NCBI GenBank assembly: GCA_022059125.1
Contig: JAEUWY010000020.1
Span: 1,984,001 to 2,048,000, forward strand
Direction: 5' to 3'
Length of the DNA: 64,000 nt
Source of the DNA: Corynespora cassiicola
Lineage: Eukaryota > Ascomycota > Dothideomycetes > Pleosporales > Corynesporascaceae
The notes beneath the pieces are model-generated. The model was not told where the DNA came from and made no database searches. It worked only from the letters and a program-made list of their open reading frames with translations. The translations under genes and the position numbers were made by a program. Within the stretch, counting starts at the first letter, position 1, and every line of letters begins with the position of its first letter. Below are positions 1-64,000 of this stretch, one piece after another.

Positions 1-551
1 GGGAACCTTGGAGTTGATCCTACAGAGAGCGTCCTTGAATGCCACAATGTTCACGGCGATGTCGAGACACTTTCCAGGAAGGGACTTTAGGCACTGGAGA
101 ATGGACGTCTTGATCACAACGTCACAATTGTCCGTACAGAGAAGTTCTGCCAGAGAGGTGAGGTTACGCTTCAGCCAGTAGAGTTGTCCGGTGAAGATGG
201 CAGCCTTTTTTTCACGTTAAATTGGAACAAATCTACTTGCTATTTACACTCATATACCTTGACATCGAGACGTAAGAATTTGGTGGGTGAGCCACCATGG
301 GTAATTTCTAAGCTCTGGATGTATCCATGAATCTGATCCGCAGTCTTGATTGAAATGAGAACGTAGGAGAGGCTAAGGATGAGCGATTCGGTGGTCACGG
401 TCTCTCGCACGGGCTGCTTGCTTTTGACCTTCTTCGAAGTTGGCTTGTCAAGAAGACGCCGCAAGTCATTCAGGCCCCGCACGGTCAGCGGAAGGCTCGA
501 GGCTGCTGAGACTGCTGAAGCCAAGGTGTCTGCGGTGGTGGGTTTCTCCAT
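1..551 (-). CDS. Unrecognised protein, N-terminal part (cut by window edge)
   Basis: The gene reads right to left from ATG at 549-551 and runs off the left edge. Exon 1 (258-551, 98 codons) joins exon 2 (204 to the edge) across a 53-nt intron (205-257) that begins GTATAT and ends AAG, and the frame stays open to base 1. The visible 166 residues begin MEKPTTADTLASAVS and are mostly amphipathic helices, with a basic stretch at about residues 37-46 (TSKKVKSKQP) and many leucines and cysteines in exon 2. That texture fits a helical-repeat (HEAT/ARM-like) protein, but this is only an impression. I do not recognise the family. An intron and good coding texture make a real gene likely. Confidence 0.6.
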
Positions 552-1236
552 TGCGCTTTTGTGTCCAACAGCGACGGGACATGAATGAGTGGAGGGTGGT
601 GGGTGGAGAGAGAACGAAATAGGCGTGGAAGTGATTTGTCAGAGTGAGAGTTTGTGCAAGATCGGTAAACAATATTGCAGTGAAACTAGTGAAAGCCGCA
701 AACTGATCAGTAGCTGTGGGCTGGTCAATGCTCGCAGTGAAAGAAACATGTGCGGTCAAGATACATTTTATAGCATAGTGCTGAGGCTCAAGGAGAGGCT
801 AGGGTCTCTATGTCAATACCTGCGCGTGGGTTTTATGTTATGGTAAACGTATGCGGTAAAGCCAATGCTCGTCAAGTGAGAGACGAGATGATTTTCCTTT
901 AAGGCCACGGTGCGCCCTTGTCTATCCTGCCGGCCTCTTCCTTGGGTCACCTTTCCAGCTAGCGGTAAATTGTCCAGCGGCCGAATAGATATTGCAGTGA
1001 CAACAAGATTAGATAGGTGAAGAATATGACAGAAGGTGCCAGACTTTAATCAATGTCGAAGATCAATGGATAAAGTGCCCCGTGCCGCTAACACGGAATA
1101 GGCCAGAATCTATACAAGTCCAATGACCAAATGGCCTCCAAAAATTCGCCTCAACGCCCGTTGCCTGGTTATGCTCTTGATAGCCGCGCGCCGCAGTCGC
1201 GTCTAGGATGCGGTTGATGGATGCTACAATGATGCT
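552..1236. other. Intergenic, no gene seen
   Basis: This 685-base stretch lies between the start of the leftmost gene and the 3' end of the MIM2-like gene. It should hold the promoter of the first gene and the MIM2 terminator. Frames here are short and show no recognisable motif. Confidence 0.5.
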
Positions 1237-1623
1237 TTATAGAGAGGCCGCAGCCTCGACGGCTCCGGCACCCTTGAACAGCTTCGGATTCGTGACGACA
1301 ACTTCAACGGGGTATTTCCATTCCATGAATTTGCCCCAGCCTGCGACGTTGGTCAGTATGGTGTCAAGTGCGGTCATGGCCAATCACTTACCCCAATAGG
1401 CGCATTTCCTCCCGAAATACTTCCCCAGGTACGGAACCAAAACCATGGTCAGCAACAGTTCCAATTGCTGAAGCGACTCTCTCCATTCCCTCTCGGCATC
1501 CGATACATATTCATCGTCATCCACAGTAGAGCTGGTAGAAGTGGATGGCAGGGAATCGATCTCGTCGGCGTCGGAGGAGCTCGCCGGGGGCTCGATGAAG
1601 CTTGCGCTGTTGGTCATGGACAT
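1237..1623 (-). CDS. MIM2: MIM2-like mitochondrial outer-membrane import protein
   Basis: Mim2 works with Mim1 in the MIM complex, which inserts alpha-helical proteins into the mitochondrial outer membrane (known from yeast). Two exons (1392-1623 and 1237-1340) are joined across a 50-nt GTAAGT..CAG intron and encode 111 residues. The N-terminal half is acidic and serine-rich (DEIDSLPSTSTSSTVDDDEY). It is followed by the family signature, ESLQQLELLLTMVLVPYLGK, then FGRKCAYWGWGKFMEWKYP, which holds the single membrane segment and its basic flank. I chose the ATG at 1621-1623 because it starts a protein of normal family size; the longer open frame upstream is low-complexity and unlike the family. 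A second ATG two codons on is also possible. The gene is divergent from the eIF2-beta gene. The assignment rests on motif memory, not a search. Confidence 0.75.
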
Positions 1624-2015
1624 GATGGAGGCTGCGAGAGGGGGGAGCGGGCGTTGAAAGAAGGTGGACGTGGGGGCCGTGCTACCGTTTGGGCATCCCA
1701 GGCGCGTGCAGGTGCGAGGGGGTTGCGGCCGTCGTCTCGTAGCAGCTTGGTGAGGTTGACGCAGCCTGCAGTATCCGCCCAATGAGCAGCCGAGGCGGGC
1801 CGTCGATCTCACGTGATGTGCGGAAATCTTGGCGGGCCGCCTCAACGTTGGAGTCAGAGCAAGCGGCAAAAAGACTACTAGGACCGACACGCCTGGCATC
1901 GCTCCGCCCACACCAACTCCACTTCGCCCTCTTTCTCCCAGAACAACTGCCGCCGCCGTCTCGAGAGAACCCTACATCTACACCCAGGCAAAGAAAAGCG
2001 AGAAAAGCCGCAATC
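1624..2015. promoter_or_regulatory. Shared divergent promoter, MIM2 / eIF2-beta
   Basis: This 392-base gap separates two outward-reading start codons, so it must carry both core promoters. CT-rich tracts just before the eIF2-beta ATG (for example 1921-1945) are typical of fungal housekeeping promoters. I see no clear TATA box. Confidence 0.55.
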
Positions 2016-3174
2016 ATGGCTGATGTTGTACGTCACTTGCTATCTGTGCCCCCCACATTCGAAATGCCCGAAAAGCCAAAGCCCGCTCCTCATGAACCCA
2101 CCTCCCAATACCAAGCGCTACCCAACACATACTAACATGACACCATGTAGGCCGAAGAGCGCAAGCCCCGCAAGTCGGTGGCCTTCTCCGACGGCGCCAC
2201 CATTGTCGACGAGGACGGAAACGTGAACAAGCAGGAAATCGACGACAACAAGAACAGCGCCGAGTCGCACTCAGCGGGTAGGTCGATTCCGCTCGAGGGT
2301 CAGACTGCCCGCAAATATATTGGACGGGGGGATGCTGACGCTTTGGGATCTAGATGCGGACAAGGGAGTCGATGAGATTACGGACATGCTCAAGGACCTC
2401 AAGAAGAAGAAGAAGAAGAAGTCCAAGGACGAGGACGAGGGCGCGGCGGCCGATGGCGAGTTCGACCCCTCGGCGCTGAAGAAGAAGAAGAAGTCCAAGA
2501 AGCCCAAGGGCGAGACCGTCGACGACTTCGAGGCCAAGCTCAAGGCCGCTGGTGAGGGTGCTGAGGACGCCGCTGCCCCCGAGGCCGAGCCGGTCCAGGA
2601 GGGTGACATGTGGAAGGGCACTGGAATCTGGAACCACGACAACACCACGCCCATCAACTACAATCTCCTGCTCAACCGCTTCTTCACGCTCCTGCACTCG
2701 CAGCATCCCGACCTTGCCACCGGATCCAAGAGCTACAAGATCCCGCCGCCACAGTGTCTCCGTGAAGGAAACAAGAAGGTACGGACACGTTTCTGCAATT
2801 GTGTCGAAGCATGCTAACCTGATGGACAGACCATCTTTGCCAACATTGCCGAGATCTCGAAACGTATGAAGCGTAACGACGAGCACGTCCAGCAATTCTT
2901 GTTCTCCGAATTGGGTACCTCGGGTTCCGTCGACGGATCCAGGCGCCTGGTCATCAAGGGTCGTTTCCAGCAGAAGCAGATCGAGAACGTGCTGCGCCGG
3001 TACATTGTCGAATACGTGACCTGCAAGACGTGCCGCAGCCCCGACACGGAGCTCAGCAAGGGAGAGAACCGTCTGTACTTCGTCACTTGCAACAGCTGCG
3101 GATCGAGACGTTCGGTCCAGGCCATCAAGACTGGTTTCTCTGCGCAGATTGGAAAGAGAAAGAGGCAGGGTTAG
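2016..3174 (+). CDS. SUI3: Translation initiation factor eIF2 beta subunit
   Basis: This is the beta subunit of eIF2, which delivers Met-tRNAi to the 40S ribosome and contacts eIF5 and eIF2B through lysine blocks. Four exons (2016-2027, 2151-2277, 2354-2778, 2830-3174) encode 302 residues; all introns are GT..AG and the first has a clear ACTAAC branch. Exon 1 holds only MADV. Lysine blocks are visible at about residues 63-71 and 89-98 (two, where yeast has three). The central IF2B/IF5 fold includes [10 protein letters not shown] and [14 protein letters not shown]. The C-terminal zinc ribbon uses Cys253, Cys256, Cys275 and Cys278. The start is fixed by a good ATG context (CAATCATGGC). The long open frame on the opposite strand is an artefact of the lysine-rich coding sequence. 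Confidence 0.95.
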
Positions 3175-4022
3175 TTGCGGCTCCTGCCAGCCTTTTCGCG
3201 CCAATGGGGGATGGGTTCTTCGGGGGTGTATTGTACCACTTCTGTCCTTTGCTAGGTAGGGGCCGGGCTCCAGGTTGGGCGTGCGACGCTCACGCAAGGC
3301 CCGGGGTTATGACGAGCATGATGATCAGATGAATGCGGCACGAGGGGGCCCGCACGACGAACAAAACGCATGGTCCTGTGCATGCCATGAACAGGTAGAG
3401 AGCAATATAAACATTAGCAAACGCGTCCTGACTCCGATGCCACGTTCGCGTCTTGGCCGTCCGACGAGAAGCAGGTAGCAGGCATGAACCATCTGCACAT
3501 CATGGGCCAGCGGCGAATGGCAAAAAAGCATGGAGCCCAGCAAACATAGCGCTGGCGCTTCCGTCCCGCGTGCAAGCGCCTGGACCCTGCCCAGGTGGCA
3601 GCATCGTGGGCCATGGCACGATGGGTTCAAGCCGGCTAGAAAGGCACGCAAAGGCCGATCTGAAGCTCAAGGGCAATGCACAAAGCAAATGAGCCAGGCT
3701 CGAGGCCTGAAGGCGGCTTAATATAGCAGCTTACCTGCCGTGCTTCCCCCATCGCGTCGCGCCCGGCCGAGTGCTGGCCCTAGTGCGGGGCGCTGATTCG
3801 GCGCTTAGAGAACCCCGCTAAACCATCAGCTCTTGCATCGAGGCGGAGCAGCTTGACACGCAGGTAAGGCGCGAGTACATATGCTGACGCCGACGCTCCT
3901 GCTGCCGCTGCCTCCCTTCCCGCCGGCTTTCTCTCTCCCACCGCCAATTGTGCATTGTGCCCAGCGCTCGCGGTGAAGACACCGACCCTTGAGCATAGCC
4001 CCCCCAGTGCAGCCAGGAGACC
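3175..4022. other. Intergenic between eIF2-beta and AIM24
   Basis: This stretch holds the eIF2-beta 3' end and the AIM24 promoter. A CT-rich tract lies around 3890-3940, upstream of the AIM24 ATG. Open frames on both strands are GC-driven and show no family motif. Confidence 0.5.
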
Positions 4023-5485
4023 ATGTCGGGATACCAGGGAAGCTCGCCTCCGCCAGGCGGCAGCTACTATCCGCGTGAGTATCCAGGAGAGCCAGCGGAA
4101 GCCAGCCAATTGACCCAGACAGCCCCCCCTGAGAAAGCGGCGTACAACGGTATGTCTGCGCGCATGCGGACACCAGAATGAAGCTTATACGTGCAAGACC
4201 CGTCGCAACAGCAGCAGTACTTTGCGCCCCCCCCTGGTGGCCAGCAGTACCCTCCGCCGCCTGCTTCGAGCCCGCCCGCCCACCACAATTACCCCCCGCC
4301 ACCCGGTGCCGCTCCTCAGCAGCAGCAACATTACCCGGCCCCACCCGAGCAGCAACACTACCCACCCCCGGGAAGCCCCCAGGCGCAACAGCCGCAGCAT
4401 CGCCACCAGACTTCGCTTCAGTCGTCAATCCAAGCCCCTTATGGAGCCCCGAGCTCAAGTCCCCATCCAGGCATGCCGCCTCAGCAGATCAGCCAGGCAT
4501 CGATACCGCAGTCGCCAGCCCCACCGCTGCAGCAACAGCAGGCAGTCCAGCCATCACAGCCGCAGTTCGCCGGGGCAGGCACCAACACAGCCGACGACAT
4601 TGGTACCTTCAATGGCGGTAGCTACCGCGTCAGCCATAGGGACACGAACACGATTCTTACGGTCCAGTTGGCCATTGGATGCCCATTGACTGTGAGACCA
4701 GGTACGCTCTCCTTCGCGTTCCCACACCCAAAGAAATCCTCTGTCTCATGTTGGATGGGAGCTCATCAGCGACTGGCGCGAATGGATTCTGGCGAACTCT
4801 CTGCTAATCCATCACAGGTGCCATGATCGCAATGTCGCCAACCATAACCCTCAAGGGAAACGTCAAGTTTTCCCTCAAAAAGGCCTTCATTGGAGGCGAG
4901 ATGTCCAAGTCCACCTTCACAGGTCCCGGCGAACTCCTTTTGGCACCCTCTGCCATTGGTGACGTCACCATCATCAAGCTCGGCGGACAAGAACATTGGA
5001 GCGTGGGCAAAGACGCTTTCTTGGCCTGCACCCAGGGTGTCGTGACAGAGTACAAGAGCCAGGGGCTTGGAAAGGCCCTGTTTTCCGGAGAAGGTCTGTT
5101 TGTCTACAAAATCTCTGGCCAGGGTATCCTCTGGTGCACCAGTTTTGGAGCCATCATCAGGAAGGATGTGAGTATCTTCGTTAACAAAGAAAAGCCAAAC
5201 TCTGACGCGCTATTCAGCTTCAAAAAGACGAAAAGTACATCATCGATAACGGACACCTTGTTGCCTGGAACTGCAAGTATATCATGGAGCGCGTGGCTTC
5301 TGGCGGCATCATTTCCAACATGTCGGCTGGAGAAGGACTAGTCTGCAAGTTCACGGGTATGCGTATCCATCTTTCTGTTTGGATACATCTAACATGAACC
5401 AGGTCCTGGAACAGTATTCATGCAAACCAGAAACCCGGCAGCCTTTGCAGCATGGCTATCTGGAAACGCCATGCCTAACAACTAG
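4023..5485 (+). CDS. AIM24: AIM24-like mitochondrial biogenesis protein
   Basis: AIM24 family proteins (old DUF124/TIGR00266 type) are beta-rich; the yeast member sits in the inner mitochondrial membrane and affects MICOS and cristae. Six exons (4023-4074, 4123-4149, 4198-4701, 4818-5167, 5218-5356, 5403-5485) encode 384 residues. Exon 2 is a 27-nt microexon between two 48-nt introns. The first 150 residues are a low-complexity Pro/Gln/Tyr tract, unlike the short mitochondrial leader of yeast AIM24. The conserved core starts near [20 protein letters not shown] and includes [27 protein letters not shown] and [20 protein letters not shown]. Because the N-terminus is a P/Q-rich tail, the protein may be cytosolic, as are several filamentous-fungal and bacterial relatives. 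Confidence 0.85.
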
Positions 5486-5858
5486 AATGTCAAAAAGATG
5501 ATAAATGATAACCTTGGCAATCCAGGTGTTTATACGGGCGAGTGGAAAAAGATGGTTTCATACTTTAAGAATTTTTATATCCCCAATGCTTTGAAAAGCG
5601 TGGAGTTTTGTGTTGGTGGACAGGATAGGCTTCTGTTTCTTTGGCTGATGTTTTGCTTTCTCCAGTTTCCCTCTTCAAAATTGGTCTACCACCCCCAGGT
5701 CTCACCAGCGCAAGCTAAGAAGGCATAGTTTAGGGAATGTCAGATTATTCTGCTCACTTGAATTCTAAACTAATGCTAGTTCGCCTTTGTCATCTGACGC
5801 GAGTTTAGTTCTTACTGCCTCCGCGTCTTGGTAGCCTCCTGCACACTCGGCCCGATCT
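5486..5858. other. Convergent intergenic gap
   Basis: This 373-base gap lies between the ends of AIM24 and the aldo/keto reductase. Both genes finish here, so it should contain two 3' UTRs. The sequence is AT-richer than the flanking coding DNA and no gene is seen. Confidence 0.5.
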
Positions 5859-7215
5859 TTAGACGGGAGGTGCTTGGTTGTTCTTAAAAGGCTTATCGAC
5901 CGGTCCCTCATGCGGCGGAATCGGCCCCGGCTTTACCACATAATCAAATGTGCCATGCCGCGCGTTGAAGATGTTATCCTCAGGCCCCAACACCATGGTA
6001 TTCGCAGGCTGTACGAAGCCATGAGGATACCCCATCTCAAACCCATACGCCTCATCAATCCTCTTTACATCCTCCTCTTCAAGCCTCAACGCCAAGGCCT
6101 CAATATTCCCCTTCAAATGCTCCACCTTCCTCCCCCCAACAATCGGAAATACATACGGCACCTTGTGCATGACATACGCGAGCGCCACGCTCGTAATCAG
6201 CGTGCCCTTCTTCTCCGAAATCTCCTCTAGCACCTCGGACACCTGTTCCTCCTTCCCGCTCTTGCCGGCGGTGAGAGTGCGCCCACCACCACCGGCCTCC
6301 CGCTGCGCAGCCGTCTTGAAGAAGCCGCCACCCAGGGCGCCCCAGGGTGCGAGCGCCATACCCTCGTCGAGGCACATGGGCACGATTTCGCGCTCGAAGT
6401 CGCGGTCGGCGGCGGACCAGCGGCCTTGGTAGACGGTGAAGGGGCGGAGGCCGTGTTGGCGGGCGTACATGTTGCATTTTACAACTAGCCAAGCGGGAGT
6501 GTCTGCGATGAGTCAGGGGAGTGATGAGATGGTAGGTGGCGAAGGGGGGTGGGGATCGTACTGCTTATTCCAAGGTAGAGGACCTTTCGGGATGTTACGA
6601 GATCATTGAGGGCGGTCATGAGCTCGGGGACGCTGGTGGTGAAGTCCCACATGTGGACGTAATACTAAGGTTCGTGTCAGTATGGCCGGGATTTCTTTAT
6701 CTTTGAACGAATAGCAAGGGTATCTTACCAAGTCTATGTAGGACGTCTTCAGTTGCTTCAAGGAGCGCTCAAAGGACGTGTGGATGTTCTTGGTACTGTT
6801 ACCGCCGTAGTTGCTCTGTATGACCTTGTCTCCCAGGTAGGCTGTTTGGGTGCCCGTAAACTTGGTCGCAATGATCATCTCATCACGCACGCCACGGGAT
6901 TCCATCCACTCGCCGAGCCACTCCTCGCTCTGGCCGTTTTGATAGTTGACGGCAGTGTCAATGACTACATCTCGGTGTTATTGGTGTGTCGAGACAATAA
7001 GTGGTGTGAGTCCTACAGTTTCCGCCCTGGGAGTAGAAATAGTCGAGCATCTCGAAAGAAGTCTCTTTGTTGCATTCTCCCAAAGCTTCTTTCCAAGCGT
7101 CACCGAAATTCATGGCTCCAAGACAGAGTGGAGAGACCCGAACGCCAGCATTTGGAGAGAGGATACGGTGGCGATGCAGCAGTGAGCGAGGTGGAGGTGC
7201 TTGTCTTGAGGCCAT
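5859..7215 (-). CDS. Aldo/keto reductase, aryl-alcohol dehydrogenase / norsolorinic-acid-reductase type
   Basis: This is an NADPH-dependent carbonyl reductase of the AKR superfamily, close in style to fungal aryl-alcohol dehydrogenases (AAD) and NorB-like enzymes. Four exons (7017-7215, 6729-6964, 6562-6664, 5859-6502) encode 393 residues. The catalytic region includes [20 protein letters not shown] with the Asp and Tyr, a Lys in MIIATKFTG, and a His in YYVHMWDF; together these supply the Asp-Tyr-Lys-His tetrad. Further AKR features are [25 protein letters not shown] and the C-terminal [16 protein letters not shown] cofactor segment. Family AAD proteins are usually about 375-390 residues, so the gene is full length. 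The substrate cannot be told from sequence. It lies tail-to-tail with AIM24 and is not in an obvious gene cluster. Confidence 0.88.
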
Positions 7216-8026
7216 TGTGATTGTGGTAGATTATTCTTTGCCCAGAGGTTATATAGACTTTACGGTATGCGATGATAGGAAACTCTATAGATATTGATAT
7301 GGCCTCTGATATAAAACAGGTTTGACGTTGCAAACTGACCTGGTCTCCTACAAGTCAAAACTCTGCCATATTTATACCTTTCCGCATGATACTTCGGCGT
7401 TATCTCAAAAGTTCCGAGTCTATAGCTGCCAATCCAATCGCTTTTCTCCAGTGCGGGTTTTGCATGATGCCTCTGGCACCAATGTCAGGTCGCGCCGGGT
7501 CGTCAGCCTGCTAACTCCGCAAACGCCGCGCTAGATTTGGACGCTGCTTGTACGACGCTGCGGGGAAAGAAACTTAACGCCGATAGAACCTGCAGTCATC
7601 TTCATGATTAATGGCATCCAGACATTTTTAGATGGTACAGACTTCGAAGTTGAAAGTTCTGGAGACTATGCGCCATCAGTTCATAGGCTAAGCCTAAAAA
7701 GGAACCGCCCCAAGGGTGTGGTCCCTGCTTGGTACCTGATGTCATTCATATCCACATCCATCGTCGATGATGATGGCACCTCAGGAGATACGAATTTCGC
7801 ATCGAGTTTCTGATGCCGGCATCGGGATTTGCTTCTGCGCCTTTGGATTTCGCAAAATGCCGTGTTCCCTTGATCGACGCTTTGCATGCTTCAAGAGATG
7901 AATGCCCTCCTCGGCCCATTCTTTCTTACGCAGAGACTACATCACTTCAAATATCCCCTGCTTTGAATTTTCATCAACTCACTTTATAAAAATTGTCCCA
8001 TTCAACTTTTAAAGTCTTTCAACATC
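7216..8026. other. Divergent intergenic region with promoters
   Basis: The aldo/keto reductase reads left and the SMP-repeat gene reads right, so both promoters lie in these 811 bases. A TATAAAAA box sits at 7985-7992, about 35 bases before the SMP-repeat ATG. A CCCCT motif at 7957-7961 matches the core of a yeast stress-response element, but a five-base match is weak evidence. Confidence 0.5.
7985..7992 (+). promoter_or_regulatory. TATA box of the SMP-repeat gene
   Basis: TATAAAAA lies 42 bases upstream of the ATG at 8027. TATA-driven, stress-type expression would suit a desiccation-related protein; this is inference. Confidence 0.45.
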
Positions 8027-8656
8027 ATGTCTGCTAATGTTCTACGTGTGTCTCGATTCATCGCCCCATCTCGAAGCGTCCTCCCTACACTCTCTGCTCA
8101 ATTCCAACAACGTTGTCGAAACTTTACAAAAGCTCGCACAATGGCAACCGTCGTGGATTCACACTTTATCTCTCAGATCACTCAAGCCGAGAAGCTCCTC
8201 ACGAAACAGGACTCGCCCGTTCAAGGTGGCCCTACAGCTCGCGCGCAATCTCACGCCGGCAATGAGGTCACCTCCCAGGTTGTACACGATATCACCATGG
8301 GCGAGCGTATCATAACTGGTTTGGAATCTCCTGTTCAGGGCGGCCCCACCGCAATCGCTCAGCACCTACTCGCACAGGCGTCTGGTGCAGGTCTACGAGG
8401 CGCGGAAGAGCACTCTGGAGTTTTGGACAGTGAGACCATTTCCAAAATCACTCAGAAGGAGAAGGAATTGACGGGGGAAAACCGACCGATAAAGCAAGGA
8501 CCAACAGCAAAGGCGCAGCAGCATGCTGGCGAGCCCATCAACAGTGATACACTGCACGACATCACGGAGGGCGAGAAGAAGATCACTGGGGGCGATAGGG
8601 TCAAGGGAGGCCCTACTGCAACAGCACAGAGCGAGCTCGGAAAGAGTCGCTCGTAA
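8027..8656 (+). CDS. Mitochondrial-type protein with four SMP-like (seed maturation) repeats
   Basis: This intron-free gene encodes 209 residues. The N-terminus (MSANVLRVSRFIAPSRSVLP, then QQRCRNFTKA) is basic and free of acids, typical of a mitochondrial targeting peptide. An internal ATG at codon 39 (MATVVDSHF) could give a second, cytosolic form. The rest is four repeats of about 35-40 residues with the pattern I..IT..EK.(I/L)T......(Q/K)GGPTA.AQ.HA, at about residues 45-82, 83-117, 134-172 and 173-206. The pattern resembles the SMP domain of plant seed maturation (LEA-type) proteins, which protect against drying. Related small proteins occur in fungi. The protective role is inferred from the family; no enzyme motif is present. 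Confidence 0.7.
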   Translation: MSANVLRVSRFIAPSRSVLPTLSAQFQQRCRNFTKARTMATVVDSHFISQITQAEKLLTKQDSPVQGGPTARAQSHAGNEVTSQVVHDITMGERIITGLESPVQGGPTAIAQHLLAQASGAGLRGAEEHSGVLDSETISKITQKEKELTGENRPIKQGPTAKAQQHAGEPINSDTLHDITEGEKKITGGDRVKGGPTATAQSELGKSRS

Positions 8657-11054
8657 ATCAAAAACCTTGAAAATGATGTCGCTTCAAGATTACTAGGAGC
8701 GGTTAATAGACGAAATCAGCGAATGGCATGGCAAATGTATGGATATCTGTAAAGCGAGTGTACTATAGCTTCATGCAAACTAAATTCCAAAGATGCACCC
8801 CTACCCGTCCCGCGATCCACTACCTCGGGATCAATTTTGAGGCGTTCAGATTCTTTGTTCCATTGCGGTGGAATTTCTCCGCGAGGGTCCTCAGTAGTAG
8901 CCTCGGTCTGGGGGAGGATCATGCTATGGAAAATACTACCCCTCGTCCATGGGGAAATCCTCCAATTACTATTGCAGGATGCTCTGTACTAAGCGCATCA
9001 GGAACCTAGCGAGTACATCTAGGCCGTCGGAAAAGGATCTACCGAATGTCGGCCATCGTGGTCAATAAGACCACTACCGTATTAGCCGGTCCAGACTCCA
9101 CATTCTCCCTCCACGTTAACACATAAACCACATCCATACCCCGACATTCAAAAGTCGCACACATGTCGATCTCTTGAACTCAGAGTCGTATACGATATTC
9201 AGCCTAGCAATCTGCGCAGATCCGGATCACGAGCCGATGCCCTTTCCGTGTCTCACAAACACCAACCTCAAATGGCAGGACAAGAACTGCCGAGGAGTCT
9301 ATCGATCCATGTCATTACCTCCATTGGACAACAACCGGGGCCAATTCCAGCGCCGTACGTAGATGATTATACGAAGACAGCTGACAGCGTCGACCGGCCC
9401 ACATCCTCGCACAACGCCCGGTACAGGGAGTGCCAACCAATTATCAATCCATCGCGCTGTACCAGAGTTGGGGGGGACTTTGTAGGGTTTAGGCAACGTT
9501 GTCTCAAAAGAGTTTGCAAAATTTTCTCTCTAAACCAACTCATCTAATCGCAGTTGGGAATAGATGAACGGGTGACCAGGACCCAGGGACCCTTTGTATT
9601 AACCAGCCAGTCAGCATGGCATTATTCGCACCGACCACCAAAGCCCATGCGGTCCGGCCTGTACCCTAGCCAATAGTTCAGGATACATCCATCCAGACAA
9701 TACTCTACCCACCTAGTCCTAGGTTGCCAAACTTTTCTGCCGCTATGGACATCACAAATCATTCTCGTGAATTGTCTGATCGACACCGGAAACCAGGTCA
9801 TCGGCAGCCCCGCCTTTTAAGAGCCTCATGAGGGTGCCAGAACATTGTCTACTTGTGGCCGTAGACTCGCGCGAGTCAGCAAACACCACCACGTTGCATC
9901 GGAACTCTGTAAGCGATGGAGTACTACCCCACAGCGCTCCCCGTCCACTTACACCTCGCCCAAGATGCCGTGTGAGTGTGTAGGCGCCTTCGGGAATCCG
10001 TCCGTATCTTTTGCAGAGAGAATCCGGACTGAGCTCGAGACGCTGCTCCTAAAACGGACACATCGGAATCGTCTTCCAGCGGCACAGTTTGATGAGGCGC
10101 CCAGGGTGGCAAGGGCTGCATTATCGCCGCATGCCAGGACACGGCTCGGAACGGAGATCTCAAGAAGTGCAAACTCAGAGTTTAGGACAGGTATTCTTTC
10201 CCCATCAGAAGAAAGAGGTTATTCCAAATTGACTTGGGTCCTAAGAGAAATCTAGCGGGGCGGATACCCGCGAGGCAATATGATTGCCGCAATATCCGCC
10301 CCCGACCAGGCTTTTTCGCAGTATACGGATTCAACGTTACTAGGCCGTCAGCGACATTTTACCTCTCCTGACGTGGTGGGCTCGTGTGGAGCCGTGTTGA
10401 GGAGACCCCACAACATCTGGTCCTTTAGGCCGCCCTCCACAACCTGTTCTCTCGCCCGCGGGGATACCCCAGAAATGTATCAGAATTCCGGATGCGCGGT
10501 AATATACCCCACGTGGTGACCAATTCTACGGGCAACAACCGGGGGGCCGAATGTACTGCGGGAGTTGGCCAAGTATCTCGAGAGCGGCACGCGGGTCGTC
10601 AGACAGGAAGTCTCTCTCACATCATCTGGAAAACGCGATTATTTATTGCCCAAGAGGTCTTGGATCGGGGGTCGCGCTTGTAACCCATGCTTGATTTAGC
10701 GGTCGGACGCGAAGACAATGTGCAGGCGGAGGCTAAAGTCGTGTGTGGAAAGAGGTAGGGCCTAAACTGTTCTGGGCGCGGATGTTTTACATGACGCACG
10801 CCACCGATTGGAGGGCGCGAATTTAACCGGCACTCTCCCAAGCGCCGAGGCACTAAGTTAATATAGGAGATTCCTACGGTCCAGGCGGGCGTGACCTCCG
10901 CCTTGGGGAGCTTGTTCTCGGGAAGTCTGGGGACGGAGCCGAGAGTTTGCTATTCGCTTCCTTATAAGATCACAATTCATCTACGTTGTTTCGAATCTCA
11001 ACCCCAACCTCTGAGGTCCGAATTCGAAGAGAGAAATTCGAAAATCCTATCAAG
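8657..11054. other. Long intergenic region, no supported gene
   Basis: Almost 2.4 kb separates the SMP-repeat gene from the sugar transporter. Frames longer than 60 codons exist on both strands but none shows a family motif, credible introns or good coding texture. It presumably includes the transporter promoter. I cannot exclude a decayed gene or non-coding RNA. Confidence 0.4.
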
Positions 11055-12882
11055 ATGGTGGCCGACGGAACAGCAGACCCTATCCTCACCCGCATGGTGA
11101 AGGAGGACAAGGTGCCATGGTACAAGAAACCCAACCTCCGGATTATGTACGTCTGGCTGTTTTTCTGCTGCATGGGGGTTGAGATGACCTCTGGGTTTGA
11201 TTCCCAGCTCATCAACACCCTGCAGTTCTCGCAGCCATTCAACAAGTGTATGTGTGCTCTGGTGGGACCGCTTGCGTGCAAGGCTAATGGAATTTCAAGA
11301 CTTTGGTGACGGGCATACGGACGACGAAGGAAAATGGTCGATCGAAGCTGGACTGCTCGGTTTCATCTCGTCCTGCTACCAACTTGGCTCCATTCTCGCG
11401 GTACCCATTGCTCCGTGGTTTAACCAGAAGTTTGGAAGGCGATGGTCCATCATGTTCGGATCTGGTGTCATGGTCGTCGGAGCCCTTCTCCAAGGTTTCT
11501 CTCAGCATGGTAAGACGATATCAGTGGGATAACTACGTCGAAAAAAATAAAGCTAACCTTCATACAGTCGGCATGTACATCATCGCCCGTATGCTTCTCG
11601 GTGTCGGTATCCTCTTCGCCATTATTTCCGGATCTGCTTTGATCGGAGAGCTGGGCTATCCCAAGGAGCGTGCCATATTAACCTCCTTGTTCAACGCATC
11701 GTACTTTATCGGAGCTATTGTTGCGGCCGGTATTTCCATCAGGACTGCCGAGATGAAGACTGACTGGGGATGGCGTCTACCTTCGCTTTTGCAGATTTGC
11801 CCATCTATGTTGCAGATTGCCACGGTTTTGTAAGATCTGCTTTCCAAATCAATATAGGAATCAAAACTGACACTATCACAGCTTGCTGCCCGAATCCCCC
11901 CGTTGGCTCGTTTCCAAGGACCGCGATGATGAGGCCTTTGCCATCCTCACCAAGTACCATGCCGAAGGCGACGCTTCTTCTCAGATCGTTCAGGCCGAAA
12001 TGGTTCAGATTCGGGAGACCATCAAACTTGAGATGGAGCATTCCAAGCAGTCCTGGTTGGACATGTTCCGTACCGCCGGTATGCGTCGCCGTGTACTCAT
12101 CTCTTGCTTCCTTGGCCTGTTCACTCAAATGTCTGGCAACACCCTTCTCTCTTACTACTCCAACCTCCTTTTCGAGATGATGGGCTACACCACCGCCTAT
12201 GCCAAGTCCAGAATTAACGTCGCCAACCAATGCTGGGGCTTCATCAACGGTATGATCATTGCCTTGACCGTTCCGCGATTCCGTCGCCGATGGATGTTCA
12301 TGCTTTCATCCTCCTCCATGTTGATGGTCTTCATTGCCATGACCATTTGTTTCGAGCGCCTGCGCTATGCCGACGACAATGGCTTTACCAACAAAGGTGC
12401 ATCGATCGCGGCCTTGTTCTTCTACTTCGCCTACTCTCCCTGCTACAACATCGGCAACAACTCGCTGACCTACACCTACCTCGTCGAAATCTTCCCCTAT
12501 GCCCAACGTACCATGGGTATCGGTATCGAGCAAATCTTTGGCAAGCTCGGTGGCTTCTTCTCCGTTAACGTCAACCCCGTTGCCCTCAAGGCCATCGACT
12601 GGAAGTTCTTCTGCGCTTACTGCGCTTGGATCTTCTTTGAATTCTCCTTCGTGTACTTCATGTACCCCGAGACGTACAACCGTACCCTCGAGGAACTTAC
12701 CTTCTGTGAGTATTGCCTCTACAAAATTAGTCCGAATGTGGTCCCTAACACAGCAAACAGTGTTCGAGGACAAGGCTCTTGCCGACCAAGCTGTTGCGGC
12801 CGTCCAGAAGCAAGTCCACGGCGACGACCAGCTTCACGTCGACGAGAAGAACGCCACACACACTATCGAGCGCCAGGTATAA
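11055..12882 (+). CDS. MFS sugar transporter (lactose/hexose permease type)
   Basis: This is a proton-linked sugar transporter of the plasma membrane, in the major facilitator family. Five exons (11055-11247, 11300-11509, 11568-11829, 11882-12705, 12761-12882) encode 536 residues, the usual family length, with about 12 membrane helices. Signature elements are FDSQLINTLQF in helix 1, NQKFGRRWSIMFGS after helix 2, LPESPRWLVSKDRDDEAF at the end of helix 6, and YLVEIFPYAQRTMGIGIEQ and YPETYNRTLEEL near the C-terminus. The style matches fungal lactose permease/hexose transporter-like proteins. The sugar cannot be assigned. It reads toward a 2.5-kb AT-rich gap and then faces the CFEM receptor tail-to-tail. 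Confidence 0.92.
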
Positions 12883-15409
12883 GCTGGGCTGATTGCATTT
12901 GCTGGAGCACAAGGATGAGATATTCCTCGGTTGCCGCGTCTCTTTTGGGCCCATTCTAGAGAGAAGATTGTCACTCCTTCTCAACGAGAAAGACCGCTAC
13001 GGGTCTAATCGCTCTAATAGACTCTTTCTTCCACCTGACACTCTATATTTGGCCGCAGATGTGATTTTGCATTTTCTCCTCACTCACCGTCTCATCAAGC
13101 TCGTACCGCAACGCCCCACTTCTTCGGTACTTAATAAGCTTTTGGGCGGCTTGGTGGCTTGGTCCTCTGAAGGATTCCGGCCGTGATCCTTTCGAAGGTG
13201 GCTCCTCGGGACCGATTCCCATGTCCAAATCTTGATTCCTTTCCTCCGATTCCTTTGCGTAGCTTGGATGCGCCCTCCGCCTGTGGAAAGCTTCAACTGC
13301 TTTCGCACCCGGAGCTCTCCCCAAGAATGATCCGCGTACAGGCTTAACCCACCGGTTGAGATCAACACGAACGGCTCGTCTGATAAGTTAACTGTGAGCG
13401 GTACACCGGCCGTATATTCTAGATCTAGCCTGACGCGCTATATTGTGGAGATAGCAAAGATTTGAGAGCTCAGACGTGAACGGAGGTTGGGTGGTTGGGT
13501 GAAGGCTGGGGAAAGCCGGGCCGAATTCGGGCAAAAGACAGGCGAGCTCACGTGTGTCTGGGGCGACTGCCGTGTGGGGAATGGTGGGGTTTGGACATCT
13601 CCGTGTTCCCTCCGCGGACCTTGCTAGCGCTCCTTACATTCGCGATGCTGGGTTGCGTTGTAACGCTTTCGTGGCAAAATCGGCAAACGCTATATACGAA
13701 CTATATTGGCTTACTAGAGTCTTGGAGTACTACGTTGAAGTGACTGTGATCCGTGTTCTTCGCGGCTTCTTTTCGAGTACAGCATAAAAGCTCAAAGTCT
13801 CTGTTACTGGGTCCACCGCTTCCACATGTGTTTGCCTCCGGGACCTTCAGCGACCTGGGGGAAAATTGCAGAAGCATAGCAGTTTCTTACCGTCTACCAA
13901 AAGTTGACTTTGAGTACTTTCATACTTGGAGACCCGAGCTAGTATGGCAAAAAAATATGGAGCTAATAGGGATCCTCCTGGAATTCCTCCAATAATTCTC
14001 CAGCGTCATGGTTTTGTTAACCAAAATACGTTATTGCTAAAAGAAACAAATTAAAAAGAACCCTAGGGAGTGTAGTAATGCAAATCTTGAACCTACAACT
14101 ATATATGTTCCCTTGGGGACTTGGCTGTAGATTTGGTTCTTTATAGGTGACAGTCAAGGCCTATTATGTATTTGATACTATTTTATACAACCTCAGAGAT
14201 GATTTAGTTGATAATATTAACGTGAAACTACCTGTATTGTCACTTTACAAAAATTGTAGAAGATAGAAAGACTATAGTAGTATACCCAATTTCAACTCTC
14301 TCTAATCAGATTCGATTATATATTCAGCTATACATGTATTCTAATAAGCATTTACATAAGAAAAGACTGCCTAATTGTTCATTGAGTGTAATTTACCGAT
14401 TAATTTTTACTATAATTCTGCTAGTAAGCGGAATTTATCTAACAAAAATCACACTGTGACTGGATTGTGTTATTTGTAAATATTTCCGTCAAGCTCCAAG
14501 GTTATAATTTCACCTATTTATACTGAACCTGGATCGTCAATAGACGTATATTCGAGCGACAAGCGATAAAACAGCTAAGCTCCAACCAGGTCACATGTTT
14601 TAACAATACCCGCGGGCATCTGAGTCCCGGAAGAATGGCGCAAAACAAACCAAACCCTCATTAGCCGTCGTTTCAATTCCCTTGGAGGTTTTGAACGGCA
14701 ACATAGCCGGGGAGTATATGAAAATGACATCTTATTATGTGAAACTATATACATAAGATATATGTCCCTTGGTCATTGAAAACACAAATCAAATGCAAAG
14801 CCAGCTATACGCTCTGGAATGCACAATAAAACTGCATCTAAATGAGGGCCCTTTCCAACACTTCAAAGTTAGAGTACGCCATCAAAACCCCAAGTAAGAT
14901 GAGCCCGACCCAAATATGGATATTTTGCAGGGAAAAATGGGGAGGCAGGACAGAGAAACAAGAAATCATGGGTAGATGGGTTATGATAGTGGGGAAGCTT
15001 GTTTAGTTTCTAACGCGGAACTAGGTTGCCAGCAAATCATTTATGCACATGTTAGAGTGAGCTTCCGGAAAAAAGAACCATGGCCCCATTATCGAACTTT
15101 CAGCATCCTACAAAAGCACTTTAGCATTCAACAATATTTGCACGTTGATCTCCATCAAGCATCTTGGCATCACTGAAGGACATCATGGTATGACAATTTA
15201 TTTGGTACTGTACTAAGAACCCATCAAAAAGATCCGGCGGCTACTTTTCAGATCTGTCACTCTTTGCCTTAAAGAGTGATGGAGTGCATAAGCCTCATCC
15301 ATCGCTTCTCCGAAAAAAAACAACCCTGCATATTGTTCCATGCAACGGGTACCGCCGGTCCGTAAAAACAAAGCATTCCGGAAAAACAAAGTTCATGATG
15401 TCCCAAACC
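12883..15409. other. Convergent intergenic gap with AT-rich island (about 13,960-15,300)
   Basis: This 2.5-kb stretch lies between two 3' ends. The first kilobase has normal composition. From about 13,960 to 15,300 the DNA is strongly AT-rich, with many TATA/ATAT runs and stops in every frame. No gene or transposon remnant is recognised. It could be a RIP-mutated relic or simply an AT-rich spacer. Confidence 0.45.
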
Positions 15410-16834
15410 TCACTTCGTCGAATCAACACCTTCCGTACTGGGCGGACCCCGCATCCTTTCAATGTCCACTAGATGAACTTCATCTTCTTGGTGGCTCTTA
15501 GCTATTGTCTCAACTCGAGTGTCTACTGTTTTCGTTATATCGGTTTCCAGTAGGCTGGCTCCGAAACTCCGCTTTACTCTCTTCTTCCCATTGGATTGTT
15601 CACTATCCGGTGTGGCCTCGAAGTTTTCGTATTTTGGATCTTTCACCCCGGAGCTTGACCGGAATATACGTGGGAAGATGCGTGCAACAGTGCGCCTGAA
15701 CGCTGGCATGCAGGCGCAGAATATCCCCACGTTAATCTCGAGCATCGACCAATATGCAGACGGAACATTGTCCCAGGTCGCGTTCGTCGTCTTGGCAAAC
15801 CGAGCGAGCTCTTTGACGCGAATGCAGGATACAACAAGCGTAAACGTACCGACGCTGAAGATACAGCAAATAGCTAGCTTTTTCTTCAAACTCATGGATA
15901 GCCGCATTAGCTCAGGAATTGGAACGAGTAGAATGGCAATGTCCAGTGCGATATTGAAGGCTCCACCAGCGTAGATGAGGTTGTGCACACTAATGGTCCG
16001 TCCTTGGTGCTCGCCATCCCATGCTGTCCAAGTGTATGATGTAGGCCATGTGCTGAATGCCATGGCGAGATCGAAAGCGACAATGTACCCCGCAGTTATC
16101 GCAATAAGACCATAGAGGATTTTTCGGAAACCTTCGCGAGGAAATATACGCAAGTAGAAGAAGAGGAAGGCCATTTTCGTAAATCCGGACACAGGGTAGT
16201 ACAAGACCTGAGTGATATATACCAACTAGAGAAATCAGTGGTGGGAAGCTAGTGAAATCAGCAACGACTGACCTTCAAGATATAATACAAATTTTCAAAG
16301 GGCACAGTCCAAATATCTCGACCGAATCCAGCAGGCCCTGTGTATAATTGGAGTACGTCCATCGGAATAGCACCGGCCATCGCTGCGACAACGAAGAAGT
16401 CGTCAAGCGCAAAGTTTCTGCCTGCCGCTAAGACGCGCACAATGACAGCTACGAGCGCGAAAAGCCCAGAAATGCCACTGACCAAGGGGAGAACATGTGT
16501 GTTATCGCGAACGGGAGCTCCGCACATGGTCATGGTGATGTTGACAGATGTCAAAGCCTCCTTGATGGTGCACGAGGCGCCGACACATGCTTCAATGGCC
16601 GCGTTTAATTTGGGATTCGTGCAAATACATTCGATGTCGGTAGGATCGCATACCGGCAGCTCTTGCAGGCTAGACGCGAGACATTGTGCCTGGAAATGTT
16701 CAGCAGAGTGGCTTTCCACCATTGAATGAGACACTTACTGCACATGCGGGCATCTCTGGCGCCTGCGATAGTACAGGCTGTATGAGACTGCCAGCGACGG
16801 CGAATGCAAACCTAAGCACTGTTGACAGTCTCAT
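15410..16834 (-). CDS. CFEM-domain seven-helix receptor (Pth11-like GPCR)
   Basis: Pth11-type receptors sit in the plasma membrane of filamentous ascomycetes and sense surfaces or host cues; Magnaporthe Pth11 is the namesake. Three exons (16739-16834, 16273-16689, 15410-16225) encode 442 residues. Exon 1 carries a signal peptide (MRLSTVLRFAFAVAGSLIQP) and the first CFEM cysteine. Residues 31 to about 90 contain exactly eight cysteines in CFEM spacing (PAC, AQC, PVC, ECIC, EAC, ASC, TMC). Seven hydrophobic helices follow, with the conserved FALDDFFVVAA, VSGFTKMAFLFFYLRIFP and NIALDIAILLVPIPELM segments. The C-terminal tail is charged and cytosolic. The short first exon is easily missed: a prediction starting in exon 2 would lose the signal peptide. 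Confidence 0.9.
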
Positions 16835-17290
16835 GGCGGATTAGTGAGAAACGTAGAGGCTAGAAGCTCAGCTGTTGAAGGAGTGCTGGGCCAGCGGCCC
16901 ATTCAAAAACCCAGGAAGCATGTTACTTTTCCTCAATGCATACGAGGTGTCGTATAGCGAAAAGGCAACGGCCATGTCGTCGTGGTGTTTTGAGAAAAAG
17001 CAAAGGTACCTGAGCTGGGCCGGACCGCCCTCATCTTCAACTTTGTTTTGTCCTCGCAAGCGAATTGTTGCCTCAGCTGAGCGTTTAGCTTGGGGGCTAA
17101 ATGCATGGCGCACTCGTTGCAGCTATGATTCGCTACCTAGGTGTTGCTTTTTCTATCAATCGAGCTAGTCTCCAGCCATGCCTATCTTGGCCCCACGTCG
17201 TATCCAGAGGGTTGGAACCTCACTTCCCCTCTTTCCCAGTCAGCATCCTTCTCTTCCTCACTTTGGGATTTCCTTGCAGGTTCCATTGCG
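16835..17290. promoter_or_regulatory. Divergent promoter, CFEM receptor / P450
   Basis: The receptor and the P450 read outward from this 456-base gap, so they may share control elements. No TATA box or known site stands out. An open frame extends upstream of the chosen P450 start. Confidence 0.45.
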
Positions 17291-19027
17291 ATGGGATTCG
17301 GGGAGCTCTTCCGCGACTCCATGCGTGAGTGCGCGTTTCAAACATGGGTCTTTGCCTTGATATCACTCCTTTTCTTATCGTATTGGCTTGCGTGGGTCGT
17401 TTATGCCCGCAAATTGCACCCGCTCGCCTCGATCCCGGGGCCGTTTTGGGCGTCGCTTTCCAGGACGTGGTACATGCGCCGAGCGTATGATGGGAACATT
17501 GAGGTCGTACAACGGGAGCTCCACGCGCGGCTTGGTCCAATTGTGCGAATCGCGCCTGATGAGGTATCAATATCGGACCCGTCTGCTATCCCGCTGGTGT
17601 ACAGGTCGCAAAAACCACTGCAAAAGACAGACTACTACCTCGTGTATCGTAATACGGACATTACCAAGCAGCCCGATATGTTTACGTCAATTGACGAGTC
17701 GGAGCATTCCAGATACCGCAGGATCGTCAATCCTGCTTACCTAATGAGTAGCGTTTTGAAAAGCGAGGGTGCTATTGATGAGTGCACAACACTATTCCTT
17801 AGGCGACTTGGCGGGTTTGCAGATAGCAAGCAGAAGATGGATTTTGGGGAATGGCTGGAGATGTAAGTTTTTCATGATCCAGCGTGTAGATGCATGAATC
17901 GAGAAAGGGCTGACAATGCTACAGGTACTCGTACGACGTGATTGGCCAAGTCTTCTTCGGAAAGATGCTAGGTTTTTTGGAGAACAGCTGTGACTATGGC
18001 AACTACATTGCATCCATCGATGTCATTATGCCTGTCTTGAACCTGCTTGGCGTCACACCCAAGCATTATCGTCCACTCGTTCTTATTTCGTCAGCCCTCA
18101 TACCGGCAGTATTGAAAGCCATCAAAGCCGTTGGCCACATGCAAAAAGAGGCAATTGGTATTGCTGATAATAAAAAGAGAGAAATGTCTGAGAAAGAAAG
18201 TGGAGGTGTTGACGTCCTTTCGCACCTCTTTCGTATCGTAACCGAGAAGGGGTCTGAAATCAACTTTGGTCATAAAGAAGCAACGAATGAGGCATACACT
18301 GGAATGTATGTAGAACCCTGTACTCTACCTGTATTCGCTAACCTACATTAGTATGGCTGGTGCCGACAGTACATCGATTGAGTTGCGGGCATGCTTCTAT
18401 TATTTGATAAAAAATCCAGCCGTATTGATGAAAGTGTTAGCTGAGATTGACTCTGCGGATGCTTCCGGAAATCTCAGCTCGCCGGTAAAATTTTCCGAAT
18501 CTAAGAAGCTTCCATATTTATCGGCCTGTATCAGGGAATCAATACGCATGTTTCCAGCTGTCTCCATGGGCATGCAGCGGCATCCACCTATTGAGGGGTT
18601 AGAAATCGCAGGGAAACTTATACCAAACTCTTGTCGGGTGAGTATGAACCCTGCAGTAGTGCAGTTCGACAAACATATTTTTGGAAACGATGCATCAGAG
18701 TTCCGCCCGGAGCGTTGGTTAGAAAGTAGCGAGGAAAATGTGAAAGCTATGGATAAAACTATGTTAGTTTTTGGAGCGGGCACCAGAACATGTACTGGTC
18801 AAAATGTAAGTATGGGCACTGCATGTTTAGCCTGTGAATTTGTGCTCTAACCAGATCTCTAGATTGCCCTTGCGCAAATGCACAAACTATTACCTGAAGT
18901 GCTGCGCCACTTCTCCTTAAAAATGAGCGACAATCACTCTTGGAAGACGCGCAATTCATTTTTCATCAAACAGAGGGGTATCATAGTCGAAGTCAAGCGC
19001 AGAAGGATGGGGGACACAGCATGTTAA
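17291..19027 (+). CDS. Cytochrome P450 monooxygenase
   Basis: A microsomal P450 that uses NADPH and O2 to oxidise a small molecule. Four exons (17291-17862, 17925-18305, 18352-18805, 18863-19027) encode 523 residues. An N-terminal membrane anchor (FALISLLFLSYWLAWVVY) is followed by the proline hinge HPLASIPGPF. The I-helix oxygen-binding motif is AGADST at 320-325, where most P450s have AGxDTT. The ExxR motif is ESIR at 380-383, and the heme loop FGAGTRTCTGQN places the iron ligand at Cys465. The protein is complete. The IPGPFWASLSRTWY style resembles pisatin-demethylase and benzoate-hydroxylase-like fungal P450s, but the substrate is unknown. I chose the ATG at 17291 because it puts the anchor at the N-terminus; an upstream in-frame ATG (17141) exists. 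Confidence 0.9.
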
Positions 19028-20256
19028 GTAATTCGCTAATCATGCCGTATCGCGAAGCTCTCGAAGCTCAGTAGCAGACAAACCGATTCGTTGGCGATCA
19101 ATCGTAGAGAGTATATTGACATTCAACAAATCTATTAGCCTTCTGTATCCGATTGTATGTTTCTCAATTGTGACGTTAATGTGGAGCTGCAGATAACTAA
19201 TTCAGGAAAGATTTTGGGTCAAGCACATTGCAGATTCAGCCTCGGCGGCAAAGAAAATTCATTCTACATGGGTTTCAAAAAGACTTGTAGCAAAGTAGTC
19301 ATATATAGGAGAAGTTCCAACAGACCAGATTTCTCTCATATAAGCTAAGGATTGCTTTAGTAAGTCTTAACCATCAAAGGAGAACATATCAACTTTCTAT
19401 ATGGGTTTGAACCTAGCTGATCAAAGAGATTTGTTTTCTAGACACCCACATTAGCATTCGTTTCTTCTTAATTAGCATGTCAAACTCTTCAGGATACTAC
19501 TGTTCTTGACAGCCGTCCGAGACGATTCAATTAAGACAGATCGCTCACCAAAACTAAGGGCAATAGAAATAGTTATTTTATCCATCCCCATTCGCTCTCT
19601 ACCTCTCATATATCACAAACGAATGTAACGTTACTGATGTGCGTTATAATGATGTGATGACTAATCAGCATTAGTGACCAGGCACGACTATGTCGTGGGC
19701 TTGCTACTACGCTCCCCGACATTCGGACTCTGAACCAGTACAGTCTCAAAATGCTTCTATCTTTCTTCTAGCAGAAAAAAACATGAAATGGCTCAGCGTC
19801 AATCAAGTACAGTAACTGTATACCACGCGATAAAAAAAAAGCATGCCGCTATTGACTAAGTGAATTACTTCCCTCCCAGCCCACAAATGCACTGTTTGCA
19901 AAATACCTCCAGGATATTCTGGCAGTCTTAACACTCGCACAATAAGCCCTAAGTGGCAATTCTGTTACTGCATATTCAATATTGTGACCATCGGGTTGCA
20001 GTCAGCTTTCGGGCCAAGTGTTTATTTAGCATCATGGCGCTACGCCCGTTCAAGTAAACGATTTACAAGGCAGGCCGGGGCGCATCCCTCCGAGCCAAAC
20101 CTTATAATCCAATGCAGAGATCATCAGGCCTGGTCGATTGCATTTCGCTGGGCAATGCGCCGTTAGAATATTTGGTTAGATGGGCATGCCGACTACCTGT
20201 ACATTTTCAACTTTCCGTCGTGTCAACTCACTCACAAACACGCGAACGACCCAAAG
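19028..20256. other. Intergenic between P450 and FAD oxidase
   Basis: This 1.2-kb region is moderately AT-rich and contains several A-runs (for example 19,834-19,841). No gene is seen. It should hold the P450 terminator and the oxidase promoter. Confidence 0.45.
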
Positions 20257-22177
20257 ATGCGGATGTCACTATCAACCCTCCTCACTCTAACCAGTGCAGT
20301 GCGAATTCAGGCGAATTCGATAGCGCTAAAAGATGAAAGCTCGGCCGCTTCGTGTCGCCACCTCCCAGGCGACGCTGGATGGCCCAATGCAGAAGACTGG
20401 GCTCAATTGAATAGCTCCGTTTCTGGGCGTCTCATTGCCACGACTCCTCCTAGCGCATACGTCTGTCATGACCCGACCTACGACGAGGCTGCCTGCGCTC
20501 AATTGCGAGAGCGATGGGACTATCCGGAGGCGCACTTTGACGATCCCTCGGCATTCATGTCCGCATATCACCAAAACGCAAGCTGCGATCCATATACCCC
20601 CCAATCTTCACCTTGTCTCCAGGGGAATTACGTAGAATACGCGATCAACGTGACTACCCCTGAAGACGCAATCGCGGGCGTGAAGTTTGCGGAGGAGAAG
20701 AATATCAGGCTAGTAGTCAAGAATACAGGACATGAGTATTCCTCCCCCTTTTCACGTGTTGGATTCAAGTACTTGGTATTCGAAGAGTCAATGAAGTAAC
20801 AAAAGTCAGTTATCTCGGAAAATCCACCGGCAAGGGCGCACTCAGCCTTTGGTTACACCACCTCAAATCCATATCATTTTCGAATTACACCTCCCCGTAC
20901 TATACAGGCCCCGCCGTTACTTATGGCGCCGGAGTACAAGCCTTTGAAGCATTCGAGGCGGCCGACGAGGTGGGCCTACAAGTAGTGGGCGGCCAGTGCG
21001 TTACTACGGGCATTGCAGGCGGTTACACACAAGGTGGAGGTCACTCGTATGATGCCCCCCTTTCTTTCTTTGATTCCATCACCAATGCCCTCGGATGAGA
21101 ATTTTGGAAGCTGCGTCCAAGCAACTGAATGTCATCAAATCAAACCCACTGACCCCATTCTTCTCCAGGACCTTAACTTCCGTCCACGGTCTCGGCGCCG
21201 ACCAAACCCTCAGCTATACGGCCGTAACAGCAAACGGCACCCTCCTAACCGCCTCTCCCATCGAAAACTCTGACCTTTACTGGGCTCTGAGCGGCGGAGG
21301 CGGTGGCACCTTTGCAGTCGTACTTTCGTTGACCGCAAAAGCCTACCCCGACACCCGCACCGGCGGCGCATCCTTCGCCCTCTACCCGGCCGCTTCCAAC
21401 CTCAGCCAAGACGCATTCTGGAACGTCGTCGAGCGCCTCCACACCGATCTCCCGGCGATTGTCGATGCAGGTGCGCACGTGCAATTCGCGGTCCTGCCCC
21501 AGGTCCTCATCGTGAACGAGGCCACCATCCCAGGGGCTACCGAGGACGACATGCGCCGCATCTTTGCGCCGTTCACGGACTATCTGGATGAAAGGAACAT
21601 TCTGTATCAGCTGAACGTCACGTCGTATCCGACGTTTCTCGAGCATGCGGACAAATACCTCGGCCCCCTGCCCTACGGACAGACCCCCAGCGCCCAGATC
21701 AACGGCGGCGTCATGGTGGCACGCTCCGTGGTGCTGTCGCAAACGGCACCCTTGGTCAGTGTGATCCGTGACATTGCATCCACGACCAACTTCATCGTGG
21801 CGTCGTATGCGCTGGACGCATCGCTGAAGCCGGGAGCGCTGGACAATGCCGTGTTACCGGCGTGGCGCGATATGCTCACGTACTATGTGGTGTTTCAGAT
21901 GTGGAATTATACCGTGCCTGTCGCGGACATGGTCGAGCAGCAGAGGCAGTTGACCGAGGAGGTCATGCCCAAAATGCAAGAGTATGCATCAGGGGCGTAT
22001 CTGAGCGAGGCAGATTTCCAGAATCCAAGGTGGAGAGAGGAGTTCTATGGAGAGAACTGGGAGAAGCTTAATGAGATTAAGAGCAAGTACGACGAGAAGG
22101 CGTTGTTGTATGCGACGACAGCCGTGGGAAGTGATGCCTGGACAGTGGCAGGCGACGGTAGGCTCTGCAGGACTTGA
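20257..22177 (+). CDS. FAD-linked oxidase of the berberine-bridge-enzyme (BBE) family
   Basis: BBE-type oxidases use covalently bound FAD to oxidise alcohols, sugars or alkaloid-like amines and pass electrons to O2; in fungi many are secreted or belong to secondary-metabolite pathways. Three exons (20257-20735, 20810-21046, 21169-22177) encode 574 residues. A weak signal peptide (MRMSLSTLLTLTSAVR) starts the protein. The p-cresol-methylhydroxylase-type FAD fold includes VVKNTGHDYLGKSTG, GGYTQGGGH and LSGGGGGTFAVV. His159 (in NTGHD) and Cys223 (in GGQC) occupy the positions used for double covalent FAD attachment. The C-terminal BBE segment includes NPRWREEFYGENWEKL and the typical ending WTVAGDGRLCR. 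The second intron (122 nt) is longer than its neighbours. The upstream P450 reads in the same direction. Confidence 0.9.
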
Positions 22178-22387
22178 TGCGCCTTTGAAGCTTAATATGA
22201 AAAGATAGATAGAGGAATAGACCTGTTCCGAATGCACAATCATGAATTGGGTAATACTCCTATAAACACAAATGGTATCGACAAAACGTACTGTCTCTTT
22301 ACAGGACGCTCAATCCCACAAAACGCCTTCTATACATGTCCGGTGGAAATTTCTATCATTTACAGGCCAAAACGAGGCTCGTGGAAT
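22178..22387. other. Short convergent gap, BBE oxidase / GT90
   Basis: About 210 bases separate two gene ends reading toward each other. It should contain both 3' UTRs, which may overlap. Confidence 0.5.
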
Positions 22388-25300
22388 TTACGGGCCGGGA
22401 TATCCTATTTCTTCTCGGTTATCATCAATGATCCGACCATACCTATTTTTGTCAGTTGGTGCAATACGTCCACGTCTGCTGGTGAAAGAACTTACTCTAG
22501 GAGAAGTCTGAAAAACCAGGCCTCAAAGTCCACATTACGCAGGACTGTAGCCTGCCATTCTGTGCTCCTCTCTGCAATCTCTTGCGCTTTGCGCTCTCCG
22601 AGCGAGCCGCCATTGCCATCCTTTGTCTTGCCCTCGGCGATGGCGGCTTCGTTTTGATATCCGCCAAACCATCGTACCAGATCAAGGTGCTCATCACCGA
22701 TTAATGATAGCGGAACGTAATGAACCCAAGGTTTCAACCACTCCTGGTGCCACTCCCTAAACATGGCCATCTTGTATGTCAGACTGTTGCTTTTGAGGAA
22801 GGAATAAAAGCGACCCGAGAAAGCATTGCCATCCATGTCGAGCAAGTGCTTGTAGCCCCAGGCGTCTTGGCCATCAGCCCGCTCAACGATTTCAAAGAAC
22901 TCTTTCTGAGCGTCGCAGTCTCCTGGGTCGCACTGGCCAATGTGGCTAAATTTCACATCAACAAGTTCCTTGAAATCCTTCCTCTCGATCTCTTCGACTT
23001 TGAAATCAGGGCTTTCGTCTTTGCCCTTATTGATCAAGGCATTGACTTTGTCTAGAGCATTCAGGCGTCGGACGACGTGTTGTCGGTGTTGCCTTCGCCA
23101 CCCTCCATTACGACTGAAGCCACCAGTAGTCGATCCTCGCCAGTAGATGCTATTGTTCTTCACTTTCCAATCGGAATCGCGGTTCTTGTCATATCCGACT
23201 CGGCCGTCCCAATACCACGGGCTGGGATATAAGATGTCCTGGAAGCTCGAGATTTTAGACTGGGAGAAGATGGGTGTAAGCTCATGGGTGATGCTGAAAG
23301 CATTGGGCCGTTCGAAAAAACCAAACCTGGATGACAAGGACGGAGAGTTACAGATGTCGGAAAAAGCGGTGTGGTTGTAAACGTAGTTGAGTGGGCCTGC
23401 AGCATATGCTGTGAGGTTATCTGCGGCGTGCTCATCGTAATACCGAGCTGGACTGTTGATTGGACAGGACAGCCGCGCATGAGTCCAGGTCTGTTGATGA
23501 GCAAATCGGTTGAACTTGCTGGTCTTGACCTCCTCAAAACGCTTACCGTCGCTGACATCAGAGGGTCTGGAGGAGAAGGAGTTTCGCGGTGACTTGACCT
23601 TCATGGCGGCAGGTAGTGCCTCTTCTTGCGCCTTTGAAACAAGCAGAGAGAGCTCGTCATTGGGAACCACAACACGAGGCTCATCATGAATGTTGAAACC
23701 AAGATCCATGTCCGGAAGGTATTGCACGAACTCCTTCATCATACCCGTAGTGGCCTGTTGCTGCCATTCTTGGCCGCCTTCGACTTTGACAACGTTGCCG
23801 TCTCGAATCATGATCCCGACCAGGGCACTATCATCATGGCCCAAGGCCTGTCGTATACGAGTTCGAATAGTTTCAGGTTTGACAGCCCAGAAGGGTAATA
23901 GAGACTGAGTGATTGTGTCGAATTCGTCGATCAGCACGACGTTGTTGCGAACGGCAAACTCATACCACTTGTCGAAATGTGGGGGAGGCGCTATACCGTT
24001 TCGACGACGATATTCCTTGACTGCAGCCTCAAGGCTCTTCGACTGCGACTTTAGCAGGCTGTCGAACTCCTTCTCGGCTGTATCGATTAGTTGAGCGGCG
24101 GGATGCCCCTTCTTCAGGTCCATTGGAACGGGGTGGCGTGGCTTTTCTGGAGCAGAAACATGGAAAGTGGGCACACCGTTGGCTGAGAAATGGTAGCCTC
24201 CAGTAGTATATCGAAGTAGGAAAATCCCAATGGAAAGCGCGGTAATTCCGACAATGACGCGTCTGAGCCGTATAGAGCCCCGAATTTCGGCCCCAGGGGC
24301 AGAGGAAGATGCCGACAAAAAGAGAAGAGAAGCAGCCCCGCAAATGAATGTGAACCATGCACCAGAAAAGGAAGGAACTAGGTTCAACCTAGCGAACATG
24401 TACGAGAATAAAGAGAGAAACGAGATATGCACGGCGCTCTGCTGGGTAAGCTATGTGAGGTCAGCCAGTGTGATTCGTTGCAGGGACACGAACGTGGCCA
24501 AGACTTACTATGAGAAAGGTGAGGACGTTGATGATAACATTGGCACAGATGGTCAGCACGACCTGGAGTATAGTCTGGTGATAATACAAGGTCTTCCAGT
24601 CGCCCCGAAACTGCCTGTATATGGGCTCCCATGTTATGGCGTCGGGGCTGATGGCTGGCTCGACAAAATACATGGCCAGCCCGCACAGCAACGTCATGGC
24701 AGCAGCGACGTCACGTAGCGAGGCCAGCTGCTGCTCCTTCTTAGCGCCAACCAAGGAGCTGCGTCGCGAAAATGTGCCATTTGCAGACATGAACCCCCTT
24801 CTTCCCGTATCGGCATCATCTTTGGCGGACTTGAGGGCGCCCTCGAACAGGACCAGGCCCGCGGCGGCGAAGATGACGCTGCTCAAGCTCAGGGCAGCGG
24901 TGGACGTGGTGTTGTAGCGGGTTGCAAGGGCGGCGCAGGCGGAGACGGTGACGGTGGCCAGCAGCCTCAAAGATTTGGCAGGCGGCTTCTTCTCGGAGAC
25001 CGAGTCCGAGTCGTCGAGGAGGGCCATGGTCGGGAGGGCAACGTGTCTGGAGAAGAACTCGTTTTCGGCAGCGAGGGCAACGAAGATGGGGAGGAACCCC
25101 TGAAGCTGGGTCAGACGTATAGAGGCTACAATGCAAGGCACATACCTTTGTTGACCACACGCCGGGCTTGTCGCACGCAGCGCGGTCACACAGCTGGGCC
25201 AGGGCGAGGAAGCCGCCGGCCAGCCAGCTGGTGCCTCTGCTCCGGGCGCTGCCTGTGGGCCACAGGCCGGCACGAAAGGCGGTGGGGATCCATATCACAG

Positions 25301-25445
25301 CCCACGAAACAGCGGCGACGAGCAGCGAGTGGTGGACGGGCGTGTGGATCTGGGCGGCAGTCGCGAGCAGGACGAACAGCAGCGGCAGGGTGAGGTGGTT
25401 CTTTTTGCGCGCATAGTCGGCGATGGCAGCGACGGCCGGGTGCAT
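22388..25445 (-). CDS. Large membrane glycosyltransferase family 90 (CAP10/CAP59-like)
   Basis: GT90 enzymes transfer xylose, glucose or related sugars; Cryptococcus Cap10 and Cxt1 are relatives acting in the secretory pathway. Four exons (25146-25445, 24509-25099, 22496-24450, 22388-22442) encode 966 residues. The first 400 or so contain many hydrophobic helices (for example LTLPLLFVLLATAAQI and AAMTLLCGLAMYF), so the protein is polytopic, unlike the single-anchor animal POGLUTs. The catalytic half shows the GT90 pattern NNSIYWRGSTTGG, CDPGDC, YKHLLDMDGNAFSGRFYSFL and LTYKMAMFREWHQEWLKPWVHYVPL. I added a last small exon (22388-22442): the GTAAGT after LLLE is a donor and splicing gives LLLEYGRIIDDNRE, which fits the family end better than the immediate stop. 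Confidence 0.88.
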
Positions 25446-25760
25446 TGGAGCAGCGGGGGGCTAGCGCTCGTCGGTGGGCATGTCCCGGAATCGAAAAGGC
25501 GTGTAGATATGGAGCGTGTCGTGTTGGATTCGAGATGCGCTCGGACAGGAGCTGGAGATGATGTGGAAGGATGCCGCCCGGCCTTGGCGCGCTAATGACG
25601 CGATGGACGGGGCTCCTTGGGGACGCCTTGGGGGTGGCAACACGCCAGACAAGTGCTATTTGCGTCTCAGGAGCAGAGCAGATGGCTACGCCGCGCGATG
25701 AATCGTTGTGCGACCGGGTCTTTGGGCCCCATGTCTGGAGAGCATGGCCGCCGGTCCCTG

Positions 25761-25790
25761 CATCCCATCCATCCCATCCATCCCATCCAT
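25761..25790. repeat. (ATCCC)n-type short tandem repeat
   Basis: The unit CATCC/CATCCCATC repeats without interruption for about 30 bases, upstream of the GT90 gene. Confidence 0.7.
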
Positions 25791-27382
25791 GGCCCTAGTT
25801 ACACCACGTGCCGGTGGCGCAACGTGGAATGAAGCGCCTTCGGGGCCATGTGCCTGCTCTGGCTTGCCTCTTGTCTGCTCCGCTGGCCTGCCTTGAGCTC
25901 TTCGTTGAGCCCAATTGCACTCGGTGGAGCCACGGAGCCACGGAGCCATATATCGATGACGTATGCGTCCCTGGTCAGAACACAGTAAAGGGGCAGACGC
26001 CTGCAGGAGAAGGCGCCGTTCCCTCAAGCACAGAGGCCAGCCACCAAAACTCTGCACCTGTATTCCCAGCTTTGTCCATCAATCACCCAGTGGCACCGCC
26101 CGGCTTTGTGTGAGCGACTTGTCCTAGAGAGCCTGGGTAGCTCTAAAGGATATGAGCCTGCATATGCTGTCTGTGTGGCAAAACGTCCAAACGGTTGAGG
26201 CAACGCCATGTTGACTTTTTCTCAATTGGAGCCAGTCTCACCGAATCAGCCAGAAAACACCTGTCATGAGATGCCGAAATCTCCTATCTGGAAAAGCCCC
26301 TATCTGAAGATCTTCGCCTGGCAAATTTCCGCCCGCCGCTCGCTAACGCCCCGGCCCAGAAAAAGCAATGAGCACTCGGACCGGACGACAAACTACAGCT
26401 GGGTGTATAACAGCAACACGTCTTGGGTGAGCCGAGGGACTACAACAACGTGGTGATATAGCTGCTCTTTCTTGCCTAGTTTTGAGGCAGTGGCGATGCT
26501 GTCCATAATAGACTGATTGTGAGGGTGGAGACTATACCGCTTGACAGAGAGATGAGAAAAATGCAAACAAGATATTGATAGATGCATTAGTAGAAGGCAT
26601 GGTCTCAAAATAAAACAAAGACGGGAAGAGAGAATGCTCTTAAGTTTCAGAAGGTCGAGGCCATTGCAGCGGGAGGCATCTTGAGCGATGAGTCTTGATA
26701 TCCTTTACGGCCTGCATCTGACAAGTATTCAGACCTTGCACTGTATTCTTTTTTGTATAAATATGAAACGTCAGCGCTGTTGAACTAAAGTTGAGTGGCC
26801 GCTCCGACATTACAAGATGCTGTAGTAACTAACAAAGTCTTCTAAATCACCTAGTTTTGGCTGACACCTAATTCAAGTCTTGAGTCGCAAACAGGGCCAA
26901 TGACAATTTCCCAGACACCAAAAGGAAACAATCTCACCAAGAAACCAAACAGAATTTCGGTATCCATTCCTTCTCTTCAAGAGAATGCCCAAACTCTAAT
27001 CCATTCAACAAAGTCATCATGCATCTCGATATTTGAGAAGGCTCCATCCTAACACCAAAAAAAGTCTAACTAATACCGTGTGTGGAAAATGGTTGGAGAC
27101 TAGCCAGGCTTGGGCTCGCATTCACGTCAACCACCTTGATACGCTTTTAGATGAACATGCTAACAATAAGAACTAATTGAGGAATCAGACTTGTGAGTGC
27201 GACCATCTGCAGCCTGCTCATGGTCCCCTAAAGCGTGGTGAGATTGTGTGAAGGACGCACACTGTTTATAGAATAGAGATAATTAATAAAGCGCACCGGG
27301 GGAGCATGATTAACATAAGTACATCTATATCTACACTACCTACCGGTGGAAGAAAAAAAACAGGAGAATCTGGAATAACGGC

Positions 27383-27390
27383 AAAAAAAA
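27383..27390 (-). terminator. Pol III terminator of tRNA-Lys
   Basis: Eight T's on the minus strand, 18 bases past the mature 3' end, form a standard RNA polymerase III stop signal. Confidence 0.8.
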
Positions 27391-27408
27391 GAATGTTTGT
27401 GCTTTGAA

Positions 27409-27548
27409 AGCCCGATGCGGGGCTCGAACTGGTAATTGTTAGGATGAATTGTAACTTGTTGTTCAGGATGTTAAACGTACCCCGCAGCCTTGAGATAACC
27501 TCTTATGGTAGTAAGAGTCTCACGCTCTACCGATTGAGCTAACCAGGC
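27409..27548 (-). tRNA. tRNA-Lys(CUU) with two introns, one in the T arm
   Basis: The 140-nt gene folds to a 73-nt tRNA after removal of two introns. The acceptor stem GCCTGGT pairs with ATCGGGC (seven pairs, two G-U), and the discriminator is U73, as in yeast tRNA-Lys(CUU). The D arm GCTC/GAGC is perfect and includes an A box (TAGCTCAATCGG). The anticodon CUU is at 27513-27515. Intron 1 (27497-27511, 15 nt) is canonical, after A37, and its TAAGAG pairs with the anticodon loop CTCTTA. Intron 2 (27429-27480, 52 nt) lies exactly between nucleotides 53 and 54. It starts GTACGT, contains CCTAAC 10-15 bases from its end and finishes CCAG. With it removed, the T stem GCGGG/CCCGC is perfect and the loop is TTCGAGC. 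A T-run terminator follows. Confidence 0.92.
27429..27480 (-). other. Spliceosomal-type intron in the T arm of tRNA-Lys
   Basis: This 52-nt insertion has all three mRNA intron signals: donor GTACGT (the same donor as intron 1 of the eIF2-beta gene here), branch motif CTAAC, and acceptor CCAG. Its length matches protein-gene introns in the window (45-60 nt). It splits the tRNA between G53 and T54. Its final AG makes the downstream B box read AGTTCGAGCCC, one base from consensus. Splicing by the spliceosome is inferred. Confidence 0.8.
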
Positions 27549-28006
27549 TTGTTGCTCATTTGATGGAAGTTCATCAGTTTAAAAAATATAATATCGCAAC
27601 ATTGATGTCATGTCACTCAGCAATATTGCGCATCGCGCTTTGTGGGCTGAGATTCTCACATGTGGGGTTCTGGAAAGACACTAATGCATGATTGCGTAGC
27701 GATCCCAGCCTCTCCGGTTGGCCCGGTCTCAAGTTCAAGGCCAACACCACACAGCATACAAAATAGCACCATATTAACCCTCGTCTAGATATCATGTTGA
27801 TGTATTCATTGTACTGAGTATATGGTAGTCTAATCTCTGAATCCGCTGATAACCATAAATGACAAGCATTTCTTAGTCAATGCTCAGTGACTAAATTTTT
27901 CCAGAGCCTGATACCCATGTAAAACGCAGTCTATAGGCAATTCGCTTGCTTTCTTCCCTCAACAACCTTATCTCATTCAATGTCCAGGCTTTTATAGCGG
28001 CCGCCT
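27549..28006. other. Intergenic, upstream of tRNA-Lys
   Basis: This 458-base AT-rich stretch lies between the tRNA-Lys 5' end and the 3' end of the SnoaL-like gene. Nothing recognisable is present. Confidence 0.5.
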
Positions 28007-28537
28007 TTATTTCGACTGCAACTGCGCGCCAGTATCCTGTCCAGCGTCAGCGCACGTGAGAACCCAAAATACCATAACGAACTCACCAAATAAACTTGAT
28101 AAAAATCCATCTTGACTATCCCGTCAATCTTCACAAGATGTGCATAAGCCGCCCATTCGACGACATTTTCCCCTCCAGCCTTTAGTTCGTACTTGACTGT
28201 TCCGTGCAGCATGACCTCGTTGGCGTTCGGACCATACGGGAAGATCTTCAATGGCCGGTGCGCGCGACTAGCTACCTTCTCCCAAAGCCCTTTCCGCAGA
28301 CCGAGAATCTCTGTCCCACTTAATCAGTTTGTGTCGCTTGTGACATCGAGGAATTCACCCACCATCGGAGCCTTTCGCCCGCTTTGACGCCATCACCAGT
28401 GTCGCATCACTCGTAAATTGGTCCACATATCTGGAGTGGGCATCGGGAGTATCCGAAATGGCATAAAACTCTTCAAAGAACTTCTTGTAGGCGGGATCAA
28501 ATTCCACGGCGGGGTACTCGGATGCGTACGACGACAT
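28007..28537 (-). CDS. SnoaL-like / NTF2-fold small protein
   Basis: Three exons (28363-28537, 28087-28310, 28007-28036) encode 142 residues; the last exon codes for only nine residues (DTGAQLQSK). The pattern is that of a SnoaL-like (NTF2 cone-fold) protein: an N-terminal helix pair PAYKKFFEEFYAISDTPDAHSRYVDQF, a strand with DATLVMASKRAKG, a helix GLRKGLWEKVASRAHRP, then strands EVMLHGTVKYEL, VVEWAAYAHL and GIVKMDFYQVYL. Such fungal proteins may be cyclases, isomerases or ligand carriers, and most have no known function. Size is normal for the family. Introns of 62 and 50 nt are ordinary. Confidence 0.75.
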
Positions 28538-29125
28538 TTTGAAGGCTGTTGAACCGCAAAAGACAAGCGCCAGGACAACTTATAACTACAGGGACATGGT
28601 TATCTACTGTCGGCTTTGTAATTTGACGCAATGAAGCCGCATCGGATGCGGGATAGGTACCTCGGATAGGGTATTCGACCAGGGCTTATTAAGCGGATGG
28701 CGCTAGTGTTGGACTCGGAATTGAGAGGGGCTTTTCCGATACCACTTAACCCTAGGTCTAAAACCCTGACCATATCCATCTACAAACTTTGGTAGCAATA
28801 TAACTATGCTTTGCAAAGACTAAGATGTTGTGCTAGCGTAACCTCCCGCAAGATTGTTGGCGCAGGCTCTTTCTTTGGGACGCGCATCGCAAGGGTCGCT
28901 TTGAATCTGACAGACAACAGTTTTGGGCACTTGTGGAATTCGTTGCATTGGATTTTTTGCATTGAACATCCTAGCCTTACTATATCCCTTTCACCTATTT
29001 AAATATCAAAGCCTTCCTCGCCTATAAAATTACCAAAAATATATATTCAAAAACCTAGAATTATAAATATAGCCATCTTCATAAAAAGGAACGCTAAAAG
29101 ACTTTCAAAGGAAAGAAGTCAGCTT
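28538..29125. other. Intergenic, AT-rich on the right
   Basis: This stretch holds the SnoaL-like promoter and the 3' end of the next orphan gene. From about 28,980 it is very AT-rich. No gene is seen. Confidence 0.45.
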
Positions 29126-30171
29126 CTATAGCCAAAAACTGAACCAATCCTTCTTAGCGGGTTGCGAGTCTTCTACTCTGTAAAGATACTCATTGTTTTG
29201 GGGGCCATCCTGCATGTTAGCATCGACTAAAAACCAATCTTCATCATCGATTTCAAATCTTTCATGCGTAGTCTTTTTGGGAGAAGACCACCTAATTACC
29301 TCTAGGCCACTATCCTCGAATATCGTTGAACTGATTTTCCCAGCAGCCTCTTGGGCAATCCTATTAAGGACTTTGTTGATTACACCACTGCCCGAGTCGG
29401 ATTCGGTAGCCATTTCGTCGTCTTCACCATCAACTTCCGGCCTAAACCAATATTTAGTCCTATGAGCATATCTATACGTAATAGAAAACACTTACATTTG
29501 CTCCTTGTCTCGATCACGTCGCAAATCATTGAGCTCATTTCTGTTGTCCAACCAACCATTCTCCGGTGAGTTTATGCCGAAACGCTGTTCCTTGGCTTGA
29601 GGATTATATATCAAGATGTAAACCACGCCATCTGTAGGGTTGGCCCAGCGAGTCTTCCAATTTAGTACCTTGTTTTCGCCAAATATCTCCACGATATGCA
29701 TATATCCAACTAGCTATTGTCGGTTAGCGGAGTTGGTTCCCACTTACATACAAGACTTCACTTACTAACAGATGGTGGAGCGTTCTGTATGCCGGATGAT
29801 AAAAGTCTAGTAGACCATCCTCGCTAAAAAGATACTGATCGAAGAGGACATCGTAAAAGTTGTCCTTATTTGCACTTTGACAAAACTCGGGCCACCAGTT
29901 GTCCTTGATGAAAACTAGACCACGATGAACGAGGTGTTCATTCTTGAATTCCGAAGAGTAGTTTTTGATGGTGACAGTTTTCTCAGGTCGGTAGACATTC
30001 CTTGCATTGTCGCTATTGCGCCACTCTTCCTCAGTTCCCACCCGGCCATACCTACCATTCATTTTATCCATTGCACGTGCTTTCTTTGGATTAAACAGAA
30101 ACATTTGCATATAGATACTTCTCACTGTTGAAGGATCGGCTTAGCTGTCGATGTTTACGAATACGATACAT
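29126..30171 (-). CDS. Orphan protein, no family recognised
   Basis: My model has four exons (30126-30171, 29766-30079, 29496-29713, 29126-29459) and encodes 303 residues from an ATG at 30169-30171. Introns are 46, 52 and 35 nt. The first acceptor is weak (GAAAG) and the last intron is short, so the 5' end is tentative. Exons 2-4 carry convincing coding text: YRPEKTVTIKNYSSEFKNEH, FIKDNWWPEFCQSANKDNFY, GWLDNRNELNDLRRDRDKE and a C-terminal VIRWSSPKKTTHERFEID. There is no signal peptide, membrane helix or catalytic motif I recognise. The protein is acidic toward the C-terminus. It sits beside another orphan gene on the same strand in AT-rich DNA, so it may be lineage-specific. Confidence 0.5.
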
Positions 30172-30856
30172 ATAGCTAGACAAGGGCTGAGGTAGACATA
30201 TCACGAATTAAGTATGTGTGCAAAAAGGCAATAAAGAGACCTGAATTTCTGTACGATACGGAAGTTGTGAAGGGAACGGAACTTTTTTCTTTTGATGGGA
30301 ATAATTCGCGGACTTTGACAAGTAAAGATATTCGCCATGTGACCAGATTTTAAGGCTAGGCAGTAGCCAACAATGGGATCCCAATAACCAAAGAAAATTC
30401 CAGATCAATATCGCGGACCTCACTATATCTCATGTGATTATACTGTTGTTTGTGAAGTTGTTTCCCCTAAGAATCAAGCCACTACTTCACAAGGCACTGT
30501 ACGAGGACACATATATATAACTATACAACTTCACATGTTCCCACATTGTGAACGTCAAATTTGTATATTCTTCATATTCACGTATATATCATTAAATCTT
30601 ATTGACAACGATGCTCCAGACGTATAGACTCGAAAATAGAAGGCAAGTATTGCTCAGGTTGGTCACAAACTGACATTTAAAAATGACACGACATATGTGG
30701 CTCTTCTCATTAAATTATATTATCTTAACGATGAATCACTTAGCAAAGCCAATGACAAAATAATATCTAAGCCCTACTATTGATTATATCTTTCCTCCAA
30801 TAATCAGACGCGGTAGACATCCCCGACTCAATCGAAAAAAAAAACGCTGCAGTGCA
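30172..30856. other. Intergenic, AT-rich
   Basis: About 690 bases lie between two same-strand orphan genes. Two open frames start with GTG only and probably do not code. The region 30,480-30,780 is strongly AT-rich. Confidence 0.45.
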
Positions 30857-31900
30857 TTACTCAACCATCTGCCAAGCATCCTCCACAGTGTGGGCTCCTC
30901 GAGTGAAGTCCCTAACTGAGATATCCGTGGACCATTCTGGAAGCTCAAATCCAGTCGAGATGTCAATGGGGCACTCGATAAAATCGCCGGCGCATTCCTC
31001 TACGTCCACGACTCCAGTATCTATAACCAACTCGTAGGTCTTCTTGACAGGATTAGGGATCCACTTTGGCTTCATTTCTTTCAGCCTATTCTCTGTAGTA
31101 CATCTAGATTTAGGCCATGCGTCAGACAACTTCTGGTTCAACTGCAGCTGCCACCGCAAGTTTTCATGAGAGGGCATGACCTGCCATTCGCGACAAATAC
31201 CTTCATTTACGAGAGAGCGGCGTGCCTCTTTGCCAAGAGTGTAAACAAAGAGCCAACGTGTGCATTTGACTTCTTCATGAACGACTTCCTCAACAGGAGG
31301 ATAGGAATCCAGAAGCGCTTGGACGGTATCGCTGAGTTTATCCATGCTTCGGCTTAGTTTTATGTAGGAAGGGACCTTGACCTTTGGCACTAACGTATCA
31401 ACAATACGGTTATGGATTTCTACAACATCCTGACCTTCTAAAGCTCTGTTCAAGCTGTTGCTGATCCCATCGGCGGCAGCGTCTTTCACGCTACCAATAG
31501 TGCTCTTGGCATGTGGCAATTTCCAACTCATCTTGCTCATATAGGATTGAGTCGTTTTTGCTGGCTCCGATACGGCCCATTTCAAGTCATTTGCAACCGT
31601 ACCATTCACTTCAGAGGGGATTATATCTGTGCGGGGCGGAAACGTGACTGTGCTATCTCCAGAGTTACCGAAAAGTGGTGAATTCGAATCCTCATTGAAA
31701 GTGAGATTTGTCGAGGGCCAAGAATCCTTTGGCGGATTGGGTATCAATGGCGATGAGATGTTGCGTGACGGTGTGGGATTCGATGCAATTTGTGTGCGCC
31801 CTTGAGAATGGTATCTCTTGAGGGACTCTGCTCCGCATGAGGTGGACGTCGGCGACGAACTGTCTTTTAAATTTAGCGGGTTATGCTTTTTTGAGAACAT
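30857..31900 (-). CDS. Orphan protein, no family recognised
   Basis: A single open frame gives 347 residues from the first ATG (31898-31900; MFSKKHNPLNLKDSSS). The frame continues six codons upstream to an excellent acceptor (CTACCTTCCAG just before 31920), so a missing 5' exon is likely; a 50-codon frame with an ATG near 32,101-32,103 is a candidate. Residues 1-110 are Ser/Thr/Pro-rich and probably disordered. The middle includes KVKVPSYIKLSRSMDKLSD and VKCTRWLFVYTLGKEARRSL. The end has KKTYELVIDTGVVDVEECAG and PEWSTDISVRDFTRGAH. I recognise no domain. Coding texture is good and the frame has no internal breaks. Confidence 0.55.
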   Translation of the reverse strand: MFSKKHNPLNLKDSSSPTSTSCGAESLKRYHSQGRTQIASNPTPSRNISSPLIPNPPKDSWPSTNLTFNEDSNSPLFGNSGDSTVTFPPRTDIIPSEVNGTVANDLKWAVSEPAKTTQSYMSKMSWKLPHAKSTIGSVKDAAADGISNSLNRALEGQDVVEIHNRIVDTLVPKVKVPSYIKLSRSMDKLSDTVQALLDSYPPVEEVVHEEVKCTRWLFVYTLGKEARRSLVNEGICREWQVMPSHENLRWQLQLNQKLSDAWPKSRCTTENRLKEMKPKWIPNPVKKTYELVIDTGVVDVEECAGDFIECPIDISTGFELPEWSTDISVRDFTRGAHTVEDAWQMVE

Positions 31901-31918
31901 TTCAGTGGCAAACTTCAC

Positions 31919-34900
31919 TTCTGGAAGGTAGAAGATGGTATATTATAACGAGATAAGAGCAATTCGCTGTCTACGACCTAACAACACAGTATAGTTGTGG
32001 AGTGTCAAAATGCGTAGGCAGAGATAGAAATTGGTTAGAAAAGGAAGATTGTTCCCGATATTGAACTGGACTAGTCTTTTAAACCGGAAGATATGTGTAT
32101 ACATGTTTAATGATTTGTACAATGCACTTAAAGAACGCTGTGAAATTACAAACCAAGTTACACTGTGAAGAAGAGCGAATTAACAAGATTTCTGGAAAGC
32201 TAGCAAAAGCCATGCCTAAGCTAAAGAAGAGAAAGGACGAGGGGGTATGCTCGTTGCTTCTATGGTTATTTATGTCTAGAAGACACCACTGATCCGCCTG
32301 CGTTTCTTCAGTCTCTCTATAGATAATAAATGAGAAGCATACGATAAAAGGTCAATTCAGGTATTTTATACATTAACCAGATATTCTGATAGTGCGTCTA
32401 CTCATTCAGATAATCGACCGTGGCTATCGAGCAAGGCATCAATCCAAAGAAGGTGGCGCATTAGCTCAATATATGCATCTAGTAACAGCGCACAGTTTCC
32501 ATCATTCCATAGGTAGATCCGATTAAAAACTTCATCTGCTGGAAAGAAAGTACTTCTAGCGAAAGGATAGTGTCGCTCTTCTTTACCCATTGATCAAGGC
32601 GTTCACTAAGTAGCTTGCTACACTATTTCAAAGGCACATTGGTTTTAGATAGCTTCCAAGCTACATGAAACAGCTTAGCCTCTGTTACTCATTATGATTG
32701 AATGTGTAAGATAACGTGCATCCTTTAATTTAAATTTACAGTTGGCAGATCTTGGAAAGATCAACAGCAAAATCTCGAACATTGAGTTCAAGATGACATC
32801 ATTCCGTATGAGTTTAATGATATCTTATCTCAAGACAAGCCCTCATCTAACTTGTAGAGATCCTCAAGTGCCCATTGTATAAGATCAATACGCAGATTTG
32901 ATGATGATGTTCGGAAGGTTGTCCAACAGTGGTTTGCCATAACAAAACGGTCCGAATGTAAACTTCTCGGGATTAGTCCTACATTAGTTACCCATCACAT
33001 CCGGAATGAGAGAATTTAGCAAATAGACCGTCCGTTTCAATATCCGGATGCGACCAAAAACGTCACAGCCAAGTTCTCAAGTAGGTATGCCGGCATGTGC
33101 TCGTTGAAGATCTCGGTCCCTGGCATGGTTCCCACGAGCAAGTCTGCGGAGCCTGAACGGCGCCTTTTTGAATGTGGACAATCTCCACAACGAGGTCTAG
33201 TAATGATATCGGTGAGACGGTGTCTCCACTTGCCGGTGACTATTGTTTCGTGGCTGTGATTCTTATTGTCCGGAGCGTCGGTGCCGTCTCTTCCCCGGCT
33301 CAATGCTGCCCAAATGTTGGCATGAAAAACATGAAAGATGAGTCTAGAGCGTTGGCTTTGCCGCATCTCTCCGTGAGACACAGCATGCGCGAATCTCCGT
33401 ACTCCGAGGATGGACCCGAAGATGAAGGGCAAACACATGTGAAAGCACTGACCGCTCCAGCCCAGATCTTGCCCCCGGTAAGGCCGCCATAAAGCCACTG
33501 TATCGTCTATGGTAAAAACTGCTCATCATAATACCTCCTTCGTATGGGCATTCATGAACCTTGCCATGATGCCAAAAAACGGAGCTGGAATCGCACCTTC
33601 AGATTTCACACAGCATGTGCAATGACATGAGACTCATCACTTCACGTTTCATAACATTTGACATTTGTGAGGAGAACAAGCGGGGTACCGTATCTGGTGC
33701 CTTAGTTCCCTACATATAATACACTCAATTAATGCTACTATTCCTCAATTGACCATGGTCCGAGCGCCCAAGGGCCTATCCATGCAAGGTACGTAATTGT
33801 GCCTGGCAATTGTGCACTACTGCATCCCGATACAATGAATGCCCCACAATCAAATGATGGGGGCGTTTCTCATTGTTCAGGTAGGAAAGTGAGGCGGTGT
33901 AGGTTGGATACATCATCGGAAACCTGGGAAATCGAGCGTGCGTAGGTCCGACGCGGCCTCGAGCAAGGCGGTTATTGTAAGGAGCGTTTTGAAAGAGTGG
34001 AGCGCCGTTGATTTGACTGGGCCGCAATCTAATTGGCAACCCACCCTGCGCGAAGAAAGCCTCGTGGTGAATAATTCATCTGAGGCTTGTCCGTTTCCGA
34101 CCAGTCGAGATTTCTGTCTAGAGCACATGGCCCACGGACCACACTGCTACTTCCTTGTCTAAACATGTAAAAAACTTGGATTTTCCCTGGCTCATGCATT
34201 TATCGCCACTGTATGTCAGCGCGTCACTTCATTTGGATGCCCGATAGGATACCCGGCCTTTGGCCTCAGTGCCTAGGCACTGTCGCTGCATGTGTTTCAT
34301 ATCAAGCAAGCCTTAGGCAATTAGATGTAAGCGACCCGTAGCGGGCCCAACCGTTGTAAGCACCTTGTCCAGGCTGTGGAATATATTTCCCCAGGGATAT
34401 GTGCATCGGACTCTTACATCCGCGTGGATCCCGTTCCCGCTAGGAGTTGTGTGACATGCTTTTAAATGATGGGGGGGCCGTCTGACTGATACATGAAAGG
34501 GAGTACCTTTGGCCATAAGAAAGTGGCCCTGGCCCCGGGAAATATACAGGACCATTGGCTTGGGTGAATCCAGGTACATTGGACAAAGTCCCCGGTTTAA
34601 AAAAGCCTAAACTAGCCAATGAACATTGGCAAGGCTGTGGAGAGGTGGTCAAGATGATTTTCTGGGTAGTGACGCTGTGACGATACATATTTTCCTATCG
34701 TTATCAATAGACCAGCTATCGCACGCCCCTGTCACAGATTAACTTGAAACGGGGGCACCACGCAAGATTGAAATGTCCGACAGTTGTCAACGTATGTTTC
34801 TTGCAGTAGTTCTGTCACCGCTATTGAATGGATTTCTGCAGATGAACGAACCAACCACACTCGCACGGGGCTGCTTCATATTGTGCGTTGATGCCTCATG

Positions 34901-35242
34901 GGTGAGTCAAAACACACTTTGGCGGCACATTCCCCCAGATTCCAACGGCGCTGGTCTTTGAATATGCAGCTAAAACGAGGCAAATTACAAACATCCATGC
35001 ACGATGTAAGTGAGCTTGCCACGGCACTTACTAGGGGGAGTTTGGGGTGCCTTGCATAACAGGTGCACCACACAGACCAAAACCATCTTTCCACCACGCG
35101 TTGACAGATCGCCGAGATTTGTGGCAAGTAGAAACTGGCTGGTACTTCGATTCATGTGCATTCAAATGTACAGCCCTCGAGTGTTCACTTGAGTTGCAGG
35201 CTCGTTTTATGCCAAAGTATCTAGCCTTCGGCTGGATGCGGT
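31919..35242. other. 3.3-kb region without supported genes
   Basis: The left half (to about 33,000) is AT-rich; the right half has normal composition. Frames up to 153 codons occur (for example 33037-33498, minus) but lack family motifs and credible splice structure. The short minus frame at 32402-32590 has protein-like text (YIELMRHLLWIDALLDSHG) and might be a fragment of a decayed gene. I see no repeat or transposon signature. Confidence 0.4.
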
Positions 35243-35803
35243 TCAAGTTGCCTTGGTTTCGGCGGGCGCAATTTCACCACCAGTTGTGTCGATGATGTTA
35301 GAGACATCATCTTTCAATTCGCCAACGCTATTGATGATATCTCTTGCGAGATATGACTGTAGGAGCCGGTATGCGTCGGCGCGGCCTTTGAGCATCTGGT
35401 TCATTCTTTGCACTGTTTCAACGAATTCACGAGTGAATATATCAGGATTTCGGGATGCCTCGACGTATGCGGTCACCTCGGGAGGGATGTCGATGTATAT
35501 AGTAGGAGCGCTCTGAGAGAGTTTGACGAGATTCTGGACAAGCGATTGACTGTATTAAGAGTTACCGTGCGAGTCGCATGCAGCCTACAAGATTTGTACC
35601 TACATTTCCTTCTTCATAGCATCTTGTGTGGAAGCACCTTGGTGCTCTACAGATTGCACTATAAGGTTATAGAGATTCTGGACAATGTCTTTGAGTTGCT
35701 TGTCGACCTGATGCAAGGCGTCTTTCCGTAGGTTAGCTTTATCGGTGGCGTGTGTTATCGCTTCCATACCTGGCTGACCCAAGCTCGGAGTACCTGGAGC
35801 CAT
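35243..35803 (-). CDS. MED10: Mediator complex subunit 10
   Basis: Med10 (Nut2) belongs to the middle module of Mediator, which links transcription factors to RNA polymerase II in the nucleus. Two exons (35604-35803, 35243-35549) encode 168 residues across a 54-nt intron. The family pattern is clear: LKDIVQNLYNLIVQSVEH in the N-terminal helix, IQSLVQNLVKLSQSAPTIYIDIPPEV across and after the splice, and RNPDIFTREFVETVQRMNQMLKGRADAYRLLQSYLARDI at the C-terminus. I chose the ATG at 35801-35803 (MAPGTPSLGQPGMEAI); the frame continues upstream but without conserved text. The divergent neighbour starts 291 bases away. Confidence 0.9.
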
Positions 35804-36094
35804 ATTTGAAACACAAAATTGCGGTTGAGGGCAAAGAGTCGCAGCACCAGGTTGTGAAGGTTGGAAGTGGTGAAGCCCCGAGTGTGAGGCTAGAACGATT
35901 GGGCCAAGAGCTTCGGTATAACGTTTATCCATCCCCGCATTCCATCGTCATGGCTCCTACTTCATCCACCTAGGTACACTAGACCTTCTCTCGACCGCAA
36001 CGCCCACCAGTTACTAAAACACATCCAAATCTCGATATTTGCTAAGAGAATCCCCCACGGTATTTGGAAAGACAATGATGAAAATCATCCGGCG
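35804..36094. promoter_or_regulatory. Divergent promoter, MED10 / PXA-domain gene
   Basis: Only 291 bases separate two outward-reading starts, so regulatory elements are probably shared. No TATA box is obvious. Confidence 0.5.
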
Positions 36095-39000
36095 ATGACG
36101 GAGAGTACACTGCCCGAGTCCAGCCTCCATCACGTGCATCCACCAACACAGACAGCGGCCTCGAGTATCCAAGGAGCCACCGGAAGTGCGCACTCTACGC
36201 AAACACGACCTTCTGGCACTGCACGCCCATCTGAAACCAAAGGACATTCCGATTTCACTTCGGACAAGGCGACGGCAGCCTTCATCAGGCGAACCCTCTG
36301 CGCCCATAATGTGCTACTGGGAAATGGCGAAAAGGGGCGCAACACGCCACGTCCAATTGAAGAAGTTCTTCCCCCACTGACTAGTTCCAATGAAATCGAC
36401 CTGCAGCTATATGCCATCATCTCAGTCATCATCAAGGAGTTTGTGCAGACGTGGTACTCCAAGATTACTCCAGACCACGTATTTGTCAATGAGGTGATAC
36501 AGATCATTGCGCATTGCACGCGCGCACTAGAGCAGCGGCTGAGAAAGGTTGATCTCGAAGCCCTCTTACTGGATGAGATCCCTGAACTCCTAGAGGCGCA
36601 CCTGAACGGTATGTAAACCTGGCCATGAAGGAAGCGCTGCTGCATGACCATGTCGTCTAACCCGTATACCCAAAGCATTCCGGCTCGCAAAGCAACAGGC
36701 ATCTTCCTCCCGTTCACTGGTTTCAGACCCCCGCGTCATCTATCACACGCTTCATCCACACCCTGCATTGTCTCCCATTCCCACCGAATCGGCGCCTTCT
36801 ACTCTTGTAGAGCAACGAGAAAATGAGTCTGCATGGCGCCAACTGCTGGTACAAGGAGTCCTAGCCGTGCTTTTGCCAACCGAAGATTTGGAGAATGGAT
36901 GTTTACGAGCGCTAGTAGCAGAGATATTCGCGGAAATGATTCTTGGGAATGGGATTAGCGGGAAAGCGTGTGAAGGCTGGCTTCTCTGGGAGGGTATCAC
37001 GAGAATTGCAGAGGTGCTGCAGACCGATGTTGCAAAAGAGCAGGGCCCCCAATCAGACGACGCGAACTCGGAACAGTCGTTGAGCCGTCTCGAGCGCTTC
37101 GGGCTGCTCTCTCCACCAACGGCTCAGCACGGTGGGTCTGCAAAGCCACTGCCGCCCAGCGCGAACCGTCATGGGCGCACACCGACGACCGTATCCAGCG
37201 TGTTCTGGGCTGTGGTCCAATATGCATTTCTGGCGTGTACGGCGATGCGCGCGGTGATCATGGCTGTTGCGACATCACCGTCTTTGCCCGCAAGATCAGT
37301 CATGGGAGCTAACCATCAGTCACCAGTTGAAGCAAATCGCCAATCGCAGCTGCCGCCAGCGGAGAGTCTAGCGTCAAGGCGCCCTCTCGCTTCAAAACGG
37401 CCTATGGTGAGCATGAAGTTGTGGAGCTGCGCATCTCAACTTGTTGAGCTGGACGTACGCATGCCTTGGCTCTCAGGCTTCATATCGATGCTGCATTGGG
37501 GAGCGTTGGCAGGCCCCGGCAGGGTGGGTGACACCGACGGCCCATTGGACAGGTGAGTTGCGATAATGTTCCCTTGGTTTTTTCTGGTTGGACGCCTCTT
37601 GCAAGCCCCCCCGGCACGGTGCGACACACGGCCACACCACATCTTTTGGCCTGCAGGACGCCCCGCATGAGCTTTTGGTCACTTGACTTTGCTGTCAGCG
37701 AATGCGACGGCCCGCTCGCACTCACACTCCGTCACCCCGTGCCGACGCGCATCGACTGCTGCAGGCCCGGCACCCGCTCCCGGGCGGCAAGTCGAAGCGT
37801 CTCAGGCCTCGGCCACCTCTTGGCACGACCATCCCTTCTCCACCAGCATGAACAACAGCATCGTCGGCTGCGTGCCCGACGGGTCCGATTTTCGCTGGAC
37901 ACATGGCTGTCCACGATACACGAGCGTGCACACACACGGGTACGCCATCCCCCGCAACGTGAGCATTGTGCCGGGCCTCGTCTTATCGTGCGCCCATGGA
38001 GGGTCCGCTTACGCGCCCGGTTGATCTGCCTACATCGTTCGTCCAGCTCGGGACTGGCCGAGCTGCTACAAGCGCATTTCTTGGGCGCCGCAGACCCTGT
38101 CGATGCAATCAGACGGCTCGAGGGGAGGGCGCCTCATTTTTTTCGACCGTTCATTAGGCCCACGAGCTGCGATGTCGCTGCCATCGTAGAGTGGTGAACC
38201 CAGGAGGCCACGGTATCACGACTGACTATGGCCTATGTTCATGGTACGGATCTTCCGAGTCTGTTCAGAACACCGTTCCGGACCCCCCCTCTCGAATATT
38301 GGACCTTCGGGAACCTGGTAAACAATTGCCCATTGCGGCAATATCTCCTGCAGCGTCCATTTGGGCCTCAATCTACCGATAGCTTTGCGCAACCTTCACA
38401 TGCGCTGGCCGACCGGCTTCCTCTTCTCGACTGCTCGCTCATGGCGAAGTCGGGGGATCGCCTCACTCTGTGGAGTCGATCTCGTTCGAGATTGCTCTGA
38501 GCCGTCTTCGCTTGCTTCCCACCCCAGGTTTTGCACGCGTTTTGCACCTTCAGAGTTTGAGGGCCCCTTCTCATTCGTCGTCTGACGGCAAGCCCGCGGA
38601 CCTGCCCACTCATCGGGGCGCACTGCATGTCATTTGCATCATTTCGCGCCAATCAGCGCCCCTCGCTGCGCCGAATTTTTTTCAAAAACTAACTCCCTGC
38701 CCCTCATTAGGTTTCTTTCGTACAATGTCCAGATGCGCGTCCTGAACCCCGCCTTTCTCCCGGTGCTGCTCCGCACTATCCGCGCGACCCTATTCCCAAA
38801 CAACTCGCTCGGTCCCCCACGCCAGCCACCGACGGACGAGGAGGCCCAAGGCATTAAGCGCCGCTGCGCCGCCACGTTATTGGGCCTGATGCCTGCCAGA
38901 GTAGCGGCGGCATTTTTCGCGAGCGAAAGCCGAGATGTGCAGCTCCGGCAAGTAGAAGGGCTAATCGAGTGCCTGGACGATGCTTATCTGAACAAACACC

Positions 39001-39095
39001 TCATCTTCCAGATTGTAGAGCTGATGGTGCTGAGATTGGTCCCAGAGTTGGGGGAACGGGGAGTACAGGAATTGATGGATGATAGGCTGGGCTAG
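36095..39095 (+). CDS. PXA-domain (sorting-nexin-associated) protein with a giant intron
   Basis: PXA domains occur in large sorting nexins and in fungal membrane-associated proteins of endosome/vacuole or ER traffic. Three exons (36095-36608, 36676-37552, 38711-39095) encode 591 residues and close exactly in frame. The PXA region (about residues 105-290) includes EIDLQLYAIISVIIKEFVQTWYSKITPDHVFVNEV and EDLENGCLRALVAEIFAEMILGN. A hydrophobic segment (VFWAVVQYAFLACTAMRAVIM) follows. The C-terminal exon has NVQMRVLNPAFLPVLLRTIRATLFPNN and a helical end. Intron 2 spans 1,158 nt (GTGAGT..ACTAAC..ATTAG), over twenty times the local norm. If it is not one intron, the third exon would be a separate gene, but the phase match argues against that. 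Confidence 0.82.
37553..38710 (+). other. 1,158-nt intron of the PXA-domain gene
   Basis: The intron begins GTGAGT, has an ACTAAC branch motif at 38686-38691 and ends ATTAG. Inside, the DNA is GC-rich with no recognisable gene, repeat or transposon end. All other protein-gene introns modelled in the window are 35-232 nt. Confidence 0.7.
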
Positions 39096-39835
39096 CCCCT
39101 GATGTGCACGTATATCTTCCAAGGAGGCGGTTCAGTGCGGCGTAAGGCCTGCTATAGCTGAGCGGCTCTATATGTAACATTGCTTATTTTTCACCATCTC
39201 CCTCTCAACTTGATGAATTCAAGTGCAGAACCGTAATGGACTGGCTTGGGTTGGGGGCAAGCAAGGTCCGGTCCGTAAGCTGCAATGGGGTCAGAGCTTC
39301 TTGCATAGGACGGCAGCAGCGCAAGAGAAAAAAAAGGCGCCCAGGCTCCTCACCGCCCGTGGTATTCACCGAGATGATCCTCGTGCGTCGGAGCAAGAGC
39401 GAGGCGCGCGATTCCTCTTGAAGGCGAGGGTCGCGATTCGATGCGGCAACGCGGCCATCTGCGAGCCTCTTATGATGTGTGGAGTTGGCGCCTCGGCCCC
39501 CCCTTATTGCCCGCAGATCCCCTCTCATGATGGGTAGTTGGCCGGAGGCCATTGGATGCGCAAGGCCTTGCATGCGCATACATAGAGTCGACATGTACAT
39601 ACATACATGGTGTGTATGTAGGCATAGTACAGCGCATACTGCGTCAGTTCCAGCAGGTACGCTGGGTGCCATGGCGAACCCGAGGGCGGGGGTGATCCAA
39701 TGGGCAGGATGGGCTGGCGCAAAAGGTATGATCCTGACTGCATCTCGTGTTGAGCACCTGACGCGGCGACAAATGGCAATCGATGCGCCAAGGATATCGA
39801 GTTGCGGCCTACAAGACGGGGGAAAAGGGAAGTGT

Positions 39836-39870
39836 ATACGAAAAGAGAAAGAGAAAGAGAGGGAGAGAAA
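39836..39870. repeat. Purine-rich (GAAAGA)n tract
   Basis: About 35 bases read only A and G on the plus strand apart from a flanking TACG, with units such as GAAAGA and GGAGAG. Confidence 0.6.
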
Positions 39871-42677
39871 GGATGATAAAAGGAGGTTTATCAGATCATG
39901 ACTGGAACGGGCTGAGGCCATGGCCGATTTCCTGCTCGTACACCGCAAGTCGTCCGGCAGCCTGTCCATCTGCGGCGGCGCTGTAAGTTCAAGACGGCGC
40001 CTCGCATTCCCACGGTCCTGGACAGGTGCACCAGTGGCAGAGGAGCAGATGCTAGTGCCTAGCGGGAAAGACGAATTGCGGTGTGTACTGGTACATGGCC
40101 CGATGCCTGGTAGACGTCCTATGAGTAAGAGCGAGCTACGGCGGATGCAAGTCGAGATGTTGGTTGGAGGTGGTGAGCAGCGCTTTGGCAGCGGAGCGGT
40201 CCGAGCGTAGCGCGGGGCCCACGTCTCCAGCTAGCCAGAGCGAGAAAAGACGAATTTGAATCGAAAGCCGCGTGTTATCAGCTTGCGCGTCTGCGCCTGC
40301 GATCGGAGAAGCATTCTGGAAGGTTGCAGTGCATGGGGTGCACTGAGCGGGCTGACGGGCACGCTCGCTGGTGGCGCGAGGGTTGGATGCGGGCTACCCA
40401 GGAGGCATGGAGACGGGTGTAGTGCCGCAGTGACAGCATGCTGGCTCGTGTTGCGCTCGCGATGTGTTGGTGGGGAAAAGGCTCGCACACCAGCTGCCAC
40501 TTCCAGAGGTCAATCAGCCAGGCAGACTACGGCAGTCAATCAATCGATCCATTGGTGCCCATCTCCGTCGCGCGGCGAGGCCCGGGGGCCACTGAGAGTT
40601 GCAGCAGAGGCAGATCAAATTAAACCACGGCGAGCAAAGTGGCCTAGTGTTCCGCAGCTGGGCGGGCGGCCATGCCACCAAGCAGCGTCATCGAGCAATA
40701 GGGCCCTAGGGCCCCACATTGTGTATGCTCATGTTGCCCAGGAGCCTCTGTCAATGCATGCTGCAGCCCGTCCCTCGCTGGTCCTGCCACGATCGAGAAG
40801 GGAGGCGAATCACTCCATCCATCACCAGGAGAGCTCCTTCGCGTAGAGCAACGTGTGAGGCAGGGCGTTTCAAGATCAAGAATAGCCCCTTTGCCCGTAC
40901 CGACATGGCCATACGAACAGGCGAGGATCCAAAACGCCTGGGTTTCGCAAACGTATTTAGCAGAGAAGCGAGGTGTGCCTGACGAGCGGGGTATCAGAGA
41001 GAAAGAACAGTCGAGGTCCTTTGTCGCGAGGCCCCGCCAGGCACGGCATGCCTCAGGCCACATGAGATATTATCCTCAGCCTGCCAATGGCAGCGCGAGC
41101 AAGGCGAAATCCCTCAGGGCTAAGCCAAAAGCGAGGGCCTGGGTCGGGTAGGGAGGCGAGGCGAGCCGTTGCGCTGTGTATTGCAGTGATTCCCGAAAGT
41201 CGCCCGGCTGGAAAAGGGTTGGCTGGCCATCGGAGGCGGAACTTGTCCAAGGATGATGGCCTCCCTCCCTGTCGTTCCTGGAGGCTTGCGGAGACAAAGT
41301 ATTAGAAATTGGAAGACAATGCGACTGACTCGCGCTTCGCCTTCGTTCAATCGATGGGCTGATGTCGAGACCGATGGCGTAGCATTTGGTTGGGAGCAGC
41401 CCAACCATGCCCTCCCCGTCCTTTGCTCACGCAAAACGCTGCAGAGCCAGTTCACCAAGGTACGTCAGGATGCGCACACCCCGGCCCTGCACTAGAGCTC
41501 TGAGCACGGCCAGGCTAGGCACGAAACATACATTCTGCGTCGATCAAGAAACAAAGATCCGCGCGTGCACGTTTCCTCTCCGAAAATGATTCTCAGGGGC
41601 CGCGAGCATCAAACGCAGCCGTGGCTCGCTACCTGTGTATCCACTTCCTTCCAACGGCCGTCCATTCTGTTTTTCGTCCTTGCACCGAGCTGTGGCGCCG
41701 CAAGGGTCTACGAGCGAATACCGAAAGTTTAAATGCGCACAGATGTGGCAACTGACTAGAAAATGCCCTCGAGCTTGGGGTTCGGATAGGGCGATTCATG
41801 GGTCGAGCAATCGGGTTTGCCCTTTTTGGCCGCAGAGATTAGATCCTGTGGAGAACAATATGTTGCGCGCATGATGAATGCATTTGCGCCATCTCCATCT
41901 CGCGATGATTCCGGGGGACCAGGCGGTGGCATCTGTGCATGAATATTGGAAGGCCATTCCGCGGCCTTTCTCGTGTTTGCGCGGATAGGAGGGCTAGGAG
42001 GGTTACTTCACGGGGACTAACCAGGTATTCTTCCCATTGTAAGCTCCACGGGAGAAGGATCGAGAGGACAAGCAGTCAGCAGGCTCAGATCATGCACGTC
42101 CGTCGCCCGTTCATGCAAACTCACGCCTTGGTAGTTCCGACGTCGCACACCGCGCTGGACGACAACGACCTGGTCAAGCTTACAGGCCCACACTTAACAG
42201 AGGGCTCTAATGCTACACGTCCTGGTGGGGGATCAGCTCCTCTGGGGTGCGGGCGTCATTTGCCCTGGTTCAAGTCGACTGCTGACTGCGTTGCCGTACG
42301 GCCCGTCTATTCCTAGACTTTGCTGTGCTCCGATGCAAGGACCCGCGCAGCTTGCAGCTCGCAGCGTGTTGATGGAGAGATGACGCTGTTGTGGTGTCAG
42401 AGGTCGACTGTGCAGCCACGGCGCAGTACACAGGCTGCGACGGTGTCCGTATGGGTGCTTGGGACTGAGTTTGCAGATCCGGTGGTCTGGATTGCAAATG
42501 CTGCGCAACTGATGGGCGTGCAATGATCAACGCTGAACTGGCAGCGGTTGGGGTGTCTTGAGCAGAAGCAAAGCTCGGGTCGCGGCCTTCGGGCCGATGC
42601 GCGTCGCTTGCTCCTCAGCTGGAGTGCCGCGACTCGGATGCCAAGGAGCATCAAAAAGCAATATGGAATGCTGCAGC

Positions 42678-42714
42678 AGGAACAGGAACAGGAACAGGAA
42701 CAGGAAAGGGAACA
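42678..42714. repeat. (AACAGG)n short tandem repeat
   Basis: Six units of AACAGG, the fifth altered to AAAGGG, occupy about 37 bases. Confidence 0.75.
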
Positions 42715-43045
42715 GGGTGATGATCTTGATTCAAACAGCGTGTTGAAAGGAGAAGGTGGCTGCGGTGGTTATGGCGATGCTGCTTGGCATAGAGCAAGGT
42801 TTTCCAGCGCGGAAGCTGCCGCCAGGAGGGTGTCATAAGCACAAGGTAACGCCGTGAACCTTGGAAGGGACCGTCTGCATGCGGATAGATGTTGACGTTC
42901 CTGTCTTGAAATATCAATCTGGGGGCGTGGTCACCCTCGGTCTTCAGCCATCCATATCGTAGCAATGCCTCCGCCAACACGCCAGCAAAAAAAAAAAGAC
43001 GCGTCAACTACATGCTCTGCACGTCTTACACTGTTTACAAGATGC

Positions 43046-43052
43046 AAAAAAA
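43046..43052 (-). terminator. Pol III terminator of tRNA-Ile
   Basis: Seven T's on the minus strand, about 14 bases past the mature 3' end, form an RNA polymerase III stop signal. Confidence 0.8.
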
Positions 43053-43066
43053 GAATCATCCTCGTT

Positions 43067-43208
43067 AGGTCAATGCGGGGGTCGAACTATTCAGGTTGTT
43101 AGTGACTTGTTGATGAGACATTGTTGGTGGTGATGCTTACCCCACGACCTTGGCGTATCATAGCAGAAGCTATTAGCACCACGCTCTAACCAACTGAGCT
43201 AATCGACC
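43067..43208 (-). tRNA. tRNA-Ile(AAU) with two introns, one in the T arm
   Basis: The 142-nt gene folds to a 74-nt tRNA after removal of two introns. The acceptor stem GGTCGAT pairs with ATTGACC. The D arm is GCTC/GAGC with the A box TAGCTCAGTTGG. The anticodon AAU (read as IAU) is at 43172-43174. Intron 1 (43157-43170, 14 nt) sits after A37, where ATAGC can pair with GCTAT. Intron 2 (43087-43140, 54 nt) lies exactly between nucleotides 53 and 54: it starts GTAAGC, contains CACTAAC and ends ATAG. Its removal gives the T stem GTGGG/CCCGC (one U-G) and the loop TTCGACC. The discriminator reads U73, whereas fungal tRNA-Ile normally has A73. A T-run terminator follows. Confidence 0.92.
43087..43140 (-). 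other. Spliceosomal-type intron in the T arm of tRNA-Ile
   Basis: This 54-nt insertion has donor GTAAGC, branch motif CACTAAC about 13 bases before the end, and acceptor ATAG. It lies at the same 53/54 position as the insertion in tRNA-Lys. Its terminal AG leaves the downstream B box as AGTTCGACCCC. The two introns differ over most of their length but share CAACAAGT followed by a Y-A-C. Confidence 0.8.
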
Positions 43209-44973
43209 GAGTACTGGTTTGATGAGTGGAATCTCAATAACAAAAGAGATATTCATGTGCAAAGCCAGCTCCCACTGTGTGCGGATGGGCCGGCGGCTAG
43301 GTGGGGCTCTCGTCACACGCGGTGTCACGGTGCCAAGGCGCGCTAACTGTGTACGCCGCAATACGAAGATGGCCCATCGAGGTCAAACAGACCTCTTTCA
43401 CGACCCACGCTGCAAGGAACGCAAGTCAGGGGTGACTGCGAGCGACCCATCAGGCAAACTCTATCCACACCTCACACATCCTAGACGACTCATTCGCAGT
43501 CCGTATCCGAAGTTCAGACCTTCTACATTCAACCAGTCGCGTCGAGGGCGCCCAATCTGGCAAATGTATCCGACGGCGACACGATTCGCCAGTTGCACAG
43601 CGGCCACCAACATTCGGTCCTATCCGCCTCGCAGCAGTCCTCATGCACCACGCGCAGTTACACAGCATACATATGCAATCATGTGACTTGCGGCAAGCCT
43701 TAACTACACAACACGCGCTGCTGGGCCCGGCTACTAGCCAACGGTCAATGTCTCACTCGGCAGAACGGCCAACGATTACAAGGGCCCCGACATGCACGGC
43801 TTCTGCTCGGCATCACACAGGACTATTTTAGCATTGCCACTACGTAGAGATGCCGGCGCCATGTTCGGCTCTTGGGCATACGGCCCGACTAGACGTCAGG
43901 TACAGACCTGACAGGAACGCGACTAACAAGAAAAAGGGTCTTGTATCAGTGACATGGCGTCTCCGCGCATCCTCTAACAGGAGCTCTAGACGCAAGATTA
44001 CAAATGAAATGGAGCTACATGGCCGGCGGAGCAGCGCCATGATTCACAAAACGTCACAAAGCGCAGGTCCACGTTTTTCCTGCACCTCCCTGGAGGAGGA
44101 TCATTCCGTGGCCGAGGTAGAAGAAGTGGGCTCACCAAGTCTTCAGCCAATTCGCACACGTCGGACTTGTGGCCTATGATCTTCGTGGTGGAAGATCTCG
44201 TTCCCACCCCATCCACAAGGACCCGGGCGATTTGAGTTTCGCGCCTCGGCCTGAGGCTCATACCCACAGTGTCTTGAAGTCGAATGCCATCAGCGGTGAT
44301 AAGACCACCACCACGGCCTCACGGGATCTTCCCTCCGTCGAGGCCGGACAAACGCACAAGGTCGCAACATGTTTCGGCACCGGGCCGTACCGGTACCAAT
44401 TCAACAGCCAGCGCGCGCTCGGGAGGTGAGGGAGCGGCACAGCCAGCTGATTGGACCCCTGATTTCCCTTTTCTTCACTCCTTCCGCTGCCGAAGGGAAG
44501 CTCATTTTGTTGACGGGCCGAATGACAATCATTGCGACATCCAACAAGGCAGGAAGGCCGGCCGGGCGGAATGGCTGGCTCTGACGATGCGATGCGATGC
44601 CTCAATCCTTGGGCATCCTTGCACACAGACAGCAGCGTTCGGACCGTGTACCGAACGGTCAGTTGGTTGTGCTGCGTACGTAGGCCTCCACGTCGTCTGC
44701 GAATTGCAAGGAGAAACGGCTTACCCGGCACTCTCAGAGGCTATTTTGAAACCACTCGTGACGTACAAGTGCGAGTCTAACGGCGGGTCAACTGACTTGC
44801 GGTTGAGGCTGGGAACATGGCTGAATGACCACGCGCTGGTATATCGAGCGGCAGCAGCACCAGCAGCCGTGGTCCCGCTCGGTACACGTCGGCACAGCCC
44901 AGCCACTCCCACTCGCCGCCCTCTCTCGCACAGGCACGCACGCGCACACTCTCCCTGGAGGCAAGATGACGAT

Positions 44974-44993
44974 GCCCTGCCCTGCCCTGCCCT
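44974..44993. repeat. (CCCTG)n short tandem repeat
   Basis: Four units of CCCTG in a row. Confidence 0.7.
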
Positions 44994-45143
44994 ACCATTG
45001 CTCGATGTATCCTCTCTCTCGATCGATTGTAGCCTCCGTTGGCGTTAGCCAGCCAGCTAGTTCGTTAGCCCATTAGCCCTGGAGGGAGCCAGCAAGCTAG
45101 GCGAATTCGCCGTCCAGGACCTTGAAGCGAGAGGGCAACGTGC

Positions 45144-45212
45144 TGGCAAGGAAGCAAGCAAGCAGGCAGGCAATCGAGCCAGCCAGCAAGCCCGCAAGCC
45201 CGCAAGCCACCA
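45144..45212. repeat. Imperfect (AAGC/CAGC/AGGC) tract
   Basis: Tetramers such as AAGC, AGGC, CAGC and CCGC follow each other for about 70 bases, a decayed microsatellite. Confidence 0.6.
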
Positions 45213-46099
45213 AGACAGCCAGCCCTGACGGCCCAGCAGGCTGCTCGCTCGACTCGACCCCGGCAATCCACCACGCACCCCACCCCACCCCGTCTCCGTC
45301 CCCTCCCCAAACAAAGCAAGCAAAAATCGATAAAACATGAAATGAAACGCCCTCGCCTCACATCCCCATCCAGAAAGGCGCGGGCGCATCGTTCCCCACT
45401 GATTATCTCTCACCACCACCGCACAGCGCAGCGGGCAGCAGCAGCAACAGCAGCAGCTCCGATTTTTTTCCTATTCGAACGCTCTCCGCCCGTTGTGCTC
45501 TTGCTCCTCTCTCTCGCTCGGGCCATGAGCGGCGGCGGCGGACGCGGTGCCTGTCTTGGCCGGATGGGGTTGTCAATCTCGCTCATCATGCGCGCGCCTG
45601 TGTGTCGTGGCCGTACAATGATGAGCAAGGCCGATGCCAATACTAACGATAACTCGGAAGATGGGTGCACTTGGACTCTGCCCTCGGTGGCCTCCGGCTC
45701 GCTCGTTCGTTCGCTCGCTGGCTGCCCCCCAAGAAAATTTCTAGAAGCAAAGGATTGCCCGGAAATCTTATTCCCCGAAAGGCCCAGGAGCAGAAGCCCT
45801 TCCCCTCTTCCTCCCGAAGAGTCGACGACGCGCACACGGGACTTTCGGAGCTTCGTCTGTGTGTCTATGCTCCTCCCTCTTCTGCTGCCTATCGTGAGAT
45901 GGCGACCAAACTAGCAAACTTACCGACCAATAAACTCGTTTTGCCTGCCTTGAACCTCGGGATCACCTGTGCCTCGTCCCGGCCCTGGCCTTGCCTGGCC
46001 TGGCCTGATCTCCTCGAGATTCCCTTCCGAGGAGGTCTGGTCGTTAGTTAGGTATCTATTATGACCACGGGGTCGGTCGCTACAGAAGCCAGACCCGGT

Positions 46100-46152
46100 G
46101 GGCAGGCAGGCAATCAGGCAGGCAAGGCAAGGCAGGCAGGCAGGCAGGCAGA
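46100..46152. repeat. (GGCA)n microsatellite
   Basis: GGCA units, with a few GGCAA variants, run for about 50 bases. The complement of this repeat occurs at 46384-46436. Confidence 0.8.
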
Positions 46153-46290
46153 GAGTCAGCGGCCTCAGCCCTGATCCTCAAGACAGGACACACACGGCAA
46201 GAGGGCATCGATTCGAGGTTAGCAAGGCAGGCGAGCGTATGCCCCATCCGTGAAGCGCTGACATGCGCTTCCCCTCTTTCCCCGTGATCC

Positions 46291-46316
46291 TCGTCGTCGT
46301 CGTCGTCGTCGTCGTC
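46291..46316. repeat. (TCG)n microsatellite
   Basis: Eight or nine TCG units in a row. Confidence 0.8.
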
Positions 46317-46325
46317 TTCGTTGCC

Positions 46326-46352
46326 GCAGCGCAGCGCAGCGCAGTGCAGCGT
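46326..46352. repeat. (GCAGC)n tract
   Basis: Five imperfect units of GCAGC. Confidence 0.65.
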
Positions 46353-46383
46353 AGTCGTATGTCGCTCCCGGCTCCCCGAGGTC

Positions 46384-46436
46384 CTGCCTTGCCTTCCTTG
46401 CCTTGCCTGCCTGCCTTGCCTGCCTGCCTTGCCTGC
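46384..46436. repeat. (TGCC)n / (TTGCC)n microsatellite
   Basis: TGCC and TTGCC units run for about 50 bases, complementary in sequence to 46100-46152. Confidence 0.8.
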
Positions 46437-46775
46437 TGTGCCTCATCCTCGCTGCGATCCGTCCACGCCTTGCGTCGCATCGCGCAACACCCGATTTTGT
46501 TTTACTCTCCGAGGACCCCAAAATATCTCCCCCATAGTACAAGGGTGGTTGGGAAGGGCATCGGTTTCTCTTTTCTTGATGATGGGTTGTTTTGGCATTT
46601 TGCGCTTGTGTGCAACCATCCACAAAAAAAGAATAAAATGTACAGTAGGTACACGTAGATGGACCCATGGTCAATCAATCAGGGTATTTGTCAGGGTTTG
46701 GATCGTGTACTACCGCCTCGTGTTCAAGATCGAGCTTGTGATACCCTTTGAGAGACTATTGGGAAAGGGGGGGGA

Positions 46776-46799
46776 AGGTACCTAGGTACTTAGGTACCT
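46776..46799. repeat. AGGTACCT palindrome cluster
   Basis: Three GGTAC cores (AGGTACCTAGGTACTTAGG, then TACCT) make a self-complementary block. Confidence 0.65.
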
Positions 46800-46860
46800 C
46801 GATCCGGCGCTCCGTTGGTTGGAAGAAAGATATGAAGGCCAATGTATACAAACATATACA

Positions 46861-46862
<2 letters not shown>

Positions 46863-46891
<29 letters not shown>
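46863..46891. repeat. (AC)n microsatellite
   Basis: About 14 AC units in a row. Confidence 0.85.
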
Positions 46892-47303
46892 AGTTGTGTA
46901 CGCCGCCGCCATTTCCCCCCGCCCATGGCTATGCAAGCCCCGGGAATTATCTAACCCCTCCCCTCTCATAATCAGCAGCCAGATCATTTAACTATTCCCC
47001 GTGTCATCCGGGTGGGCAGTGCACCGCACCTTTCGCCCGCCCGACCGCTTTGCCAGTCAGCCTGTGCTGCCCCTCTCCGCACCAACCTGCTGCACAGCAC
47101 TGCTGCACCGCGGTCCTTTGTCGAAATCAAGTCGATCTCCCTTTTATCCTGTAAATAGTCTTAGTGCGCAGCAACTAGCCCCGTCTCACCCTCTCCACCC
47201 CTCGCCTACGCCTTCCCGCGCCAACGCAAGTGAGCATCAGGATTGGAGCAGGGGTGCGTGTAGATGGTGGGAGGGGGTGGCAGAAGGAAAAAAAAAAACG
47301 ACG

Positions 47304-47319
47304 AGGTACCTTGGTACCT
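47304..47319. repeat. AGGTACC-TT-GGTACCT palindrome
   Basis: A perfect seven-base inverted repeat with a two-base spacer, related to the block at 46776-46799. Confidence 0.65.
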
Positions 47320-48301
47320 CTCTCTCTGTCTCTCTCGATCTGTTCCTGGGTGCATGCGTGCCACAAGAACAAATCAAGCCTTGCAGAAGGTGCCATTCAA
47401 TCGTCTGGCGCGTTACCAGTTCCCCTTCCCCCCCTCCCACCCAATTCCCGTTGTGTGCCCCAGTGGCTCGTACAAACGGCCCAGCCAATGGCGCACCGCG
47501 ACAAAAGGGCTTTCTTTCTCTTCTGGCTGTCAGATTTAGCGCTGCCAGCTAGCTAGCAGACCCAAAACCGGCCATGCCAAACGTCAACGTCAGTGTCAGG
47601 CGTGCGCAAATGAGGCTATGCCCATGTGTGTGATCTCAAGGTCAAAAAGTAAATTTCGCTCATCAAACGGCCCGCGTCGCTACGTATAGCAAGAGCAGGG
47701 GTTGCTATATCAGACGGGATCCAAATGCGTGTGCTTGCACGTCGTCTCAGAGTGATGACACCCTACGTATCAAACGCTTCCCATTTCGCGGAGCCGCAGG
47801 GCTTGGAAGAAGAATTGGAGACAGGGTTTTACAAGAATAGTTGCCCGCGCGAGCGGTTACAGTCTTTTTATGGGGGGTTTGGGTAGACAACAGGACAAAT
47901 ATTCGCATGCTCCTAGGGTATAGTCAGGCCGTAAAAAATAAAGAAAAAGATAATAAGACAAAGGGAAAAGAAAGGTACTTCGCCGAGGCGGGCGAGACCA
48001 TGCTAATGATGCTGATGCTGAAGTGCTCGACAACGGAATGCTTCGAGTGGGGAATAGATAAAAAGGAATACGAGGGCGTCCTGCGAGTCCCGTGGATAGC
48101 ATATGCAATGCTCGTGTGCCCAAATTCTTCCTCTCTCTCCGTGTGTCTTTCATAATTCAAATCCTACAATTTCCGGTAAAGTACTCCGATACCAAACGCC
48201 GGCAAGGCGTGCCGCAAAAATAAACCGCCCGGACAGCGCGTCGTCATCCGTACATGTGTTGCAACCAGAGAATTTCACCCAGGAAAACGGCCTAGCGGTC
48301 G

Positions 48302-50121
48302 CTAGTGCAATGTGTCGATGGCCTCCATCTTGTTGACAGAGTTGAAGTCGGGTTCTGAAACGCGGCGCATGCCTGATCCCAGGCTCTCAGAAGCGCGCTT
48401 GATCCTCAGCTTCTCCATAAGCTTTCCGATAAGCATGTACTCTTGAGGCTCCAAGAAACTGGTTGTCTGGTTTTGGAAATAGCTCATGGCCAATTCCAGG
48501 GCGCGCGCTGCTTCGTCCTCTGAAGGCGAGACAGGAGTAGCCGTGTCAGCCATCCCGATGGGCACGGAGTTGGACAAGGTCGAGTCCTGCATTGGAATGG
48601 TAACGGCGGGGCCGGCAGGCACCGGAGGCGGCTGCATCGAAGTGGTAGTCTGGGTGGGTGAGGGCTGCATGGCGTCGTCCAGCGCGGCCAAAGAGGGCTG
48701 TACCTCGGTCATGGGTGAGTCAAGGGCAGTGCTGTTGATGTACTTGGGCGTGACGGCTTCTGATGAAGCAGGAGGCGACATGTATTGCTCGACACCGACC
48801 AACAAGGGAAACGTCTGGCTCCGTGGACGCTGAAAGTTGCCGCTCCCTGGCTGGCCCCTGGCCTGCTGGTTTCCCATGAAGGGATTCGGCGGGCATGCTG
48901 AATCGGGCGTGAAGAAGGGCGAAGAGAGGGAGGTCGGGCTGGTGGGCCCTGCTGAAAAGGACGAAGGGGCTGTATCTGTGAAAACACTGGAAAGGGACGT
49001 ATTGCTCTGCGAATGGAACGGACGGCGGTGATTGGCGAAATCGTACGCGTCTGGGCTTTCGGTCTTCATGTTGAGGTTTTCCTCGCTCTTCTTGGCGGAG
49101 ATGGTGACTGGCGAAGGGGATACCCCGCTCGGAGATGAGGGTGAGATGCCCCCGGGCGTGTGCACGTTGGAGGGCGGATTCGAGGTGCCCTCAGACTCCT
49201 CTGCTATCGAGCCCTTTCGGGACTTTGCGCCCATCAGGTTGTTCTTTTGCTTGAATTTTTCGAGCCAGCTGGTGCTGTTGGTCTTGACGGTGCTGTCCGA
49301 GTTGCCGACGGTGGTCGCGAAGAAGCGGGCCTTTTCGCGGATGATGGCATCGCTCAGAGGCAGACCTTGACGCTGGTGATTTCTCGCCCAGTTTGCAAGG
49401 GCTCTCTCGATGTCGGGGAACTTGCCTTTCGACCTTTTTATGGGTGATCGGCTGCCATCATCCTGGTAGAGGTACTTTTCCTTCTGGCGCAACACTTTGG
49501 ACACGGTACTAGACGGGCTGTTAACACACTGCTCCACTGCGGGCAAGACGAGGATGGTACCTTCTCTCCACGCCAAACATTGCTGGGGAATCGTCAGTAT
49601 TGCGGTGGTGCTGGGGCAGTGATGGATCATGACTCACCTCCAATCTCGGTCTGTTTGACCGTGGGGTGCTCCTCGTGGTAGAGGCACATGCGCCGGCGGT
49701 CGGCGTCTGTCAGTGTCTTGCGCGGGGTCGAAGAGGTCCGCGAGTGGGTGGAGGTTGCTGAGACTGGGGTGGCCGAGGCGGGCGTGATGGGCACCGGGGC
49801 CGAGGGGAAGATGGGCGGCACATAGGTCGACTGGCTCGTCAGCATGCTGGGCCATTGCGGCATGATCAGAGGCTGGAGTTGCGGGTGCGTGGACCTCGGG
49901 GGCGGGTGGGGAGGGTGCATGCCCTGGGTGTACATGGGCTCCATGGGCGGCGGCGCATAGCTACTGAAGCCGTTGTAGTCGTGCACAGGCGACTGGTGCT
50001 GCAGGTGGGCATATGCGCCGCCGTCGTGCCATTGCTGAGCGTGGTCCTCGAAAGGCTCGGGGTGGTGTTGCTGTTGCTGGTGCTGGTGATGCTGGTCGTG
50101 GTCCATTTGTAGCTGGCTCAT
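48302..50121 (-). CDS. CENP-B-type helix-turn-helix DNA-binding regulator
   Basis: Proteins with paired CENP-B/Tc5 HTH domains bind DNA; fungal relatives include Abp1/Cbp1 and the regulator Pdc2. Three exons (49638-50121, 49561-49582, 48302-49508) encode 570 residues; the middle exon is 22 nt. Residues 1-140 are rich in His, Gln and Pro. The first HTH is TDADRRRMCLYHEEHPTVKQTEIGAMFGVERSTVSKVLRQK (about 145-185) and is interrupted by both introns. The second (CENPB-type) domain is DIERALANWARNHQRQGLPL through TSWLEKFKQKNNL. The rest is Ser/Pro/Thr-rich, ending in a helix before RRVSEPDFNSVNKMEAIDTLH. There is no DDE transposase domain, so this is a domesticated-type regulator rather than a transposon. 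The ATG at 50119-50121 is preferred; one 13 codons upstream also exists. Confidence 0.85.
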
Positions 50122-50642
50122 GGCGCGCGATGGCGGGCTATCCGGGGCAGGAAGGAGCAATTGGGGGCAGAATCAGAGCGTCCGTGGCAGGGTGATCACG
50201 ACGCAGCGGACTGGCAGGGTCGGACGGGCATCTGCGGCAGCTCGGTGCTGGATGTTGGCGGGTTGGGTGGTGTGTGGTGTGGCTACTGAGCAAGCACCTG
50301 GGCAGGCGTAGAGCAGGCAGGTGGCAGAGGGGCGGCGACGAGGGTCGAGCTCGGAGCGGGCGCTGAGACTGGGACCGAGACTGTGACTTGGCCGACTGAG
50401 GTTGGGCCGGACGACAAAAGATATCAAGATGGGAGTGGGTGCGGCGCAGGCGTGCCTCAGTGCCTCACTCAGTGCCTCAGGGCTGGGGGAACCGACTGCA
50501 GGGCGGACAGCTTGGACGCTTGGTGCAGCTCAGCAGCGATGCAGCTCAGCAGCGGCCTGCAGCGCGTACTTGAGAGAAGTAGTGCAGTGTGGGCGTGGCC
50601 CTGGTGCGTGCGAGGGTGCGAGGGTACGGGCGGCGGCCGGTT

Positions 50643-50680
50643 GCAGGCGTGCAGGCGTGCAGGCGTGCGGGCGTGCAGCA
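50643..50680. repeat. (GCAGGCGT)n minisatellite
   Basis: About four and a half units of GCAGGCGT, one changed to GCGGGCGT. Confidence 0.75.
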
Positions 50681-50946
50681 GCGGTGCAGCACAGGCGGGA
50701 GCTCTGCGGGAGGAGGGGCCCTGTTTGTTTCGAGCAGCGAGGGCCCCGGCAGCCCCAGCAGCCCCAGCAGCCCCGGCAGGCCCCAGCTCCCAGCTCCCAG
50801 CGCCAGCTGCCCCCCCGGCCGCCCAAGCATGGCTGGTCTTTGCTGGTCATGGGCGCGGGCGCGGGCGCTGGGCGTGTGTGGGCGCCGCGTGTGGGCGGAT
50901 GCCCGGCCTGTGCGCGCCCTGTCGTCGTGCCAAAGCTGCCAAAGCC

Positions 50947-50982
50947 GCCAGAGGCCCGCCAGAGGCCCGCCAGAGGCCCGCC
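50947..50982. repeat. (GCCAGAGGCCC)n minisatellite
   Basis: Three units of the 11-mer GCCAGAGGCCC in a row. Confidence 0.75.
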
Positions 50983-51129
50983 ATCGAGCCAGCCAAGCGA
51001 CACCGCAACGCGAGCGCCGACGTTGGGCTTAGCGGCCCTCACTCGGGGATGCAGCCCCTAGCCCGCCCACCCAACCCCCCCAGCAGCCCAGCCCAGCGCG
51101 AGCACCAGCACCACCAGAGCCGGCCGTGG

Positions 51130-51163
51130 CAGCAGCAACAGCAGCAGCAGCAGCAGCAGCAGT
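51130..51163. repeat. (CAG)n microsatellite
   Basis: About ten CAG units with one CAA interruption. Confidence 0.8.
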
Positions 51164-52379
51164 GCCAGCAGGAGCCAGCGCCAGCCCGCAGCCCGCAGCC
51201 CGCAGCCAGCAGCCAGCGGCGGCCGCCTGGGAGGCCCGCAGGTGTGCATCCCCCATGCCGCACGCACCACCCACCACACACACAACACCGTCCGCCTCCA
51301 AAAACGCCGTGTTGCTGTGCGGCAAATGGGATCTCTAGGCGGCCCAGCAGGATCATCCCATCACCGGCCATCGCACCGCACCCAAACCTCGACCGGCCGG
51401 CTAATCTGGCGCTGCCAAAAGCGGAACACCACGCCAGACGCAGCGCCCGCCATATTGCCTCACCCCGACCGCCCGACCGCGCGCGACTGTATGACTGATG
51501 GCCGTTGCCGTGCTCCCACCCGCCTAGGTGGCGTGCCACCAAATGATCTCTTGCTCTTGACACGTCCAGGTACCATTTTCCCCGGCCCGGGCGGAGCGCA
51601 CATCGTCGTCAATCGCCCCAAGCCGCATAAAGGAGACTGCCGCCTCGAGTATCGCTGCCTCCCCGATGCGCCAGAGGGCTGAAACCCTTTGGGAAAGGCT
51701 GCTATTGCGCCCATGTACATCGAGCCACCAGAGACACTTTAGGTTTGACCGAGGAGCCTTCACGGCCTGTGAGAAGTCGACCTTAGCGCCCGAATGACAG
51801 ACGCTGCCCTGAGTCGCCAGTCCGACCCGCACCCCTGCCAATTTTCTCCGACTCGACCACTGTGAGCATCAGTAAACCAATGGGGATTCCCAATGTCAAA
51901 AAAAGAAAGCCCTAGAAAACGATCGTCGTATTCCCTGAATTTCCGAAATAACAATATGGGAAAAACAATGCTGAGACCGTTCCAAAATGCCCACTACGTC
52001 CGCCCACGAGCCTCCGCTGACATGAGAGCGAGCCCCGCCGAGCTCGGCATCAGACGTCGAGCGCCCGCGGACCCAAGAAGGCCAGGAGGACTCACACTTG
52101 GTCTGCCGTGGTCGTCCTGGAGCCTGGCGAATCATGTTGGCGAGCCCGCGTGTAAGCCGTTCCGACCGAAATAAACGTGCTGATGCCGTTGCTCTGCTAT
52201 TGGTACTGCGCCTTGGCCAATCCAACGCAAAATGCTCCATGTCTTGCTCACCATGACACCTATGCCCCATCTAGCCATGACCCTTTGAATCTTCCTCTAG
52301 GCCCCAACTCGTCCACTCACATCCGCTTGCTGGGGGGGAGGACACACCATGTCCCGTCGTTGTGCGTAGCCCTGGTCGT

Positions 52380-53964
52380 CTATCGTTTAATGATGGTGAC
52401 TGGTCACGAGTGAGCTGCCGGCACTCCACTAGACATCCTCATTTCGGGTCCCGGGACTTACTGATATCTTCATCGGCGAGCTCGTGAGACAGTCCCACAC
52501 GCTGCGGTTGGTGCTTCACCGATTTTCCGTACACAATCGCGAGCTTGAACTGCTCCACAATCGTCTTGTGGATCGAGTTGCACTGCCCGCCTGTTAGCTG
52601 GCATTACCAATCACCTCACAGCGTCTACCCACAAAGTCTTCGACCGTACACGCCGAGGATCTCAAGACCACGGGCGCCGTGTAGTCGGGCATCTTGCCCT
52701 TTGGCTTCGTATACACCCGCACCAGGTTCAGCTTCTCCCACATCTGTTCTAGCAATTCGTCAACGTTCCAGCCGTGTTCGGAGCTAATCGGACAGGCGTT
52801 CGGAATTCGATATAACAGGTCCAGTTCCTCAATCGTAATCGCATCGATCTTGTTGAGCGCGTAAATCACCGGAATGTAGCTTCGGCTCTTCGCCTCGAGA
52901 ATGTCGATCAGGTCGTCCACAGTCGCATCGCATCGAATAGCAACGTCCGCGTTGGAGATTCGGTATTCGCTCAGTACCGCCTTGATTTCGTCGTGGTCGA
53001 TATGGGAAAGCGGCACCGTCGATGTGATATTGATTCCTCCCTTGTCCTTCTTCTTGAATACGATGTTGGGTGGCGTCTTGTTGATACGGATGCCGAAGCC
53101 CTCCAATTCGTTCTCGATGACACGCTTGTCCGTCAAAGGCTTGTTTACATCCAAAACGATGAAGATCAAATGGCACGTCTTCGCAACCGCAATAACCTGA
53201 CGACCGCGACCTTTGCCGTCTTTGGCGCCCTGAATAATACCCGGTAGATCGAGAATCTGGATTTTTGCACCGTTGTAGATAATTTGGCCGGGCACCGTAG
53301 TGAGCTGACATAAGGTTAGACTAGGATTTTGGGCGAATGGTCTTCGAGAAATACCGTTGTGAACTCATATGCGGCAGCTAGACACGGGTCAGTTTGCCAT
53401 TGTCGGACTGAGGAATGCGGGACAAACCTTCGGAGTGTTGGCCTGTCAACCTGCTCATGAGTGTACTCTTCCCCACTGACGGGAAACCAATGAAGCCACT
53501 GACTTGGTCAGCATCTTGGTTTATCCACCCAACATACAATTTGTGCACTTACACGCTAGCAACACCAGTCCTGGCCACGTCGAAACCGACTGTACATTTG
53601 TCAGTAGCGCTTTTAAGCACTTCCCTGGGAATATTCCGTACCGCCACCGCCGCCACCGCCACCGCTAGGCGTTAGGAGCTCCCTCTTCAACTTGGCAAGC
53701 TTTGCCTTCAATTGTCCTGCGTCGCTATGAGTGCCCGTCTGGCCCAATTCGAATCGTTACAGGTCGTACCAAGATGGAAGGACGTCGCTTTGTTTTTCTG
53801 AGTCCGAGCCATCTATCATATGACATCAGTAGCCAGTCAAACATCGTGGGTTGATTTCGCATACTTCGGTCTCGATCTCTTTAATCTACCCCGCCAGTCC
53901 TGTCAGCGTGGTCCTGTAATGTATTGGAGTCCTTTCCACTCGCCTTGTCTACAGTGGTAGCCAT
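52380..53964 (-). CDS. RBG1: DRG1-type GTPase (Rbg1), ten exons
   Basis: Rbg1/DRG1 is a ribosome-associated TRAFAC GTPase that acts with Tma46 (DFRP1) to keep translation moving. Ten exons (53944-53964, 53865-53885, 53770-53812, 53642-53716, 53553-53589, 53428-53498, 53355-53377, 52633-53304, 52462-52582, 52380-52399) encode 367 residues, the family length. The N-terminus is [30 protein letters not shown]. The G1 loop is GFPSVGKS (70-77), G3 is [18 protein letters not shown], and the NKID motif is in [24 protein letters not shown] and [17 protein letters not shown] mark it as DRG1 rather than DRG2. The C-terminal TGS region is spread over the last three exons and ends DEDITIIKR. A Gly-rich run (about 46-53) precedes VGFDVARTG. 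Intron 1 uses a GC donor. Confidence 0.93.
53886..53943 (-). other. GC-AG intron in the DRG1 gene
   Basis: The first intron starts GCGAGT and ends GTAG. Only this donor keeps the frame (VDK to IKEIE). The nearest GT would give a stop. GC-AG introns are a known minority class. Confidence 0.7.
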
Positions 53965-54462
53965 TTTGACGTATCAGTAGGCGTTTTGCCGTCCCGTTGC
54001 GCGAGTACTCGGTTTGTGGTCGTGATACAGAAATTTGAAGTCTGAGGCTGCAGAATGACGCGGGGAGGCAATCGGAGCTTCGGAGAATAGATGATCCGCA
54101 CGGGCCCGCAAGTACGCAGGGGCCCCGATGCAAGCCGAACGATTTTCATGTCGCCGAACACGACCTTCAATTGAACGCCGTCTTGGATGTGCTCCGAGAG
54201 GGGCATGCGTTTATGCGGCTGACTGACTAGGTCTATCACAAGATCCAGTTAGAGCAATTTTCTTACATAATGGGAGGTGTCCAGCTGTCATAAGGCCATA
54301 CGTGTCGATGCGTTATCTCTCCGTTTGCTTCCGCGAAAAGCAGACATCTTGCATTCTCGAACCCTCTTGCACGTTACTGAATAAGTAACCGTTCTGTCTC
54401 TACCTCCAGACACTACCCACGAGCAAAGACTAGTTCCAACTCAGCTTTGCGCAGCCGTCATC
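53965..54462. promoter_or_regulatory. Divergent promoter, DRG1 / cysteine dioxygenase
   Basis: These 498 bases separate two outward-reading starts. A CT-rich stretch lies near 54,390-54,415, before the dioxygenase ATG. No specific site is recognised. Confidence 0.5.
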
Positions 54463-55413
54463 ATGCCTGGCCTTACACAGGAGAACCACTCACAGTACAC
54501 TCTAGAGGCCCTGGTTGAGTCTCTCCGAGAGAAGCTTGGCCCGTGTTCTGGTATCAATTCCGAGGATGTCAACGAGAAGGAACTTCAGTCACTGATGGAA
54601 AGGTACATTTCCAATGAGGCCGAGTGGCGAAAATATTTTTTCCCGTCTTCCAGCCATGCCTACACCAGGAACCTTGTCGATAAAGGCAATGGAAAGAGCA
54701 ATCTGGTACATGCCGCCGTGACCACTCAAATGTACAAGCATGGCTAACGATGGTAGCTCATTCTTGTCTGGTCACCAGGAAAAGGCAGCCCAGTTCACGA
54801 GTAAGTAAAATGTTTTCTTTTCTTATCTTATCAGGCCACGCCGCTCCATGTGAATCATCTTATCAACACCATTCTCGTCCTACAGATGCATTGCCCAATC
54901 AACCCATGACAACAAGCAAAGCGACAACGAACCAAGTTTTTTCTTTCTTTATTTCTTCTATTCACATCAATCACTACACATAATTCTCTGGCACGAGATG
55001 ACCAGGTGATCTACAAAACTAACCAACACTAGTCATGCAAATGCTCACTGCATCATGAAGATACTGAAGGGTCGACTTACCGAAACTCGCTATGAATGGC
55101 CTACTGTTCATTTGAACAACGATGAAGATCGCCCACTCGATATCATCGGTGAAAAGACCTACGAAGAGAATCAAGTCACGTACATGTGTGACAAGATTGG
55201 TCTTCACAGAATATCGAATCCGGATGATGACTATGCAGTCTCTCTCCACCGTAAGGGCAATGCTTCATATTCTTGTCAACATACTAAATTTGATCAGTGT
55301 ACACGCCTCCAAATGCTGCTGTGTATGGATGCCATGTGTTCAATGAAAACACCGGCCGCTCGACCCATATGAAGAAATGTGGACTATACTCCGAATACGG
55401 TCATCGAGAGTAA
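54463..55413 (+). CDS. CDO1: Cysteine dioxygenase (type I)
   Basis: Cysteine dioxygenase is a cytosolic iron enzyme that oxidises L-cysteine with O2 to cysteine sulfinate, the first step of cysteine breakdown; in dimorphic fungi it affects growth on and response to cysteine. Four exons (54463-54705, 54757-54800, 55033-55250, 55298-55413) encode 206 residues, the family length. The cupin core gives iron ligands His95 and His97 (VHDHANAHC) and His154 (IGLHRI). Cys102 and Tyr170 (in VSLHLY) match the Cys-Tyr cofactor pair of the mammalian enzyme, and Ser166-His168-Tyr170 the catalytic triad. Other landmarks are LVWSPGKGSPVHDH and LKGRLTETRYEWP. Intron 2 is 232 nt, longer than the local norm. Confidence 0.95.
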
Positions 55414-58365
55414 TACTTACATGCGACGGTGTTTCTCGGTCGATTTTCTGGGGGAGTTTGGTTGGAACACATCTAATTTCTATTCACGAGATTTCTCTAG
55501 GGCGGGTGTCAGATGCGTCATGCTGCATCAACTGCATCAATCATTCTTCGATGTTTTTTTTTTTGCCGACCTTGAAGTAAATCTTCATCGAAAACATCAA
55601 TATCCATGATGTAATTTTTTACTTGTCAGGTTCGGGACCGAGGATAATAGTTTCTTTCGTTTGCAAAGAGTCTTGTTAGGGTCATCATCGTGGATAAACT
55701 TCCTTGACTAAGACTGACACTATGAATTCCTGGCGTCAACCTCCTACGAACTGCACGCTAAATGTCTCACAGCTCCCTCGAAAGTTGCGCCCGAAGCCTT
55801 GGAAGAAATATTAGTGTCCTTTTTTCGCTTCACCTACCTCTATGTTCTGCTGTCTACTATCGCTTCCACCCGGCTTAGTTGCATTACAATTCTTAGTATC
55901 GTGCTATGCCTCTTATTTCTCACCTGAGATGCCCAGTTGAGCTGCTTCAATAGCGTTCCGCCATGTCGTTGACGTAAGGGCCTCCCTTGCTTCAGCCGAG
56001 ACTGCCCATCGCCCGAATACCATCAATACGGTCGCTATCCGGCACAGTCCGTCCAACTCCGCATTCGGCTATTCACGGGATGCGGTGACTGACGGCCTGA
56101 GCATACCACCATAAGCATGTGCAATGACGACAAACATTGCTACAAGCATTTTCGGATCTTCATTTTAGTATAATGAACCTTGTGGCTTTCTAACCTATCA
56201 TCTGGTAGTGCGATACTCGATGGAATTCTGTCGATAGCTCCAACTTAAGCATCCCCGCAAAGCTCAGGAATCTCCTTGTAAACAATCAAGAACAAGTCCA
56301 GATGATCAGTAAGTGCATATTCTTCACTTGAAAATAATTCTAGAAGAGGAACGTGGCCATGGTAGTTCCGACGGCTCAGGCAGTACTGCTATCATAGTAG
56401 TGTGTAAAAGATCGGGGCGATATTTTTCTCGCCAATAAAACCGGCAGTCTGGAAGCCTTTTGATATAATGAGTGGCTTAGAAATTTTCATTTGACATGAT
56501 GTTTGAGAATGTTGCCCTCAGCATAGGTTACAGCAGCTATACCTTATCTATGGAGGCACGGATCAGAAGTTAATTCGAATCAACCACATTGGAGGAACAT
56601 GCCATAGTTGTGAAGTAAGCAGGTTAATCAATGACCATAGCAGACCTACAAGATTCGGCTTGATTGAAGAACCTAGGCGATTTTGTAGGGACAATGGACG
56701 AGAGAAGCCTTTCTTCGGCACTGAAAATTAACAAGTAATAATGGAATGGATTACGCAGGAAATATTGAACACACCAAAAATCTATTATGTACATGTATTT
56801 TATAGACACGCAATGTGGGCCAGCACACTAAATTTTCTTCCACACATACATCTTGTTATCTCCAGCTCCTCATCGGTAAATTTGAAAAATTTCTAGTTTA
56901 ATTGGACAGCTTGATTTTTAACACTGAACAGAGCATATGACTGAAGCCATGGATTCGGAAACATGACGAAACCATGAACTCTTGGCAAGATCGGGAATAA
57001 AAGGCCTGCGGAACTTTCAAGATGCTCATACTGTCTAGTGCAGTCCAAAATCGGCACTTCCCGAGCGAAATAGAGCCTCTTGGTGTAGCGTGCACGGTCA
57101 AGTCTCAGGTGGCGCCAAAAGTGTCGTGCATCAGTTGCAGAGTGTCCTGCGTCTCCGCAGAGCCGCTGTATCAGCACATCAGCCATAAGCACGAAGGTTC
57201 AGTTTTGTACGAGGCGCACTCCCACGATGTCTGGGCGAGCCGTCCCATCTCGTGTCTCACTTCCTCGCACTATGCGCTTGAGAAAGTTAAATCACTTTGC
57301 CATAGTCACAGGTACTTAGAACCAGATCAGCCCATGTAACATTCGCCAATGCCCTAAGGAGACTGTATCCCCTCCGTTCACCAAAGTACACTAAATTTGA
57401 AACATGAAGTCATCGGCGCTTCCTGGACTACGATGGTACGTTCAAATTAAGTTTCGCGAGCGAGATGGCGTACCAGCCACACACTTCAGCTCCACGCGTG
57501 CTGTTCCTGACTTTTAGCTCGTACCAATGAGTTGAATCAACCACGCCAAAACTTTCCAATTCCCAAACTTCAGCTGGCAAAGATACCTCCAGCCCCTTTT
57601 GTTCACCACTCCTGTCCCCAGATCTAATCTAGTGTGTCCAATCGAATGGTATACTGGAAGAAATTTGCAGCATGGCTTTTTTCCCCTCATATGACGTGGT
57701 CGCGAGCGGAATCTTCACGATTCACATCTGGAGAGGGTAATATTTTTTGAGTTTGAAGCACTGGCTAGGTGTAGGATATAATCGAAGGTGTATCACGAAA
57801 CGAGAGCTCGTAAGTAACTACCTAGCTTAAAACATGAGAGCGATAATATCGAGCTGATTATGCGACGGGTGCTAGAGGCGAGTGGTGACGGTAGTGATGA
57901 TCGCCTGTATATTTATGATAGACTCTTTGAAGGAAACAAATTGAGTAGTAAAAGTAAATGCATGTCTATATGATTAAATTTTAGTACCCTTCTCTTAAAT
58001 GAAGAAGTACGCCACAAATCAAGTACACAAAAAAGCAACCTATGCTTGAAAATAATATTAAACCAGGTAAAACAAAGCTTGAAAATCAAACCAACGGCCT
58101 GGTAAGTTATGCACATCTATACAATCCATAGCTTCTCTTTAAATTTTTGTACCTCCCAGGAATTTTCACCCAAACTAAATGCTTCCCAATTTCGTGATTC
58201 ATATATTCATTGCAGACTCAAGACAACCATCATAGCCAGGCTAGTAGGCATCTAATTGAATAATAGCAATAGTTTATCACAGGACTGATTAGATCATTTG
58301 ACCTCAGCACTACAAATTATTATCATACAAAGTGAATTACATAGGTTAGAGTCGTGATGGACTGC
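55414..58365. other. 3-kb AT-richer region without supported genes
   Basis: After the dioxygenase the DNA becomes AT-richer. Frames up to 105 codons occur but show no motifs or splice structure. The stretch 57,900-58,360 is particularly AT-rich. A decayed gene or non-coding RNA cannot be ruled out. Confidence 0.4.
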
Positions 58366-59196
58366 CTAGGTCATGTGCTGCTTCGATTGTTGACTGTTTC
58401 CTAAGCCAATTCTCTTATATTCGTTTTCATATCTGTTCTTTAACGCAAGTTCGAGAGAGACTCTGAACACATTTTCTTCCAGCTCAATTCCATCTAGAGC
58501 AAGCGCCTCGGTCACACGATCGCGAATTCCACTCTTGACATCATTGGGAATACGGACAGAAGGCTTGCCTCCACCGGGTATTGACTTGACTTCTTTTTCT
58601 ATATAGCGCTGTTCGAGAAGCTCAGTGCGTTAGAAGTCATCTTTTATTTATTTGGGGGAAAGGTGCAATACAGTCCGATACTTACATTTATTTTGGACAG
58701 CTGGTGTGGATCCACGTTCTCAGCAACCTCTTTTTCTGTTCGGAAAATCAGATTAAAATCGGATCGAGAGATACGATGGCTTTGATGACAAGTGTTGGTG
58801 GGCCAAGTACATACTTCTCGCTCTTAATTGGGCCTTTTGTCCGACGAAGGGGTCGGAAACAATTGAAATCCAATCTTTCATGCAGCGCCAATGAATCAGG
58901 TCCTCGCTTATTTCCGGAAGGCCCTCTTTGATCACTCTGCTTTGGACCGATTTAATCAGTTTCACTTTGGTATCATAATGAAGATGACCCCAGCGACAAG
59001 ATTGGGGGAAAGGCGGCTGAGGCGGCATGTCGCGTATTTCTGATTCAACAATAGACTGGATAATGTAAGCTTCATTTTTTTTTGGTTTTAAGAAATGCTT
59101 TGACCGAAGATGGAATAAGTGTATAGTTGACCTGCATGAAGGCCCGTCTAGGACATAGTCCAAATGCCATGCTAAGCAATGAGTGAGGGCATACAT
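58366..59196 (-). CDS. Orphan protein, no family recognised
   Basis: Three exons (58815-59196, 58686-58735, 58366-58608) joined by GT..AG introns of 79 and 77 nt encode about 224 residues and stay in phase. The start is uncertain: the ATG at 59194-59196 opens the frame, but text becomes convincing only from about HFLKPKKNEAYIIQSI, so an upstream exon is possible. Notable stretches are RDMPPQPPFPQSCRWGHL, DTKVKLIKSVQSRVIKEGLP, EDLIHWRCMKDWIS, then SIPGGGKPSVRIPNDVKSGI and FRVSLELALKNRYENEY. It is basic and soluble, without a membrane helix or known catalytic motif. It may be a fungal lineage-specific protein. Confidence 0.5.
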
Positions 59197-59933
59197 AGAG
59201 CCCCGAAAAAGACATCAGCTAAACTTACTCTGAATTTTTCCCATTGATTATTGTCGAAACCCAAGTGTTTACGCGCAGTGCGTATATTCCACATACGCCC
59301 TATGTGTAGCCGCAGAAAACGCATATTTCCTTAGCAGATATGACTCCGCGTAGACGCCTAAACACTTAAGAAAAGAAGTCTTAACTCGAAATTTGCCTTA
59401 TATGAGATGGTAAAAGTTGCCACTTTGATAAGTCCGATACTCATACAATGTTTAATGGTGGAAGAAGCTCCAATCCAAGATAATTCTCGGGCGCAATTTA
59501 GATTACATAAGCAATGGTCTGTGCACATGTGTGCACAAATCAAGCAATGTGTGAATAGGGGCTTCTGTAGCTTTGTATGATTTAATATGAGGCAAATGGT
59601 TATATAATCACAATCAAACCAGATGGGATTGTTCGGGATCATTTGCAAAGTATGTATGGGACAAATGACCCCATTTTAGAAGTTTTTAAAGCGTACATAC
59701 CTATTAAGAATTATGAGGAGTCTGAGCATAGGTTGTAAATCAAGTCTAGCTGCATAGTTTTCAGGGACTCTCCAAATCCATGCAGAGCATATAAGGTGTT
59801 TGAACGGCTATGTTAGGCAAATGCTAGAGCCTACAACGTCGGACTAATCGGGTCAATTGATTGGGGTGTTTTACTTTATTTACAGCAATCTTGTTTAGCT
59901 CAGTCTTTGAATCCACTGCCATTTGTCTATCTC
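59197..59933. other. Intergenic, no gene seen
   Basis: These 737 AT-rich bases lie between the orphan gene and the Bor1-type transporter. No motif or splice structure is present. Confidence 0.45.
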
Positions 59934-61863
59934 TCAACATGCTGATGTAACTTCCTTATTGTGAAGTCCGTTGTTCAGTTTTAGCTCCAATGCCTTTGGT
60001 CTGCCTCCTAAGCTCGCGAGCACAGCTTTGTTGTTCGCTGTTAGATCATCGAGCACTTCAAGCTCTTTTCCAGTAAACCATCTCGGCATAATGAATGTAC
60101 GAAAGGGAATGAGCCCAATTATTAAGACAGGAAATCCAATTGCGGCGATTGTCTGTGAAATGGCCACAGTAATAGCAACACCAAAAATTTGAAGTGCAAT
60201 GTATAGGATAATCCTGCGACGAGGAATGCTTGATAGCGGATCTGTAGACTGAACGAAGCGCGATTCGGATTGGAGAAAGATGAGTTTCTGGAGGATACCA
60301 TTTTTCTCTATCGAACCCCACTGAAAAAGTTATTTAGCATAGAAATATTAAGCCAGACCAGAGGAGTGGTCAACTTACGCCGACGACGAAAAAAACCCCG
60401 CCAAATACTGCAGCCGGCATGGTTCCCAAGACTACAAGTAGTGGTCCGGTCATGGTTCCAATGATGGCCAAACCCATTAAAAAATGCGATACTCGCTGCT
60501 CAACTACGGCCATGGCCTCTACCAGTGGCTTGCGAATGTCAAAGTTGTTTCTGTCTTTGGTGTGTATGACATCAAGACGGGTTTCGTAGACAGTTAGGGA
60601 GTCGGTATGAACGGGGGCTTGTGGGACAAGCCCATTAGGCATTGGAAGGCCAAGGATGCCAGAAACAAAAGTGGTACAGCCAAGTAGAAAGAAGTCCCAG
60701 TGAAATCCGGCAGGTTTCTTGAGGGGGAAATGGCGGGCTTGTGCGGTAAGACTACTAACGTTCTAAAGTAACCAATCAGCATGATATTTGAGACCTTTCA
60801 AGAACATACTGACATGATCGTAGTAAAATAGTAGCATCATCAAGAATCCAAATGGTAGAGCTACGAAAATCCACTTGGCATCCAAGTTCCAAAAGTCAAT
60901 GAGCCAATTTCGAGGTTGGCTAGGATGGAAGGCCTTGTGAATGGGCAGGTATGTGAGGGGCGTCGATCTGAGGCTTCCGGGTATATGCGAAAATCCAACC
61001 CAGAAAAGAGTGGGAAAAACGTAGGCGTAGTCGGCAAGGGCACCACGTATCCAGGGCTTCCACATGACACTGCTGCCAAGTTTCTCCAAGCCATATACCG
61101 AACCAAAGTAGAGGATTGCAACAAGGCATGAGAGATAGCCAGCGGAGTTGCCGGCTACACTGAACTCATTGACTAGCTCTTCTACACCTTTAACTATTTG
61201 CTGGTCAGCATTGAGGCCTGTGAAGAGAAGTTCTTAGCATACCCATGTAGATTATGCCAACATACATTCCAAAGGTTTCGCTTGAGAAATCTGTTACGTA
61301 TCCCATATAATCGCAGTAATTTCCGAAAGACACTACCCAGTGGAAAATGGCAGCCCATATACCGACCCATGCCATGAACTGTGGATATATGGAGATGTCA
61401 TAGTGCCCGATGATGTCGTAGATTGTGTAGTTGAATAGAGATATAAGGCCGGTGACGCCAACGATGGTGAGAGGCTGGGCACTCAGGAGACTGAAGACCA
61501 TAGCGGCTAGAGCCGAAGAAAACAAAGCCTCGTTGATTCCAAAGAATTCGCCGGTACGACGCGTCATATCGAGCGTGAAGGCAATCGCCGGTAGAAGACT
61601 AAATGCATTAGCACTGAAGTAAACGGGAACCATTGCACTTACTTGACGAAATACATACGAACCAGACTGGCGAATGTTCGATATGTCCAGGCGTCTGTAA
61701 TATCACTCCAGTAGTAAGGGAGTCGTCTTTTGACATCGTGGTACATCCCTCGCCCCGGCCTGAGTATCCTCCACCGTCGCCATCCTTTTTCTTCCTGGAA
61801 GGTGTAGACTTTTTCTGTTTTTAATTGGCTGATATTGCAACCCTCCGAATCTTTAGACTTCAT
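59934..61863 (-). CDS. BOR1: Bor1-type borate / bicarbonate anion transporter (SLC4 family)
   Basis: Yeast Bor1 exports borate across the plasma membrane and belongs to the SLC4 anion exchangers. Five exons (61643-61863, 61243-61598, 60814-61193, 60379-60762, 59934-60320) encode 575 residues, the length of yeast Bor1. Early family text is RRLPYYWSDITDAWTYRTFASL, then MYFVNLLPAIAFTLDM. SLC4 core motifs include SLLSAQPLTIVGVTGLISLFNYT, FMAWVGIWAAIFHWV, YDHNVSSL and GLPMPNGLVPQAPVHT, with about 10-13 membrane helices. The C-terminus ends in a soluble tail (FTGKELEVLDDLTANN). Intron 2 is modelled as 49 nt using the second of two acceptors; this gives the family-like GIIYMVKGVEELVNEFS. The substrate (borate or bicarbonate) is inferred from family. 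Confidence 0.9.
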
Positions 61864-62877
61864 GGTTGCACAAAGGAAAAAGAGCTTGCTTGGAAGCAGA
61901 ATGCAGGCAAATAAAGCAGGACGAGACTGATGACTTAATGACGCTAGAATGTATGCGTACAAACTGAGCATTGGTTTGATATGGTCCGAAGGGGCGAATG
62001 TTCGAGACAGTCGTTTTTATATCATCATAGACCACTGTCTCCTTCATAATCTGCCCGGTGTCCCCATGCCACGGTAGAGCTAGTGCTCCTTGGCACTGGG
62101 TGGATACGTGGGTTCCATCGACAATCTTCTCACCACAAGCCGATGGATTGAAATATCTCGTATCTATAGACATGGACTACCAAGAATAAAGAGAACCGAG
62201 CTTTAATGGTTGCATTCTGCTATACGGCGAAGTTCTTGTCCACTGACTTGGAAAAGCAAATCTTGAATGAGTGACGTCTGCGCTAGCCGACAGGGCGAAG
62301 CGCACGTCGAGGCCGTTGTTATCTGATCCACGCCAAGTTACTGACCGGGCAGAATTTTTGAGACAGGCAGCGGAGCGGAATGTAAGCTGCATACCCTGGC
62401 CGAGAGCGAGCCTGTCATCGGATGAAAGTGAGTCCGGATGTTCTGCGCCCAGCCCTGGCGAAGCGCAAGTGCACTGACGTTAGGGGAGGGAGCGGTGGGG
62501 AGATCTACTCTCATTCGAGTTAGGCCGAGCTCGTGATCAGACCCAGACTCTGGGGCAGCGTCACAAAACCCAAAGCTTCCCCGGCAAGTTTTGCAATGGC
62601 GGGGTCTGACTGCTACTCTGATGTTCTCATCGCTTATTGATGGCGTTGATGACGCCCGTACAATTGCCACGATACGCGTCTCCTGAAGCGCACGGACACG
62701 AGGGAAGAGAACGAAGCACAGAGCTGAACGTGGTAAGCTCCATCTCCGCGTTCAAGCCGGTTGTACTGCTTTCGACGATCGCCGAGCTGTCATCGCACAG
62801 CTCTTCAAGTGCAGCGCTGGAGGCTTGATTGGCCTTAGCGCTAGAGGCACCGAAAAAAGCCGGCTGTCATCGCCACG
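61864..62877. other. Divergent intergenic region with a possible 5' exon of the transporter gene
   Basis: Both flanking genes start here. The right part, from about 62,180, shows nothing. A minus-strand ATG frame at 61853-62173 has protein-like text (KIVDGTHVSTQCQGALALPW) and might be a 5' exon of the transporter gene or a small gene. The only in-frame junction I found would need a 34-nt intron, so I did not join it. Confidence 0.35.
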
Positions 62878-64000
62878 ATGAATCCGTTGATGCAGATTGA
62901 GGGGCTTTCGGAATGTATCGGCCGAGCAATACAAGAGCACCTCACCCAAGCAAACATCGATTGGCCAGAGTTAGAGAGGCTCAGCCATCCCGTTCTGCGA
63001 GTCGAGGCCTTTCTCGAAGATGCTGGCCAGGGGGCTGCAACTAGTCCTCGTTCGGAACGAATTGCATCGGTATGTAACTATCCTAAGCTCGAGTATCCCC
63101 AGAGTCAGACCGTTACCAGACATGAGCCTGCTCCCTTGCTACTAATGCGGGTATTGACTGTTGTCACAGCGGACCGTAGACTTGGTTGGCATCGTAACTC
63201 CGGCCCCTTCTCGTAGTCCCACTTCGTTCCCACTCGAACACGAGCAGAGTGCGCTATCCCCGGCCAATGAGCGTTCCACCCAGGAGCCTACCCACAAGCT
63301 GGATGCCTCAGGGAAAAGGAATGTCCAAGATCACCACATGGATGACACGCAGCCTCCCAATGATGAGGATGCGGATGGGCCCCGTCGTAAGGCAGGTGGT
63401 TTGAGGATTCAGACCCAGCCCACATATCGGGAGGATGCAAGCGAACACCAACGCGTTATGCAGAGTGACAACAGGAACTTCCCAAAGCGGCGAAAGGTAG
63501 TTTCCGAGAAATTTGTTTTCCAACCTTCGACCCTCGACAAGCTGGTCACTGGCATCTGGGAACAAATTCATGGGTCATTGAATCTAGATCCTCGCGCCAT
63601 CTTTGAGCAGTTCCAAGTGACACCAAATGGCGGTACTGAGGCCATTCAAGCGAGACCTGAAAGCATGGAGATGGAGACCCTCAGTGCTAATGCATGTCGG
63701 ACCCAGGACTCATTCAGCAAGATGAATGTGTTTTGCCGCAAGGTCACCCAGGCGAGTCGGGTATGTCGGTCCATCGAGATTATCGTCCAAGCAAGATGGG
63801 TGGAACTGTTTGAAGACCAGGTGCATTTGCGCATTGCCACGAATCCGGACCTTTCGGCAGCAAAGCATAGAAAAGCAACGTTCATGGAGGCTTGTCAAGA
63901 TTTTGGCTGGTCTGAGAAGGAGCTGCGCAACAAGATGGCAATATGGAGGGGATACAAAGAGGTCAAGGATGCTGCGGGGTGGGCTGCGTTGGTGTTTTCC
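62878..64000 (+). CDS. Unrecognised fungal protein, N-terminal part (cut by window edge)
   Basis: The gene starts at ATG 62878 and runs off the right edge. Exon 1 (62878-63069) joins exon 2 (63170 to the edge) across a 100-nt GTATGT..CAG intron, and the frame stays open for 341 codons. Residues 65-190 are polar and probably disordered, with a basic patch KRRKV near 180 that could be a nuclear signal. A well-conserved-looking domain follows: SEKFVFQPSTLDKLVTGIWE, then MNVFCRKVTQASRVCRSIEI, RWVELFEDQVHLRIATNP and FGWSEKELRNKMAIWRGYKE. I associate this style with nuclear regulators annotated only as conserved fungal proteins, but cannot name the family. The last domain is truncated. Confidence 0.7.

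What the first reader, a model, noticed from the sequence alone, without database searches (positions are those of the whole stretch)
43067..43208. tRNA-Ile gene with the same kind of intron at the identical 53/54 position
Seen: tRNA-Ile(AAU), 16 kb away and of unrelated isotype, also carries a canonical intron after position 37 plus a 54-nt insertion exactly between nucleotides 53 and 54, with GTAAGC, CACTAAC and ATAG. Two of two tRNA genes in the window share the site, so this is not a chance insertion or a single pseudogene. Inference: T-arm introns may be widespread in this genome, a systematic feature of its tRNA set.
Basis: partly seen in the sequence, partly recalled or inferred. Interest (0 to 1): 0.95.

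Follow-up and report, generated by a model that had tools for sequence, protein, structure and literature searches.

The report
Spliceosome-type introns inside fungal tRNA genes
In this fungus, twelve genes for three transfer RNAs carry a short messenger-RNA-type intron at one exact spot in the T-arm, and because every histidine tRNA gene found carries it, the cell can probably make histidine tRNA only if its mRNA-splicing machinery cuts that intron out.

Summary
A tRNA-Ile(AAU) gene at 43208-43067 (- strand) has an ordinary 14-nt intron at 37/38 and a 54-nt GTAAGC...CACTAAC...ATAG insertion exactly between nucleotides 53 and 54. Genome-wide I found 12 genes of three isotypes with such an insertion: His(GUG) 3 of 3, Ile(AAU) 3 of 5, Lys(CUU) 6 of 7. 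The 52 tRNA genes read from the Rfam hit list, the seventh Lys gene among them, have ordinary T-arms. All 12 insertions are 48-59 nt, begin GTANG, hold CTRACA with the presumed branch A 10-14 nt before the end, and end YAG. ARAGORN calls a tRNA from joined exons in 12 of 12 genes and from unspliced ones in 0 of 12. Between copies, exons are 96-100% identical, introns 61-90%. No full bulge-helix-bulge was found. AG|TTCRANNCC keeps a complete B box. No uninterrupted tRNA-His gene was found within 3 mismatches. Best explanation: U2-type spliceosomal introns in Pol III tRNA genes, with Lys and Ile precursors needing both splicing machineries. No RNA data and no related species were available. Only three isotypes are known to carry them; the survey was incomplete.

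The parts
43067..43208 (-). tRNA-Ile(AAU) gene with two introns (5' end at 43208; T73 at 43067)
   Evidence: joined exons are called tRNA-Ile(aat) with a 14-nt intron by ARAGORN, the unspliced gene is not called
43157..43170 (-). ordinary 37/38 intron of tRNA-Ile, 14 nt
   Evidence: ARAGORN on joined exons; coordinates
43087..43140 (-). T-arm intron of tRNA-Ile, 54 nt, between positions 53 and 54, GTAAGC...CACTAAC...ATAG
   Evidence: model R1 (built with it) 62.1 bits at 43075-43145
43098..43102 (-). CTAAC branch-point motif (presumed branch A at 43099, 12 nt before the intron end)
   Evidence: branch role inferred
43067..43086 (-). 3' exon: T-loop, T-stem 3' strand, acceptor 3' strand and T73; with the intron's AG it forms AGTTCGANNCC, a complete B box
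   Evidence: sequence; B-box role inferred
43046..43052 (-). T7 run, presumed Pol III terminator of tRNA-Ile
43219..43224 (-). CATCAA upstream element shared with many tRNA genes of this genome
27409..27548 (-). tRNA-Lys(CUU) gene with two introns
   Evidence: Rfam RF00005 36.7 bits
27497..27511 (-). ordinary 37/38 intron of tRNA-Lys, 15 nt
   Evidence: (ARAGORN on joined exons)
27429..27480 (-). T-arm intron of tRNA-Lys, 52 nt, between 53 and 54, GTACGT...TCCTAACA...CCAG
   Evidence: model R1 (built with it) 63.9 bits at 27417-27485
27438..27442 (-). CTAAC branch-point motif of the Lys intron
   Evidence: branch role inferred
27383..27390 (-). T8 run, presumed Pol III terminator of tRNA-Lys

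Best explanation
The 53/54 insertions are short U2-type spliceosomal introns inside nuclear tRNA genes. Pol III transcribes the gene from its A box and from a B box that stays complete although the intron sits inside it: the intron's 3' AG followed by TTCRANNCC reads AGTTCRANNCC, as in ordinary tRNAs with A52-G53. The spliceosome recognises GTANG, CTRACA and YAG and removes 48-59 nt, which joins T-stem to T-loop. The separate 37/38 intron of Lys and Ile is removed by the tRNA splicing endonuclease and ligase. His has only the T-arm intron. Since all three His genes found carry it, removal must be efficient for the cell to read His codons. Shown here: the sequence architecture, its recurrence, exon constraint, restoration of the tRNA, and the absence of an uninterrupted His gene at the sensitivity used. 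Inferred: transcription, spliceosomal excision, and the order of the steps.
For: (1) Signals: 12 of 12 introns start GTANG, hold CTRACA (11 CTAACA, 1 CTGACA) with the branch A 10-14 nt from the end, and end YAG, at 48-59 nt. Three introns of a GT90 gene in the same window, placed by homology, are 46, 58 and 53 nt with GTATGT/GTAAGT/GTAAGT, CTGAC and YAG, branch A 9-11 nt from the end. The fungal branch consensus RCTRAY and the branch-to-acceptor range of 6-36 nt are stated in PMC5832005 (passages). (2) The intron columns invariant in 12 of 12 are the four of GTANG, the four of CTRAC and AG. (3) Exons 96-100% identical against introns 61-90% between copies of one isotype. (4) Joined exons are called as tRNA with the expected anticodon in 12 of 12, unspliced in 0 of 12. 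T-stem pairs across the intron form in 59 of 60 cells. (5) His 3 of 3 interrupted; a 3' search and a junction search, each allowing 3 mismatches, find only the same three interrupted genes. (6) Upstream CAYCAA within 45 nt in 10 of 12 intron genes, 23 of 52 ordinary genes and 3.5% of background stretches; the 2 without are second members of tandem pairs. T5 or longer within 60 nt downstream in 11 of 12, against 48 of 52 ordinary genes and 1 of 3 uninterrupted Ile/Lys genes. (7) No full 4-bp BHB helix in 12 of 12 at five shifts.
Against: No RNA evidence was available. The 5' splice sites are weaker than GTAAGT: +4 is not A in 9 of 12 and +6 is not T in 8 of 12. The base before CTRAC is a purine in only 7 of 12. 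His introns are predicted to fold into hairpins, one holding the branch motif in or partly in its loop, which ordinary fungal introns need not do; their energies are not clearly below shuffles (z -0.7 to -1.6). Spliceosomal splicing of Pol III transcripts is known to me chiefly for U6, and the 9 U6 matches here look intronless (48 of 2690 candidates scored). The Ile gene at C6:2579012 has a T50-T64 mismatch in the restored T-stem. Absence of TTTT in the 12 introns does not discriminate, since the three GT90 introns lack it too. No related species could be searched.
Confidence: 0.86

Rival explanations
1. The insertions are non-canonical tRNA introns cut by the tRNA splicing endonuclease (BHB or relaxed BHB), as at 53/54 in some archaea and in red-algal and nucleomorph tRNAs; the GT...CTAAC...AG match is incidental.
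For: 53/54 is a listed site of archaeal non-canonical introns, and eukaryotic non-canonical tRNA introns exist (PMC4090602, passages). The 37/38 introns of the same Lys and Ile genes show that the enzyme acts on these transcripts. In His the central helix has 3 of 4 pairs at two shifts.
Against: No full 4-bp central helix in 12 of 12 introns at five alignment shifts. All 3 Ile and 5 of 6 Lys introns fold no better than shuffles. A BHB intron would have no reason to keep GTANG, CTRACA and YAG while the rest diverges.
Confidence: 0.08
2. The interrupted genes are silent or decaying copies, and the real supply comes from uninterrupted genes.
For: T-arm insertions in eukaryotic tRNA genes have been taken for pseudogenes (PMC4090602, passages). 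Ile has 2 and Lys(CUU) has 1 uninterrupted copy.
Against: All 3 His genes found are interrupted, and no other His gene turned up in three searches. Exons are kept at 96-100% while introns drift. Upstream elements and T runs are kept. Silent copies would not be expected to keep branch points and splice sites.
Confidence: 0.03
3. The loci serve as TFIIIC-binding DNA elements or as unspliced tRNA-like RNAs, and the insertion is never removed.
For: The B box is intact in the DNA without splicing.
Against: Does not explain the splice and branch signals, the conserved acceptor and anticodon arms, or the His supply.
Confidence: 0.03

Closest known systems
Spliceosomal introns of U6 snRNA genes in fungi (e.g. 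fission yeast)
   Same: mRNA-type intron in a short Pol III RNA, spliced during its maturation (PMC10484740, passages; PMC5832005, passages)
   Different: U6 is part of the spliceosome and its intron lies near the catalytic nucleotides, explained by reverse splicing; here the host is tRNA, in three isotypes, at one T-arm site, and the 9 U6 matches of this genome look uninterrupted
Spliceosomal introns of fungal U3 snoRNA genes
   Same: short GT-AG introns with RCTRAC branch in a small structured RNA, varying between paralogues of one species (PMC5832005, passages)
   Different: another RNA and another site; that 2017 paper names U3 and U6 as the only small structured RNAs known to be often interrupted
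Non-canonical introns at 53/54 in archaeal tRNA genes
   Same: identical position, sometimes together with a 37/38 intron (PMC4090602, passages)
   Different: those use the bulge-helix-bulge or its relaxed forms and are cut by the splicing endonuclease; no full BHB here, and GTANG/CTRACA/YAG present
Non-canonical tRNA introns of nucleomorphs and Cyanidioschyzon merolae
   Same: eukaryotic tRNA genes with introns outside 37/38 (T-arm in nucleomorphs) and, in Guillardia theta, up to three introns per gene (PMC4090602, passages)
   Different: 3-24 nt in the G. theta nucleomorph, BHB-dependent in C. merolae; not described there as GT-AG with branch point
Ordinary eukaryotic 37/38 tRNA introns
   Same: present in the same Lys and Ile genes
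   Different: other site, length and signals; the tRNAscan-SE 2.0 paper states that eukaryotic tRNA genes are limited to one intron (PMC8450103, passages)

Membership tests
U2-type spliceosomal intron | 5' splice site GTRNG and 3' splice site YAG | tested here: met
   12 of 12
U2-type spliceosomal intron | branch-point motif (fungal RCTRAY) 6-36 nt before the acceptor | tested here: met
   CTRACA in 12 of 12, branch A 10-14 nt from the end; the R before CTRAC is present in 7 of 12 (A in 6, G in 1), the other 5, all Lys, have T or C; consensus from PMC5832005 (passages)
U2-type spliceosomal intron | length within the host's mRNA intron range | tested here: met
   48-59 nt against 46, 58 and 53 nt for three introns of one GT90 gene; one gene compared, and the 46-nt intron is less surely placed (P0003 aligns through part of it)
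U2-type spliceosomal intron | removed through a lariat by the spliceosome | not testable with these tools
   no RNA data
tRNA endonuclease (BHB) intron | two 3-nt bulges separated by a 4-bp helix at the junctions | tested here: not met
   0 of 12 introns with a full helix at shifts -2 to +2; best 3 of 4 pairs, in His
functional nuclear tRNA gene | restored cloverleaf with matching anticodon | tested here: met
   12 of 12 joined-exon genes called by ARAGORN with the expected anticodon (37/38 intron not marked in the Ile gene L102); 0 of 12 unspliced; one T-stem mismatch in the Ile gene of C6
functional nuclear tRNA gene | internal B box and downstream T run | tested here: met
   AGTTCRANNCC in 12 of 12; T5+ within 60 nt in 11 of 12, the twelfth being first of a tandem pair
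functional nuclear tRNA gene | transcribed and charged | not testable with these tools
   no expression data
group I or group II self-splicing intron | catalytic core with a match to a known family | tested here: not met
   no such Rfam family reaches its gathering score in the window, and nothing at E up to 5 in 42500-43700; the other 10 genes were not scanned; 48-59 nt is also too short (general knowledge)

The most novel reading that the evidence does not exclude
A eukaryotic nuclear tRNA set in which one whole isotype, His, depends on the spliceosome, and in which two further isotypes are spliced twice by two unrelated machineries. The T-loop joint 53/54 acts as a repeated landing site for spliceosomal introns in Pol III genes because it is a place where GT-AG insertion leaves the B box complete. 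Translation of His codons would then be coupled directly to splicing capacity.
Probability: 0.7. Interest if true: 0.93.

Novelty: new variant of a known kind. Interest (0 to 1): 0.88.

Why it matters
Nuclear tRNA introns are generally taken to sit at 37/38, one per gene, and to be removed by a dedicated endonuclease; the tRNAscan-SE 2.0 paper describes eukaryotic tRNA genes as limited to one intron (PMC8450103, passages). Here the spliceosome would be needed to make a tRNA, and in Lys and Ile both splicing systems would act on one RNA. It gives a natural test of whether Pol III transcripts without a normal mRNA cap and tail reach the spliceosome, and of why introns settle at particular sites. 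It also shows a possible blind spot: ARAGORN of the 12 unspliced genes, and the Rfam list held no His gene (63 of 1206 candidates scored), so an annotation of this genome could miss tRNA-His altogether. My literature searches found no description of it (judged by title and abstract start of the rows listed, which were capped, six exact phrases such as 'spliceosomal introns in tRNA', returned 0 papers). They cover open-licence PMC papers only.

Tried and rejected
BHB introns: tested on 12 introns at five junction shifts, no full helix. Self-splicing introns: no Rfam match at gathering score in the window, none at E up to 5 around the Ile gene. Assembly artefact or single pseudogene: made unlikely by 12 copies at different places with different flanks. 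Ile discriminator T73 as a sign of decay: rejected, all 5 Ile genes found have T73. Introns of one origin copied between isotypes: not supported by sequence, cross-isotype intron identity is 0.50-0.67 by gapped alignment, but such short introns cannot exclude it. Absence of TTTT as a sign of Pol III: dropped as evidence, because the three GT90 introns lack it too. Relatives elsewhere: exact patterns for the Lys 5' half in viral and genome contigs and for His in viral contigs gave 0 matches; these collections are not fungal, so this says nothing about related fungi. A whole-gene alignment A1 placed the 5' half of His badly and was dropped in favour of A2. U6 introns: 9 U6 matches of 97-105 nt, no sign of an intron. 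A paper search on intron lengths was used only to find PMC5832005.

Coverage limits: the Rfam tRNA search scored 63 of 1206 candidates, so it is not a full tRNA census; 2 of its 53 matches (C5:5181831 and C15:1069644) were never fetched. The pattern gave 15 places, of which 11 are T-arm introns and 4 are not tRNA; its reversed-pattern control gave 35, so the pattern alone proves nothing. The pattern gave 35 rows (control 11), 18 distinct places by my count, 11 of them T-arm introns; the other 7 give no match to the model. The twelfth gene (C6, CTGAC branch) was seen only because it lies beside another.

Full report
WHAT IS THERE. The tRNA-Ile(AAU) gene of the finding is at 43208-43067 on the minus strand. 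It reads 5'-GGTCGAT... with anticodon AAT, a 14-nt intron at 37/38 (43170-43157), T-stem GTGGG, then 54 nt GTAAGC...CACTAAC...ATAG (43140-43087), then TTCGACC, CCCGC, ATTGACC and T73. The tRNA-Lys(CUU) gene at 27548-27409 has a 15-nt intron at 37/38 and a 52-nt insertion at the same joint (27480-27429). ARAGORN with the tool's settings finds neither. Rfam finds the Lys gene at 36.7 bits and not the Ile gene.

ORGANISM. The window lies in contig C20 of a genome of 44,353,003 bases in 23 contigs. The GT90 gene of the window is 60-77% identical to the 120 homologues listed (of 1525), and the best named hit is Melanomma pulvis-pyrius (71%). As I recall their taxonomy, the top named hits are Pleosporales, so this is most likely a pleosporalean ascomycete; the species was not identified.

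GENOME-WIDE COUNT. Patterns for the branch-to-T-loop part and for the T-loop-to-terminator part, and 5' exon searches allowing 3 mismatches for His, Ile and Lys(CUU), were read in sequence. His(GUG): 3 genes, all 3 interrupted at 53/54. Ile(AAU): 5 genes, 3 interrupted. Lys(CUU): 7 genes, 6 interrupted. That is 12 interrupted genes of 15. From the Rfam hit list (53 matches, 63 of 1206 candidates scored), 52 distinct ordinary genes were read, one of which is the uninterrupted Lys(CUU) and one perhaps mitochondrial. With the 2 uninterrupted Ile genes and the 12 interrupted ones, 66 tRNA genes were seen, 12 of them (18%) with T-arm introns. Two Rfam matches were not fetched. By ARAGORN's names and my reading no Phe, Tyr, Pro or elongator Met gene is among them, so the survey is incomplete. 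A 73-position model of T-stem, intron and T-loop run over the window and 72 of 110 fetched loci (229 kb) at E up to 10 finds the 12 genes it was built from and nothing else; the genome itself could not be searched with it.

HIS IS THE KEY CASE. A search for the intact His T-arm and acceptor (24 bases, up to 3 mismatches) and one for the anticodon-to-T-loop stretch across the joint (26 bases, up to 3 mismatches) each return only the same three interrupted genes. A more divergent or unassembled uninterrupted tRNA-His gene is not excluded, but on this evidence the fungus cannot make a normal tRNA-His without removing the insertion.

INTRON ANATOMY. All 12 are 48-59 nt, start GTANG (GTAAGC in 3 Ile, GTACGA/GTACGT/GTATGA in 6 Lys, GTAGGT in 3 His), carry CTRACA with the presumed branch A 10-14 nt before the end, and end YAG. 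In the alignment of T-stem plus intron plus T-loop the intron columns invariant in 12 of 12 are GTA, G at +5, CT, A, C of the branch motif, and AG; one further column, a C near the 5' end, reaches 90%. Three introns of the GT90 gene in the same window, placed by homology to P0001, P0003 and P0007, are 46, 58 and 53 nt with GTATGT/GTAAGT/GTAAGT, CTGAC 9-11 nt before the end, and YAG; the 46-nt one is less surely placed, because P0003 aligns through part of it. Published fungal values are RCTRAY and 6-36 nt (PMC5832005, passages). The T-arm introns thus look like these mRNA introns, with CTAAC instead of CTGAC in 11 of 12 and a weaker 5' site (+4 not A in 9 of 12, +6 not T in 8 of 12).

SELECTION ON THE EXONS. 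Between copies of one isotype, tRNA exons are 96-100% identical, T-arm introns 61-90% (gapped alignments, so somewhat inflated). The T-stem halves, separated by the intron, pair in 59 of 60 cells, with changes on both sides between isotypes; those changes are inherited within isotypes, so they show a tRNA fold rather than repeated events. Joined exons give the expected tRNA in 12 of 12 cases and the unspliced genes in 0 of 12.

TRANSCRIPTION SIGNALS. The insertion sits inside the B box, but AG|TTCRANNCC leaves a complete box of the A52-G53 kind that ordinary genes here also use (Val-CAC, Ser). A CAYCAA element within 45 nt upstream occurs in 10 of 12 interrupted genes, 3 of 3 uninterrupted Ile/Lys(CUU) genes, 23 of 52 ordinary ones and 3.5% of background stretches; the two without are the second genes of tandem pairs. 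T5 or longer lies within 60 nt downstream in 11 of 12, 1 of 3 and 48 of 52 respectively. None of the 12 introns holds TTTT, which would suit a Pol III transcript, but the three GT90 introns lack it too, so this does not discriminate.

WHAT IT IS NOT. A scan for the bulge-helix-bulge motif gave no full central helix in any of 12 introns at five shifts; the best, in His, had 3 of 4 pairs. All 3 Ile and 5 of 6 Lys introns fold no better than shuffled sequence. His introns are predicted to form hairpins, one with the branch motif in or partly in its loop, but at z -0.7 to -1.6 against shuffles.

MECHANISM. Most likely Pol III makes the pre-tRNA, the spliceosome removes the 53/54 intron, and the endonuclease and ligase remove the 37/38 intron where present. 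The order is unknown. One guess is that the T-arm intron goes first, in the nucleus, since the tRNA elbow needed by end-processing enzymes cannot form before. Why this joint: insertion exactly after G53 keeps the T-stem strands and the B box, and G53|T54 is conserved in most tRNAs (general knowledge), so much the same target is offered by many isotypes. Whether the three isotypes gained the intron independently, for example by reverse splicing as proposed for U6 (PMC10484740, passages), or one copied from another cannot be told from introns this short (cross-isotype identity 0.50-0.67). The uninterrupted Lys(CUU) gene has, with the intron joints used here, the same mature sequence as two interrupted ones (T-loop TTCGACC), which fits precise loss or the ancestral state. 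The uninterrupted Ile genes have another T-stem (ATGGG/CCCAT), so the Ile genes form two subtypes.

LITERATURE. The 2014 review of tRNA introns (PMC4090602, passages) says that T-arm insertions in eukaryotic tRNA genes were mostly found in one of many synonymous genes and taken for pseudogenes, with nucleomorphs and C. merolae as exceptions, and lists 53/54 among archaeal non-canonical sites. The word 'spliceosom' does not occur in its main text. The tRNAscan-SE 2.0 paper (PMC8450103, passages) states that eukaryotic tRNA genes are limited to one intron. PMC5832005 (passages) names U3 and U6 as the only small structured RNAs known to be often interrupted by an intron; its abstract calls U3 a Pol III gene, whereas I recall Pol II for yeast U3. 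Six exact phrases for spliceosomal introns in tRNA returned no paper; among the rows listed by the other searches (lists capped at 15 or 20) I saw none by title or abstract start. Subscription papers and preprints are not in that library, so prior description is possible.

VERDICT. The reading as a real, recurrent T-arm intron is strongly supported, and that it is spliceosomal is well supported by sequence but unproven by RNA. 'Widespread in the tRNA set' holds for three isotypes only, as far as seen.

Noticed in passing
L106/L107 (C6:1323047 and C6:1323200) and L101/L102 (C20:1493944 and C20:1494065): Tandem tRNA pairs, Lys-Lys 17 nt apart and Ile-Ile 30 nt apart, without a T4 run between the two genes, probably transcribed as one dimeric precursor; in the Ile pair the first gene lacks and the second has the T-arm intron.
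   Followed up: partly
L096, L097, L098 (His introns): All three His introns are predicted to fold into hairpins, the 3' one holding the CTAACA motif in or partly in its loop; CCTC/GAGG in two copies becomes CCAC/GTGG in the third. Three sequences are too few to test covariation, and the energies are not clearly below shuffles.
   Followed up: partly
L099, L101 against L100, L102, L103: Two subtypes of tRNA-Ile(AAU) by T-stem: ATGGG/CCCAT without and GTGGG/CCCGC with the T-arm intron (one copy CCCTC with a mismatch). All five have T73 instead of the A73 I would expect in eukaryotic tRNA-Ile (recalled).
   Followed up: partly
genome G000, upstream of tRNA genes: A CAYCAA element within 45 nt upstream of 23 of 52 ordinary and 13 of 15 His/Ile/Lys(CUU) tRNA genes, against 3.5% background; one Lys(CUU) gene is in both sets.
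   Followed up: partly
G000: 9 places: Nine U6 snRNA matches of 97-105 nt (48 of 2690 candidates scored), two pairs within 1 kb, all apparently uninterrupted; sequences not fetched.
   Followed up: no
window 22391-25424 (-): GT90/CAP10-domain gene with three short introns by homology, closest named relatives in Pleosporales as I recall their taxonomy.
   Followed up: partly
L014 (C18, 127,203 bases): A tRNA-Met of different make-up on a short contig, possibly the mitochondrial genome.
   Followed up: no
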